Assembly: GCF_001484195.1 (NCBI RefSeq)
Contig: NZ_LLYW01000038.1
Location: forward strand, 1-48,591
Length of the DNA: 48,591 bases
From: Thermococcus celericrescens
GTDB taxonomy: Archaea; Methanobacteriota_B; Thermococci; Thermococcales; Thermococcaceae
Direction: 5' to 3'
Shown here: piece by piece, positions 1 to 48,591 of the stretch
Layout of the letters: each line of letters opens with the position of its first letter
Position numbering within the stretch: position 1 is the first letter of the stretch
Translations under genes and position numbers: made by a program
Notes under the pieces: model-generated
Seen by the model: only the letters and a program-made list of their open reading frames with translations
Databases searched by the model: none
What the model was told of the DNA's origin: nothing

Positions 1-885
1 CCTGAGCGCCGCCGAGCCGTCGGAGCCGTAGTAGGGGAATACATCAACGACGTGGGGGATCTCGTGCTTCTCGGCCAGCTCGATGAGTTTCGTCGTCATC
101 TCGTAGTCGTACGGGCCGCTTGAGTCCTTGGCCGCTATCGATACCGCGGTTTCCTTACCCGTGACGCCATCGCCAACGACGCCCATGTCGACGACGAGGA
201 GCTCCTTCATGCTCGGTGGATAACCGCCCGCGCCCCCGTGTCCGACCTCCTCGTAGGGCGAGAAGAAGAACGCCACCGGGAGCTTTTCAAGGGCCTCGGC
301 ACCCAAATCGAGCATCAGGTCTATCATCACCGCGGCGCTGGCCTTGTCGTCGAGAAAGTGGGCCTTGACGAAGCCATTGACGTACTCGAACTTCGGGTCG
401 AAGGCTATGAAGTCACCCGGTCTTATGCCGAGCTTCTCTGTATCTTCCTTCTTCTCGACGAGCTCATCCAGGCGGATGTACATGTTCTCCTCCTTGCGCT
501 CCTTCTTTCCAGCTTCCCTGTTCACGTGGACGCTGGGGTTCTTGAGAAGGAGCGTTCCGCGGTACTTCTTCCCCGAGCGGGTGATTATCGTGCAGTACTC
601 GCCCTCGAAGGCCGGAAGGTGCAGGCCGCCTACTCTCGTGAAGCTCAGGTGTCCGTTTGGCAGGATTCCTTTAACCATCGCGCCGAGGGTGTCAACGTGG
701 GCCGCCACAACCAGCTCCGGCTCCGGATGGTTGCCCGCTATCAGGGCACCCTTGTTGGTGAAGTAGGTTTTCACGCCGTTTTCGTTGAGAAGTCCTGCTA
801 TGTAGGCCATAACCTCTTTCGTGTAGCCCGTCGGGGACGGGATCTCCAGAATCTCCCTGAGAATCTCGATCATTCTTTCCATCAT
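1..885 (-). CDS. M42 family metallopeptidase (TET-type aminopeptidase), C-terminus outside window
   Basis: Cytosolic di-metal aminopeptidase family that forms tetrahedral 12-mers and trims peptides from the N-terminus. The visible 295 residues include the first metal ligand motif HVDT (H63, D65), the bridging Asp in FLDD (about 179-180), the general base/ligand pair EE (212-213) followed by GHGG, and VVDMG (D233). The last His ligand and about 45-55 C-terminal residues of the usual 340-350 lie beyond base 1. Three in-frame ATGs lie close together (bases 885, 882 and 873); a GGTGG ribosome site just upstream fits the first two. Which M42 paralogue it is (leucyl, glutamyl or lysyl specificity) cannot be read from this part. 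Confidence 0.88.
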   Translation of the reverse strand, partial: MMERMIEILREILEIPSPTGYTKEVMAYIAGLLNENGVKTYFTNKGALIAGNHPEPELVVAAHVDTLGAMVKGILPNGHLSFTRVGGLHLPAFEGEYCTIITRSGKKYRGTLLLKNPSVHVNREAGKKERKEENMYIRLDELVEKKEDTEKLGIRPGDFIAFDPKFEYVNGFVKAHFLDDKASAAVMIDLMLDLGAEALEKLPVAFFFSPYEEVGHGGAGGYPPSMKELLVVDMGVVGDGVTGKETAVSIAAKDSSGPYDYEMTTKLIELAEKHEIPHVVDVFPYYGSDGSAALR

Positions 886-897
886 GACCACCGTTAA

Positions 898-1067
898 AAG
901 AAATGTCGAAGGGTTAAAAAGGGCATCGGTCAGAGTCCGAAAATCCCGCGGAGGTGTTTCATATTGCCCGATGAGAGGTACACCTCATGTTCTGGAAGGA
1001 GCTTGATAGTGAATGCCTCATCGGGCTGACCTCCTCCCTGTCCTTCAGAGCGGGGAAGAGGTCATCC
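898..1067. repeat. Inverted-repeat spacer, possible relic of an IS200/IS605-type element end
   Basis: A perfect 10-bp inverted repeat, GCCCGATGAG at 966-975 and CTCATCGGGC at 1017-1026, flanks about 41 bases. Inside the left arm a second, imperfect palindrome (ATGAGAGGT/ACACCTCAT) gives an alternative hairpin. Read on the minus strand, the arm is preceded by a GC-rich imperfect hairpin and GGAGGAGGTCAG, a layout that resembles the structured right end of tnpB-type IS605 elements of Thermococcales. No transposase remains. The element assignment is inference from memory of such ends; a structured small RNA is an alternative. Confidence 0.35.
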
Positions 1068-1946
1068 TCACAGGAAGGCTTTGAGAACCATGAAGAGTCC
1101 TATGACGAGCAGGGTCAGCACGAAGGTGACGCTTATCGCCTCCTCTGCCTTCAGGCGGTACTGGGCTAGAATCGCGTTGGCCGCTATAGCTGGGGGCATC
1201 GAGGCCTCGACGAGGACCGAGTAGAAGACGCCCGGAGCCGCCCAGCGAAGGGTAAGGAAAACGAAGGTGAAGGGAATCGCTATCCGAAAGGCCCCGACCT
1301 CCGCGAGCTTGCGCCAGTCGAAGCTCCTCAGCGTTATCCGCGAGCCGAAGTAGATAATGAGCAGGGGTATGCTGAGCCAGCCGACGGTTCTTATCGGCTC
1401 AAGGATTTGGCTCGGAATCCGAACGCCGGCTATGACGAGTGCAAGGGCGAAGAGGTTCGCCACCGTCGGCGGAAACTTCAGCGCCTTCAGGAAGCTGTCC
1501 TTAACGTTCGCGCCTCCGCTGGAGTAGTGGGCCGCTATGAAGGTGACGATTGGGATGACTATCATCGAGTTGGTCGTGGAGTAGAGTATCGCGGGCGTTA
1601 TGTCATCGAGGAAGAGGCTCGCTATCGGGAAGCCAAGGGCGGCCGTGTTGGGGTAGACCGAGAGAACCATCAGCGCACCGGCCCAGGGGTCGTTTTTAAG
1701 GACGACGCGGCCGTAGATGTACGAAAACCCAAGGCTTATCGCGATTATCAGGAAGACGTAGAGGAAGACGGTCTTTATGCTCAGGAGGTAGTTCAGGTCC
1801 TTGCTCGCCACGTTTCCGAAGATGAACAGGGCGAGGAGAAAGTCGTTCACCAGGATTCGGAGGTAGTCGAAGGGCTTCTCCGATTTGACCAGCCTCTTGA
1901 GGACGTAGCCGACCGCTATGAGGGCGAGCATCTCGGCGATGTTCAT
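1068..1946 (-). CDS. AEC family permease (auxin efflux carrier type)
   Basis: A 292-residue integral membrane protein with about ten hydrophobic segments in two five-helix halves separated by a short polar stretch near residue 145 (SSGGANVKDS). The conserved AEC features are a GYVLKR stretch after helix 1, the N-P-T/A-A-L-G-F-P segment near residues 99-106 (PNTAALGFP), and the second-half repeat ending in EASMPPAIAANAILAQYRL. Family members export or import small organic acids such as malate; the substrate here is unknown. A TATA-like ACTTTTAAAC about 25 bases before the ATG and the absence of a clear ribosome site suggest a nearly leaderless transcript. Confidence 0.85.
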   Translation of the reverse strand: MNIAEMLALIAVGYVLKRLVKSEKPFDYLRILVNDFLLALFIFGNVASKDLNYLLSIKTVFLYVFLIIAISLGFSYIYGRVVLKNDPWAGALMVLSVYPNTAALGFPIASLFLDDITPAILYSTTNSMIVIPIVTFIAAHYSSGGANVKDSFLKALKFPPTVANLFALALVIAGVRIPSQILEPIRTVGWLSIPLLIIYFGSRITLRSFDWRKLAEVGAFRIAIPFTFVFLTLRWAAPGVFYSVLVEASMPPAIAANAILAQYRLKAEEAISVTFVLTLLVIGLFMVLKAFL

Positions 1947-2043
1947 GCTTAAACCTGGGGTTCAGCGTTTAAAAGTCTGTCGAGTACGAAAAAATGAAAG
2001 GGGGTTGGGGCAGAACTTGAAAAATAAAAGCAGGGGTTGAGGC

Positions 2044-5000
2044 TCACTCCTTCTTCGTCTTGTGCAGGGGCCACCAGGCCTTTTCACCGAAGAGAGCCAT
2101 CGTGGCCGGGCCGATGAAGTAAACCGCCGCTGTGGCAGTCAGCAGCACTCCGATGGCCAGTGCGAAGCCTATCTCCCTTATTCCCCACGTTGCTCCAGTC
2201 ATCAGCGAGCCGTAGGTTACCGCCAGCACAGCGGCGAGGCCGACGACCAGCGTGTCCATCGTTCCGGCGGCGACCACCAGCGCGTCCCTAGCGCTCCTGC
2301 GCTCGAACTCGTCCCTGGCTTTGACCAGGTAGAAGCTGTTGTAGTCTATGCCCACACCCATGAGCACTATGAAGACCATCATGGGCAGGAACCACATGAC
2401 CTGCTGGCCGAAGACCCTCTCGAAGAGCCAGCTGGAGACGGTTATGCTGAGGAGCACGCCGACCGCTATGGTGCCTATGGTGGTTATAACCGCTGGCAGT
2501 CCCTTGAGTGTCGGTATGAGGGACAGGAACATCAGCAGGAGCGCCACCGGGAAGATTCTGTGCCAGAAGACGTCGTTGATGAGGTCGCTGAGGTCGAGCG
2601 CCAGTGCAGTGCTTCCGCCAACCATTCCGGACTTTATTGCTCCTGACTTCTCCTCGTCTTTCACTATATCCCTTATCTCCCTCACCATGTCCTTGGAGCG
2701 GTCGTCGGTGGCCTCGTACTTCCCGGTAACCTGTATCAGCACTTTGGTGCCGTCTTCCGAGATGTAGCGGTTTCCGCCAAGGCTCTTCAGCTCGTCCACG
2801 CTGACGTTCACCTGCCTTCCGTAGGGGCGGGCGAGGGTATAGACGTACTCGACGCCGTCAACCGCTGATATCCTGTCCGCGAGCTCGTTGATGGTCTTGA
2901 GGTCGCCGTCGCCAACTGGGTGTCCGAGGTCGACCACGACGTAGGTCGGGGAGGTAACGCCCGCACCGACCGTGCTCTCGCTGAGCTGGAGGAAGTTGTA
3001 GGTCTCGCTGTCCTTGGGGATGAACAGCTTTATGTCGTGGGTTCCGTTGAAGTTGACAAAGTTGTAGGCCGCCGGAACTGCCACGAGGAGCGCTATGAGG
3101 ACAACCACTTTGGCGTGCTTGACGGCCCACTCCGCGATTCTGCTCCTCTCGTGGATATCCACACTCTCGATGTGATGCTCGATGTGCCCCGGCCACCAGA
3201 AGGCCGGTTTGTCGCCTATGAGAACGGTTATCGCCGGAATGAACGTCAAGCTGGCGAGGAGGACTACGATGACCGCCAGGGGTGCTATCATGCCGATGGT
3301 CTTGAATATCGGGAACTCCCAGGCCAGGATGAAGCTCGCGAAGGCTATGATGTCGGTTGATGCGCTGGCCAGAACCGCGTCCTTTGCCCTCTTCAGCGCC
3401 TCACTCGCCGCCCTGCTGTGGTCGTAGCCTTCCGCCAGGTACTCCTTGAAGCGATGGAGATAGTAGGTTGAGTAGTCTATTCCGAGGCCAAGCGCCGTCG
3501 TGACGGTCAGCATCTGGGCCCAGCTCCCGACGTCCAGATAGTCACCCTTTGCGAGCAGGTAGAGGATTCCCAGCGCCGTGAGGGTTGCCGTTGCGACGCC
3601 GGTGAAGGGCAGGAGCGTCGCTAGCAGCGCCACCCCCATCAGGATAAGGAGCACGAGGAGCGCCCCGACGATGCTGAACTTCGTAGTCTTGTCGTTGTCC
3701 TCCTTGCCGTATTTAATGGCCTCGTAGGTCTGAATGGGCGTTCCGGTCACGTATACCTCGACTTTCGGCGAGACCGTTCCGAACTCCTTCACGGCTATTT
3801 CCTTCGCTTTGATCGAATTCCCGTACCGAACCCTGCTCTGCTTTTCGAGGTCGCTGACACCCTCAAGCCCCTTCGGGGTAAACAGGATGAGCATCGTCGT
3901 GTTGTCCGGGCTCTTGAGCATGCCGATGTAGCTCTTTGCGAGGCTGTAAATGGACGGGTAAACCTGCTCCTCTATTGGTTTGACCTCTTCCTTCGTTATC
4001 CTATCCGGGTCGTCCCTGAATTCGAAGGCGATGTTCACAAGCTCGGTCGCGTTTATGTGGAGCGGAACTCCGAGGTTAATCTCCCCCACGAACTTCTCGA
4101 CGAGCTTCACCGTTTTCTCCTTCACGAGGGTCTCTATGCCGGAGTCGCTCATCGGGTAGTCCCTGGCAACGGTCAGCATTAGCTCCTTCAGCGTTTCCTT
4201 GACGTCCTCCGGCGCGCTGACGTTGGCGAGCTTCTCATCAACCCCCTGCCCAAACAGGCTGTAGGCTATCTCCTCTGGACTTCTGCCGGCGTAAACATCG
4301 TCCACAGCTTTGCCGAGGTCTATCGGGACGTCTCCGGCCAGGCTCGTGATTATCTCCTTGACTGCCCCCTCTACCCCGACTCCCGCTGCGAGTTCCTCAG
4401 GGTTCTTAAGAACCGCATCGACGATGGTTTCGGCAACCTCCTCGCTCCCGACCTCCTCGGAGGTCTTTTGAATCAGAATCTCCCTCGCAATCGGGACGAC
4501 ATCCCCACGGGAGTCGTAGACCTCGCTTATGACGTTCTCTGGGATCTCAACGCCCCTTTCCTTTATAATCTTGGCGAGCAGCGAGACGGTTGCCTCCTTC
4601 AGCAGGGCCGGGTCCTTGGCCAGAACTCCGGTCGCGTTGGTGTCGAATCCCACAACGGTCTTGACTATCGGCTCTGCAAGGACCTTCTGCTCCCCGGGCA
4701 GTTTCTCCTTTAGAGCACCTGCGAGGAGATTGCTCTCAAGTTCTCCAGTCGGCCCGTGGGTAAGAAGGGTTCTGAGTATCTCGTCGGCGTTGGGCATTTC
4801 GAGGAGAGGGCTTCCAGTCATGAGGGCCTTCGCGACCTCGATTGTCGCGTTCTCGACCGCTGAAGCGCTCGGGTTCTTTCCAAGGCCTATCGAGACGTTG
4901 ACGATGTGGGCCAGCGTGCTGGCGGGGATCTCACCGAAACCTGGAACCTCGTAGCTTCCCCCAGCCCCTTCGATGACGAGCGGGAGGTTTTTGAGGGCGT

Positions 5001-6096
5001 TGCTTGCTATCTCATCAACGGGCCTAACCGCGTTCTCGCCGAGCTGAATGAGGGCGTAATCACTGCCCGCCTGCTCGTCAAACGCCACAACTCCCCTGTA
5101 GAAGGCAACCGAGTATGCCTCCGCGAGGTTCCTCTGCATTGGGTCGTTTATCTTGCCGAGAACCATCGCCCTGGTGACATTGGCCAGGAAGCCGTCGGTT
5201 ATTGTACTGGCCCCGTAGACAGAGTAGGCCGGGTAGGTGGCGTTGTAAACCGCGTAAACGAACTCGGCGGGAACGCCGAGCTGGGTGGCTATCGCCTGCG
5301 CCGTTGCCCCATCAAGGCCCCTCTCGTAGGCTCCAGCCTGAACGAGGGCGTCGTAGGCTCCTATCGTTCCGAGGTAAGTTCTCGCGTAGCTATCACTCAG
5401 GTTGTAGAGGCCCACGTTAAGGCCAGCTATCGTGGAGTTCAGCGTTCTCAACTGCTCGCTTGCGCTGGTGAGGTTTCCGTGGAGTTCAACGTAGGCCAAA
5501 TCCGTCTGGTTGAGCGCTTGCCGGAGGGTGAGACTCTGGTTGTAGAGAACGCTCAGGTTGGCCTCGAGCGCGAAGTAGGCCCCTGCAAGCTGGGGGACGG
5601 TTTCGTTGAGGGTTTCAACCTGAACGCTGAGGTTCTCAATCTGAGAAAGAAGGGTTCCGTAAGTGCTGCTGGCGTTGATTGCCGAGCCATAGAAGATTCC
5701 GGTTAGGTTGGCGGTCGTTTTGGTGAGGTTGAGCGCTATCTCATAGGACTTGTTGTGGAGCATATCAACGGCATCGTAGTAGGAGGTGAAATTCGAGCCG
5801 TAGGGCCTTGCCTCGGCCTTGAAGCGCTCATAGGCATCCCGCGTCGCGGGGTCGTTCACGTCCACTCCGCTCACTATCATGTACGTCTGGTTGTCGCTGG
5901 TCGCGAACTCAGGGAACTCTTCTGTGAGGGTTTCCTGCACCTTGACGGATTCCACGTCCTTGGGCAGGAACTGGTCCATGCTGTAGTTGGTGAGGTCGTT
6001 CATCTTTGCCGCAAGGGGCATCGCGGCTATGACCACGATAATCCAGAGGGCCACGATGGCCTTTGCGTGCTTCACTATCCACTCGTTCCAAGCCAT
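2044..6096 (-). CDS. MMPL/RND-superfamily exporter, very large extracellular domain
   Basis: A proton-driven exporter of the MMPL/hydrophobe type, about 1350 residues, made of two halves. TM1 lies near residues 15-33 and is followed by an unusually long extracellular region to about residue 770, rich in predicted helix/coiled coil. A block of five TMs (about 776-960) follows, then TM7, a second, shorter loop, and the last five TMs. The intramembrane motif G-x-G-x-D-Y appears twice (LGLGIDYSTYYL and MGVGIDYNSFYL), as expected for the paired proton-relay Asp residues. The first extracellular domain is dense in N-x-S/T sequons. A GGTGGTGG site precedes the ATG at 6096; an in-frame ATG at 6108 is the alternative. 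It is transcribed divergently from a PadR regulator, which suggests regulated drug or lipid export. Confidence 0.85.
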   Translation of the reverse strand: MAWNEWIVKHAKAIVALWIIVVIAAMPLAAKMNDLTNYSMDQFLPKDVESVKVQETLTEEFPEFATSDNQTYMIVSGVDVNDPATRDAYERFKAEARPYGSNFTSYYDAVDMLHNKSYEIALNLTKTTANLTGIFYGSAINASSTYGTLLSQIENLSVQVETLNETVPQLAGAYFALEANLSVLYNQSLTLRQALNQTDLAYVELHGNLTSASEQLRTLNSTIAGLNVGLYNLSDSYARTYLGTIGAYDALVQAGAYERGLDGATAQAIATQLGVPAEFVYAVYNATYPAYSVYGASTITDGFLANVTRAMVLGKINDPMQRNLAEAYSVAFYRGVVAFDEQAGSDYALIQLGENAVRPVDEIASNALKNLPLVIEGAGGSYEVPGFGEIPASTLAHIVNVSIGLGKNPSASAVENATIEVAKALMTGSPLLEMPNADEILRTLLTHGPTGELESNLLAGALKEKLPGEQKVLAEPIVKTVVGFDTNATGVLAKDPALLKEATVSLLAKIIKERGVEIPENVISEVYDSRGDVVPIAREILIQKTSEEVGSEEVAETIVDAVLKNPEELAAGVGVEGAVKEIITSLAGDVPIDLGKAVDDVYAGRSPEEIAYSLFGQGVDEKLANVSAPEDVKETLKELMLTVARDYPMSDSGIETLVKEKTVKLVEKFVGEINLGVPLHINATELVNIAFEFRDDPDRITKEEVKPIEEQVYPSIYSLAKSYIGMLKSPDNTTMLILFTPKGLEGVSDLEKQSRVRYGNSIKAKEIAVKEFGTVSPKVEVYVTGTPIQTYEAIKYGKEDNDKTTKFSIVGALLVLLILMGVALLATLLPFTGVATATLTALGILYLLAKGDYLDVGSWAQMLTVTTALGLGIDYSTYYLHRFKEYLAEGYDHSRAASEALKRAKDAVLASASTDIIAFASFILAWEFPIFKTIGMIAPLAVIVVLLASLTFIPAITVLIGDKPAFWWPGHIEHHIESVDIHERSRIAEWAVKHAKVVVLIALLVAVPAAYNFVNFNGTHDIKLFIPKDSETYNFLQLSESTVGAGVTSPTYVVVDLGHPVGDGDLKTINELADRISAVDGVEYVYTLARPYGRQVNVSVDELKSLGGNRYISEDGTKVLIQVTGKYEATDDRSKDMVREIRDIVKDEEKSGAIKSGMVGGSTALALDLSDLINDVFWHRIFPVALLLMFLSLIPTLKGLPAVITTIGTIAVGVLLSITVSSWLFERVFGQQVMWFLPMMVFIVLMGVGIDYNSFYLVKARDEFERRSARDALVVAAGTMDTLVVGLAAVLAVTYGSLMTGATWGIREIGFALAIGVLLTATAAVYFIGPATMALFGEKAWWPLHKTKKE

Positions 6097-6135
6097 CTCC
6101 ACCACCATTGTCGCTCATCAACATGATGAATTCAA

Positions 6136-6156
6136 ACATGTCAAAGTTCGACATGT
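6136..6156. promoter_or_regulatory. Palindromic operator between MMPL exporter and PadR regulator
   Basis: Perfect inverted repeat ACATGTC-N7-GACATGT. It carries the ATGT...ACAT half-sites typical of PadR-family operators (bacterial examples ATGT-N8-ACAT; here the gap is nine). It lies upstream of the padR TATA box and in the probable leader of the divergent exporter, so one bound dimer could affect both promoters. The assignment is inferred from motif and position. Confidence 0.6.
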
Positions 6157-6170
6157 CGTTGAGAGAAGCG

Positions 6171-6178
6171 TTTATAAG
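6171..6178 (+). promoter_or_regulatory. TATA box for padR-like gene
   Basis: TTTATAAG, 36 bases before the ATG at 6214, giving a predicted transcription start around 6200. The element is nearly symmetrical (CTTATAAA on the other strand), so it may also serve the divergent exporter gene. Confidence 0.6.
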
Positions 6179-6213
6179 GATTGTGGTTCAACCTTCGACT
6201 ATGGGTGGTGACA

Positions 6214-6702
6214 ATGGGGGAGGACGTTGAGCGGAAGATAATCAAGGGCCTCTTCACGGTCCCGCTGAAGAACATAATCCTGGCCATAGTTGGCCTAAAG
6301 GGAGAGGCACATGGCTACGAAATACTGAAGGAGCTTGAGAAGCTAGCCATCGGCCTCTGGAAGCCCAGCCACAGCAACCTGTACACGATACTCAACAAGA
6401 TGGTCGACGAGGGTCTTCTGGAGCCCCGCGAGGAGTACCGGGGCAGGGTGAGGCGTGTGAAATACAGCCTAACTGAAAAGGGCCTCGATTATCTAAAAAC
6501 TTCCAATGAACTGGCCCTTCGGGTTCTGTACACCTCCATCAACTATCACGAAGCCCTGAAGAAGAAGCTCGAGGAGATGGGGGAGAGAAAGGTTATGGAC
6601 AGAGAGACCGTGATTGAGTACCTGGGACTCCTCAAGAAGATACGCGACATACTGGACGAGGAAATAAAGACTATAGAAGCCGAACTTTCGGCGGAGAATT
6701 GA
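6214..6702 (+). CDS. PadR family transcriptional regulator
   Basis: A 162-residue winged-helix regulator. The PadR core is clear: VPLKNIILAIVGLKGEAHGYEI (about 15-36), recognition-helix region WKPSHSNLYTILNKMVDEGLLE (about 47-68), and wing RVRRVKYSLTEKGLDYL. A C-terminal helical region (about 105-162) is the usual dimerisation part and matches the longer PadR subfamily. The ATG at 6214 follows GGTGGTGA; an upstream TTG would only add residues unlike the family. Divergent to the MMPL exporter with a palindrome between them, it is probably an autoregulated, ligand-responsive repressor of that exporter. Confidence 0.88.
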   Translation: MGEDVERKIIKGLFTVPLKNIILAIVGLKGEAHGYEILKELEKLAIGLWKPSHSNLYTILNKMVDEGLLEPREEYRGRVRRVKYSLTEKGLDYLKTSNELALRVLYTSINYHEALKKKLEEMGERKVMDRETVIEYLGLLKKIRDILDEEIKTIEAELSAEN

Positions 6703-6730
6703 TTTCCTCGCTTTTCTCTTCTTTCATCCT
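6702..6730 (+). terminator. T-rich terminator after padR-like gene
   Basis: Pyrimidine-rich run with several T clusters (CTCGCTTTTCTCTTCTTTC) directly after the stop codon, the form that archaeal intrinsic terminators take. Confidence 0.35.
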
Positions 6731-6778
6731 CCTCGGATTTAGGGCGGCGCTTACCTCGTGCGACCACCAACCGATAAA

Positions 6779-6821
6779 CTTTTATATACCTAGCGCGCTA
6801 GTTGGGTACAGAAAAATGTAC
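6779..6821 (+). promoter_or_regulatory. Promoter with 12-bp palindromic operator for ArsR-like gene
   Basis: TATA box TTTTATATA at 6779-6787 is followed at once by the perfect 12-bp palindrome CTAGCGCGCTAG (6790-6801), then by GTACA-N6-TGTAC (6806-6821). A further TGTACC lies at 6832-6837. The first palindrome sits between TATA and the expected start site, the classic place for repression; the winged-helix gene right downstream is the obvious candidate ligand. Confidence 0.65.
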
Positions 6822-6847
6822 TACAAAAATCTGTACCTGGTGGTACC

Positions 6848-7261
6848 ATGGAGAACGACCTGAAGATTCAGCTCGAAGAGCTGAAGAAAAGGCTGGAGGT
6901 GCTAGAGGAAAGCATTGACCCCGTTGATGAGGTCATGCTCTCGATAAAGGCCCGTCTCAGGAGAAAGCTCGAAGGCGGAAGCCTGCCCGAGATAGACGAG
7001 GAGAGGGCAGCCAAAACCCTCAAGGCCCTCGCCAACCCTGACAGGATAAGGATTCTGAAGATGCTCTCCGAGGGGCCCATGGGATTCAAGGAGATAAAGG
7101 ATGCCCTTGGGGTGGAAAGCCCCACCGTTTCCCACCACCTGAAGCTCCTGGTGAAAACCCGGATGGTGAGAAAGGGAGAAGGATACGAAATATCGCCCGA
7201 CGGACGTCTCTTTTTGCGCTTGCTTGAGATAATAACTGCCCTTGAGGAGGTGGAAGAATGA
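6848..7261 (+). CDS. ArsR-type winged-helix regulator with N-terminal coiled coil
   Basis: A 137-residue protein. Residues 1-30 form a charged, heptad-like helix (LEELKKRLEVLEESI). Residues about 53-125 are an ArsR/HTH_20-type winged helix, recognisable by LKALANPDRIRILKMLSEGP and the recognition helix ESPTVSHHLKLLVKT. No cysteine metal site is visible, so it is unlikely to be a classical metal sensor. The stop overlaps the next start (ATGA), so it is translationally coupled to the membrane protein downstream and is probably the regulator of this operon. The ATG at 6848 follows a GGTGG site. Confidence 0.85.
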   Translation: MENDLKIQLEELKKRLEVLEESIDPVDEVMLSIKARLRRKLEGGSLPEIDEERAAKTLKALANPDRIRILKMLSEGPMGFKEIKDALGVESPTVSHHLKLLVKTRMVRKGEGYEISPDGRLFLRLLEIITALEEVEE

Positions 7262-8559
7262 GTTTTAGCTGGAAGTATCGGGCCGTCCCGCACGAAGGCC
7301 CAAGGTTCAGGATAGCGGAGTACCTCAAAGCCCTCACGGCGATACTGCTCATCGCATGGCTGTTCAAGGGGCCACTGAGGCTTGAGGCCTACAACGACCA
7401 GCTGGTCTACGCCATCGTGGCGCTCCTGTTCGCCTTCGAGCTGCTCGCGGTGGGCAAGTGGTTCGGGGTGACGGTAAGCGGAATAGTCTTTGCCCTGGCC
7501 AAGGGCTTCTTCTGGACGAGCATATTTCTGTTCTTTGGACAGTGGCTGGGAATGTCAGAGACGCTCCACGACTACGCGGGAACGGCATTCGCATATGCCG
7601 TCGTCCTCGTCATAGCGGGAATCCTGCTGGCGAAGTTCGATGAGAAGAGGCTCGACATCAAAGTTGAAGGCAAGGCCTACGAGTTCGAAGGCGCCGATTT
7701 CGGCGAGGTGAAGCTCAAGGGAACCGGCAAGGCTTATCCCGTGAAGTTCGGGAGGAAGAAGGTCGGTTGGGTCGTAGACGGCGAGGTCACGGTCGAGGCC
7801 GATACGCCGCTCGGTAGGGTAACGAAGAGGCTCCTCAGCCCGGTCATCGTGTGGACCGAGGAGAAGATAGCCGGGCGGAAGACCTCCGCGGATCCAGGCT
7901 TCGTCTTGAGGGTGAACGACCTTGTGAACCCGGACAGGCTCTATCAGAAGGGCAAGAGGGACAGCGTGGTTGACCTGGGCTTCATCAAGGCCTACGAGGG
8001 GGAGGGCTTCGAGTACGTAAAGCTGCCCTTCATCGAGATCATAGAGACGCCAGGCGGCGAAGAGGTTAAGATAGGTCCGATGAGGTTCCGCGAGGGCAAC
8101 CCTGAGATGCCCCCGGAGGACATGCTGACCATCAGGGAACTCCGCAACGGTTTCCAGCTCACCAAGGTCGGCGAGAGGCTGAAGATCCAGACCGACGAGT
8201 ATTCCATCGAGGTCGATGGGGAGAGGGTCGTGTACAGGAGCGGAAGCGAGAGCCTCAGCCTGGGCGAAACCGTGTCCCTGCGCTCGGGCGACGTCTCGGT
8301 CAGCGTCGGCAGGGAAAGGGCCAAGATACGCATCGAGGACGTCGTAATCTCCGCCAGAGACGGCACGGTTCGGATAAGGACCGGGGGCAGAATGTACACC
8401 ATAGAGAACGGCGACGCCTACAGGCTGGTGGTCAGGAAGGCGAAGGAGATAGTGGAGGAGCAGAGCGCCGAACTGATAGAGGGCCTCGGCATAGACAGAA
8501 CCCTGCTCAACAGACGCGTGAAGGAGCTCCTCGACGAACTGACTGCCTACCTGGGGTGA
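7258..8559 (+). CDS. Membrane-anchored beta-rich protein of unknown function
   Basis: A 433-residue protein. Residues 1-125 hold four hydrophobic helices (about 20-36, 48-68, 72-97 and 106-125). The rest is hydrophilic and strand-rich, with alternating short strands at about 270-390 (for example LSLGETVSL, VSVSVGRERAKIRI, TVRIRTG). A C-terminal amphipathic helix (about 395-433) ends it. The repeated beta pattern is similar in style to the VNG-repeat protein two genes downstream, but I do not recognise a named domain. It overlaps the upstream regulator by 4 bp and precedes a small gene by 5 bases, so it belongs to the same operon. A role in envelope maintenance or signalling is a guess from context only. 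Confidence 0.8.
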   Translation: MSFSWKYRAVPHEGPRFRIAEYLKALTAILLIAWLFKGPLRLEAYNDQLVYAIVALLFAFELLAVGKWFGVTVSGIVFALAKGFFWTSIFLFFGQWLGMSETLHDYAGTAFAYAVVLVIAGILLAKFDEKRLDIKVEGKAYEFEGADFGEVKLKGTGKAYPVKFGRKKVGWVVDGEVTVEADTPLGRVTKRLLSPVIVWTEEKIAGRKTSADPGFVLRVNDLVNPDRLYQKGKRDSVVDLGFIKAYEGEGFEYVKLPFIEIIETPGGEEVKIGPMRFREGNPEMPPEDMLTIRELRNGFQLTKVGERLKIQTDEYSIEVDGERVVYRSGSESLSLGETVSLRSGDVSVSVGRERAKIRIEDVVISARDGTVRIRTGGRMYTIENGDAYRLVVRKAKEIVEEQSAELIEGLGIDRTLLNRRVKELLDELTAYLG

Positions 8560-8564
8560 GCGAG

Positions 8565-8702
8565 ATGGAGACTGCAGTAATCCCAAAGGCCTCAAACGCC
8601 ATCACGATCCCTGATGAAGGAAAGGAAGGCTGCGAAAAGAAGACGGGGCACGAGAGGCCCCTTTTCGATTTTGAACTTCATCCGCTGGAGGGTTTGATAT
8701 GA
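8565..8702 (+). CDS. Small 45-residue protein, unknown function
   Basis: A short reading frame, METAVIPKASN to FELHPLEGLI, begins five bases after the upstream stop, behind GGGGTGAG, and its TGA overlaps the start of the next gene (ATGA). The tight coupling on both sides and the absence of any other use for this interval support translation. It has one Cys, no membrane segment and no family I recognise. It could instead be a leader that only serves to couple translation of the next gene. Confidence 0.5.
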   Translation: METAVIPKASNAITIPDEGKEGCEKKTGHERPLFDFELHPLEGLI

Positions 8703-9352
8703 TATTTGAAAACGTCCGGGAAGTTGATATAAAGGCCACCAACGGCCGGATCGAGATAGAGGGCTGGGAAAACGACTACGCCGAGGTGAACTACACCGTC
8801 TACGGCGAGGTGGAGGTCACCGTCGAGCAGAAGGGGAGCGGGCTAATCATCATGGAAGAACCGAAGAAAAGGTTCCTGAACCTGCTCAGGGAGAGCGGCT
8901 GGGCGGAGATAGAGGTGAAGGTTCCGCGGAGGGTCCTGATAAATGCGAAGAACGTGAACGGCGAGCTTAAGGCCAGGGGCGTGCGCTTTGAGGACGTCAC
9001 GACGGTAAACGGCGAGATAGACCTGAAGGACTGCGAGGCCGAAAAGCTTAGCACCGTGAACGGTGAGGTAAGGGCCCATCTAACGGTTGCCGGCCCTCTG
9101 AAGGCCTCCACCGTGAACGGGGAAATCGAGCTTACCATCGAGGAGCTTGAGGGGGACGTCGAGGTAAGCTGCGTCAACGGAGACATCGTGCTTCGCCTGA
9201 CCGAGTTCTGCGATGCCAAGATAGTCAGCAAGAGAGTTAATGGAGACGTCAAATTGGTCGGCATAGACCTGGACGACCCTGTTATAGGGACGGGTTCGTT
9301 TGAGGTCAAGGCCAGCACTGTGAACGGCGACGTGAGGGTCGAGCTGATTTGA
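8699..9352 (+). CDS. DUF4097-like VNG-repeat beta protein
   Basis: A 217-residue protein with a regular repeat of about 18-25 residues centred on (S/T)-(T/V)-V-N-G-(E/D): NGR near residue 16, then NVNGE, TVNGE, TVNGE, TVNGE, CVNGD, RVNGD and TVNGD through the C-terminus. This is the pattern of the DUF4097 right-handed beta-helix family (adhesin-like, LiaG-type). No signal peptide or membrane helix is visible, so it should stay in the cytoplasm or work through the membrane protein upstream. Bacterial DUF4097 proteins often sit with PadR/ArsR regulators and small membrane proteins in envelope-stress operons, which resembles this neighbourhood. The start at 8699 overlaps the small upstream gene. 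Confidence 0.75.
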   Translation: MIFENVREVDIKATNGRIEIEGWENDYAEVNYTVYGEVEVTVEQKGSGLIIMEEPKKRFLNLLRESGWAEIEVKVPRRVLINAKNVNGELKARGVRFEDVTTVNGEIDLKDCEAEKLSTVNGEVRAHLTVAGPLKASTVNGEIELTIEELEGDVEVSCVNGDIVLRLTEFCDAKIVSKRVNGDVKLVGIDLDDPVIGTGSFEVKASTVNGDVRVELI

Positions 9353-9372
9353 TTCTTTAATTCTTCAATTAT

Positions 9373-9388
9373 TTAATTCGGTAATTAA
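9373..9388. promoter_or_regulatory. AT-rich inverted repeat in MFS promoter region
   Basis: Perfect TTAATT-CGGT-AATTAA repeat 28 bases before the MFS start, inside an AT-rich stretch that also has TATA-like AATTATTTAA. It could be an operator overlapping the core promoter; no regulator is identified. Confidence 0.4.
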
Positions 9389-9415
9389 GTTAGAGAGACA
9401 TGGGGGTTAGTGGAG

Positions 9416-10663
9416 ATGTTCGAGAATTTCCGGGGGATGGGCCGGAACTTCTGGCTCTACACCGTGGGCAGGTGGATATCACAGGCCGGATGGGTCGTGC
9501 AGGACGTCGCGGTTCCACTTTACGTGCTCGACCAGACCGGCAGCGGGGCGATGATGAGCCTCTTCATAATGGCCGAGCTGGTTCCGAGACTGCTGGTGAA
9601 CCCCATAGCCGGAGTGATAGGCGACCGCTACGACAGGAAGAAGCTCATGTACGGCCTCGATATAGCGAGGGGAGTCCTCCTCTTCGCGGTCATAGGGTTC
9701 AACCTGCTGGGGATATACCAGCTCTTAGTAGTTCAGATGGTGATGAGCGTTATGGGAGCGTTCTTCTCGGCCGGCATAGTCGGGATGTTCCCCGACCTGG
9801 TGGAGAGAGAGCAGCTGGCGAGGGCGAACTCGATACTGCAGAGCGGCGGTCAAATACTCAGGATACTCGGCCCGATCCTCGGTGGGCTAATCTACGCCTT
9901 CGGGGGCTTGCGGCTTGCTATCCTCATAAACGCGGTCAGCTTCTTCGGCTCTGGGCTGTTTGAAATTCTGATCGAGTACCACAGGGAAACGCGGGAGCTC
10001 TCAAGCATCCGCGAAGTCTGGGACGACATGCTCGAGGGCTTCCGCTTCATGAAGAACTCAAGAAACCTCATGGTGCTCGTGAGCTTTGGGATACTGCTCA
10101 ACACCCTCCTCAACCCGGTGTTCGCGGTAGTTCTTCCCTACCTCGCCAGGATTGAGCTGGGTCTCTCTGCCGTCAAGTTCGGCAGCGTCGAAACCGCCGC
10201 CACCCTCGGCGCTCTAGCCGGAAACATGCTCATCGCTTTGAAGCTCGGTGAGAAATCCGAGGATTTCCTCTTCGGGGCACTGTTTGCCCAGCTCCTCTGC
10301 CTGACGGGCCTCGCCTTCGTGACGCGCTCCATCCTAGGAGAACTGGCTTATCCATCCCTACTGGGAATAATCGGCCTGATAGGGCTCTTCAACACCCTGG
10401 TTAACATCCCGCTCTTCACGAAGCTCCAGAAGGCGGTTCCCGATGACGTGCGTTCGCGCTTCTTCACTGCCTTTGAGACAATAATGATGGCAACGACCCC
10501 GCTGGGCATGGCCCTCGTTGGACCCCTCCTCGACGTCGCAGGAACCACTGTAATAATCCTCGCCCTCACCGTCCCAAGCGTGCTGATAGCCATGTATTAT
10601 TACCTCCGCTTTAGGGAAACCGTTATAAACATCGGTTCAGAAACTGCGGAGGTGGTGCCGTGA
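9416..10663 (+). CDS. MFS exporter, first of a tandem pair
   Basis: A 12-TM major facilitator of the MFS_3 / macrolide- and enterobactin-exporter type, 415 residues. The N-half signature after TM2 is seen as GVIGDRYDRKKLM (G-x-x-x-D-R-x-x-R-K). The region MGAFFSAGIVGMFPDLVEREQLARANS is typical of MefA/EntS-like proteins. The likely start is ATG 9416 behind GGGGGTT; GTG 9410 is in frame. It overlaps the second MFS gene by 4 bp (GTGA), and the two are clearly paralogous over the whole length, so they may form a heteromeric or divided-specificity exporter pair. The drug or metabolite substrate is unknown. Confidence 0.85.
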   Translation: MFENFRGMGRNFWLYTVGRWISQAGWVVQDVAVPLYVLDQTGSGAMMSLFIMAELVPRLLVNPIAGVIGDRYDRKKLMYGLDIARGVLLFAVIGFNLLGIYQLLVVQMVMSVMGAFFSAGIVGMFPDLVEREQLARANSILQSGGQILRILGPILGGLIYAFGGLRLAILINAVSFFGSGLFEILIEYHRETRELSSIREVWDDMLEGFRFMKNSRNLMVLVSFGILLNTLLNPVFAVVLPYLARIELGLSAVKFGSVETAATLGALAGNMLIALKLGEKSEDFLFGALFAQLLCLTGLAFVTRSILGELAYPSLLGIIGLIGLFNTLVNIPLFTKLQKAVPDDVRSRFFTAFETIMMATTPLGMALVGPLLDVAGTTVIILALTVPSVLIAMYYYLRFRETVINIGSETAEVVP

Positions 10664-11904
10664 GCCTCAATAGGAACTTCTGGCTCTTTGCGGTCGGCCG
10701 CTTCATAAGTCAGCTCGGCTGGGCGGTGCAGGACGTTGCACTGCCCCTCTACGTCCTTGACCAGACCCACAGCGGCTCGATGATGACTGTTTTCATCCTC
10801 GCCGAGATGATACCGGTCCTCATAATCATGCCCTTCGCCGGTGTGGTGGGCGACCGTTACAACCGAAAGCACCTGATGGTCGGCTTTGATCTTGCGAGGG
10901 GAGCCCTTCTCTTCTGCGTCATCGCGTTCGACCTCCTGGGCATCTACCAGCTTCTGGTCGTCCAGGTGATCATGGCCTCCATGGGGGCGTTCTTCTCGGC
11001 AGGGACGGGAGCGATGTTTCCCGACCTTGTGGAACCCGATGAACTCGAGAAGGCCAACTCCACGGTCTCGTCGTTCACCATACTCGCCCGTCTCGTCGGC
11101 CCTGCCCTCGGAGGGTTTATTTACGCCGTCGGAGGCATCAAGCTGGCCATCCTCATCAACGCGGTCAGCTTCTTTGGCTCGGGACTGTTTGAGATACTGA
11201 TAAGGTACGAGTGGCGTACGAAGGAATTGGAGAGCTTTTCCCAGGTTATCGAGGACCTCAAAGAGGGCATCGGCTTTCTCCGCTCTAACAGATATCTCTC
11301 GACCCTTATGTTCTTCGCCCTCTTTATGATAGCCCTCGGTCAGCCCTTTGGGGCCGTAATCATGCCGTACTCCTACAGAGAAGTGCTGAAGTTCTCGAGC
11401 TACCAGTTCGGTCTTCTGCAGAGCGCCTTCATGGGAGGGGCGCTCATCGGAAACGGCCTGATAGCGATTAAATTCGGGAAGAAGGCAGGGAGGTACCTTT
11501 TCCACACCCTCCTCCTGGACGGGGTGATGATACTCGCCTTCACGTGGGCGATAAGTCCCCTCTCCGGCCTGGGGAGAAACGAGGCGTTCTTTTTCCTCGC
11601 GGGGATAAACATCCTATGGGGCAGCATAGAGGCCTTCATAGACGTGCCCATCAATTCGAAGATACAGCGCGCGATACCGAGCGAGCTCAGGGGCAGGGTT
11701 ATGTCGGCAATGGCCGTCCTGATGCACCTCTCAAGCCCGCTCGGTCTGCTCGCCGTCGGGCCGCTCCTCGACAGATTCCCTGCCTGGGAGGTTACCGTGG
11801 CCATCTGGGCGGGCATGGCGGTTGTCGTCGCATATTTCTGGGCCAGGTATCGGGAGGTTCTGCTCAAGGAGCAGAAATACGGGGAAAGCGAAGAGGTTAC
11901 TTGA
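10660..11904 (+). CDS. MFS exporter, second of a tandem pair
   Basis: A 414-residue, 12-TM paralogue of the gene just upstream. It shares almost identical blocks (NRNFWLFAVGRFISQLGW, AILINAVSFFGSGLFEIL) and the GVVGDRYNRKHLM loop motif. It starts with GTG inside the stop of its neighbour, so the two are translationally coupled. Conservation is strong in the N-half and weaker in the C-half, the usual place for substrate differences. Its 3' end overlaps the convergent cobalamin adenosyltransferase gene by 8 bp. Confidence 0.85.
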   Translation: MSLNRNFWLFAVGRFISQLGWAVQDVALPLYVLDQTHSGSMMTVFILAEMIPVLIIMPFAGVVGDRYNRKHLMVGFDLARGALLFCVIAFDLLGIYQLLVVQVIMASMGAFFSAGTGAMFPDLVEPDELEKANSTVSSFTILARLVGPALGGFIYAVGGIKLAILINAVSFFGSGLFEILIRYEWRTKELESFSQVIEDLKEGIGFLRSNRYLSTLMFFALFMIALGQPFGAVIMPYSYREVLKFSSYQFGLLQSAFMGGALIGNGLIAIKFGKKAGRYLFHTLLLDGVMILAFTWAISPLSGLGRNEAFFFLAGINILWGSIEAFIDVPINSKIQRAIPSELRGRVMSAMAVLMHLSSPLGLLAVGPLLDRFPAWEVTVAIWAGMAVVVAYFWARYREVLLKEQKYGESEEVT

Positions 11905-12412
11905 CTTCCTTCATCTTCCCCTCCCTCTTCTCAACGGCCCTTGCCATTATGAAGAGCAGGTCGCTGAGCCTGTTTAGGTAGACGAGAGCGTTTTGACCAA
12001 AGCCATAGTCGAGCACGAGCCTTGCAACGCTCCTCTCCGTTCTCCTGGCCACCGCGCGGCAGACATCGAGCTTGGCACTCGCGATGGTTGAACCCGGGAG
12101 GACGAAGGCCCTAAGCTGGACTTCTTCTTCATATTTATGAATAAGTCCTTCAAGCCATCTAACTTCCTCATCGCCAACTTTTGCGTACTTTCCCTTGCTC
12201 GCTATCTCCGCCATCAGGTCGTAGAGGTGAACCTGTATCCTCTCGAGAATCCCCGCCATCTCCTCGGGTACATAATGCTTGGCCTCCCCCAGGAAGCTGT
12301 CGAGCTCGTCTATGTTTCCGTTTGCCTCCATTATCGGCGAGTACTTTGCCACGCGGTCGCCGGTGAAGAGACCGGTTAGACCCTTATCCCCTGTTTTGGT
12401 TGTGATGGACAT
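11897..12412 (-). CDS. PduO-type ATP:cob(I)alamin adenosyltransferase
   Basis: A 171-residue enzyme that transfers the 5'-deoxyadenosyl group from ATP to cob(I)alamin, giving coenzyme B12 for class II ribonucleotide reductase and methylmalonyl-CoA mutase. The PduO hallmarks are the N-terminal ATP loop TTKTGDKGLTGLFTGDRVAK (about 4-23), NIDELDSFLGEAK, and the C-terminal helix with C-RAVARRTERSV and NRLSDLLFIMAR. The ATG at 12412 has a GAGGTGG site five bases upstream; an earlier in-frame start would add ten residues foreign to the family. A TATA-like CTAAAAAG lies about 35 bases upstream. Confidence 0.9.
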   Translation of the reverse strand: MSITTKTGDKGLTGLFTGDRVAKYSPIMEANGNIDELDSFLGEAKHYVPEEMAGILERIQVHLYDLMAEIASKGKYAKVGDEEVRWLEGLIHKYEEEVQLRAFVLPGSTIASAKLDVCRAVARRTERSVARLVLDYGFGQNALVYLNRLSDLLFIMARAVEKREGKMKEVK

Positions 12413-12459
12413 TTTAACCACCTCTTTAATTGGTATCTGCACGCTTTTTAGCCTTTATG

Positions 12460-12475
12460 GGTGTTGATGAACACC
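12460..12475. promoter_or_regulatory. Small hairpin/operator-like palindrome between divergent genes
   Basis: GGTGTT-GATG-AACACC, a perfect 6-bp inverted repeat just upstream of the probable TATA region of the adenosyltransferase gene and about 90 bases before the divergent secreted-protein gene. It could be an operator; nothing else supports this. Confidence 0.3.
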
Positions 12476-12511
12476 TTGGGTGATAATAGAGATCGACAAT
12501 TTGTGGAAAAA

Positions 12512-12522
12512 CTTATTTATAC
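12512..12522 (+). promoter_or_regulatory. TATA box for the secreted DNRLRE/OB-fold protein
   Basis: CTTATTTATAC about 31-41 bases before the ATG at 12553, followed by a GGTGGT ribosome site at 12543-12548. Confidence 0.55.
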
Positions 12523-12552
12523 TCCAATGCCCTTCTTCTTTGGGTGGTCTAT

Positions 12553-14937
12553 ATGAAAAGATGGGCGTTGATAATAGCATTGATTTTGGTTTTGAGTTTG
12601 GTACCGGGATGGGCCATAAAGCCTGCGAATGCTGTTCAAGCCACGGTAGAATTGTCCCCAACGGATGATGCATACGTCAATGACGCAAGTCCGGACACAA
12701 ATTATGGAACCGAGTCTCGTCTTTATGTGGGAACCTATTACAGTGATGGCTCCAATTATCGCTCCTACCTGAAGTTTGACCTCTCGGGACTTCCTGAGGG
12801 GGCTGTGATAACAAGTGCTCGTCTTTATGTGTACACCTATTATGGTGCCTATGGTACCCCTGTTAATATAAGCGTTTGTTCTGTGGACGATGATTCTTGG
12901 AGTGAAACCAGCATAACATGGAACACCAAGCCAAATCCAGGAACACTACTGGACAAAGACCTAGTTGGCACCGATGGCAAGCATTGGTCTGTATGGGACG
13001 TTACCTCTTTTGTCCAATCCGAGTTTAACAGCGACAAAATAGTGAGTTTTGTTTTAATGTCTGATGCGGAGGGTGACCTCACTGAACGTATAACCTATAA
13101 TTCAAAAGAGACCACCTACAGTACCAAGCCGTATCTTGAGATAACATATGAAGTATCAGAGATTCCCACTGTATCCATCCAGGAGATACAGGGTGAGGCC
13201 TCTTCCTCGCCATACGCTGGCCAGGTCGTCAAAACAACCGGTGTTGTTACCTTCGTTGCATCATACGGCTTTGCGATTCAGAATGGCTCTGGCCCCTGGA
13301 GCGGCGTCTGGGTCTACACCAGGAGCACTCCCTCAGTTAATGTTGGAGACTACGTTAGTGTCCAGGCAATGGTTAAAGAATACGATGACTTCACAGAGAT
13401 TAACTACGCGGATACCTCTAGTGATCAGAGGGCAATAGAGGTTCTTGGAACAGCGGAGGTTCCGGATCCGGTTGTTCTTCCAACTGGGAACGTCTCCCAG
13501 GAGCAGTGGGAGAGTGTTCTCGTCGAGGTTAGGGACGTTAGGGTCATTAATCCAGACCTCGGTCACGGCGAATGGGAGGTTGACGACGGAACCGGCCCGG
13601 TTAGGATAGACGACAAGCTCTACGATTACTCCCCTGGCCACCGCTCCAAGTATGTTTACATTAGGGGTATTGTGTGGTACTCCTATGGCAACTTCAAAAT
13701 AGAACCCCGGGATTCCGGTGATATCGAGGTTTACAAACCTAACCCCAACGCCATCTCCTACGGCCTGACGATGTATTATAGCCGCCAGTACGATTCCAGG
13801 CTCTCAGACCTTGAGAATCTCTACGAGAACTTCACCAACACGGTCTCAGAGCTCGTCAGCTACGGGGTATCCTTCGACAGCGACGTCGCGGACAAGATTA
13901 ACTGGGTAAACGACAGCATGTCTAAGGTTATGGAAGAGTACTCGCTCTACGAGCAGTTCAAGAACCGCGCTGATAAGACTGGGTTCTACCTCCCCGCCAT
14001 GATACACCTGCGTAAGGCGCTGTTCCTTGGCGAGGATGTCAAGGAGGAAATCCAGTTCCTCCTGCCCCACCTTCAGAGGGCCTTGGAGGAAATAAAGGCC
14101 GCTCAGCAGATGCAAGAACCGGGAAATGAAACTGAAACCGGGGCAATCCCTGACAATGAGACCGCGGGAGTTCCAACCAACACAACCCAGAACGCCAGCC
14201 AGCAGACACCCGCCATGAACATTACCATAACGATCCCCAAGGTGCTTATCGATGCCTCCCATGGGCAGTACTACATTAACGAAGCCGGTGTCAGCTACCT
14301 CGTGGACAAGATACAGAGCGAGCTCGGCTGGGAGGTGGAGATAAACCAGCTCCCGCTCACATACGACCTACTCAAGGAGTACGACGTTGTGATACTCACC
14401 GACCCGAAGGACGACTTTACGCCCGCCGAGATTGAGAGCATCAAAAAGTACGTCGAGAACGGCGGAGGCCTGTTAATAGCGGGCGAATGGTACAAGTACG
14501 CCAACGTCGAGAACTTCAACGAGATCGTCGGTGACTATGGAATAACCTTCAACCCGGACGAGCTCATGGACGACGACCAGAACAGCGGCAGGCCTTACTA
14601 TCCGTTCGTTGGAGTATACAACAAGGCACACCCGGTCATGAAGTTCGTGCCAGACGACTGGACGATGTACTACAACGGCAACACCCTCACAATAGGCGGC
14701 ACCGCGGTGTGGCTCATCAAAGGCTACGACACCAGCTACTCAGTCGATGCCGACGGAAAGGTCGTCAGGATAAAGGGCACCAACCCGGTTATCGCGGCCG
14801 CCGTTGATCTTGGCACCGGCAGAATAGTTGCCTACGGCTCAAGCAAGGCCCTCAGCGACAGCTACAACTTCAAGTACATCAAGAGCAACTGGCCCTTCAT
14901 CAAAGGTGCCCTCCTCTGGCTGGCTCACCAGGAGTGA
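12553..14937 (+). CDS. Secreted multidomain protein (DNRLRE, OB-fold, helical and GATase-like domains)
   Basis: A 794-residue exported protein. A signal peptide (1 to about 27) precedes a DNRLRE-type beta domain (about 30-200, with TDDAYVND, YLKFDLSGLP and SWSETSITWNTKP). Next comes an OB-fold region of the ExeM/YhcR extracellular-nuclease type (about 205-395, IQEIQGEASSSPYAGQVV and GFAIQNGSG), then a helical segment (about 400-525), a Thr/Asn-rich linker with sequons (about 525-560), and a C-terminal GATase/DUF4350-like alpha/beta domain (IDASHGQYY, VVILTDPKDDFTPAE, VENGGGLLIAGEW). No nuclease catalytic domain and no membrane anchor are seen. The 5' third is visibly more AT-rich than the 3' part. 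Function unknown; a binding or surface role is likely. Confidence 0.82.
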   Translation: MKRWALIIALILVLSLVPGWAIKPANAVQATVELSPTDDAYVNDASPDTNYGTESRLYVGTYYSDGSNYRSYLKFDLSGLPEGAVITSARLYVYTYYGAYGTPVNISVCSVDDDSWSETSITWNTKPNPGTLLDKDLVGTDGKHWSVWDVTSFVQSEFNSDKIVSFVLMSDAEGDLTERITYNSKETTYSTKPYLEITYEVSEIPTVSIQEIQGEASSSPYAGQVVKTTGVVTFVASYGFAIQNGSGPWSGVWVYTRSTPSVNVGDYVSVQAMVKEYDDFTEINYADTSSDQRAIEVLGTAEVPDPVVLPTGNVSQEQWESVLVEVRDVRVINPDLGHGEWEVDDGTGPVRIDDKLYDYSPGHRSKYVYIRGIVWYSYGNFKIEPRDSGDIEVYKPNPNAISYGLTMYYSRQYDSRLSDLENLYENFTNTVSELVSYGVSFDSDVADKINWVNDSMSKVMEEYSLYEQFKNRADKTGFYLPAMIHLRKALFLGEDVKEEIQFLLPHLQRALEEIKAAQQMQEPGNETETGAIPDNETAGVPTNTTQNASQQTPAMNITITIPKVLIDASHGQYYINEAGVSYLVDKIQSELGWEVEINQLPLTYDLLKEYDVVILTDPKDDFTPAEIESIKKYVENGGGLLIAGEWYKYANVENFNEIVGDYGITFNPDELMDDDQNSGRPYYPFVGVYNKAHPVMKFVPDDWTMYYNGNTLTIGGTAVWLIKGYDTSYSVDADGKVVRIKGTNPVIAAAVDLGTGRIVAYGSSKALSDSYNFKYIKSNWPFIKGALLWLAHQE

Positions 14938-14938
14938 G

Positions 14939-14967
14939 CCTCTTTTCTTCCCTTTCTGATTTTTCGC
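14939..14967 (+). terminator. T-rich terminator after the secreted protein
   Basis: Four T clusters (CTCTTTTCTTCCC... and GATTTTTCG) within 28 bases of the stop, directly before the convergent gene. Confidence 0.4.
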
Positions 14968-14975
14968 GTCGGCCT

Positions 14976-15803
14976 TCAGATTTCCTTCGGGGGCACCAGA
15001 ATCCCAAACTCCGTTATGATGCCCCTAACGTACCGCCAGGAGGTAACGTCGAAGAGCATGTTTCTTACCCTGTAGCCCTGCCTCACGTAGGGCCTCTCGA
15101 CGATTTCAACATCACCGGAGCTCAGCTCCGGATGGAGCTTGAAGCTCTCGGCGGCGACGTAGAAGGGAACACCGTTGTCGTGGCAGGCGAGGGCGAGGAG
15201 ATAGGTTCCGGCCTTGTTCACCGCCGCCCCATCGCGGGTAACGTTGTCGGCACCGACCAGGGCGAGGGTGGCCTTCCTTGCGAAAAGACCGAGCTGTGCG
15301 TCAGTTATTACCTCGAATGGAACCCCTATGGAATCAAGCTCCCTCGCGAGGGCGATTCCCTCATAGTCGGGCGCGCTCTCGGTTAGGATGACCCTGAAGT
15401 GCTTTCCCTTCCTTCGTGCGGCCTTGAATATCTCAAGAACGGCCGAGGAGAATGAGTGTGTGATTACAACCTCGTTTTCGTCTATCAGCTCGCTCCCGAT
15501 GTTGCCTATCTCGCGCTTCGCTTCCTCCCCGAGCCTGATGAACTCCTCGGCCTTCGTTCTCACCACGTCGGGGTCTCCGGTTATCGGAATGAACCTCGTG
15601 AGGTTGTAGAGCGAAGCCATCGTACCGTTGACGGCCGGGATTTCCCTCTTCATCTCCCTCAGGGCGCTCTCGAGCTCTTCCCCTTCAAGGAGTTCGGAGA
15701 GGACAAGGTACGCCTCGGCGCCCCTTCTGGCCAGCCAGCTGGCGCCTCTGATTCTCTCGGCCCTCATCTCCTCTATGATTGAACGAACCTCGGCAGGAAG
15801 CAT
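14976..15803 (-). CDS. eIF-2B alpha/beta/delta-like protein (sugar-phosphate isomerase superfamily)
   Basis: A 275-residue member of the IF-2B/MtnA/ribose-1,5-bisphosphate isomerase superfamily. Superfamily motifs are RGASWLARRGAEA (N-terminal helices), THSFSSAVLEIF, VILTESAPDYEG, LVGADNVTRDGAAVNKAGTYLLAL (the active-site D and NK region) and the C-terminal FDVT...ITEFGI. It is about 45 residues shorter than archaeal ribose-1,5-bisphosphate isomerase and diverges in the substrate loops, so it may be a different isomerase or a regulatory IF-2B relative. The ATG at 15803 has an AAGGTG site; a GTG nine bases earlier is in frame. Confidence 0.75.
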   Translation of the reverse strand: MLPAEVRSIIEEMRAERIRGASWLARRGAEAYLVLSELLEGEELESALREMKREIPAVNGTMASLYNLTRFIPITGDPDVVRTKAEEFIRLGEEAKREIGNIGSELIDENEVVITHSFSSAVLEIFKAARRKGKHFRVILTESAPDYEGIALARELDSIGVPFEVITDAQLGLFARKATLALVGADNVTRDGAAVNKAGTYLLALACHDNGVPFYVAAESFKLHPELSSGDVEIVERPYVRQGYRVRNMLFDVTSWRYVRGIITEFGILVPPKEI

Positions 15804-15868
15804 GGGCAACACCTTGCGTTATTAGCCCGGAACGCGGTTAATTCGCCTTTTCCCTTATCAGCGTTTCG

Positions 15869-16627
15869 CTACCAGCCCTCCTCGAAGCGAACCCCCCGCT
15901 CCTCCATGAAAGCCTTGGCCCTCTCTATCTCATCCTCGCTCTCGCCGAAGATTATGATGCCGATGTACCTGCCGAAGCCCTTCGGCGATGAGTGTATCCT
16001 CACGCGGAACCTTTTGAGGGCCTCGATGAGAATCGGCGCCAGCTTGCTCTCGTCGGTTATCTCAGCCAACAGCTTTCTCTGGAGGAACTTCCTCTCGCCG
16101 AGGCGGGGGAGGACTTCCCGCTCAAGCATTGCCTTCATCTCGCGCGGCATCCCCGGAAGGACGAATATCCTGACCCCTTCGTGCTCGATGTACGCTCCTG
16201 GCGCCGCCCCCTCCCGGTTCTCAAGGGGTTCCGCACCTTCGGGCAGGTAGGCCATCTTCTTCCTTCCCTCGTTAAGCTCGGGGTCATCTATCAGACCCCT
16301 CTCGTAAAGCTCACGGTAGAACTCTTTGATCCTTTTAAGGCACGGTTCGCAGAGGACAAAATTTTTCCCCAGAGCCTCCGCAACGGCGAGCATCGTAACG
16401 TCGTCGTGGGTCGGCCCGAGGCCGCCGGAGATGACCAGAACCCCCGGATTCCTCGCGAGGATTTCCCGAACGGCGGTCTTTATCTCCTCGACGTCATCGC
16501 CAACGGTCGTCTTCCTCCTCACCCAGTAGCCCTTCTCGGTGAGCCTCTGAGCAATAAAGGCGGAATTGCTGTCCACGGTGTTCCCGGTGAGCAGTTCATC
16601 GCCTATCGTGAGTATCTCGGCGAACAT
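15869..16627 (-). CDS. CinA N-terminal/MoaB-domain protein (molybdopterin-binding fold)
   Basis: A 252-residue protein with the MoCF/CinA domain at 1-170: EILTIGDELLTGNTVDSN at the start, VISGGLGPTHDDVT (the GGxGPTxDD active loop), and VLPGMPREM. Residues about 175-252 form the small domain that follows it in archaeal proteins. The C-terminal NMN amidase part of bacterial CinA is absent, as is usual in archaea. Related proteins hydrolyse ADP-ribose or FAD pyrophosphate bonds; which reaction applies here is not shown. The start at 16627 follows GGTGAT. Confidence 0.85.
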   Translation of the reverse strand: MFAEILTIGDELLTGNTVDSNSAFIAQRLTEKGYWVRRKTTVGDDVEEIKTAVREILARNPGVLVISGGLGPTHDDVTMLAVAEALGKNFVLCEPCLKRIKEFYRELYERGLIDDPELNEGRKKMAYLPEGAEPLENREGAAPGAYIEHEGVRIFVLPGMPREMKAMLEREVLPRLGERKFLQRKLLAEITDESKLAPILIEALKRFRVRIHSSPKGFGRYIGIIIFGESEDEIERAKAFMEERGVRFEEGW

Positions 16628-16720
16628 CACAATCACCGGTAAACTTTCCGGCGGATTGGCTTATAACCCCAGCGGAAGTCCTTTGCACAAAAATGTAAAA
16701 ATCTAGTACCATCAATAGCG

Positions 16721-16741
16721 GTTTTCACCACGAGTGAAAAC
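16721..16741 (+). promoter_or_regulatory. Thermococcales glycolytic motif (TGM)-like operator of gap
   Basis: Perfect inverted repeat GTTTTCAC-N5-GTGAAAAC. The CAC-N5-GTG core and spacing match the TGM (TATCAC-N5-GTGATA) bound by the sugar regulator Tgr in Thermococcus, with one change in each half. It lies directly upstream of the BRE/TATA of gap. In T. kodakarensis an upstream TGM activates gluconeogenic genes when glycolytic sugar is absent. Confidence 0.75.
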
Positions 16742-16744
16742 AAC

Positions 16745-16757
16745 GTTTAAGTATTTT
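16745..16757 (+). promoter_or_regulatory. TATA box of gap
   Basis: GTTTAAGTATTTT, 28-40 bases before the ATG at 16785, placed directly behind the TGM-like palindrome. Confidence 0.6.
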
Positions 16758-16784
16758 ATCGCGGTAAAATTCTCCGGTGGTAGC

Positions 16785-17789
16785 ATGAAGGTGAAGGTTG
16801 GAGTCAATGGATACGGAACAATTGGAAAGCGCGTCGCCTACGCCGTAACGAAACAGGACGACATGGAGCTCACAGGTGTCACCAAGACGAAGCCGGACTT
16901 TGAGGCTTACCGCGCGAAGGAGCTTGGAATCCCCGTCTATGCAGCGAGCGAGGAGTTCCTCTCACGCTTCGAGAAGGCCGGCTTTGAAGTGGCCGGGACG
17001 CTCAGTGACCTCCTTGAGGAGGTTGATGTCATAGTCGACGCCACCCCCGGTGGAATGGGGGCCAAGAACAAGGTGCTCTACGAGAAGGCGGGGGTTAAGG
17101 CCATCTTCCAGGGCGGTGAGAAGGCCACCACTGCGGAGGTTTCTTTCGTGGCCCAGGCCAACTACGAGAAGGCCCTTGGGAAGGACTACGTCCGCGTCGT
17201 CTCCTGCAACACCACAGGTCTTACCAGAACCCTCTCGGCCATTCAGGAGTACATCGACTACGTCTACGCGGTCATGATTCGACGCGCGGCTGACCCGAAC
17301 GACGCCAAGCGCGGCCCGGTGAATGCCATAACCCCGAGCGTTACCGTCCCGTCCCACCACGGCCCGGACGTTCAGACAGTTATTCCGATAAACATCGAGA
17401 CCTCAGCCTTTGTCGTTCCAACTACGCTCATGCACGTTCACAGCATCATGGTCGAGCTGAAGAAGCCGGTCGAGGCCAAGGACGTCGTTGATATCTTCGA
17501 GAACACTACAAGGGTTCTCCTCTTCGAGAAGGAGAAGGGCTTCGACAGCACGGCCCAGCTCATAGAGCTCGCCCGCGACCTGCACCGCGAGTGGAACAAC
17601 CTCTACGAAATAGCGGTCTGGAAGGAGAGCATCAGCGTTCGCGGAAACAGGCTCTTCTACATCCAGGCGGTTCACCAGGAGAGCGACGTGGTTCCGGAGA
17701 ACATAGACGCGATAAGGGCCATGTTTGAGATGGCCGACAAGTGGGAGAGCATAAGGAAGACGAACGAAAGCTTAGGGATTTTGAAGTGA
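16785..17789 (+). CDS. gap: Archaeal phosphorylating glyceraldehyde-3-phosphate dehydrogenase
   Basis: A 334-residue cytosolic enzyme that interconverts glyceraldehyde-3-phosphate and 1,3-bisphosphoglycerate with NAD(P). It has the Rossmann loop [12 protein letters not shown] (6-17), catalytic Cys141 in [11 protein letters not shown], and the substrate region [13 protein letters not shown]. Length matches archaeal GAPDH. The ATG at 16785 follows GGTGG; earlier in-frame codons lie inside the promoter. In Thermococcales glycolysis bypasses this step with GAPOR, so this enzyme works in gluconeogenesis, which agrees with the upstream position of the TGM-like site. Confidence 0.96.
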
Positions 17790-17837
17790 CGCCGCAAGCC
17801 TTTTACATTTCTCCTCCTACTTCTTCCGGTGAATGCT

Positions 17838-18659
17838 GTGGAGTGCAGGGCATTTAAGGTGGATGCCTTTACCGACACGCCTCTTAAGGGAAATCCTGCG
17901 GCCGTTGTTCTCGACTGTCCGGAACTCGATAGGGAAACAATGCTAGCTATTGCGGGGGAGCTTAACCTCTCCGAAACGGCTTTCGTCTGGCCGGAGAAGG
18001 ACGGCTTTCAGGTGAGGTTTTTCACCCCTGGGGATGAGATTCCCCTCTGCGGCCACGCCACGGTTGCGACGTTCTACCTGCTCTGGCGTCTTGGTCTGGC
18101 GGCTGAAGGCATCAACAAGATGTTCTCCAAGGCCGGAGAGATCGACGTCCTCATCAAGGACGGGAGGGTGTAGCTCAAGCAGCTGAAGCCGAAGGTAATT
18201 GGAGAGCTTGGTATTGAGGCCCTGAAGGAAATTCTCGGCACGGAAAACTTGGTCGGCCCAGCATTGGCAATGACGACGGGAACCCCGGAAGGCATCGTTG
18301 GAATTCCCACGTTTGAAGAGCTGATGAACCTTGAGCCAGACATGGCAAAGCTCACGAAGTTCTCCAAGGAGAACGGTGTGATAGGGATCTACGTTTACAC
18401 CCTCGATTCCCGGTTCGATGCCGCGGGGAGATTCTTTGCCCCGGCCGTCGGAGTTCCCGAAGACCCAGTTACCGGAACGGCCAGTGGAATCCTCGCGGGC
18501 TATCTAAGGCTCACCGAGAAACTCGTGAAGGGTAGCTATGTCTTCGAGCAGGGGCATGCGCTGAGGCGCGAGGGCAGGGTGTACGTTGAGTTTGAAGGTG
18601 AAAGGCCCTGGGTCGGCGGGGAGGCGAGGATAAGCCTTGAGGGCAGGCTCAGGGTCTGA
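17838..18659 (+). pseudogene. PhzF family isomerase-like gene interrupted by an in-frame TAG
   Basis: One frame encodes a full PhzF-type protein (about 272 codons) except for a TAG at 18171-18173. Before it: FKVDAFTDTPLKGNPAAVV, the catalytic Glu context LNLSETAFV, and CGHATVATF. After it: LKQLKPKV, GPALAMTTGTPEG, DPVTGTASGILAGYL and the C-terminal strand. The second half keeps its frame and family motifs, so the lesion is recent, or is an error; a Trp or Tyr codon changed by one base would explain it. The start is GTG 17838 behind GGTGA (GTG 17829 possible). PhzF proteins are diaminopimelate-epimerase-fold isomerases; substrate unknown. Confidence 0.82.
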
Positions 18660-18717
18660 TGAAACTGGTTTTCCTCTTTTTATGGTTTTAGTGCATCTGA
18701 TGGGGAAAAAGAAATGC

Positions 18718-19824
18718 TCAAACAAGTGAAGCGACCGAATAGATGAACACCAGGAGAAACAGCGCGCCTGCAAAGTAAGCTATCCTGTGGGGAATCAGGA
18801 CGCACTTCGGGGGATGGACGTCTCTTGTTCTAAGGTACATCGCCACCGGCAGGATTCCGGCGTAAAGCAGTCCGCCGAAGGTTCCGGCGAGCCAGAGAGC
18901 ACTGACGAAGCTCTTGAGCCCGGCGAAGTATATCAGCAGAGGCGGAAGGACTGTGAGCAGCCATGCAGTCCTTTTCTCAAGATTAAACGCCTCCCGGAGG
19001 TTGTCCATCTGGGCAAAGCCTATACCGATGTAGCTGGTGCTTATGGCCGCCAGCGGAAGAACGAGACCCAGGACTTTTCCGAGGGAGCCGTAGTAGTTCT
19101 CGAGGGCTGAAGTTGCCAGCTGTGGTGTGTCCGCTCCAAGTGCGCCGACGAATGCCAGGACAAAGAGGGCGTAGAATCCCATCGGCACGAGGTAGCCAAT
19201 GAGGACCGCTTTTTTGGTCTTCTCCGCACTTCCAAGCCCCTTGTACATCTCTGGAACGACCATGTGGCTGACGTAGGCGAATATGGCAACGCCGATTCCG
19301 GAGACGATTGCTGAAGGGTCTACGCTGGTCATGTTCACAGGGTCTACCTTCGGAAGCATCAGAACCACTGCAACCGCAAGGGCACCCAACAATAGGAAAT
19401 TGAGTGCCAGCTCAGCCTCTCCCGAGGCTTTGAGCCCCATGAAAACTACCCAGCTCATGACCAGCCAGAAGATTACCGCCGCAATTGTGCCGTTGATCCC
19501 CGTGAGGGACGAGAGTATGTCGCCGCTTCCGGCGATGTAGGCTATGAGGGCTCCATAACTTAGAACCGAGATGCTCGCCAGCATGAGCCAGCCGCCGGCC
19601 TTTCCAAGGGTCTCCCTCGCTAGAGATGTCATTGTGCCGCCCCGGTGAACCGCGAGCTCCAGCACGAACAGGGCCGTCAGCAGGGTGAGGAATCCCACCG
19701 AAATTATAACCGCGATTCCGGCAAAGCCGGCCTCTCGAAGTGCATACGGCAGACCCAGAACGCCCGCCCCGATTTGAGTCCCAATAAGAATCGCACTTGC
19801 CTCGGCCAGAGTGAGTCTCTTCAT
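18718..19824 (-). CDS. Aromatic amino-acid permease-like transporter
   Basis: A 368-residue, 10-11 TM protein of the APC superfamily, closest in appearance to the hydroxy/aromatic amino-acid permease group (TyrP/Mtr/Aa_trans). TM1 carries the unwound-helix motif GTQIGAGVLGLPYAL (about 15-29). TM6 contains FAYVSHMVVPEMYKGL, where the family has its second substrate-binding break. Expected role: import of Trp/Tyr or a related amino acid driven by H+ or Na+. ATG 19824 follows GAGGTGG; GTG 19833 is in frame. It is monocistronic, facing the phzF pseudogene. Confidence 0.82.
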   Translation of the reverse strand: MKRLTLAEASAILIGTQIGAGVLGLPYALREAGFAGIAVIISVGFLTLLTALFVLELAVHRGGTMTSLARETLGKAGGWLMLASISVLSYGALIAYIAGSGDILSSLTGINGTIAAVIFWLVMSWVVFMGLKASGEAELALNFLLLGALAVAVVLMLPKVDPVNMTSVDPSAIVSGIGVAIFAYVSHMVVPEMYKGLGSAEKTKKAVLIGYLVPMGFYALFVLAFVGALGADTPQLATSALENYYGSLGKVLGLVLPLAAISTSYIGIGFAQMDNLREAFNLEKRTAWLLTVLPPLLIYFAGLKSFVSALWLAGTFGGLLYAGILPVAMYLRTRDVHPPKCVLIPHRIAYFAGALFLLVFIYSVASLV

Positions 19825-19927
19825 GAGCACCACCTCTGGATGAAAAACGCTTCATGGATTTAAGCTTTGTCTGGAAAGGACTGTTCCGTGGTGAATTAAA
19901 AGAACGAGGGCAGAACGGAGGAGCACA

Positions 19928-20212
19928 CTAGAGTCCAAGTTTTTTCAGGACTTCCCCAGAGTCCACGCCCCTCACCAGCAGGTCCTTTTCCCTGCCGGTC
20001 TCCCCCCTTAGGATGCTGACCTCAGCACCGAGAATCTTCGAGAGGAACTTCACAAGTTCCTTATTCGCCTTTCCTTCAACCGGTGGGGCCTTTATTTTGA
20101 CCTTCAGCCTTCCGCGCCACCCATCTATCCCCTCAATCTCGTTCTTCTTCGCCTTCGGCTGGACGTAGACCAGGAGCAGCGTTCCGTCCTTGGTATCTTT
20201 TAGGAACTTCAT
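19928..20212 (-). CDS. DUF167/YggU family protein
   Basis: A 94-residue protein of the YggU/DUF167 family: VYVQPKAKKNEIEG (about 14-27), LKVKIKAPPVEGKANKELVKFLSKILGAEVSILRGETGREKDLLV. The family has a small alpha/beta fold and no settled function. The ATG at 20212 directly follows the stop of the DUF402 gene, with the ribosome site GGAGGG inside the upstream reading frame, so the two form an operon. Confidence 0.88.
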   Translation of the reverse strand: MKFLKDTKDGTLLLVYVQPKAKKNEIEGIDGWRGRLKVKIKAPPVEGKANKELVKFLSKILGAEVSILRGETGREKDLLVRGVDSGEVLKKLGL

Positions 20213-20213
20213 C

Positions 20214-20720
20214 TCAATCCCTCCACTCGTACTCCCACACAATATCGGGCGGAAACTCCTTCCGCTTAATCTTTTCGAGGATTTCCCTCGCAACGCGGTA
20301 GGCGAAATCAAAGGTCTCCCTGTCAATCACGCCGTAGTTGAGGGCCATCTCAAGCTCGTCCTCGTCGAGGAGGAAGGCCTCCCCGCTCGGAAAGACGAAG
20401 ATGTCGAGGAAGAGATCCAGCATCTCAAGAGTGTTCCCGTCGCGCCTCGTATATGCCAGGACATCGATGTAAAGCCCCTTGAACCCGCCGTTTTCGTCGT
20501 AGACTTTCAGGATGTCGTAGTTCTCCCCAACGAAGGCGAAGTAGAGCATGCGGTAGCCGTTTTTGATGACCTCAACGCCGTTCACTCTGAGCGGGGCGAG
20601 CATGCCGGAGAAGCGGGACTTTGCGACTACAACGTTCCCAAAATCTGCAACTACCTCGTCGTCCCTCTCCAAAACGCGGTTGGGGATGCGTCTGTAGGTA
20701 AGGTGGATTTTTGGAGGCAT
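20214..20720 (-). CDS. DUF402 family protein
   Basis: A 168-residue protein with the DUF402 (FomD-barrel-like) core: VVAKSRFSGML, YFAFVGENYDILKVYDENGGFKGLYIDVLAYTRR, then LDLFLDIFVFPSGEAFLLDEDEL. In other archaea this barrel carries nucleotide-diphosphate hydrolase or RNA-related activity; the acidic DLFLD...DEDEL positions that bind metal are kept. The ATG lies about 25-30 bases from the shared TATA box, with no ribosome site, so the mRNA is probably leaderless. Co-transcribed with the DUF167 gene. Confidence 0.82.
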   Translation of the reverse strand: MPPKIHLTYRRIPNRVLERDDEVVADFGNVVVAKSRFSGMLAPLRVNGVEVIKNGYRMLYFAFVGENYDILKVYDENGGFKGLYIDVLAYTRRDGNTLEMLDLFLDIFVFPSGEAFLLDEDELEMALNYGVIDRETFDFAYRVAREILEKIKRKEFPPDIVWEYEWRD

Positions 20721-20740
20721 GGTGCGGAATTTGACTTAAC

Positions 20741-20752
20741 GCTTTTATACTT
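20741..20752. promoter_or_regulatory. Shared bidirectional TATA region
   Basis: CTTTTATACTTT reads as a TATA box on both strands. The divergent ATGs (20720 minus, 20772 plus) both lie about 20-30 bases away, so transcripts on both sides are probably leaderless or nearly so. Confidence 0.5.
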
Positions 20753-20771
20753 TCGTGTCCCAGTTGATTCG

Positions 20772-21074
20772 ATGGGAGTGCGGAAACTCGGGGAGATAGA
20801 GGAGGTTCTCCGTCAACACAAGGAGGAACTCCGAGAGCGTTTTGGGGTTAGGAAGATAGCCATATTCGGTTCCTATGCCCGGGGCGAGGAGACAAAGCTC
20901 AGCGACGTCGATATTCTGGTGGAATTCGAGAGGCCGATAGGCTGGGAGATAGTGGACCTTAAGGACTACCTCGAATCCCTGTTGGGGATAAAGGTTGACC
21001 TAATCACGAAAAACGCCGCAATGAGCAGGAAAGGGTTCTGGGAGCACATAAAAGGGGAGCTGGTATATGTCTAA
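20772..21074 (+). CDS. MNT-type nucleotidyltransferase (MntA-like antitoxin)
   Basis: A 100-residue minimal nucleotidyltransferase. The catalytic motif GS-x10-D-x-D is complete (GSYARGEETKLSDVD, about residues 33-47), with a further carboxylate in IKVDLIT. In MntA-HepT systems this protein neutralises the HEPN toxin by adding AMP to a tyrosine near its active site. It overlaps the downstream HEPN gene by 8 bp, the usual arrangement. The start is placed at ATG 20772, just downstream of the shared TATA region; no ribosome site is obvious. Confidence 0.9.
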   Translation: MGVRKLGEIEEVLRQHKEELRERFGVRKIAIFGSYARGEETKLSDVDILVEFERPIGWEIVDLKDYLESLLGIKVDLITKNAAMSRKGFWEHIKGELVYV

Positions 21075-21411
21075 GCGTGATCCCTGCCTCTTCCTCAACG
21101 ATATCCTGGAGGCGATAGAGAGAATTGAAGAATACCTTGAGGGCTACGACTTCGAAACCTTTGTGAAGGATAGAAAAACCGTTGACGCAGTTCTAAGAAA
21201 CCTTGAAATAATCGGAGAAGCTGCAAAGAACGTTCCGGAGGATATCCGGGGGAAGTATTCGTCCGTCCCTTGGAGAAGGGTAGTGGGCCTGAGAAACGTC
21301 GTTGTCCATCACTATTTTGGTGTTGACCTCTCAATAGTGTGGGTTATCGTCAGCTCTCAAGTTGGAGAGCTAAAAGAAGAAGTGGAGAAGATACTTCTGG
21401 AGGAGTGCTAA
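21067..21411 (+). CDS. HepT-like HEPN ribonuclease toxin (DUF86)
   Basis: A 114-residue all-helical HEPN protein. The RNase/AMPylation motif R-x4-H-x-Y is intact as RNVVVHHY (about 78-85), preceded by the family pattern LRNLEIIGEAAKNVPEDIRGKY...PWRRVVGLRN. Such toxins cut mRNA or the 3' end of tRNA until the partner MNT protein AMPylates the Tyr. Coupled to the MNT gene by an 8-bp overlap; its TAA overlaps the convergent glyS stop by 4 bp. Confidence 0.9.
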   Translation: MSKRDPCLFLNDILEAIERIEEYLEGYDFETFVKDRKTVDAVLRNLEIIGEAAKNVPEDIRGKYSSVPWRRVVGLRNVVVHHYFGVDLSIVWVIVSSQVGELKEEVEKILLEEC

Positions 21412-23120
21412 CTTCCGAAAATCAGCTCCCTAAGCTTATCCGGCAGCTCCTCAATCTTCACCCTCGTCTGCTCCCTCGTGTCGCGGTCGCGGATCGTAAC
21501 GGTGTTGTCCTCGGGCGTCTGGTTGTCGATGGTTACGCAGTAGGGCGTTCCTATCTCGTCGTAGCGCATGTACCTCCTCCCGACGGTGTCCTTCTCGTCG
21601 TAGACGACTATGAAGCCGGCCTTCTGGAGGGTTCTGAAGACCTCGTAGGCTATGCTTTTGAGGGGCTCCTTGGCGACGAGGGGCAGAACTGCGACCTCAA
21701 TCGGCGCCATGTCCTTCTTCAGTCTGAGATAGGTTCTGTCATCCTCTATGACGAGGCTGTTCTCAATGAGCAGGTAGAACGGCCTGTCTATTCCAAAGCT
21801 CGGCTCAAGGACGTGGGGAACTATCTTCTCGCCCGTTATCTTCTCCTCGACCTCCTTGATTATGAAGTCGTCCTTCTCCAGCTCGTAGCCCTCGATGGTG
21901 ATTTTGCCGTCCTTCTCAAGGACTCCAACCAGGTTCCTCAGCTTCTCCTCGTCCCAGCCCTGGATGAGCCCGTTTATCCTCTTGGCGTCCTTCTTCAGCT
22001 TAGGCCCGACGCGCTTCATGTTGAGGCTCACTTTGAGGTGCTTGACTATCCTGGGCTCATCGTAGTGGATAAGGACGGTCATGTCCGCGCCGCTCATCTT
22101 CAGGTGCTTGCTCAGGTCGTAGTCACCGCGGTTGGCTATTCCAACGCACTCCACCCAGCCGAAGCGCTCACTGTGAATCTCGGCATCCCAGGTGTCGCGC
22201 GAGTAGTGCGCCCTCTCCTCGGGAAGCTGCTGGCGGAAGCGTATCTTATCCTCGGGGATGCCTATGTCGAGGAGAACCCTCTTGACCATGACCATGTAGT
22301 AGGCGAAGAAGGTGTTCATGATGTAGCCCTTCTCCACGGCCTCCAGCGCGGTCATCTCAATCGTGCCGAGGTTCTTGAGCTGGTGCTCTATTGGATAAAG
22401 GCGCAGAACCTCGTCCTTGACCTCGTCGAAGTGCGGATGCTCCGTTTCCTTCGGGTTGAAGAATATCTCCGCCTCCGCCTGGGTGAACTCCCTCAGACGG
22501 AGCATGCCCTGCCTCGGTGAAATCTCGTTGCGGTAGGCCTTTCCTATCTGGAAAACGCCGAAGGGAAGCTTGTTCCTGGCGAAAGCGTTCAGTCTTTTGA
22601 AGTTCACAAAGATGCCCTGGGCAGTTTCTGGCCTCAGGTAGCCCTTCTGGTCGCCGTAGGGGCCGATCTTGGTCTCGAACATGAGGTTGAAGTACCAGAC
22701 GTCGCCGAGCTCACCGCCGCACTCGGGGCACTTTATCCCGTGCTCGCGGATGAGTTCAGTGAGGTGTTCGGCGCTCATACCCTCTGTGTCTATTCCAAGG
22801 GCCTCCTCCACTATGTGGTCGGCCCTAAACCTTGCCCCGCACTTCTTACACTCAACCAGCGGGTCAACGAACTTTTCAACGTGACCGCTCGCGATGAAGA
22901 CCCTCTCGGGGGTTATATCTGGTGTTTCCAGCTCGAAGAAGCCCTCCCTCTGGAAGGCCTCGCGTATCTTCCGCTCGATTTTCCTCTTTATCGTCGCACC
23001 GAGCGGACCATAGTCATAGAATCCGCGTGAGCCGCCGTAGATTTCAAAGCTGCCCCATGCAAAGCCCCTCCTCCTCATCAAATCCTGAAGAATCTCGTAT
23101 CTGTCGGGCTTCTCTCCCAT
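21408..23120 (-). CDS. glyS: Glycyl-tRNA synthetase (archaeal/eukaryal type)
   Basis: A 570-residue class II enzyme that charges tRNA-Gly. Motif 1 region GSFEIYGGSRGFYDYGPLGA lies near the N-terminus. A Cys-rich insertion ECKKCGARF...KCPECGG (about 90-140) is the zinc-binding part of archaeal GlyRS. Motif 2 is seen in GKAYRNEISPRQGMLRLREFTQAEAE, motif 3 in PSFGIDRPFYLL, and the anticodon-binding domain from about 470 (VAVLPLV...VVYDEKDTVGRRYMRYDEIGTPYCVTID). Length fits the family. The ATG follows GGTGGTGAG, with a TATA-like CTTTTTATG upstream. Confidence 0.97.
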   Translation of the reverse strand: MGEKPDRYEILQDLMRRRGFAWGSFEIYGGSRGFYDYGPLGATIKRKIERKIREAFQREGFFELETPDITPERVFIASGHVEKFVDPLVECKKCGARFRADHIVEEALGIDTEGMSAEHLTELIREHGIKCPECGGELGDVWYFNLMFETKIGPYGDQKGYLRPETAQGIFVNFKRLNAFARNKLPFGVFQIGKAYRNEISPRQGMLRLREFTQAEAEIFFNPKETEHPHFDEVKDEVLRLYPIEHQLKNLGTIEMTALEAVEKGYIMNTFFAYYMVMVKRVLLDIGIPEDKIRFRQQLPEERAHYSRDTWDAEIHSERFGWVECVGIANRGDYDLSKHLKMSGADMTVLIHYDEPRIVKHLKVSLNMKRVGPKLKKDAKRINGLIQGWDEEKLRNLVGVLEKDGKITIEGYELEKDDFIIKEVEEKITGEKIVPHVLEPSFGIDRPFYLLIENSLVIEDDRTYLRLKKDMAPIEVAVLPLVAKEPLKSIAYEVFRTLQKAGFIVVYDEKDTVGRRYMRYDEIGTPYCVTIDNQTPEDNTVTIRDRDTREQTRVKIEELPDKLRELIFGS

Positions 23121-23196
23121 TACTCACCACCTGAAACTGGAGTAAGGCCATTTCATAAAAAGCTTTTGGGGGTGTCGTTGTCTAATTGCCAACGCC

Positions 23197-23210
23197 CCGT
23201 CCGCGGACGG
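23197..23210. promoter_or_regulatory. 14-bp perfect palindrome upstream of the lsm-rpl37e promoter
   Basis: CCGTCCGCGGACGG, self-complementary over 14 bases, ends six bases before the TATA box. Its GC richness in a spacer that is otherwise mixed, and its exact symmetry, suggest a protein-binding site. No known regulator fits it. Confidence 0.45.
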
Positions 23211-23216
23211 AAAGAG

Positions 23217-23223
23217 TTATAAA
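23217..23223 (+). promoter_or_regulatory. TATA box of lsm-rpl37e
   Basis: TTATAAA, with expected start near 23247 and a GGAGGTG ribosome site before the ATG at 23275. Confidence 0.6.
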
Positions 23224-23274
23224 CCGTTCCCCTCGTTATCGCTATGAGCTTTGATTATTTGGAGGTGCGTGAAA

Positions 23275-23505
23275 ATGGCGGAAAGACCACTCGATGTTAT
23301 CCACAGGTCCCTTGACAAGGATGTCCTCGTGCTCCTGAAGAGGGGTTCCGAGTTCAGGGGCAAGCTTATCGGTTACGACATCCACCTGAACGTCGTCCTC
23401 GCCGACGCCGCTCTTATTCAGGACGGCGAGGAGGTTAAGAGGTACGGTAAAATCGTCATCAGGGGAGACAACGTCCTTGCAATCTCCCCGGTCGAGATCG
23501 AGTGA
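23275..23505 (+). CDS. Sm-like archaeal RNA-binding protein (SmAP1)
   Basis: A 76-residue LSm protein that forms heptameric rings binding U-rich RNA. Sm1 motif: LKRGSEFRGKLIGYDIHLNVVLADA (about 22-46, with the conserved G, D and N). Sm2 motif: YGKIVIRGDNVLAISP. The start is ATG 23275 behind GGAGGTG. The lsm-rpl37e pairing is a conserved archaeal operon linking RNA handling with the ribosome. Confidence 0.96.
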   Translation: MAERPLDVIHRSLDKDVLVLLKRGSEFRGKLIGYDIHLNVVLADAALIQDGEEVKRYGKIVIRGDNVLAISPVEIE

Positions 23506-23525
23506 GACCTTAGTGGGGTGATATC

Positions 23526-23717
23526 ATGGGAGCGGGAACAGAACCCAAGGGCAGGAGGAACCACACTCCAACTCACATCAGATGCAGGCGCTGCGGAAGG
23601 CGCGCCTTTAACGTCAAGAAGGGCTACTGTGCTGCCTGCGGCTTCGGCAGGAGCAGGCGCATGAGGAAGTACAGCTGGTCCCACAAGTGGAAGAAGAAGA
23701 GGAACCTCGCCTACTGA
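23526..23717 (+). CDS. rpl37e: 50S ribosomal protein L37e
   Basis: A 63-residue zinc-ribbon ribosomal protein of the large subunit. Four Cys in CRRC...CAAC bind zinc; the N-terminus has the family pattern [17 protein letters not shown] and the C-terminus is strongly basic ([13 protein letters not shown]). It follows the SmAP gene by 20 bases with a GGGGTGAT site. Confidence 0.98.
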
Positions 23718-23737
23718 GCCCTTTTATTTTCTTCTCC
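23718..23737 (+). terminator. T-rich terminator after rpl37e
   Basis: CCCTTTTATTTTCTTCTCC immediately after the stop codon region, an archaeal-style poly-T signal. Confidence 0.45.
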
Positions 23738-23827
23738 GCCCGCTTTTCTGAAGCAGTGACATCTTTAATCCTTACCGCAATCCTTATTAACTCAAACGCC
23801 GTTCTGCCCGTTTAGAGGGACGTCTTA

Positions 23828-25228
23828 ATGATACACCTCAACGATAACCAGCGGCGGCTTTGGGCTTTAGCATGGCCCGCCATAATGGGCAACATCTCCC
23901 AGACCCTGCTCAACTTAGTGGACATGATGATGGTCGGCCAGCTCGGTGCGTTGGCCTTGGCAGCAGTCGGTCTCGGCGGCCAGGTCAGCTGGTTCATGAT
24001 GCCGATAATGGCCGCCATTGCGACGGGGACACTAGCTCTCGTCGCGAGATTCGTCGGGGCGAAGGACGAGGAGAGCGCCGTTCTTGCACTGGAGCAGAGC
24101 CTCTATCTCGCATTTCTCCTGGGAATCCCCGTCATGCTCTTTGGGTGGGTCTTCGGCGACGATATCCTGAGGATAATGGGGGCAAAACCGGATGTCGTTG
24201 CCTTGGGCTACAGGTACATAAAGGTGCTCTTCGCGTTCTATCCGATTCGATTCGCCGGCTTTACAGCCTTCTCCGCCCTCAGGGGCGCCGGAGACACGAA
24301 GACGCCCATGAAGCTCGGCATCCTTATGAACGTGGTAAACGCGGTTCTCGATTACCTCCTCATATTCGGAAAGCTCGGTTTTCCCGAGCTTGGCCCCGTC
24401 GGCGCCGCCTGGGCGTCGGGCATAGGAATCACCACCTCGTTCCTCACCGGTCTCTATCTCCTTTGGAGCGGGAGGCTCGTGCTGAGGTTCCGGCCGAGCT
24501 GGAGCTTCCACCCGGACATGGCGGGAAGGATACTCCGCATAGGAATCCCCACCATGGTTGAGCGCGGGATATTTAGCTTTTACAACTTCATATACATGAG
24601 CATAGTCACGCGCTTTGGAACCGTGGCCCTTGCCTCCCATCAGGTTGGCCTCCGCGTGGAGAGCATAGCTTACATGCCGGCCTTTGGCTTCAACGTCGCC
24701 ACCTCCGCCCTCGTCGGCCAGGGTCTTGGAGAGGAGAACCCGGAGAAGGCGGAGCGCACCGTTTATGAGGCCCTCAAGATGGTCGGTGTGTTCATGGCGG
24801 TCATGGCGTTCGTACTTATAGCATTCCCGCGCTACCTCGTCATGCCCTTCATAAGCCCGAGCGACCCGAACTACGGCGAGGTCATGAGGCTGGCGAGCAT
24901 ATACCTCATAATAGTCGGAATAAGCGAGATTCCCCTCGGTTGGCTCTTCGTCCTCGGCGGTGCACTTAGGGGAGCAGGGGACACCAAGACGCCGATGTAC
25001 ATCACCGCCGTCAGCAAGCTTCTCTTCCGCATAGTGCCCGCGTACCTCCTCGGATTCGGCTTTACAATACCTCCCTTCGAGATACTGGGCATAACCTTCC
25101 CCGGCTTCACCTTTGGGGGTCTGGGCGTCATAGCCGCGTGGATAGCGATGAGCCTCGAAACCTTCACGACCGCGGCCCTCTTCTGGTGGGCGTTCAAGAG
25201 GGGGAAGTGGAAATACGTGAAGGTATGA
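23828..25228 (+). CDS. MATE family exporter
   Basis: A 466-residue, 12-TM multidrug/toxin extrusion protein in two related six-helix halves. Both halves keep the R-G-A-G-D-T-K-T-P-M motif after the fourth helix (about 155-165 and 377-387). The N-half begins WALAWPAIMGNISQTLLNLVDMMMVGQLG. Archaeal members, including the P. furiosus protein of known structure, use H+ or Na+ to expel cationic drugs. The ribosome site is weak (GAGGG, 8 bases before ATG). The C-terminal third contains a Gly/Phe/Pro-rich loop (FGFTIPPFEILGITFPGFTFGG). Confidence 0.93.
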   Translation: MIHLNDNQRRLWALAWPAIMGNISQTLLNLVDMMMVGQLGALALAAVGLGGQVSWFMMPIMAAIATGTLALVARFVGAKDEESAVLALEQSLYLAFLLGIPVMLFGWVFGDDILRIMGAKPDVVALGYRYIKVLFAFYPIRFAGFTAFSALRGAGDTKTPMKLGILMNVVNAVLDYLLIFGKLGFPELGPVGAAWASGIGITTSFLTGLYLLWSGRLVLRFRPSWSFHPDMAGRILRIGIPTMVERGIFSFYNFIYMSIVTRFGTVALASHQVGLRVESIAYMPAFGFNVATSALVGQGLGEENPEKAERTVYEALKMVGVFMAVMAFVLIAFPRYLVMPFISPSDPNYGEVMRLASIYLIIVGISEIPLGWLFVLGGALRGAGDTKTPMYITAVSKLLFRIVPAYLLGFGFTIPPFEILGITFPGFTFGGLGVIAAWIAMSLETFTTAALFWWAFKRGKWKYVKV

Positions 25229-25236
25229 CAGTAATG

Positions 25237-25244
25237 TTTATATC
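25237..25244 (+). promoter_or_regulatory. TATA box of vapBC-like pair
   Basis: TTTATATC, 32-39 bases before the antitoxin ATG, followed by the near-direct repeat TTTGTAA/TTTGTAA(A) at about 25245-25265, where an antitoxin could bind. Confidence 0.5.
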
Positions 25245-25275
25245 TTTGTAATGCGTTTTTGTAAATGGTGGTTGC

Positions 25276-25497
25276 ATGGCTGTGATAAGCGTCCGTATTC
25301 CCGATAAACTAAAGGCCAAGATGAAGGAGTACGACATTAACTGGAGCGAGGAGATAAGGGCGTTCATAGTTTTGAGAATAAACGAAGAGGAGAAAAGAAG
25401 GACCATTGAGATGATGCACGAGCTGCTCGCTGGGGGAACTCCTGCTAAAGAAGGAACCGCAAAAAGATACGTGAGGGAGGACCGTGATAGCAATTGA
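25276..25497 (+). CDS. VapB-type antitoxin (ribbon-helix-helix)
   Basis: A 73-residue protein. The N-terminus AVISVRIPDKLKAKMKEYDINWSEEIRAFIV is a typical DNA-binding ribbon-helix-helix, and the charged C-terminus (TPAKEGTAKRYVREDRD) would wrap the toxin. It overlaps the PIN toxin gene by 14 bp. Expected to neutralise the toxin and to repress its own promoter. Confidence 0.88.
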   Translation: MAVISVRIPDKLKAKMKEYDINWSEEIRAFIVLRINEEEKRRTIEMMHELLAGGTPAKEGTAKRYVREDRDSN

Positions 25498-25882
25498 CGC
25501 CTCCGTCCTTGCGAAGTACATTCTCCTTGAACCCGGTTGGGAACGGGTAGAGGAGCTACTTTTTAAAGACGTCGTCTCACTTGACTATGCCTTGGCAGAG
25601 GTTTCAAACGCCCTCTGGAAACATCACGTCCTCTACGGTGAGATATCCCGGGAGGAGTTCAATAAGAGATCAAAGGTTGTGGATGCTCTCCCGAACGTCG
25701 TCGTTCTTGAGAGTGGAATGCAGTATTTGGAGAAATCAAGGGGGATAGCTGTTAACCACCGAATCCCAATCTATGACGCCCTCTACATCGCTCAGGCCCT
25801 GAAGTATGGCGAACTTGCCACCAGCGACGAAAAGCAGGGAGAAATAGCGGAGAAACTCGGCGTTGAGGTCGTCTACCTCTAA
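25484..25882 (+). CDS. VapC-type PIN-domain ribonuclease toxin
   Basis: A 132-residue PIN protein with its acidic set present: Asp in AIDASVLAKY (D5), Glu in ALAEVSNALWK, Asp in PIYDALYIAQAL and Asp in LATSDEKQ. These coordinate Mg2+ for RNA cleavage. GTG start inside the antitoxin gene. Its TAA overlaps the TAG of the convergent rubrerythrin-VIT gene. Confidence 0.92.
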   Translation: MIAIDASVLAKYILLEPGWERVEELLFKDVVSLDYALAEVSNALWKHHVLYGEISREEFNKRSKVVDALPNVVVLESGMQYLEKSRGIAVNHRIPIYDALYIAQALKYGELATSDEKQGEIAEKLGVEVVYL

Positions 25883-26973
25883 AGCGCCGAGACGTTGAAG
25901 AGAACCTCCATGAGACGACCGAAGAGATAGCTCAGGAAAGCGGCACCCAGGCCGGTTGCCACCATCTCCGCGACCTTCTTTCTGATTGAGATTCCGGAGA
26001 GGAGCGATATCAGGGTCGCCACTATCGCTAGGGCAGAGCCCGCCAGCAGTATCGAGAAGGGAAGGGCCGTCAGCGAGCTGGAGGCGAGGAAGTACGGCGT
26101 AACCGGAAAGGCAACGCCGACGAGGTACGAGAGACCCGTGTAGAGTGCCGCCCTTATCTCGTTCTCCTCCGCCTCCGGGAGGAGGAGCTGCATAATCGCA
26201 TCGCTGTTGTCTGCGAGTTCCTTTGCGACCTCCCTCGCAACCTCTTCCGGCATTCCTCCCTCGACGAGCTTCTCCACAAGCTCTTCGGCCGCCCTTTCCG
26301 GCGAAACTCTGAAGAGGACCTCCATCCTATCGCGGATGGATTCCTTAATCTGCCTCTGAGAGCGGACCGAGACGAAGGTGCCTATGGCCATCGAGAGCGC
26401 ACCCGCTACACCGACTATGAGGCCGCTTATTCCGACGAGCTGCGGATTGTTCGGGTACACGGCGGAAAGACCCGTGACGGCACCGAGGATTTCAACCAGC
26501 CCGTCGTTCATGCCCAGAACGAGGTCGCGGGTATTCTCGACGTGGAAGCGCTCCTTGCTCTCGTAGAAAAACTTCTCGTGCTCAAGCTCGTCCAGTATAA
26601 CGTCCTTTATCTCCCTCAGTTCATCCTCGCTGAACCCCTCGGCGTAGGTCGTGAGGTACTTGAAGTACTTCTGTATCGCACTGTTCTCGCCCATCTCAAG
26701 GAGCGAGGCGACCGAACCCGGTCCAAGGAGTCTCCTGAGGAGCTTGACGCTGAAGATCATGAGCCTCTTCACGGAAGGCTTTGGAACCTCTCCCCCATGC
26801 CGCTTTATGAAGTCGTGCCAGAACTTGGCGTGCTTTGACTCTATATTTGAGAGCCGAAGAAATTCCTTCCTTATATCCTCATCCTTCTCTATCCTGGCCA
26901 GCTGGGCGTAGAGAACCGAATCGGCGTACTCGTCCTTATAAAAGCCTCTCGCTAATTCCAGCATCTCGTCCAT
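25879..26973 (-). CDS. Rubrerythrin-VIT1/CCC1 fusion (metal transporter)
   Basis: A 364-residue fusion. Residues 1 to about 145 form a ferritin-like four-helix domain with paired di-iron ligands (DEYAD, RIEKDE, IESKHAKF, DELEHEKFF). Residues about 150-364 are a VIT1/CCC1 membrane domain: RDLVLGMNDGLVEILGAVTGLS, the segment SMAIGTFVSVRSQRQ, a charged cytosolic metal-handling helix pair (about 215-270), and three further TMs. Bacterial MbfA has the same order and exports Fe2+ to protect from iron and peroxide. The ATG follows GGGGGTGAGG. Confidence 0.9.
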   Translation of the reverse strand: MDEMLELARGFYKDEYADSVLYAQLARIEKDEDIRKEFLRLSNIESKHAKFWHDFIKRHGGEVPKPSVKRLMIFSVKLLRRLLGPGSVASLLEMGENSAIQKYFKYLTTYAEGFSEDELREIKDVILDELEHEKFFYESKERFHVENTRDLVLGMNDGLVEILGAVTGLSAVYPNNPQLVGISGLIVGVAGALSMAIGTFVSVRSQRQIKESIRDRMEVLFRVSPERAAEELVEKLVEGGMPEEVAREVAKELADNSDAIMQLLLPEAEENEIRAALYTGLSYLVGVAFPVTPYFLASSSLTALPFSILLAGSALAIVATLISLLSGISIRKKVAEMVATGLGAAFLSYLFGRLMEVLFNVSAL

Positions 26974-27053
26974 TCCCTCACCCCCAAAGAAGAAAGATGA
27001 TTGTGGTTAAAACGGTATTGGAACTGTTGTGATTGGAACCTCAAACCGCATTG

Positions 27054-27061
27054 TTTATATA
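27054..27061 (+). promoter_or_regulatory. TATA box of dac
   Basis: TTTATATA about 50 bases before the ATG at 27110; the ribosome site GGGGTGG is five bases before that start. Confidence 0.55.
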
Positions 27062-27109
27062 TTATGAGGATTTTGTAAAACTGGTGGAAATTGTAATGGG
27101 GTGGCACTG

Positions 27110-27910
27110 ATGTTTGAGGATGTGAACGATTTTGAGGATGCCCTGGAAAAGCTCCTCAAAGAGCTTGAATTCGACCTCTCGAATCCATTTGAGGAAGTCG
27201 AAAAGGTTCTGTGCATCGAACCCCACCCGGACGACTGCGTCATAGGCCTGGGGGGCACGATAAAGAAGCTGACGGATGCGGGCGTGGAGGTCGTTTACGT
27301 CTGCATGACCGACGGCTCAATGGGAACTCTTGACGACGACCTGAGCTCCCACGAGCTTGCCATCGTGAGAAAGCGCGAGGAGGAAGAGAGTGCGAGGATG
27401 CTCGGCGTCAAAAGGATAATCTGGCTTGACTACCGGGACACCGAGCTTCCCTACACGAGGGAGGCCAGAAAAGACTTAGTAAAGATAATCCGCGCCGAGA
27501 AGCCGGACGCGGTTCTCGCCCCCGACCCCTGGCTCCCCTACGAGGCACATCCGGACCACAGAAGGGCGGGCTTCCTGGCCCTCGACGCCGTGGCCTTCTC
27601 TCAGCTTCCCAACTTCGCAAGCACCGACGTGGCGGCCGGCCTGGAACCCCACCAGGTCGAGGTCTTCGGCTTCTACTACACGGCGAAGCCCAACTACTTC
27701 GTGGACATAACCGACGTCATGGAGCTCAAGCTGAGGGCGATACGGGCCCACAGAAGCCAGTTCACCGATGACGTTTGGGAGAAATGGGAGCCCTTCCTGA
27801 GAACGGTGGCACTCTACTACGGTAAAAAAGCGGGAGTGAAGTACGCCGAGGGGCTGCGCTTCATGCCGGGCATGTTCCTGCACATAACGCCCTTCGCGGA
27901 GCTGATTTAA
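27110..27910 (+). CDS. dac: Diacetylchitobiose deacetylase (PIG-L/LmbE family)
   Basis: A 266-residue zinc deacetylase that removes the acetyl group from the non-reducing GlcNAc of chitobiose and from GlcNAc itself. Zinc ligands H39 and D42 lie in HPDD, and H150 in AHPDH; these match His44/Asp47/His155 of the characterised Pyrococcus enzyme with a constant offset of five. The motifs CMTDGSMGT and DYRDTELPY are typical of the Dac subgroup. It heads the chitooligosaccharide locus, as in T. kodakarensis. The stop codon overlaps that of the convergent PIN gene by 4 bp. Confidence 0.94.
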
Positions 27911-28356
27911 CCCAGCTCCATCTTCACCATTATCTCGAGTTCCTTCAGGAACTTCTCGAGGGGCATCGTGTCCAGGCCGAACTGCCTGATCGATTCGTAC
28001 CTCTTGGGGTCGTCCGTGACAAGCAAACTGCCCGTGCAGATAGCCGTTGCGGCGGTTAAGATGTCCTCAAGGTCGAGCATCTTCCCCTTCTGGAGGAGTT
28101 GGGCCTCTATCCGGGCCGCTTTAACGAGTATCTCATCACTCAGGGGGACTACCGTGTAGATGTCCCTCAGTACCTCCAGCTCCCCCTCGACGTTCTTCTT
28201 GAGGTACGCACGAACCGAAAGGTAGCGGTAGAGCGTGATGGCCGAGAGCGAGACGGTGAACTTGGCCAGCGTTATCTCCAGCTGCCTCTTTCTGCTGGCG
28301 GTGTGCATCTTGAGGAGCGTCCGGCTGTCGAAGGTTATCTCCGATGGGAGCGGCAT
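27907..28356 (-). CDS. PIN-domain protein, VapC-like, degenerate active site
   Basis: A 149-residue PIN-like protein. D10 (TFDSRTLLK) and the third and fourth acidic regions ([21 protein letters not shown]) are present, but the usual second acidic residue in the helix after SAITLY is replaced by Arg (LYRYL). Catalysis may be weakened, or another residue may substitute. It follows the small antitoxin-like gene by 4 bases, so it is probably the toxin-side partner of a VapBC-type pair lodged between dac and the GH1 gene. Confidence 0.8.
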
Positions 28357-28359
28357 GAT

Positions 28360-28569
28360 TCAACTCCCCTTCTTCTTTTCGAGCAGGTTGATGAGCATCT
28401 CGGCCTCTTCGTCGTCCATTATGACGTTGTCAACCTTCTTGTCGAGCTCGACGAGGTGCCAGGTCTCTATGAGCTTCTGGAGCACCTCATCGTAGGAGCG
28501 AGCCTCAAGCTTGTCCTTGAGGAGCTTTATCTTCTTCCATGTGCTCTCATCAACTGCTATCGTTTTCAT
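28360..28569 (-). CDS. Small antitoxin-like protein paired with the PIN gene
   Basis: A 69-residue protein starting MKTIAVDESTWKKIKLLKDKLEARSYDEVLQKLIE, a strand plus helices typical of archaeal VapB-like antitoxins, with an acidic/basic tail. It overlaps the 3' end of the GH1 gene by 20 bp and has its own GGAGGGG site there, so it may be co-transcribed with the glycosidase as well as with the PIN gene. Confidence 0.78.
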   Translation of the reverse strand: MKTIAVDESTWKKIKLLKDKLEARSYDEVLQKLIETWHLVELDKKVDNVIMDDEEAEMLINLLEKKKGS

Positions 28570-30022
28570 CTCCCAACCCCTCCGTGACTATTCTTCTATA
28601 CGTCTCCACGCTCTTTCTACGCGGGATTCTCTCCTTGGTTATCAGGTCGACCTCGTATAGGCCGAAGCGTATCTTGAACCCCATCGCCCACTCGTAGTTG
28701 TCCGTCAGCGCCCAGTGGAAGTAGCCCCGAACGTCGGCGCCGTTCTCAATCGCCCTGAACAGCTCCCTCACGTGGCTGACTATGTACCGCGGCCTCAGTA
28801 TGTCCTTGGAATCTGCTACCCCGTTCTCGGTTATGTAGACCGGCTTTCCGTACTCCGCGGCTATCATCGTCGAGTCGTATATACCTTTCGGATAAACCTC
28901 CCACCCGAAGTCGCTGGTCGGGTTGTTGTCGGGCGAGACGCCCATCGGATTTCCGGAATAGCCGTATCCCTCGGCACCCACGAAGCTGACCATCGGCAGC
29001 TCCTTGAACTTCGGCTCGACCCACTTAACAACCTCCCTGGTGTAGTAGTTGTTTCCTATCCAGTCGTTCCTGGCCAGGTGGTTGATCTTAACCTCCTCCC
29101 GGTTCAGTTCTAGGTCAACCCGGCCGTCATTGAGGGCGTTGAGGAAGAGCCGGTTGTGGAAGTAGTCGTAATTTTCCGCGGCTTTAACGTCCCGCTCGTC
29201 CCTTGGGTTCAGGGGATAGGCGGGGATTATGTTGAGGATTATCCCTACCGGTGCCTTGGAGAACTCCTTTATCGCGTCGTAGGCCCTTGCATGTGCGACC
29301 ATCTGGTGAATTATGACCTTCTTCGCCGCGTTGGGGTTTAGTATCCCCGGCGGCCAGCCGACGTAGGGGGCGAGGTAGCCGAGCTCAACGGTAACCATCG
29401 GTTCGTCGAAGGTAGCCCAGAAATCCACCAGGTCCGGGAACTTCCACGCAACGTACGCCGAGAACTTAACGAACTCGACTATGCTCCCCTCGTCAACCCA
29501 GCCCCTTGCCCTCGCCCCTTCGGGGTTCCTCCTCACCTCGATGGGGTTGTGCAGCCACAGGGGGAGGGTCTGGTGGTTGAGTGTCACGAAGGTCGAGAAG
29601 CCGAGCTTCTTGAGGTTCTTCAGCACGGCTCTGTAGTGGGCGACCTCGGAATGGTTGGCCAGTCCATCGAGCTCCTCCAGGGTTTCCTTCTTGATTTTAA
29701 CGCGCTTTATCAGGCCGTAGGAGTCCCTCTCAACCTCGGCATCGACGCCGAAGGTCGGGCACGGGAAGATTCTGCTCCACTCTATCGTGAGCTGATAGGC
29801 GTTTAAATCCAGGTCCTTGGCGAGTCTGTGGTCGATTTCGTATAGCTCGTAATTGTTTATGCCGTCCTCGGGCAAATCGCCGCTGACGAGGTCGTTCTTG
29901 ATGTTGAACGGATCGCGGACCCACTGCCACCAGTCGCTCCTCGCGTCTATGGCCTGCCGTAGGGGGTCACCCATCTCGAACTGAAAGGCCGACTGAACGA
30001 CGCCCCAGTAAAATTCTTCCAT
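28550..30022 (-). CDS. GH1 family beta-glycosidase with Asn-to-Asp change in the NEP motif
   Basis: A 490-residue family 1 glycoside hydrolase, a retaining enzyme with a TIM barrel. Acid/base E207 lies in TFDEP and the nucleophile in YITENGV. The Asn that normally precedes the acid/base Glu (NEP) is Asp206 here (GAC at 29405-29407). C-terminal GYFHWALTDNYEWAMG is the aglycone/sugar-binding Trp-Glu region. It sits in the chitobiose locus at the same place as the T. kodakarensis beta-glycosidase, so chitooligosaccharide or glucosaminide cleavage is likely, but mannosidase or glucosidase activity is possible. The ATG follows AGGTGG by five bases. Confidence 0.92.
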   Translation of the reverse strand: MEEFYWGVVQSAFQFEMGDPLRQAIDARSDWWQWVRDPFNIKNDLVSGDLPEDGINNYELYEIDHRLAKDLDLNAYQLTIEWSRIFPCPTFGVDAEVERDSYGLIKRVKIKKETLEELDGLANHSEVAHYRAVLKNLKKLGFSTFVTLNHQTLPLWLHNPIEVRRNPEGARARGWVDEGSIVEFVKFSAYVAWKFPDLVDFWATFDEPMVTVELGYLAPYVGWPPGILNPNAAKKVIIHQMVAHARAYDAIKEFSKAPVGIILNIIPAYPLNPRDERDVKAAENYDYFHNRLFLNALNDGRVDLELNREEVKINHLARNDWIGNNYYTREVVKWVEPKFKELPMVSFVGAEGYGYSGNPMGVSPDNNPTSDFGWEVYPKGIYDSTMIAAEYGKPVYITENGVADSKDILRPRYIVSHVRELFRAIENGADVRGYFHWALTDNYEWAMGFKIRFGLYEVDLITKERIPRRKSVETYRRIVTEGLGDENDSS

Positions 30023-30055
30023 CGGTTCCACCTAGGCAGTTATAGATTTTAGTGT

Positions 30056-30063
30056 TTTTATAA
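30056..30063 (-). promoter_or_regulatory. TATA box of the GH1 gene
   Basis: TATAAAAA on the minus strand, about 34-41 bases before the ATG at 30022. Confidence 0.5.
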
Positions 30064-30163
30064 TTTTCCTACTCGTGCTGCCGTGACGCCGTGGTGCATT
30101 GGCCGTGCCCGTCGCTTCTGTTCTCATGAACTTTTATGTGCACTGTATACCCATCCTGTTCAC

Positions 30164-30229
30164 CAAAAAGCTTATATAGATTCTCAGTATGTTATAAAAT
30201 TGACATTGTTTATAATGAGGTGGGAAACT
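30164..30229 (+). promoter_or_regulatory. Promoter/leader of the binding-protein gene
   Basis: Three TATA-like elements (CTTATATAG near 30171, TTATAAAA near 30192, TTTATAAT near 30209) precede the ATG at 30230. Only the first leaves room for the GAGGTGGG ribosome site in the transcript, so it is the best candidate. No TGM-type CAC-N5-GTG repeat was found here. Confidence 0.45.
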
Positions 30230-32065
30230 ATGAAAAAGTACCTCACCCTTGCCCTGGTGGCTCTTCTGCTTGGGAGTTTAGCAGGCTTTGCAAGTGCCGC
30301 TGAGGAGAAAGGCCCCGCAAACTTCGGCAACTATTACAACGCTGAGGCTAACGAGCTCCTGAAGGCCCTCGCAACTGCCTCCGATGAGAACAAGCAGGTT
30401 GAGTACCTGGGGGAGCTGACCAAGATATGGCTTCAGGACGTTCCAGCCGTTCCCGTCTACACGGGTACGGTCTTCTACGAGGCCAACACCAAGTACTGGA
30501 AGGACTGGCCCAACGAAAAGAACCCCTACGGCGTCCCGATATTCTGGGCCGGCTTCGGAACCTGGGGAACCGCCCTGGCCCTCCTCGGCGTCAAGCCGAC
30601 TGGAGTGCAGGACGATGCCGGTGGCGACTTCCCGAGGCACGAGACGATATACACCGCCAACAGCGCTCCCCCGACCAGCGCCAACCCCTTCCAGGGCGGC
30701 AACATAATTGGCATAGACGGTCTCGTCTTCGAGCCCCTCTTCATGCTGAACTTCATGACGACGGAACTCAAGCCCTGGCTCGCCGAGAGCGGCACCTGGG
30801 TGAACGACAACACCTTCGAGGTCAAGCTTCGCGAGGGAACGAAGTGGCAGGACGGTCGGCCGTTGACGGCGGAGGACGTCAAGTTCTCCTTCGAGTACTA
30901 CGAGAAGCTCGGCCTCAAGGACTGGAGCTCCCTGGGGCTCAAGGAGATAAAGGTCGTTGATGATAGAACGGTTGACTTTGTTTTTGAGGGCAAGCCCAAC
31001 GTCTGGGCCTGGAGGAGCAACCTCTACTCCGTTCTCATTATCCCGAAGCACGTCTTTGAGAGCCTCGACCCCGATAAGGTCAAGACCATGACCTTCACCG
31101 GCGATGACAAGCAGTACCTCGTCGGTTCCGGCGCCTACAGGCTCAGGGAGGTCGTCCAGCAGCAGAAGTCCATCCTTGAGAGGAACGACAACTGGTGGGG
31201 TGCGAAGTACTTCAATGAACCCGCCGCCAAGTACATCATCCAGCTCTACGTTTCAAGCAACGACCAGGCCGCCAACATGTTCCTCAAGGGCGACCTCGAC
31301 GTCGCAACGTACTACCTGGACATCGCCGAGCTCAAGAAGCAGAACCCGAACATCGTCAGCTGGCTCAATAGTGAACCCTACTTCCCGCCCGTCGTCCCGG
31401 TGGTTCTCTACTTCAACACCGCCCATGAGCCCCTGAACAACCCTGGGGTCAGGAGGGCGATAGCCATGGCCATCAACCCGCAGCAGATCGTTCAGCAGGG
31501 TCCGATAAGCGCCGTCCCCGACCAGACCCCGCTCGGACCCATCATGCAGGGCTGGAAGGACAAGATAGGCGCCGACCAGCTCATCAACGAGTACGGCTGG
31601 AAGTACGGCGACATAGCGGGGGCCATAAAGATACTCGACAGCCTCGGCATCAAGGACACCGACGGTGACGGCGTAAGGGAGTACAACGGAAAACCCCTTG
31701 AGCTTCATTTCGTTACCTGCTCCGGCTGTTCCGACTGGATACAGGCGGGCGAGATCATAGCCAACCAGCTCAAGCCCCTTGGAATAAAGGTGGTCATCGA
31801 CAAGGGTGACTGGACCAACTTTTTCATGCAGAAGCTCAACAGCGGCAACTTCGATCTTGCGCTCCACTGGGCCGGAACCTTCAAGCCCGACCCGTACAGC
31901 GTCTACTACAGCATCATGTACAACGAGAATCCGCCGGCCACGCCGGCCCCGACGACAACGACCACCACGTCATCCACACCGTCCACCACGACCACGCCCT
32001 CGACCACCTCACCGACGACCACGCAGCCCGAGCGGAACCACAACTACAACCGGTGGCGGAGGTAG
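30230..32065 (+). CDS. ABC solute-binding protein (Opp/Dpp type), apparently circularly permuted, frameshifted at the end
   Basis: A 611-residue product. After the signal peptide (1-23) and AEEK come residues 28-124, whose features (NYYNAEANELL, EIWLQDVPAVPVYTG-like, TKYWKDWPNEKNPYGVP, GTALALLGVKP) are those of the last ~100 residues of cluster C binding proteins. Only then follows the normal N-terminal part (HETIYTANSAPPTSANPFQGG, residue 137 on) and the main body to NENPP (569). The Thr/Ser-rich linker follows directly where the C-terminal lobe should be. The frame then breaks at the CCC of 32027-32029, so the membrane anchor is not translated. It is presumably the chitooligosaccharide receptor of the importer encoded downstream. 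Confidence 0.88.
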   Translation: MKKYLTLALVALLLGSLAGFASAAEEKGPANFGNYYNAEANELLKALATASDENKQVEYLGELTKIWLQDVPAVPVYTGTVFYEANTKYWKDWPNEKNPYGVPIFWAGFGTWGTALALLGVKPTGVQDDAGGDFPRHETIYTANSAPPTSANPFQGGNIIGIDGLVFEPLFMLNFMTTELKPWLAESGTWVNDNTFEVKLREGTKWQDGRPLTAEDVKFSFEYYEKLGLKDWSSLGLKEIKVVDDRTVDFVFEGKPNVWAWRSNLYSVLIIPKHVFESLDPDKVKTMTFTGDDKQYLVGSGAYRLREVVQQQKSILERNDNWWGAKYFNEPAAKYIIQLYVSSNDQAANMFLKGDLDVATYYLDIAELKKQNPNIVSWLNSEPYFPPVVPVVLYFNTAHEPLNNPGVRRAIAMAINPQQIVQQGPISAVPDQTPLGPIMQGWKDKIGADQLINEYGWKYGDIAGAIKILDSLGIKDTDGDGVREYNGKPLELHFVTCSGCSDWIQAGEIIANQLKPLGIKVVIDKGDWTNFFMQKLNSGNFDLALHWAGTFKPDPYSVYYSIMYNENPPATPAPTTTTTTSSTPSTTTTPSTTSPTTTQPERNHNYNRWRR

Positions 32066-32132
32066 CACCTGCGGTCCGGCCGCCCTGATCCTACTGGCGG
32101 CGGTGCCCCTCCTCCTGAGGAGGAGGCGCTGA
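32027..32132 (+). other. Out-of-frame C-terminal membrane anchor of the binding protein
   Basis: In the +1-shifted frame the sequence continues as GTTTTTGGGGSTCGPAALI and LLAAVPLLLRRRR, then TGA at 32130-32132. This is a typical Thermococcales C-terminal tether: Thr linker, CGPA, hydrophobic helix, Arg stop-transfer. Removing one C from CCC at 32027-32029 restores the joined frame (QPSGTTTTT). Confidence 0.8.
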
Positions 32133-32150
32133 GTTCTTCCTTTTCTTTTA
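32133..32150 (+). terminator. T-rich run between binding-protein and permease genes
   Basis: GTTCTTCCTTTTCTTTTA after the anchor stop; it could attenuate transcription so that the binding protein is made in excess over the permeases. Confidence 0.35.
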
Positions 32151-32169
32151 AATCGATGGGGGGAAACGA

Positions 32170-33162
32170 ATGGGGTTCAGGAAGTACCTGCTCAGGAAGA
32201 CGGTGGTTTACCTGATAACCTTCCTCTTCGCGGTTACGCTCAACTGGCTCCTGCCCAGGCTCATGCCCGGCAATCCAATCGAGGCCATGATAGAATCCAA
32301 CCTCAACCTCGCCCCCGGCGAGAAGGAGATACTCATAAAGTTTTATGAGGAGCTTTATGGCCTCAACGAGCCCCTCTGGAGGCAGTTCGTGAACTTCTGG
32401 GTTAGGCTCTTCCACGGGGACCTCGGCTACAGCCTTCTCTACAAGGCCCCGGTGTGGGATTTAATCAAGCACGCCCTTCCCTATGATATTGCCATCCTCC
32501 TCCCGGCCATAGCGCTCAGCTGGCTGGTCGGAAACTGGCTGGGCGCGATAGCGGGTAAGAATACGAGGTACGACCGCTACATGATGCCCATCTTCTACTT
32601 CCTCGCGAGCATGCCCTACTTCTGGTTCGCCATGCTTCTCGTCTACTTCGTCGGCGTCAGGGCCGACCTGCTCCCCTACCAAGGTGCCTACGACCCGGCC
32701 CTCGTTCCCAGCCTCTCTTGGGAGTTCATAAAGAGCTTCCTGGAGCACTGGATTCTTCCCTTCCTGAGCCTCTTCACAGTCATGATCGGCAGCTGGGCAA
32801 TCGGAATGCGCAACATGATCATCTACGAGCTTGAGGCCGATTACGTCCGCTATCTCGAAGCCCTCGGCGCGAGCGAGAAGCTCATGACCAAGCACGCCTA
32901 CAGGAACGCTATCCTTCCCCAGGTCACCGGTCTGGCGCTTCAGCTCGGCCTGATGGTTGCTGGAGCTATAGCGACGGAGATAGTCTTCAACTACCCCGGC
33001 ATTGGAATCCTCCTCATGAACGCCGCGCTTAGCCAGGACTACTTCCTGCTCCAGGGGGCGTTCCTCATGGTCGTGGTCTCGGTTCTCGCGGCGAACTTCA
33101 TCATAGACATAGTCTACGCCTTCATTGACCCGCGCGTCAGGACAAGCTACACGGAGGGTTGA
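32170..33162 (+). CDS. ABC importer permease, DppB/OppB type
   Basis: A 330-residue inner-membrane permease with six TMs. The N-terminal KTVVYLITFLFAVTLNWLLPRLMPGNP is the OppB signature. The EAA loop that contacts the ATPase is YLEALGASEKLMTKHAYRNAILPQVTGLALQLG (about 234-266). It forms the translocation channel with the next gene product. Confidence 0.94.
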   Translation: MGFRKYLLRKTVVYLITFLFAVTLNWLLPRLMPGNPIEAMIESNLNLAPGEKEILIKFYEELYGLNEPLWRQFVNFWVRLFHGDLGYSLLYKAPVWDLIKHALPYDIAILLPAIALSWLVGNWLGAIAGKNTRYDRYMMPIFYFLASMPYFWFAMLLVYFVGVRADLLPYQGAYDPALVPSLSWEFIKSFLEHWILPFLSLFTVMIGSWAIGMRNMIIYELEADYVRYLEALGASEKLMTKHAYRNAILPQVTGLALQLGLMVAGAIATEIVFNYPGIGILLMNAALSQDYFLLQGAFLMVVVSVLAANFIIDIVYAFIDPRVRTSYTEG

Positions 33163-33164
33163 AG

Positions 33165-34118
33165 ATGGCCAGGGAGAGCAAGCTCTACAAGTTCAAACTC
33201 GCCATGAGGAACAACAAGTTCCGCTTCGGCTTTGGGGTACTCCTGTTTTTCGTGGTATTCGCCATAATCGGCCCCCTATTCACGGTGTTCTTGAGCGATG
33301 GCCTCTATTACGAGACCATACCCGGAACGAACATCACGGTGGCGACGTACTCCACCAAGACCCTCCCGCCCATGACGCGAGAGGTGCTCACGACCTACAC
33401 AGGCAGGCAGGTGGAGGTTCTCCACATCCTCGGAACCGACAAGCTCGGAAAAGACCTCTACGCCCTCCTCGTCTACGGTCTGAGGACCAGCCTCTGGGTG
33501 GCGGTGCTGGCGGCGGTGATTGGAACCGCACTCGGAATCACCATAGGCTTCATAGCGGGCTACAAGGGCGGACTGACCGACGAGCTGCTCATGATGTTCG
33601 TCAACATAATGCTGGTTATCCCGTCGATAGTGCTCCTAATCCTCGTGGCGGCTTACCTTGAAGCCAGAAGCCCTGAGGTTCAGGCGGTCATCATAGGTCT
33701 AACCGGCTGGCCCTGGGTGGCTAGAGCCGTTCGCTCCCAGACCCTCTCGCTAAAGAACCGCGAGTTCGTGAACCTGGCGAGGATAGTCGGCCTCAGCGAC
33801 CTCAGGATAATCTTCGAGGAGATAATGCCCAACATGATTTCCTACATCTTCATGGTCGGAATCCTGCAGTTCAGCGGCGCGATACTCGCCTCAGCGACGC
33901 TCGACTTCATAGGCCTCGGCCCAACGACGGCGGTATCGCTGGGAACGATACTCCAGAAGGCGATAGCCCACAACGCCCTCCAGTTCGGCTGGTGGTGGTG
34001 GTTCATTCCGCCCGGGCTGATAATCACCCTCATCATCACGGCGTTGTTCTTCATCAACCTGGGAATGGAGGAGGCATTCAACCCGAGGCTTAGGAGGGAA
34101 TGTCATGCTCACCGTTGA
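33165..34118 (+). CDS. ABC importer permease, DppC/OppC type
   Basis: A 317-residue permease. The OppC features are a basic N-terminus, TM1, an extracellular segment, then LGTDKLGKDLYALLVYGLRTSLWVA (about 87-111) and the EAA loop FVNLARIVGLSDLRIIFEEIMPNMI. It starts at ATG 33165, two bases after the upstream stop, and its 3' end overlaps the first ATPase gene by 14 bp, so production is coupled. Confidence 0.94.
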   Translation: MARESKLYKFKLAMRNNKFRFGFGVLLFFVVFAIIGPLFTVFLSDGLYYETIPGTNITVATYSTKTLPPMTREVLTTYTGRQVEVLHILGTDKLGKDLYALLVYGLRTSLWVAVLAAVIGTALGITIGFIAGYKGGLTDELLMMFVNIMLVIPSIVLLILVAAYLEARSPEVQAVIIGLTGWPWVARAVRSQTLSLKNREFVNLARIVGLSDLRIIFEEIMPNMISYIFMVGILQFSGAILASATLDFIGLGPTTAVSLGTILQKAIAHNALQFGWWWWFIPPGLIITLIITALFFINLGMEEAFNPRLRRECHAHR

Positions 34119-35070
34119 GAACCTTAAAATTTACTACGCGACTCCCGTCGGCCACGTAAAGGCCGTTGACGGCGTCAGCTTCGAGGTCAAGGAGGGGGAG
34201 GTCTTCGGCATAGCCGGCGAGAGCGGCTGCGGGAAATCAACGCTCGTCCACTCCCTTATCCTCAGAAAGCCCCCGATGGTTCACATGGGTGGAAAGGCGC
34301 TCTTCAAGGGAAGGGACCTGATGAGGCTGAGCGAGGAGGAGGCTAGGAGGATACGCTACAGTGAACTCTCCATAATCCCCCAGTACGCGATGAACGCCCT
34401 CAACCCCACCAAGAAGATAAGGGACATAGTCTGGGATTTGGCGAAGGAACACGGCCAGACGGACAGGGAAGAGGTCGAGAAGCTCCTTCGCGAGAGGCTG
34501 GCGATGGTGAAGCTCAGTCCCAATGTGGCGAATATGTACCCCGTCGAGCTGAGCGGTGGAATGCGCCAGCGCGCCACAATGGTCGTCTCAACGCTTCTCA
34601 ACCCGGATCTGCTCATAGCGGACGAGATAACCTCCGCCCTGGACGTCACGACCCAGCGCGTCGTCATCGAGCTGCTCCACCACTTCATGGAGGAGGGCAT
34701 AGTCAAGTCGGTAATCTTCGTCACCCACGACCTGGCGATACTCGACAAGATAGCGGACAGGATAATGATCATGTACGCGGGCAAAGTCGTCGAAATCGGC
34801 CCCACGGAGGAGATAATCAACAACCCGGTTCATCCATACACCCGGCTTCTCCTCAACTCCCTGCCGAGGATGGGCGTGCAGTACAAAAAGCAGAAGCTGA
34901 GCGGCATTCCAGGCTACCCGATAAGCCTGCTCAACCCCCCTAAGGGCTGCCGCTTCTACACCCGCTGTCCTTACGCCCTCGACAAGTGTCCCCACGTCGA
35001 GCCCGGGCTCGTGAGGGTCGGCGAGGGGCACTACGCGGCCTGCCATCTCCTTGGAGGTGAGGAGCAATGA
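34105..35070 (+). CDS. ABC importer ATPase, OppD type
   Basis: A 321-residue ATPase. Walker A GESGCGKST (about 38-46), Q-loop near IIPQYAMNALNP, signature LSGGMRQR, Walker B LLIADEIT (the usual Pro after Glu is Ile) and H-loop VTHD. The C-terminal Opp domain has four Cys (CRFYTRC...C...AC), a site that in relatives can hold an iron-sulfur cluster. Pairs with the next ATPase. Confidence 0.95.
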   Translation: MLTVENLKIYYATPVGHVKAVDGVSFEVKEGEVFGIAGESGCGKSTLVHSLILRKPPMVHMGGKALFKGRDLMRLSEEEARRIRYSELSIIPQYAMNALNPTKKIRDIVWDLAKEHGQTDREEVEKLLRERLAMVKLSPNVANMYPVELSGGMRQRATMVVSTLLNPDLLIADEITSALDVTTQRVVIELLHHFMEEGIVKSVIFVTHDLAILDKIADRIMIMYAGKVVEIGPTEEIINNPVHPYTRLLLNSLPRMGVQYKKQKLSGIPGYPISLLNPPKGCRFYTRCPYALDKCPHVEPGLVRVGEGHYAACHLLGGEEQ

Positions 35071-36029
35071 GCCTTCTCGAAGTCGAACACCTGACCAAGG
35101 TATTCACCTCAGGTCTGATTGGCGGCTTTGAAATCCGGGCCGTTGACGACGTCAGCTTCACCGTTGGAAAGGGCGAGATAGTTTCCCTCGTCGGCGAGAG
35201 CGGGAGCGGAAAGACCACCGTCGGGAAGCTCATCCTCAGGCTGATAAAGCCAACCTCCGGAAGGATACTCTTCGAGGGTCGGGAGGTAACCGAGCTGAGC
35301 AAGAAGCAGCTGAGGAGGGAGTACTACAAGGACGTCCAGGCGGTGTTCCAGGACCCCTTCGCGAGCTTCAATCCCCTCCACGAGATTGACAGGGCCTTTG
35401 ACCTGGTCTTTCGGTCGTTCTTCCCGGACGTTGGTCAGGACGAGCGTGACGAGATGATAAACGGCGCGCTGACCCAGGTCGGTCTGAATCCGAGCGAGGT
35501 ACACGGCAAGTTCCCGCACCAGCTCAGCGGAGGCCAGCTGCAACGCATACTCATAGCGAGGGCCCTCCTTGTGAAGCCGAAGCTCCTCATAGCCGACGAA
35601 GCCGTTTCAATGCTCGACGCGTCAACCAGAATCGACATCCTCAACCTCCTCGGCGACTTCAGGGACAGGTACGACACCTCGATTCTCTTCGTCACCCACG
35701 ACCTGGCGCTCGGATACTACATCAGCGACTCGACGATAATCATGTACCGCGGAACCATCGTTGAGATGGGCGACACGGAGAAGGTCTTCCACAACCCGCT
35801 GCATCCTTACACCCGGATGCTCCTGGAGAGCGTTCCCGATTTGAACGTCAAGTGGGAGTTCAAGGGAATCGAGCCCGAGAAGGAGGAGCGCGGCATCTAT
35901 GAGATAGCCGGATGCCGCTACGCGCCTAGATGCCCGAAGGCCAAGGACGTTTGTTTCAAGATTCGTCCCGAGCTTCGTGAGGTCGAGAAGAACCACTGGG
36001 TTGCCTGTCATCTCTACGGGGGTGGTTGA
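35067..36029 (+). CDS. ABC importer ATPase, OppF type
   Basis: A 320-residue ATPase. Walker A GESGSGKTT, Q-loop AVFQDPFASFNP, signature LSGGQLQR, Walker B LLIADEAVSMLD, H-loop VTHD, and a C-terminal four-Cys segment (CRYAPRCPKAKDVCFK...AC). It overlaps the OppD-type gene by 4 bp. OppD and OppF types together form the heterodimer that powers this importer. Confidence 0.95.
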   Translation: MSLLEVEHLTKVFTSGLIGGFEIRAVDDVSFTVGKGEIVSLVGESGSGKTTVGKLILRLIKPTSGRILFEGREVTELSKKQLRREYYKDVQAVFQDPFASFNPLHEIDRAFDLVFRSFFPDVGQDERDEMINGALTQVGLNPSEVHGKFPHQLSGGQLQRILIARALLVKPKLLIADEAVSMLDASTRIDILNLLGDFRDRYDTSILFVTHDLALGYYISDSTIIMYRGTIVEMGDTEKVFHNPLHPYTRMLLESVPDLNVKWEFKGIEPEKEERGIYEIAGCRYAPRCPKAKDVCFKIRPELREVEKNHWVACHLYGGG

Positions 36030-37010
36030 ATGCACGCGACGCTGAGGGAGATAAGGAAAACTCCGGAGGGGATACTCACCGCCCAGAAGGCCTTTGAGGA
36101 CTTCCTAACCCATCACGACTTCCGGTTACCGAGGGAGATAGTTTACACTGGCTGTGGCAGCTCACACTTCCTGTCGCAGCCGCTGGCCATGGCAACCACC
36201 CGCCTTGGGGGCAGGGGGTTCAGCGCCCCCTGCTCCGAACTTCTGTATTCGCGGGAGTGGTACCCAATAGGAAATCCCGAACTTCTCGTCGCCATATCGC
36301 GCTCCGGTGAGACAACCGAGGCCATAAAAGCCCTCGATGCCCTGAACGTTCCCAGGTTCGCCCTCACCGCCTACGAGAGCGGCCTTTCAAGGAAGTCAGA
36401 CTACGCCCTAATCGTCCCAGCTCACGAGGAGAGCGTCGTCATGACCCACTCCTTCACGGCCTTCTACTTCGCCTTCCTGCAGCTTCTCCTCCATTCGTAC
36501 GGGCGGGAAACCTACGATGCGGAACTCGTCTCGTCGCTAACTAAGGAAGTCCTGGGGAGCGAGGAGTACATCAGGGAAATCGTCAACGGCTTTGACTTCA
36601 GAAACGTCATCTTCCTCGGCTCCGGAATACTCTATCCGGTGGCGCTTGAGGCCATGCTGAAGATGAAGGAGATGGCCCTCTTCTGGAGCGAGGCCTACCC
36701 GACCTTCGAGGTCAGGCACGGCTTCAAGTCCATAGCCGACGACGGAACCCTCGTGGTTCTACTCGTGGACGAGCCCTTCGAGTGGCACGAAAAGCTCACG
36801 GAGGAGTTCCAGGGGCAAAAAGCGAGGGTTCTCACCGTTGGAAGGCACGATGCTGGAGCCGATTACTTTATCGAGGTCCCAGAGCTGGGCCCACCGGCTA
36901 ACGTGGTTCTCTATCTGCCGGTTATCCAGCTCCTCGCCTACTACAAGGCCGTTGAGCGTGGACTCAATCCGGACAGGCCGAGGTTTCTGAGCAAGGTGGT
37001 GAAGTGGTGA
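36030..37010 (+). CDS. glmD: Glucosamine-6-phosphate deaminase, SIS-domain archaeal type
   Basis: A 326-residue protein with two SIS domains. The first holds [15 protein letters not shown] and [16 protein letters not shown]; the second holds [22 protein letters not shown]. The archaeal enzyme deaminates glucosamine-6-phosphate to fructose-6-phosphate, replacing the unrelated NagB of bacteria. The glutaminase half of GlmS is absent. It follows the ATPase stop with no gap and overlaps glmA by one base, so it is the penultimate gene of the operon. The placement just before glmA equals T. kodakarensis. Confidence 0.9.
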
Positions 37011-39364
37011 TGGTTATGAAGGTTGAGCACGACGGCAGAGTTTACGTTATCGATGGCGAGAGAGTGGTGATCTACGGCGGAACGCTCCAGTTCTTCCGCG
37101 TTCCGAAGAGACACTGGCGCGACAGGCTGGAAAAAATGAAGAGGCACGGCCTCAACATCGTCGATACCTACGTCGTCTGGAACTGGCACGAGCCCTCGAA
37201 GGGTGAGCTCGACTTCACCGGAGAAACAACTCCAGAGAGGGACATGGTGGGATTCCTTGAGCTGGTTCAGGAGCTGGAGATGTACGCCATCGTCAGGCCC
37301 GGCCCATACATCTGCGGCGAGTGGCGGAACGGCGGAATCCCCGACTGGCTCATCAACGAGCACCCCGAGATACTCGCCAGGGGGCCGGACGGGGCCCTTC
37401 CACGGGACATCTATTATCCACCCATCACGTACCTGCATCCGACCTACCTGAAGGCCGTTTCTGAGTGGTATGAGGCTGTTCTGCCGGTAATCCGGGACTA
37501 CCTCTACACCAAAGGGGGCCCCATAATAAGCGTCTCAATCGATGACGAGCCCTCATACTGGGAGACGATATTCCAGCCGTTCCTCACCGATTACAACGAT
37601 GTCGTCGCTAAACCCGGCGGCCTCTGGGAGGGATGGCTCAGAGAAAACTACCCCCTTGAAACTCTCGCGGAGCGGTACGGAGCTGAAATCTCGGACTACG
37701 GGGAGGTCAAACCCCCGACCGACCCATCGGAGCCCCTCACAAAGCTCCTCGACTGGCACCACTTCAAGATATGGATGACCAACCACTACGTCGAGATCCT
37801 CTACGACCACCTGAGGCGCTACGTTGATGTCCCGATAAGCATACTCGACCCCTACCTTCTCCTGGCGGCGTGGAGGCACTTCTACCGCTACGTGAGGGAG
37901 AGGAACCTCGATATTCACCTCTGGACGGAGTTCTGGTACTCCTTCTACCGCTCCTTCGACTTCAAGGAGGACAGGCTCGGGCACATCTATTACAAAACCG
38001 GAATCTACCGCTTCTACCAGGGAAAACTTGGAACGCCGCCGCTGAGCATAGAGACCCAGGTCTCGCTGGCCCACACGATAGAGCCGGACGAGGCCGAGCT
38101 GCTCTACGCACTCCTTCCTGCCCTTGGAATTCACAACATCAACTACTACCTCTACGCCGGTGGAGAGAACCCCGAAGGCTACGAGTCGCACAACGGAGTA
38201 ACCTGGGACGTTTACTCGCCGATAGGCCTTGATGGAAGTGAAAGGCCGCACGTCGAGCCCATTAGGTGGCTCGGTGAGTTTCTGAGGGGCAACCCAGGTT
38301 TCGTGGAAAGTGGGCTCAAGCCAAGGGTCGCCTTCGGGAGCTACGAGCCCTACGAGCCCCTCGCGGTGTGGGGGCTTAGAGGCGACCTGAAAGAGAGCGT
38401 CAACCTCAACGAGTACCTTCTTGGAGAGCGCGGGCTTTTGACGCTCCTGGCGATGAGTAACGTGCCCTTTGACGTTCTGGACTTGGAGGAGGCGAGCGTC
38501 GGGGAGATGTTAGAGTACAACCAGCTCTGGGTTTACAGCCTCGACTTCATGGCCAGGGACGTTCAGGACAAGCTGGTAGAGTTCATTGAGCGGGGCGGCA
38601 ACCTCGTAATCCTCCCGATGCTTCCCTACCTCGACGAGAACATGAAGCCGTACTCCGCCCTGGCCGATTATCTCGGCGTTGAGGTTAGGATAGCCGAGGC
38701 GAGGGACAACTTCAGGCTCATCCCCTTCGTCAGCGTCTCCTCGGACGGGATTGACAGGATGATAACCAGGAACGTTGCCAGGGAGGTGAGGGGAGGAACT
38801 CCCATAGCCTTCGCCGACGGAAAGCCCGTCGGAGCGCTCGTTCGGAAGGGGACAGGGAGCGCAGTAGTCCTGGGCTTCAGGCTCCAGTACTTCAGCAGCC
38901 ACCACGACCTCCACAGAAAGTTCGTTGATAAACTGCTGTCCCTTCAGGGCGTTAGACGGGACTTTGAGGTCACAGACGGTGACATGATAGCGATTCCCCG
39001 CGGGAACTACCTGGTTCTCGCCAACCCGCGCGGCCACAGGGTCTTCGGAAAGATTAGGTACAACGGGCTTGAGGTTCCAAGGCTCATGGATGGAATAGAG
39101 ATGAGGAAGCGCGGCGTTCTCTTCCTGCCCTTCGGGGTCAGGTACGGGGATGTCGAGGTCGTTTACTCCACGGCGACCGTCCTCAGCAGGGACGGCGACG
39201 TGCTCCACCTCCGCAACCACCTCTCGGGCCTGAGTGAGGTGGCGCTGAGGAACGTTGAGGACGTCAGGGCCGTTGGGGGCAGGATAGTGGACGAATCTCT
39301 CTCCGGGGGTGTTCTGACGGTTCTCGTAGAGCACGAGGCCGGAAGCTTTGAGCTGGAGTTTTGA
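37010..39364 (+). CDS. glmA: Exo-beta-D-glucosaminidase (GH35-type)
   Basis: A 784-residue cytosolic glycosidase that removes glucosamine from the non-reducing end of partly deacetylated chitooligosaccharides. An N-terminal TIM barrel has YGGTLQFFRVPKRHWRDRL and RPGPYICGEWRNGG. Catalytic E180 (SIDDEPS) and E348 (LSIETQVS) align with the two catalytic Glu (179 and 347) of the T. kodakarensis enzyme with an offset of one. A Trp- and Tyr-rich barrel end, a Rossmann-like domain (about 430-640) and C-terminal beta domains follow. ATG 37010 overlaps the glmD stop (TGATG); GTG 37004 and ATG 37016 are alternatives. Confidence 0.95.
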   Translation: MVMKVEHDGRVYVIDGERVVIYGGTLQFFRVPKRHWRDRLEKMKRHGLNIVDTYVVWNWHEPSKGELDFTGETTPERDMVGFLELVQELEMYAIVRPGPYICGEWRNGGIPDWLINEHPEILARGPDGALPRDIYYPPITYLHPTYLKAVSEWYEAVLPVIRDYLYTKGGPIISVSIDDEPSYWETIFQPFLTDYNDVVAKPGGLWEGWLRENYPLETLAERYGAEISDYGEVKPPTDPSEPLTKLLDWHHFKIWMTNHYVEILYDHLRRYVDVPISILDPYLLLAAWRHFYRYVRERNLDIHLWTEFWYSFYRSFDFKEDRLGHIYYKTGIYRFYQGKLGTPPLSIETQVSLAHTIEPDEAELLYALLPALGIHNINYYLYAGGENPEGYESHNGVTWDVYSPIGLDGSERPHVEPIRWLGEFLRGNPGFVESGLKPRVAFGSYEPYEPLAVWGLRGDLKESVNLNEYLLGERGLLTLLAMSNVPFDVLDLEEASVGEMLEYNQLWVYSLDFMARDVQDKLVEFIERGGNLVILPMLPYLDENMKPYSALADYLGVEVRIAEARDNFRLIPFVSVSSDGIDRMITRNVAREVRGGTPIAFADGKPVGALVRKGTGSAVVLGFRLQYFSSHHDLHRKFVDKLLSLQGVRRDFEVTDGDMIAIPRGNYLVLANPRGHRVFGKIRYNGLEVPRLMDGIEMRKRGVLFLPFGVRYGDVEVVYSTATVLSRDGDVLHLRNHLSGLSEVALRNVEDVRAVGGRIVDESLSGGVLTVLVEHEAGSFELEF

Positions 39365-39378
39365 CTCCACTGTCTCCT

Positions 39379-40523
39379 TCACGCTTTTTTATTCTGGGCT
39401 TTGAGGGCATTGAGGACTTCTTCAAACGGGGCATCGGTCTTGAGGGCCATCGGCGAAAAGTGGGTTCTCGTTGCAGAGTAGCCTTTATCGCGGAGAATCT
39501 CGATTATCTCCGCGAGCTTTCCGACCTGAAGGTTGTTCCTCCTAGCAAGGGCATGGGTGTCGTAGTGGAAGGGGGTGTCCAGCTCCCCCGCGAGGGTTTC
39601 GAGGAACGGGAGCGTCTTCTTGTGGGCGAGGGGGTACTCCCCGGCCAGCTTCAGCATATCGTCAACGAACCCCTGGCTCTTTAGCGGACCGAGCCAGAGG
39701 GGGCCGTATGAGCCCGGTTTTCTGGGCAGGAAGGAGTTCTCATACTCAAACCTACCGTTTTCATCCTGCCACAGGTAGCCGAGCCCTTCAATGCTCCCGT
39801 CGGCCTTCTTCGCGCCGCTCTTGAGCCTCAGAAAGACCCTGAAGTAGTGGTCGCGGTAGTAGGCGAGAAGAACCTCGACGCCGAGGTCGTATTTGGCGGC
39901 GTACCTGACAACGGTTCCGATGAGTATCCTCAAACCTGCCTCGTGGCAGAGCTCGCCCCTTATCGCTCCGCCAGGTACTTCCTGCGGCAGGCGTGCCGGT
40001 AGGCCCCGCAGAGGACGCCGGTGTCGGTGGCGGTGACCGCTAAAATGCCCCTTCTTCTGACGCTCCTCAGAGCGGTGTCGAGAAACTCCAGGGGAGAGCC
40101 GAAGGGGTCGAGGTCGAGGAAGTCAAAGTAGCGGAACTTCTCGGCCATGAGCCGGTTAGCGTCGTCGAGGTTGGCCACAACCCTCTTCTCTTCTCCGAAG
40201 GAGAACCTCTTCTCACCTATCCTCTCCCCATCAACGCCGAGGTTCAGCCGGACGTTTTCCAGAATCAGGTTGAAGGCCTCTTCGCTTATGTCGTTGAGCC
40301 AGACCTCCTCGGCGGGGGTTTCGAGGGTGTAGCGGATGCCCCGGATTCCGGTGGCCGAGAGGGCATCGAGAACGGTCCGCGGTTTGAGTACCCCCACGGC
40401 GAGGACGCTTATGTCCCTGTTCAACGCCATGACCGGGTTGTAGAAGACCGGGGCGTCGTATATCCTCTCCGCCTTCGGGACAAGGATTTTTGCAAGACCC
40501 TCGCGCACCTCGACGAACTCCAT
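39379..40523 (-). pseudogene. trm1: tRNA (guanine26-N2)-dimethyltransferase, one-base deletion frameshift
   Basis: Trm1 makes m2,2-G26 in tRNA using S-adenosylmethionine. The N-terminal part (from ATG 40523, about 185 codons) has [25 protein letters not shown], the catalytic [14 protein letters not shown] and TDTGVLCG...RKYLAE; the C-terminal part continues in another frame with [42 protein letters not shown]. Adding one base at about 39964-39965 (restoring CCG ATA AGG) joins them to about 381 codons, the normal length. A short 3' end otherwise intact argues for a sequencing error or a very recent mutation. Confidence 0.88.
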
Positions 40524-40569
40524 TCTCTCACCGGAGAAAGAAAAGGTTGGGAGGTTTAAAGGGTTGCGC

Positions 40570-40836
40570 TCAGAGGATTTCGACGTAGTCACCGACCGCC
40601 TGTCCAGGCAGTCCTGGCTTGAAGTAGGCCTTAACCTCGCCCCTGTTGCCGTGCGTCCTGAGGATTTTGCCGTACATTCTCCTGCCGGTTGGAGTCCTCC
40701 AGACGACCTTCCTGCCTATGAGCCTCGAAGCAGTGCTCCTGTCGTCGATGCCGAGGGGCTTCAGAATCATGTGGTGGTTGTTCTGGTGCTCCTTCGTCCC
40801 GGCGTAGGCAAGGACGAGAGCCTTTCCCCTGGCCAT
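40570..40836 (-). CDS. rpl35ae: 50S ribosomal protein L35Ae
   Basis: An 88-residue large-subunit protein: [20 protein letters not shown], then [48 protein letters not shown], the family core. The ATG at 40836 has a GGAGGTGGGG site; an earlier in-frame start would add thirteen residues with no match to the family. It lies upstream of trm1 on the same strand, with a 46-base gap. Confidence 0.95.
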
Positions 40837-40884
40837 CGTCCCCACCTCCAGCGAAGGGGGTTCATCCGGCGGCATTTTTAAGTT

Positions 40885-41544
40885 TTATCCCTCAGTGCAG
40901 GCGGAGAGCCCATCGTCTATCTCCAGGATCTCCCGGAGGGACTTGATCTTGAGGAAGTTCTGCCTCTCGAAGAGGAGAGCGACGTCGCTCTTGTACGGCG
41001 ATGCCTTCTGAACGAGGAGTGTGTTCTCATCCAGTATGTAAGTGAACCTGCTCGGGCTGTCGTCCACCCAGACGAAGGGCTCGTCGGGATAGAGTTCGCG
41101 CAGGTTCTCAAACTTCTTGAGCATGTCCTTGGTACCCCTGAAGGTTATCACCTCATCGAACTCGTCGTACCAGTTTGTCCTTTTCATGAAGATGACCTTT
41201 CCCCCGGGGTAGGTGTGCTCGCCGGAGAAGCTGATGACATAGCGTCCACGTTTTCTCAGCGTTCGGACGACGTTCCGGGAGTGGGGAAAGTCCTTGATGT
41301 ATCGGGGCATGAGCTTGTAGTACTCGTGTATAGTCCCCTGTGCCACCAGCTCGTGTATAACCCCGAGGTACTGGTATGTGAGCCGACCCTTGATGAACAG
41401 GGCAAGGGCCTTATAGTAGTCCTCGTACAGGTCGCTCTCAATGACTGCAGGGACGGTCTTTTCGATGGCTATGCGGAGAGCCTTCTCAACCGCGCCCGTG
41501 CTGTCCACGAGGGTCCCGTCAAAGTCGAACAGATAAACCGCCAT
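40885..41544 (-). CDS. HAD-superfamily hydrolase
   Basis: A 219-residue HAD protein. Motif I DFDGTLVDST (7-16) has both catalytic Asp; motif II is the Ser region VISFSGEH; a Lys is found in GKVIFMKRT; motif IV is WVDDSPSRF. A helical cap lies at about 20-90. Such enzymes are often small-molecule phosphatases; the substrate is not shown. It ends 48 bases before the L35Ae start on the same strand and could share its transcript. Confidence 0.85.
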   Translation of the reverse strand: MAVYLFDFDGTLVDSTGAVEKALRIAIEKTVPAVIESDLYEDYYKALALFIKGRLTYQYLGVIHELVAQGTIHEYYKLMPRYIKDFPHSRNVVRTLRKRGRYVISFSGEHTYPGGKVIFMKRTNWYDEFDEVITFRGTKDMLKKFENLRELYPDEPFVWVDDSPSRFTYILDENTLLVQKASPYKSDVALLFERQNFLKIKSLREILEIDDGLSACTEG

Positions 41545-41624
41545 GCACCTAGTATCCTCTGCTGGATTATAACCTTTTCCTGAAACGAGAAGCGTCGGGT
41601 TTTCGTCGGTGGTCTGCCGAAAGG

Positions 41625-41632
41625 GTTTTATT
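41625..41632 (+). promoter_or_regulatory. TATA box of pepQ
   Basis: GTTTTATT, about 35-42 bases before the ATG at 41667. A GGTGAT ribosome site follows. Confidence 0.5.
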
Positions 41633-41666
41633 GCAATGACGATTACAAATGCCCGGTGATTAAAAG

Positions 41667-42713
41667 ATGAGGATTGACAGGCTTAAGGAGTTCATATCCG
41701 AAAACGAGCTCGATGGAGTTCTAATTACCGGGAAAGAGAACCTCTTTTACTTCACCGGCAGCTCCCCGGTTCTCGGCGGCTACCTTGTCGTTACCCCTGA
41801 CGATGCCATCTTCATCGTCCCGGAGCTGGAGTACGAGGAGGCAAGGGAAACCTCCAGGGTTCCCGTCGAAAAATTCAAGACAGGAAAGGAGCTTTACGAG
41901 AGGCTTTCCTCCTTCAAGCTGAAGAAGCTTGGCATAGAGGGCAGAACGAGCTTCTCGACCCTCCAGACACTCAGGGAAAAGGTGGGCGCCGCGGATTTCG
42001 TCTCAGTCGATGATGTGGTGAAGGAGCTCCGCATAATCAAGACTCCCGAGGAGATTGAGGTTATAAAGGCCGCCTGCGGGATAGCGGACATGGCCATGAT
42101 GGCGGCGCTTGAGGAGATAAGCGAAGGCAAGCGCGAGAGGGAGATAGCGGCGAAGATGGAGTACGTCATGAAAATGAACGGTGCCGAAAAGCCGGCCTTC
42201 GACACGATAATAGCCAGCGGCTGGAGGGCGGCCCTGCCGCACGGTCTGGCCAGCGACAAGAGGATAGAGAAGGGAGACCTGGTTGTCATTGACGAAGGAG
42301 CACTTTACAGGCACTACCACTCGGACACCACGAGGACGATAGTCGTGGGCAGTCCGAACGAGAAGCAGAAGGACATCTACTACGCCGTCCTCGAGGCCCA
42401 GAGGAAAGGCGTCGAGGCGGCCAGGCCCGGCATGACGGCCAAAGAGCTCGACACCCTCGTCAGGGACGTCATCAAAGAGTACGGCTACGGTGACTACTTC
42501 ATACACTCCACTGGACATGGCGTCGGACTTCAGATACACGAATGGCCCCGCGTGAGCCAGCAGGACGATACGGAGCTCAAGCCGGGAATGGTGATAACCA
42601 TTGAGCCAGGAATATACCTGCCCAAGTTCGGTGGCGTCCGCATCGAGGACACCATCCTCATCACGGAGAACGGCGCCGAGAGGCTCACCAAGACGGAGAG
42701 GGAACTCATTTAA
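41667..42713 (+). CDS. pepQ: Xaa-Pro dipeptidase (prolidase)
   Basis: A 348-residue M24 metallopeptidase that splits dipeptides with C-terminal proline. N-terminal domain 1-120 (ENELDGVLITGKENLFYFTG); C-terminal pita-bread domain with metal ligands Asp in VVIDEGA, Asp in HSDTTRT, His in HSTGHGVG, Glu in TIEPGIY and Glu in RIEDT. It matches the well-studied P. furiosus prolidase in length and motifs. Monocistronic; ATG 41667 behind CGGTGAT. Confidence 0.97.
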   Translation: MRIDRLKEFISENELDGVLITGKENLFYFTGSSPVLGGYLVVTPDDAIFIVPELEYEEARETSRVPVEKFKTGKELYERLSSFKLKKLGIEGRTSFSTLQTLREKVGAADFVSVDDVVKELRIIKTPEEIEVIKAACGIADMAMMAALEEISEGKREREIAAKMEYVMKMNGAEKPAFDTIIASGWRAALPHGLASDKRIEKGDLVVIDEGALYRHYHSDTTRTIVVGSPNEKQKDIYYAVLEAQRKGVEAARPGMTAKELDTLVRDVIKEYGYGDYFIHSTGHGVGLQIHEWPRVSQQDDTELKPGMVITIEPGIYLPKFGGVRIEDTILITENGAERLTKTERELI

Positions 42714-42768
42714 CCCCCTCTAACAACTTTTTAAAGGCCATCGGCTAACTTTTCTCGGGGGTGAGAGA

Positions 42769-43842
42769 GTGCAGATAATTCACCAGGACGTCAAGGAGGG
42801 CAAGATAAAGGTCAAGGCAGAGACCCTCGATGATCTCTGGCACCTCTACCACATCATAGACCCGGGGGATACCGTTTACGCAAAGACCCTCAGAAAGCAG
42901 GCCCAGCGCTCGGACTCGCTCAGGGCAGAAAAGGTCGAGGTCATTCCCGTCTTCCTTGGGGTTAGGGCCGAGAAGATAAACTTTCACAAGTTCGCCAACC
43001 AGGTCCGCGTTACCGGGCCGATAGTCTACGTCAGCAGGGACGACGTCCCCCTCGGCAAGTACCACACGATAGCGATAGAGGAAGGCACTGTGGTAACCAT
43101 TCAGAAGCCCCGCTGGAAGGAGCACCACATCGAAAGGCTAAAGGAAGCCGTGGAGGCTTCTAAGAGAGCGCGCGTGATGATAGTCGTCATAGACGACGGC
43201 GAAGCTGACATGGCGATAATCAGAGAATACGGCGTCGAGATACTCAAGGGGATACGCTACAACCTCGGGGGGAAGAGGTACAGCACCAACCGCGAGAGTG
43301 AGGAGAAGAAGTTCTTCCACGATGTGGCGAAGAGCATGGAGGAGATAATAAACCGGGAGGGCATAGAGAGGGCCATAGTTGCCGGCCCCGGCTTCGTCAA
43401 AGAGGACTTCTACAAGTTCCTGCGCGAGAATTATCCCGAGCTGGCGAAGAAGGTGGTCATCGAGGACACGAGCGTAACTGGAAGGACGGGCATCTACGAA
43501 GTCATCAAACGCGGAACGGTTGACAAGGTCTACCACGAGAACCGCGTTGCTAAAGAGGTTCAGCTCGTCGAGAAGGTGCTCGAAAACATAGCCAAGAACA
43601 ACGGCCTGGCCGCTTACGGTCTTAGAGAGGTCGAGGAGGCCGTGAACTACGGAGCTGTTGAGACGCTCCTGGTCCTCGATGAGCTCCTGAAAGGGGAGCA
43701 CAGGGAGAAGATAGAGGAGCTCATGGACGCGGTTCGCTACTCCCGCGGCGAGGTGGTCGTGGTAAGCTCGGAGCACGAAGGCGGCGACAAGCTGAAGGCC
43801 CTCGGAGGCTTGGCGGCACTGCTGAGGTTCAGGGTGAAGTGA
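42769..43842 (+). CDS. pelA: Pelota-like mRNA surveillance protein
   Basis: A 357-residue protein (aPelota) that works with aEF1A/ABCE1 to rescue stalled ribosomes. It has the N-terminal Sm-like domain (1-130), the central eRF1_2-like domain (about 135-250: MIVVIDDGEADMAIIREYGVEIL, VAGPGFVKEDFYKFL) and the C-terminal eRF1_3 domain. As in Pelota proteins the release-factor GGQ motif is absent. GTG start behind GGGGGTGAG; a TATA-like CTTTTTAAAG lies upstream. Its 3' end overlaps the convergent PurM-like gene by 14 bp. Confidence 0.95.
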   Translation: MQIIHQDVKEGKIKVKAETLDDLWHLYHIIDPGDTVYAKTLRKQAQRSDSLRAEKVEVIPVFLGVRAEKINFHKFANQVRVTGPIVYVSRDDVPLGKYHTIAIEEGTVVTIQKPRWKEHHIERLKEAVEASKRARVMIVVIDDGEADMAIIREYGVEILKGIRYNLGGKRYSTNRESEEKKFFHDVAKSMEEIINREGIERAIVAGPGFVKEDFYKFLRENYPELAKKVVIEDTSVTGRTGIYEVIKRGTVDKVYHENRVAKEVQLVEKVLENIAKNNGLAAYGLREVEEAVNYGAVETLLVLDELLKGEHREKIEELMDAVRYSRGEVVVVSSEHEGGDKLKALGGLAALLRFRVK

Positions 43843-44839
43843 GTTCTTTGCTGTACAGCTCCACGTAGGGGTCGCTCTTAAACGTTGGAAACTCCCTTTC
43901 TTCCCCGTTTTCGATTAGGATGCGCTTCCTATCGGCGGTGAACTCGCCGAGTTCAAATGCAATAATTCCATTTTTATTGAATTCTTTAATTAGGGAATCG
44001 ATGTTTTCCGGTGGGGTTATCGCTATCAGCGTGCCGGTGGACGAAACGCCCCACGGATCGAGGCCGTAGAAGTCGAGGACCTTCCTCACGAGGGGGTCCA
44101 GGTGGAGCTTCTCGGCGTGAACTGTGAAGCCGACCCCGGAGTTGTCGGCTATCTCGTGGAGGGCAGTTAAACCGCCCTCGGTGGCATCGTGCATGCCCCT
44201 GACAAAGGGTCCGGCCGCGAGGGCATCCGGAACCGCGGTTTCGAAGCGGTAGAGCCCCCTGAGGAGCTGAATTTCCCTGAAAGAGAGGAGCTTTCTAAGC
44301 TCGTCCTCCCGGAAGTACGCCGCGGAGACCGCGAACTCAAGACCGACCTTGCCGGTCACGACTATTCTGTCGCCGGGCTTTGCAAGTGGAAGCCTCAGTT
44401 GGTCTTTCTTCACAAGACCCATGGCGGTGGTCGTTGAGGTGGGCTCGGCTACGCTCGGATAAACGCCCGTGTGGCCCCCGATTATCGCGCTCCCGTACTT
44501 CCGGCATTCCGCGTTTAAGTCGCGCATCGTCTTTTCGAGAAAGCCCTTCTCGCTTCCGGGGGGAAGGAGGATATCAACCACCAGCCACCTCGGCCTCGCC
44601 CCGAAAACCGCCACATCGCTGGCCGCGAAATGGTACGAGAAAAATCCAAAGGTTTCCCTGGGAACGCCGAGGGTGGGGTCGGTGGCGACCGCAAGGTAGT
44701 GGTCGTGGTCGTATTCGAGGACGGCCGAGTCAAAGCCCTCCCTGGGCCCGTATACCACCTTCATATCCTCCACGCCCAGGTTTGGGAATACAACATCGTG
44801 CAGGACGTCGTTTCGTATCTTCCCCAGAGGAAGCCTCAT
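43829..44839 (-). CDS. PurM/AIR-synthase-superfamily protein (HypE/ThiL/SelD-like)
   Basis: A 336-residue ATP-using enzyme of the PurM superfamily. N-terminal metal/ATP motifs are FDSAVLEY (in place of DDAA) and VATDPTLG; later GHTGVY and the C-domain GMHDATEGGLTALHEIAD. The HypE C-terminal PR-I-C motif is missing, so it is not a normal hydrogenase-maturation HypE, and it lacks the Cys/Sec of SelD. It overlaps the PP-loop gene by 4 bp (ATGA). Phosphorylation of an amide, acid or chalcogen substrate is the family theme; the actual substrate is unknown. Confidence 0.82.
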   Translation of the reverse strand: MRLPLGKIRNDVLHDVVFPNLGVEDMKVVYGPREGFDSAVLEYDHDHYLAVATDPTLGVPRETFGFFSYHFAASDVAVFGARPRWLVVDILLPPGSEKGFLEKTMRDLNAECRKYGSAIIGGHTGVYPSVAEPTSTTTAMGLVKKDQLRLPLAKPGDRIVVTGKVGLEFAVSAAYFREDELRKLLSFREIQLLRGLYRFETAVPDALAAGPFVRGMHDATEGGLTALHEIADNSGVGFTVHAEKLHLDPLVRKVLDFYGLDPWGVSSTGTLIAITPPENIDSLIKEFNKNGIIAFELGEFTADRKRILIENGEEREFPTFKSDPYVELYSKELTSP

Positions 44840-45636
44840 TTTCCTTTCCCCCCAAACATCGAGGTAACCCTCCCCACCTCCCTGAGGGTTCCCTCATCAC
44901 AGTCCCAGCACATTATCTCGAAGCTTGGCACCCGGACGCTCACGCGAACCTTTCTTGCCCGGGCGATTTTGCTCACCTCGTAGTTCACCCTGAAGGCCAG
45001 GTTCATGAGCTCCTCCGTGACGACCTCCTCACGGTCGATGTACTGGAGCGGACAGCCCTCCCTCCACTGCCGCCTCCTCGCGTGCTCGTACATGCGGTAG
45101 GGTCTTATCCCCACCTCATCGGCCAGCCTTTCGACTTCCTCGGCAGTGTGTTTGATTAAGGGTCTGAAGAATGGAATCCCAATCCTCGGTATGTCGCAGA
45201 GCCTTATATCCCTCGTGCACTGATCCAGGAGGGCGCCTATTATCTTATCGTTGGCGTTGTCCCCCTTGGCAAGGACATCAAAGCCGTTGTTGATGGCGAA
45301 CCATTTGGCGTTCCAGAGCATGACCTTCTTGCAGTTTATGCAGATCGGCCCCTTTCTTCCGGCCGCCTCGCGAAGAAGCCCGTCGGTAACATCAACGAGG
45401 TAGTGTTCAACTCCGAGTTTTTTGGTAAAACCCATCGCCCAGTTCAGGGTTTCCCTCCAGCTCCAGCGGTGGAAGAAGGTCAGCGCGGAGACCTCAAGAC
45501 CTGCCTCCTTGAGGATGTGGAGGGCCAGTGAACTGTCCTTTCCGCCCGAAAACATGACGAGTATGCGTTTTTCATAAAGCCCGTGTTCCCTGGAAAACCT
45601 CGCTATCTCCTCAACGACGCTCTCGATGCCCCTCAT
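44836..45636 (-). CDS. PP-loop ATPase, possible tRNA or thiol-transfer enzyme
   Basis: A 266-residue adenine-nucleotide alpha-hydrolase. The PP-loop SGGKDSSLA lies at about 30-38. Cys residues occur as CINCKK (about 98-103), DQCTRDIRLCD, CPLQ and CWDC (about 245-248), a set that could bind zinc or an iron-sulfur cluster, as in TtuA/NcsA-type thiolases. It lacks the N-terminal zinc finger of TtuA, so it forms a different subgroup. Translationally coupled to the PurM-like gene downstream. Confidence 0.8.
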   Translation of the reverse strand: MRGIESVVEEIARFSREHGLYEKRILVMFSGGKDSSLALHILKEAGLEVSALTFFHRWSWRETLNWAMGFTKKLGVEHYLVDVTDGLLREAAGRKGPICINCKKVMLWNAKWFAINNGFDVLAKGDNANDKIIGALLDQCTRDIRLCDIPRIGIPFFRPLIKHTAEEVERLADEVGIRPYRMYEHARRRQWREGCPLQYIDREEVVTEELMNLAFRVNYEVSKIARARKVRVSVRVPSFEIMCWDCDEGTLREVGRVTSMFGGKGK

Positions 45637-45673
45637 GAGGTGAGGTAAAAAAGGAGGCTTAAAAAGCTAAGCC

Positions 45674-46036
45674 TCAGACGTTGACCTTTTCCATCCACTC
45701 TTCGGCCAGGTTGCCGACGATGGGGAACTTGTAGCGTTCGCCCTGGTAGGCCTTCACCATGCCGAGGATCCAGAGGATAAAGCCCACGATTCCCAGGAGC
45801 CAGGCGATAATGCCCCCTATGTACGGGATGAAGCTGAGGATCACCTGGAGCACCGTGATGCCTATGAAGGTTATCGTCGACTGCATAGCATGGAAACGGA
45901 CGAAATCGCTCTCCTTCTCAAGCACCAGGAATATTATCCCTGTAATCCACCAGGCGAGATAGGCAAGCAGTCCCTCAAGGTTCTCATCCATGCCGAGGGA
46001 CGTCTTCTTGGGTTCTTCAGGTGGAGTCTCCTCCAT
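45674..46036 (-). CDS. DUF4870-like small membrane protein
   Basis: A 120-residue protein with an acidic/proline N-terminus (EETPPEEPKK), then three hydrophobic helices: AYLAWWITGIIFLVLEKES (with FVRFHAMQST, the family hallmark), FIGITVLQVILSFIPYIGG and IIAWLLGIVGFILWILGMV. It ends YKFPIVGNLAEEWMEKV. Function unknown (Tic20/DUF4870-like fold). The ATG at 46036 follows GGAGGTG. A TATA-like GGTATTTAAGG lies about 50 bases upstream. Confidence 0.82.
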   Translation of the reverse strand: MEETPPEEPKKTSLGMDENLEGLLAYLAWWITGIIFLVLEKESDFVRFHAMQSTITFIGITVLQVILSFIPYIGGIIAWLLGIVGFILWILGMVKAYQGERYKFPIVGNLAEEWMEKVNV

Positions 46037-46182
46037 GATAACACACCTCCGAAATTCAACTTGTTGTATTCTCTCCAATCCCTTAAATACCTTTCCGAAG
46101 TTTTAAATTCCGTATCCCCTGGGAACACCTTCCCGGGGCATCTTAGAACCCGCGGATTTCTGATTTCGAACTCCCCGATTTT

Positions 46183-46197
46183 GTTAGGCTCACCAAA
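46183..46197. promoter_or_regulatory. DtxR-type iron box, upstream copy
   Basis: GTTAGGCTCACCAAA matches GTTAGGCTAACCTAA, the core of the DtxR/IdeR consensus, at 13 of 15 positions. It ends just before the BRE/TATA of the feo operon. Confidence 0.65.
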
Positions 46198-46199
46198 GC

Positions 46200-46207
46200 T
46201 TTTTAAG
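46200..46207 (+). promoter_or_regulatory. TATA box of the feo operon
   Basis: TTTTTAAG; predicted start near 46230, between this box and the downstream iron box. Confidence 0.6.
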
Positions 46208-46232
46208 GTCATCGAGGGATTGGAATATCGAA

Positions 46233-46247
46233 TTAGGAAAGCCTAAC
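46233..46247. promoter_or_regulatory. DtxR-type iron box, downstream copy
   Basis: TTAGGAAAGCCTAAC matches TTAGGTTAGCCTAAC at 13 of 15 positions and covers the predicted transcription start, where a bound repressor would block the polymerase. Confidence 0.7.
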
Positions 46248-46257
46248 GGTGATGCTC

Positions 46258-46485
46258 ATGATTGTACCTTTAAACGCACTCAGACCCGGGGACAGGGGGA
46301 TTGTGGTGAATATCCTCGGCGGCCCCACCGCAAGGCAGCGGCTTGTGGGCATGGGCCTCACCCCCGGAGCGACGGTTCAAATAATCGAGTCCCACCAGTA
46401 CGGCCCGATAATCATCTCCGTCGGCGGCGTGCGCTTCGCTATCGGCAGGGGAATGGCGGCGAAGGTCATGATACGAAAACTGTGA
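46258..46485 (+). CDS. feoA: Ferrous iron transport accessory protein FeoA
   Basis: A 75-residue SH3-like protein: PLNALRPGDRGIVVNILGG...RQRLVGMGLTPGATVQIIE...GPIIISVGGVRFAIGRGMAAKVMI. It helps the FeoB channel. The ATG at 46258 follows GGTGAT; earlier in-frame codons lie on the ribosome site. Ten bases before feoB. Confidence 0.94.
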   Translation: MIVPLNALRPGDRGIVVNILGGPTARQRLVGMGLTPGATVQIIESHQYGPIIISVGGVRFAIGRGMAAKVMIRKL

Positions 46486-46495
46486 GGTGGCCGTC

Positions 46496-48472
46496 ATGAT
46501 GAAGGTCATTGCACTGGCAGGGAACCCCAACGTCGGAAAAACGACCATATTCAACGCACTGACCGGGCTGAGGCAGCACGTTGGCAACTGGCCCGGCGTC
46601 ACGGTCGAGAAGAAGGAGGGAATACTGGAATACAAGGGGCAGAAGTTTCTTGTAGTTGATCTCCCCGGCACGTACTCCCTCACGGCCCACTCCATCGACG
46701 AACTCGTCGCGAGGGACTTCCTCCTGAAGGGGAGCGCCGATGTGGTCGTGAACGTCATCGACGCAACGGCCCTCATGCGAAACCTCTTCCTCGCCATGGA
46801 GATACTGGAGATGGGCCTCAACAACGTTATCATAGCCCTCAACAAGATAGACCTGGCCGAGAAGCACGGTATCGAGATAAACGTGAAGAGGATGGAGGAG
46901 GTTCTCGGTGTTCCCATCGTGGCGATGAGCGCAAAGGAAGGCGCCGGCCTCGACGAGCTGAAGGAGAAGATACACCTGATGGCCAACGGGATGCTGAAGG
47001 AGAGGCCCGTGATCCCCCAGTACGACCCGGAGGTCGAGAGGGAGATAGAGCACATAATGGCAGTTCTCAAGGGCACCGAACTGGGGGAGGAGTACAACCT
47101 CCGCTGGCTTGCGATAAAGCTCCTTCAGCGCGACGATGGGGTCATAAAGCTCATCCTCCGGCACCTCGGGAGTGAGAAGCTCGACGAGATCATGGGGCAC
47201 ATAGCGGAGGTTGAAGAGCGCTACAAGCGCGCGATGGACCTTATAATAGCCAGCCAGAAGTACGAGTTCATCGACAGGCTCATGCACCGCTTTGTGCGGT
47301 ACACAAAGGTGGAAGGCGAGAGCTTCAGCGACCAGCTCGACAGGTTCCTCACCCACCCCGTCTACGGCCTCCTCATACTCTTTGGCGTCTTCTACCTCAT
47401 GTTCAAATTCGTGTTTGCCGTCGGGCTGCCCCTCCAGGGATACCTCGACGATGCTTTCACGGCTTTCGGGGAATGGCTCGCGCCGCATATAGCAAACGAG
47501 GCTCTGAGGGGACTCCTGGTCGATGGAATCATAGCGGGCGTTGGTTCCGTGCTCAGCTTCTTCCCGCTCGTCTTCCTGCTGTTCCTGGCCCTCTCCGTCC
47601 TCGAGGACGTTGGATACATGGCCAGGGCGGCTGTGGTCATGGAGCGCATAATGAGAAAGTTCGGCCTGCCGGGCAAGAGCTTCATCCCGCTGGTGCTCGC
47701 CTTCGGATGCAACGTCCCTGCCGTGATGGCCACCAGAACGCTCGATGACGAGAGGGACAGACTGCTGACCATGCTCGTCAACCCGCTGATACCCTGTAGC
47801 GCCAGGCTGAGCGTCATAAGCTTCCTGGCGGGGGCTTTCTTCGCCAGTCACCAGGCGCTCGTCGCGGTGAGCATCTACGCCACGGCGGTGCTGCTTGCCC
47901 TCCTCGTGGCCTGGCTCCTGAGCAGGTTTGTTATCAGGGGCGAGGAGAGCCCGTTCATCATCGAGCTACCGGAGTACCTCATCCCGTCGTGGAAGACGGT
48001 GACGCTCCACTCGTGGGAGAGGAGCAAGGAGTTCATAAAGAAGGCGGGAACCATAATCCTGCTCGGATCGATGGCCATCTGGTACCTCAGCAGCTATCCC
48101 GTGCAGATGGGCACCGGGGGAAGCTACGCGGAGAGGCTCGGTATGTTTTTCGAGCCGTACATGCGTCTCATGGGCCTCGACTGGAAGGCGGCGGTTAGCC
48201 TGCTGTTCGGGATAATCGCCAAGGAGAACGTCATATCGACCTACGGAATAATCTACGGAAGCGAGGAGGCCATAGTGGGAGCAATGACACCGCTCCAGGC
48301 CTACGTGCTTGGCATGGTCACCACCCTCTACGTCCCGTGCATAGCCACGATAGGCGCCATTAGAGCCGAGAGCAACTGGAAATGGGCCACCTTCACGGTG
48401 GTTTACATGATCAGCCTCGCGTCGCTCGTTGGAATCCTGATATGGAACGTGGGGACAGCGCTGGGCTACTGA
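46496..48472 (+). CDS. feoB: Ferrous iron transporter FeoB
   Basis: A 658-residue Fe2+ transporter. The G-domain (1 to about 165) has G1 GNPNVGKTT, G3 DLPGTYSL and G4 NKIDL. A GDI-like helical region (about 170-260) follows, then two Gate regions within about eight TMs: FFPLVFLLFLALSVLEDVGYMARAAVVM with GLPGKSFIPLVLAFGCNVPA, and the second with FGIIAKENVISTYG and TLYVPCIATIGAI. The Cys in GCNVP and VPCIA are the usual ion-path residues. ATG 46496 behind GAGGTGG. Regulated by iron through the two boxes upstream. Confidence 0.97.
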   Translation: MMKVIALAGNPNVGKTTIFNALTGLRQHVGNWPGVTVEKKEGILEYKGQKFLVVDLPGTYSLTAHSIDELVARDFLLKGSADVVVNVIDATALMRNLFLAMEILEMGLNNVIIALNKIDLAEKHGIEINVKRMEEVLGVPIVAMSAKEGAGLDELKEKIHLMANGMLKERPVIPQYDPEVEREIEHIMAVLKGTELGEEYNLRWLAIKLLQRDDGVIKLILRHLGSEKLDEIMGHIAEVEERYKRAMDLIIASQKYEFIDRLMHRFVRYTKVEGESFSDQLDRFLTHPVYGLLILFGVFYLMFKFVFAVGLPLQGYLDDAFTAFGEWLAPHIANEALRGLLVDGIIAGVGSVLSFFPLVFLLFLALSVLEDVGYMARAAVVMERIMRKFGLPGKSFIPLVLAFGCNVPAVMATRTLDDERDRLLTMLVNPLIPCSARLSVISFLAGAFFASHQALVAVSIYATAVLLALLVAWLLSRFVIRGEESPFIIELPEYLIPSWKTVTLHSWERSKEFIKKAGTIILLGSMAIWYLSSYPVQMGTGGSYAERLGMFFEPYMRLMGLDWKAAVSLLFGIIAKENVISTYGIIYGSEEAIVGAMTPLQAYVLGMVTTLYVPCIATIGAIRAESNWKWATFTVVYMISLASLVGILIWNVGTALGY

Positions 48473-48481
48473 GGTGTTGGA

Positions 48482-48591
48482 ATGCTGGAGAGGATCCTAG
48501 AACTGCTGGAGGAAGGGAGGAGCATAGACAGGATAGCCCGGGAGCTGGACGTTCCGAGGGACGAGGTCGTCGGCGCCATGGAGGTGCTGGC
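48482..48591 (+). CDS. Small HTH protein after feoB (FeoC-like), cut by window end
   Basis: The first 36 codons are seen: MLERILELLEEGRSIDRIARELDVPRDEVVGAMEVLA. This is an N-terminal winged or simple helix-turn-helix with the LDVPRDEVVGAMEVL recognition pattern. It starts ten bases after the feoB stop with a GAGGTG site and would fit the FeoC-like position. Whether it has Cys for a cluster is beyond the window. Confidence 0.75.
   Translation, partial: MLERILELLEEGRSIDRIARELDVPRDEVVGAMEVL

Follow-up and report, generated by a model that had tools for sequence, protein, structure and literature searches.

A probable natural circular permutant among cluster C solute-binding proteins, encoded in a Thermococcus chitin operon

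Anatomy of the gene and its operon

We analyzed a 48,591-nt stretch of DNA (the window), contig NZ_LLYW01000038.1 in the 73-contig draft genome of Thermococcus celericrescens. It contains a gene for an ABC solute-binding protein in which two large blocks, A and B, have exchanged places, within an operon for an importer and sugar-processing enzymes. The features are as follows; G numbers denote comparison genomes.

27101..27910, + strand: PIG-L family deacetylase, diacetylchitobiose deacetylase-like (Pfam PF02585, E 1.6e-35)
30170..30179, + strand: putative TATA-like promoter element GCTTATATAG, read from the sequence; same motif upstream in G010
30217..30222, + strand: Shine-Dalgarno sequence GAGGTG, 7 nt before the ATG, read from the sequence; same in G010
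30230-32065, + strand: permuted binding-protein gene, ATG at 30230
30230..30298, + strand: signal peptide, residues 1-23, MKKYLTLALVALLLGSLAGFASA, aligning with the signal peptides of normal orthologues
30308..30598, + strand: block B, residues 27-123 (KGPANFGNYYN...LLGVKP), moved to the front (tblastn block order, 4pfu alignment, AF2 elements)
30599..30625, + strand: new 9-residue linker TGVQDDAGG, joining the old C terminus to the old N terminus (junction alignment)
30626..31927, + strand: block A, residues 133-566 (DFPRHETIY...YSIMYNE), the SBP_bac_5 (PF00496) body (Pfam; identity to orthologues)
31928..31936, + strand: vacated junction NPP between block A and the Thr linker; normal genes have NETDKG and then block B (junction alignment)
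31937..32051, + strand: Thr/Ser/Pro-rich stalk (alignment to the G030 and G018 tails)
32070..32129, + strand: CGP-CTERM membrane-anchor segment CGPAALILLAAVPLLLRRRR, from the +1 frame translation; out of frame in the window assembly
32170..34118, + strand: two ABC permeases (BPD_transp_1), same operon (Pfam)
34105..36029, + strand: two ABC ATPases with oligo_HPY tails, Opp/Dpp type (Pfam)
36030..39364, + strand: SIS-domain protein (GlmD-like) and GlmA-like exo-beta-glucosaminidase (Pfam SIS, GLMA_C, GLMA_2nd)

Along the product, the order is signal peptide, block B, TGVQDDAGG, block A, NPP, and Thr-rich stalk. Block A is a clear SBP_bac_5 body, with PF00496 matching residues 179-566 (E 1.4e-75; 255.1 bits against a cut-off of 32.4), and it is 82-88% identical to the normal orthologues of the nearest species. 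Block B is the C-terminal block of the fold, comprising the end of lobe II, the hinge strand, and the C-terminal part of lobe I. In an ordinary cluster C protein this block stands behind the body and closes lobe I; here it is present ahead of the body, which makes the protein a permuted derivative of cluster C rather than an ordinary member. Both segments are complete and their order is reversed, the arrangement that defines a natural circular permutant. The rotation is also apparent against the solved T. maritima protein 4pfu, in which residues 135-565 of the query align with chain positions 4-433 and residues 29-124 with positions 443-540.

Normal genes read SVSAEDFPR-NETIY at the front junction, MYYKNETDKGAANFGNY at the border of blocks A and B, and LLGVQPAQTPTP at the stalk, while the permuted genes read SAAEEKGPANFGNY and LLGVKPTGVQDDAGGDFPRHETIY, with the stalk following as MYNENPP(A/E)TPTP. 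The chain is opened in a variable loop (YKNETDKG in normal genes), and the old ends are linked by about nine new residues. This linker, TGVQD-D/N-A/G/T-GG, occurs in all three permuted genes found (see below), and the junction alignment places no counterpart in normal genes. A reading of the DNA made without database searches (the sequence-only reading) had proposed a circular permutation of a cluster C binding protein, and alignment to Thermococcus homologues, a check it suggested, confirmed the rotated order relative to normal orthologues. Block B lies directly behind the signal peptide and block A comes next. The N-terminal region, placed by that reading at about residue 135, begins with D133, and the Thr linker follows NENPP, where the C-terminal block should be.

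The pairs of Opp-type permeases and oligo_HPY ATPases adjoin the gene, as seen by Pfam and synteny, and the permease pair is conserved beside both permuted and normal genes. In Thermococcales, such a gene set serves diacetylchitobiose uptake and breakdown. From this context, the permuted protein would most likely still be the tethered capture protein of a chitin-sugar importer. Its chain would fold into the same two-lobed trap, which would bind a chitin oligosaccharide and feed the same Opp-type permeases. A small open reading frame (27907-28356, - strand) between the deacetylase gene and a GH1 gene looks like a PIN/VapC-type protein and occupies the same place in 8 of 8 neighborhoods compared.

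Distribution and single origin of the permuted order

Among 61 Thermococcus genomes, the query found an unbroken match in two besides that of the window: G030 (93% identity, residues 1-602) and G010 (89%, residues 1-600), where the gene lies on a chromosome contig of 2.23 Mb. The genes of all three species have the block order, the junctions, and the new linker in common. Many other Thermococcus genomes carry block A followed by block B within a few bases. We compared block order by tblastn with block A (residues 133-567) and block B (residues 28-124) as queries. Apart from these three genes, all loci that hold both blocks had the order A-B, among the Thermococcales orthologues compared as well as in Chloroflexota and other bacterial relatives. 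A survey of 115 genomes from the phylum gave no continuous match beyond the three, and the order is also normal in the best solved relatives that we examined. In the gene tree of the binding protein, the permuted sequences form one clade with a support of 100. Since outgroups and solved relatives are normal and the permuted genes are a single clade, the permuted order is derived and arose once; it is also present in independent genomes. Homologues with the same order, which the sequence-only reading had said would speak against a permutation, therefore do exist, but only in two close relatives that share a clade with the window gene.

Exchange of the permuted allele between lineages

The permuted clade does not follow the species grouping. 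We built the rpoB tree on DNA because rpoB of the window assembly is frameshifted; it groups the window and G010 with G032 and G002, and G030 with G018, G001, and G024. The rpoB data reject the three permuted genomes as a clade (p 7e-116), and the binding-protein gene in turn rejects the species grouping (p 1e-78 for G030 with G018; p 4e-6 for the window, G010, and G032). This conflict indicates that the permuted allele moved horizontally.

The pattern of DNA identity along the operon points the same way. The operon flanks of the window are 91-94% identical to G018 (first permease, 90%) and only 75-83% to G010, and the binding-protein gene and first permease are 88-93% identical to G010. Relative to G010, identity is about 80% before position 30,300 or so, 85-92% from there to about 33,100, and lower again beyond. 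The stalk region at 31,900-32,100 is G018-like (93%, versus 72% to G010). Judged from these identities, the operon is a mosaic in which the permuted allele appears to have been exchanged with its neighbors, replacing normal alleles.

Several further observations concern the extent of exchange. A recombination border lies inside the gene, at 31,900-32,100, where a G018-like stalk and anchor meet a permuted-type body and a G010-like first permease. The window is similar to G010, G032, and G024 before about 27,000 and to G018 from 27,100 on, against the rpoB grouping. The whole chitin operon (27,000-39,400) looks exchanged between Thermococcus lineages. The sequence-only reading overlooked both the horizontal spread and the frameshift described next.

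A frameshift ahead of the membrane anchor

The reading frame, previously described as open throughout, is open up to the Thr linker, and the CGP-CTERM tail (32070-32129) lies in the +1 frame. Relative to G030, the window stalk has a 1-bp frameshift near 32021-32025, which cuts off the anchor. The CGP_CTERM model TIGR04288 matches in frame in G010 (E 2.7e-6) and G018 (E 1.6e-6), and the G030 anchor is intact by sequence. Other conserved genes of the window assembly are broken likewise. Its rpoB (G000:C16:3525-5312, L099) is split over two frames, with both parts 99% identical to G010 rpoB. The trm1 gene (tRNA dimethylguanosine methyltransferase; 39379-40592, - strand) appears as two open reading frames with a frame change at ~39940, both halves matching PF02005, and this split is probably a base-calling error of the assembly. 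Given the state of these two genes, the stalk frameshift is probably a sequencing error as well. It does lie near the recombination border, and a real mutation is a possible alternative.

Predicted fold and position of the tether

AF2 predicts a two-lobed fold for the permuted chain (pLDDT 82.8, pTM 0.84; normal orthologue, 90.7 and 0.88), in a model that partly imposes the ordinary fold, as the AF2 alignment for block B consists of fragments of normal orthologues. Confidence is lowest at the new N terminus and at mature residues 71-90. The element lists of the two models largely match after rotation. In the moved block, where a structure prediction had been suggested as a check, the match is one to one: mature-chain elements H14-25, H29-46, E49-56, E60-62, and H90-96 correspond to H451-461, H466-483, E486-493, E497-499, and H523-533 of the normal model.

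In a Foldseek search, the permuted model matches mannobiose-bound 4pfu best among PDB entries; the alignment is confined to block A and spans about 430 columns, against about 550 columns and the full length for the normal model. This restriction is expected for a permutant, because Foldseek respects chain order. Over block A the fold matches are 4pfu, 4pft, and 1zu0. The top matches by fold and by sequence all belong to cluster C, and none points to a type I/cluster B fold. According to the established anatomy of DppA and OppA, block B starts in lobe II and passes into lobe I about halfway along. This puts the cut within lobe II, so both new chain ends are predicted to emerge there, and the stalk would be attached to lobe II rather than to lobe I.

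Conservation and selection

The permuted form is under purifying selection. Within the permuted clade, dN/dS is 0.09-0.13 for block A and 0.03-0.09 for block B, in the range of normal genes. Of the invariant columns defined from 22 normal orthologues (190 in A and 42 in B), 184 and 41, respectively, are kept in all three permuted genes. Compared with the seven nearest normal genes, the permuted genes have nine fixed differences in each block, and eight of the nine in block B fall within the first 25 residues after the new N terminus. The same block B sites also differ between some normal clades, so this cluster of replacements is suggestive only; the extra replacements near the new N terminus could reflect adaptation or mild relaxation.

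Origin of the rearrangement and alternative explanations

The N-block and C-block swapped order once, between a signal peptide and a stalk that kept their places. Because these ends stayed, the rearrangement fits either of two routes. In one, the mature-domain coding region would have been duplicated internally and in frame, and the first N-block and the last C-block then lost; in the other, a segment of about 290 bp would have been moved by cut-and-paste (transposition). One of these two routes is the most likely path, and both fit the data equally. None of the orthologues showed a duplicated intermediate (B-A-B or A-B-A-B), and there are no long direct repeats at the junctions. The word GGCCCCG, which had been put forward as a possible micro-homology scar, does occur at 30311-30317 and 31945-31951. 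As a scar it found no support: the window contains it 10 times, where chance alone would give 13.3 copies, and G030 and G010 lack it both at the front junction (GGTCCAG and GGTCCGG) and behind NENPP.

The order could in principle be a misassembly or binning artifact of a draft genome, which the sequence-only reading had considered the main alternative, and the window assembly does have indel errors (the rpoB split and the trm1 split at ~39940). Two further genomes, 89-93% identical, repeat the order, junctions, and linker, and substitutions among the three are spread as expected for separate species, which leaves this explanation practically negligible. A chimera of tandem genes, also raised by that reading, is excluded in the genome of the window, which has no second full-length copy; the sole other match there is weak (E 1.5e-6). 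More broadly, block B might derive from a different binding-protein gene and have replaced a lost C-terminal block. The permuted sequences do sit slightly deeper in the B tree than in the A tree, and fixed differences in block B are more numerous than among normal orthologues. However, block B shares 75-78% identity with its closest orthologues at this operon position (63-76% with the rest), its extra differences cluster at the new terminus, and synonymous divergence in B exceeds that in A among normal genes too. The 115 genomes searched in the phylum contain no gene that could be the donor, with a C-block clearly nearer to the permuted block B than those of the orthologues, and we consider such a domain chimera very improbable.

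A further explanation accepts the permuted gene as real but treats it as decaying, its transport role lost and the gene kept by chance or with a replaced function. The frameshift before the membrane anchor in the window copy and the raised dN on the branch to the permuted clade would agree with decay. Yet reading frames and anchors are intact in two species, dN/dS within the clade is 0.03-0.13, nearly all invariant residues are kept, and the genome lacks a second binding-protein gene of the same type. The window frameshift is itself probably an error, as other conserved genes of that assembly are frameshifted too. Decay is therefore improbable. With a probability of roughly 0.86, we conclude that the gene is a natural, young circular permutant, the cluster C binding protein of a Thermococcus chitin-sugar ABC importer.

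Discussion

The Thermococcus permutant shares with SBP_bac_5 cluster C proteins (OppA, DppA, NikA) both sequence halves, the PF00496 body, the Opp-type permease/ATPase operon, the signal peptide, and the predicted two-lobed fold. The same family includes the T. maritima mannoside-binding proteins TM1223/TM1226 (4pft/4pfu) and the Vibrio chitooligosaccharide-binding protein (1zty/5yqw). Unlike other cluster C proteins, it has the C-block before the N-block, a new linker, and new termini in a loop that is internal elsewhere.

Natural permutation of a binding protein has a precedent in TpMglB-2 (Tp0684) of Treponema, a permuted glucose-binding protein classed as 'Type Ic / Cluster Bc', which is tethered and still binds glucose and closes (PMC4990184). 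Its authors suggested that the permuted topology may be an adaptation to tethering, and its permuted part is barely recognizable by sequence, at 13% identity (PMC4990184). Both cases are natural circular permutations of a tethered ABC-importer binding protein. TpMglB-2 is type I/cluster B, old, and widespread, whereas the Thermococcus permutant belongs to cluster C and is recent: it retains 75-88% identity to normal orthologues of its operon gene, and close species carry one order or the other. Engineered permutants of binding proteins (biosensors and ribose-binding-protein halves) show that these folds tolerate new termini (PMC9815098); those are laboratory constructs, whereas the Thermococcus permutant is a natural gene. 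Other natural circular permutations include swaposin and permuted DNA methyltransferases, for which permutation by duplication is the usual model and cut-and-paste is rarer (PMC3320104). In contrast to these, the Thermococcus gene kept its signal peptide and stalk at the ends, and only the inner segment rotated.

Our literature search, which covered few subscription journals, found no report of natural circular permutation in cluster C proteins, in line with the sequence-only reading, which knew of no natural permutation in the family but overlooked the TpMglB-2 precedent in another binding-protein class. Natural permuted binding proteins are thus already known, and the special value of this cluster C case, for which we found no earlier report, lies in its youth and its close normal orthologues. 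We raise only tentatively a stronger proposal: that this is the first natural cluster C permutation and an advantageous one, in which the shift of the stalk from lobe I to lobe II would alter trap closing or docking, and that the allele spread by replacing normal alleles in the chitin operon.

Most natural circular permutations are too old for the event to be reconstructed. In this case, close species carry either form of the same operon gene, and the permuted and normal bodies are still 82-88% identical. In genetically tractable hyperthermophiles, matched natural pairs of this kind therefore allow tests of what the permutation costs or gains the protein in function, how the rearrangement took place, and what difference the tether position makes. 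The case also bears on the suggestion made for TpMglB-2, that tethered binding proteins may have become permuted to suit their anchoring (PMC4990184).
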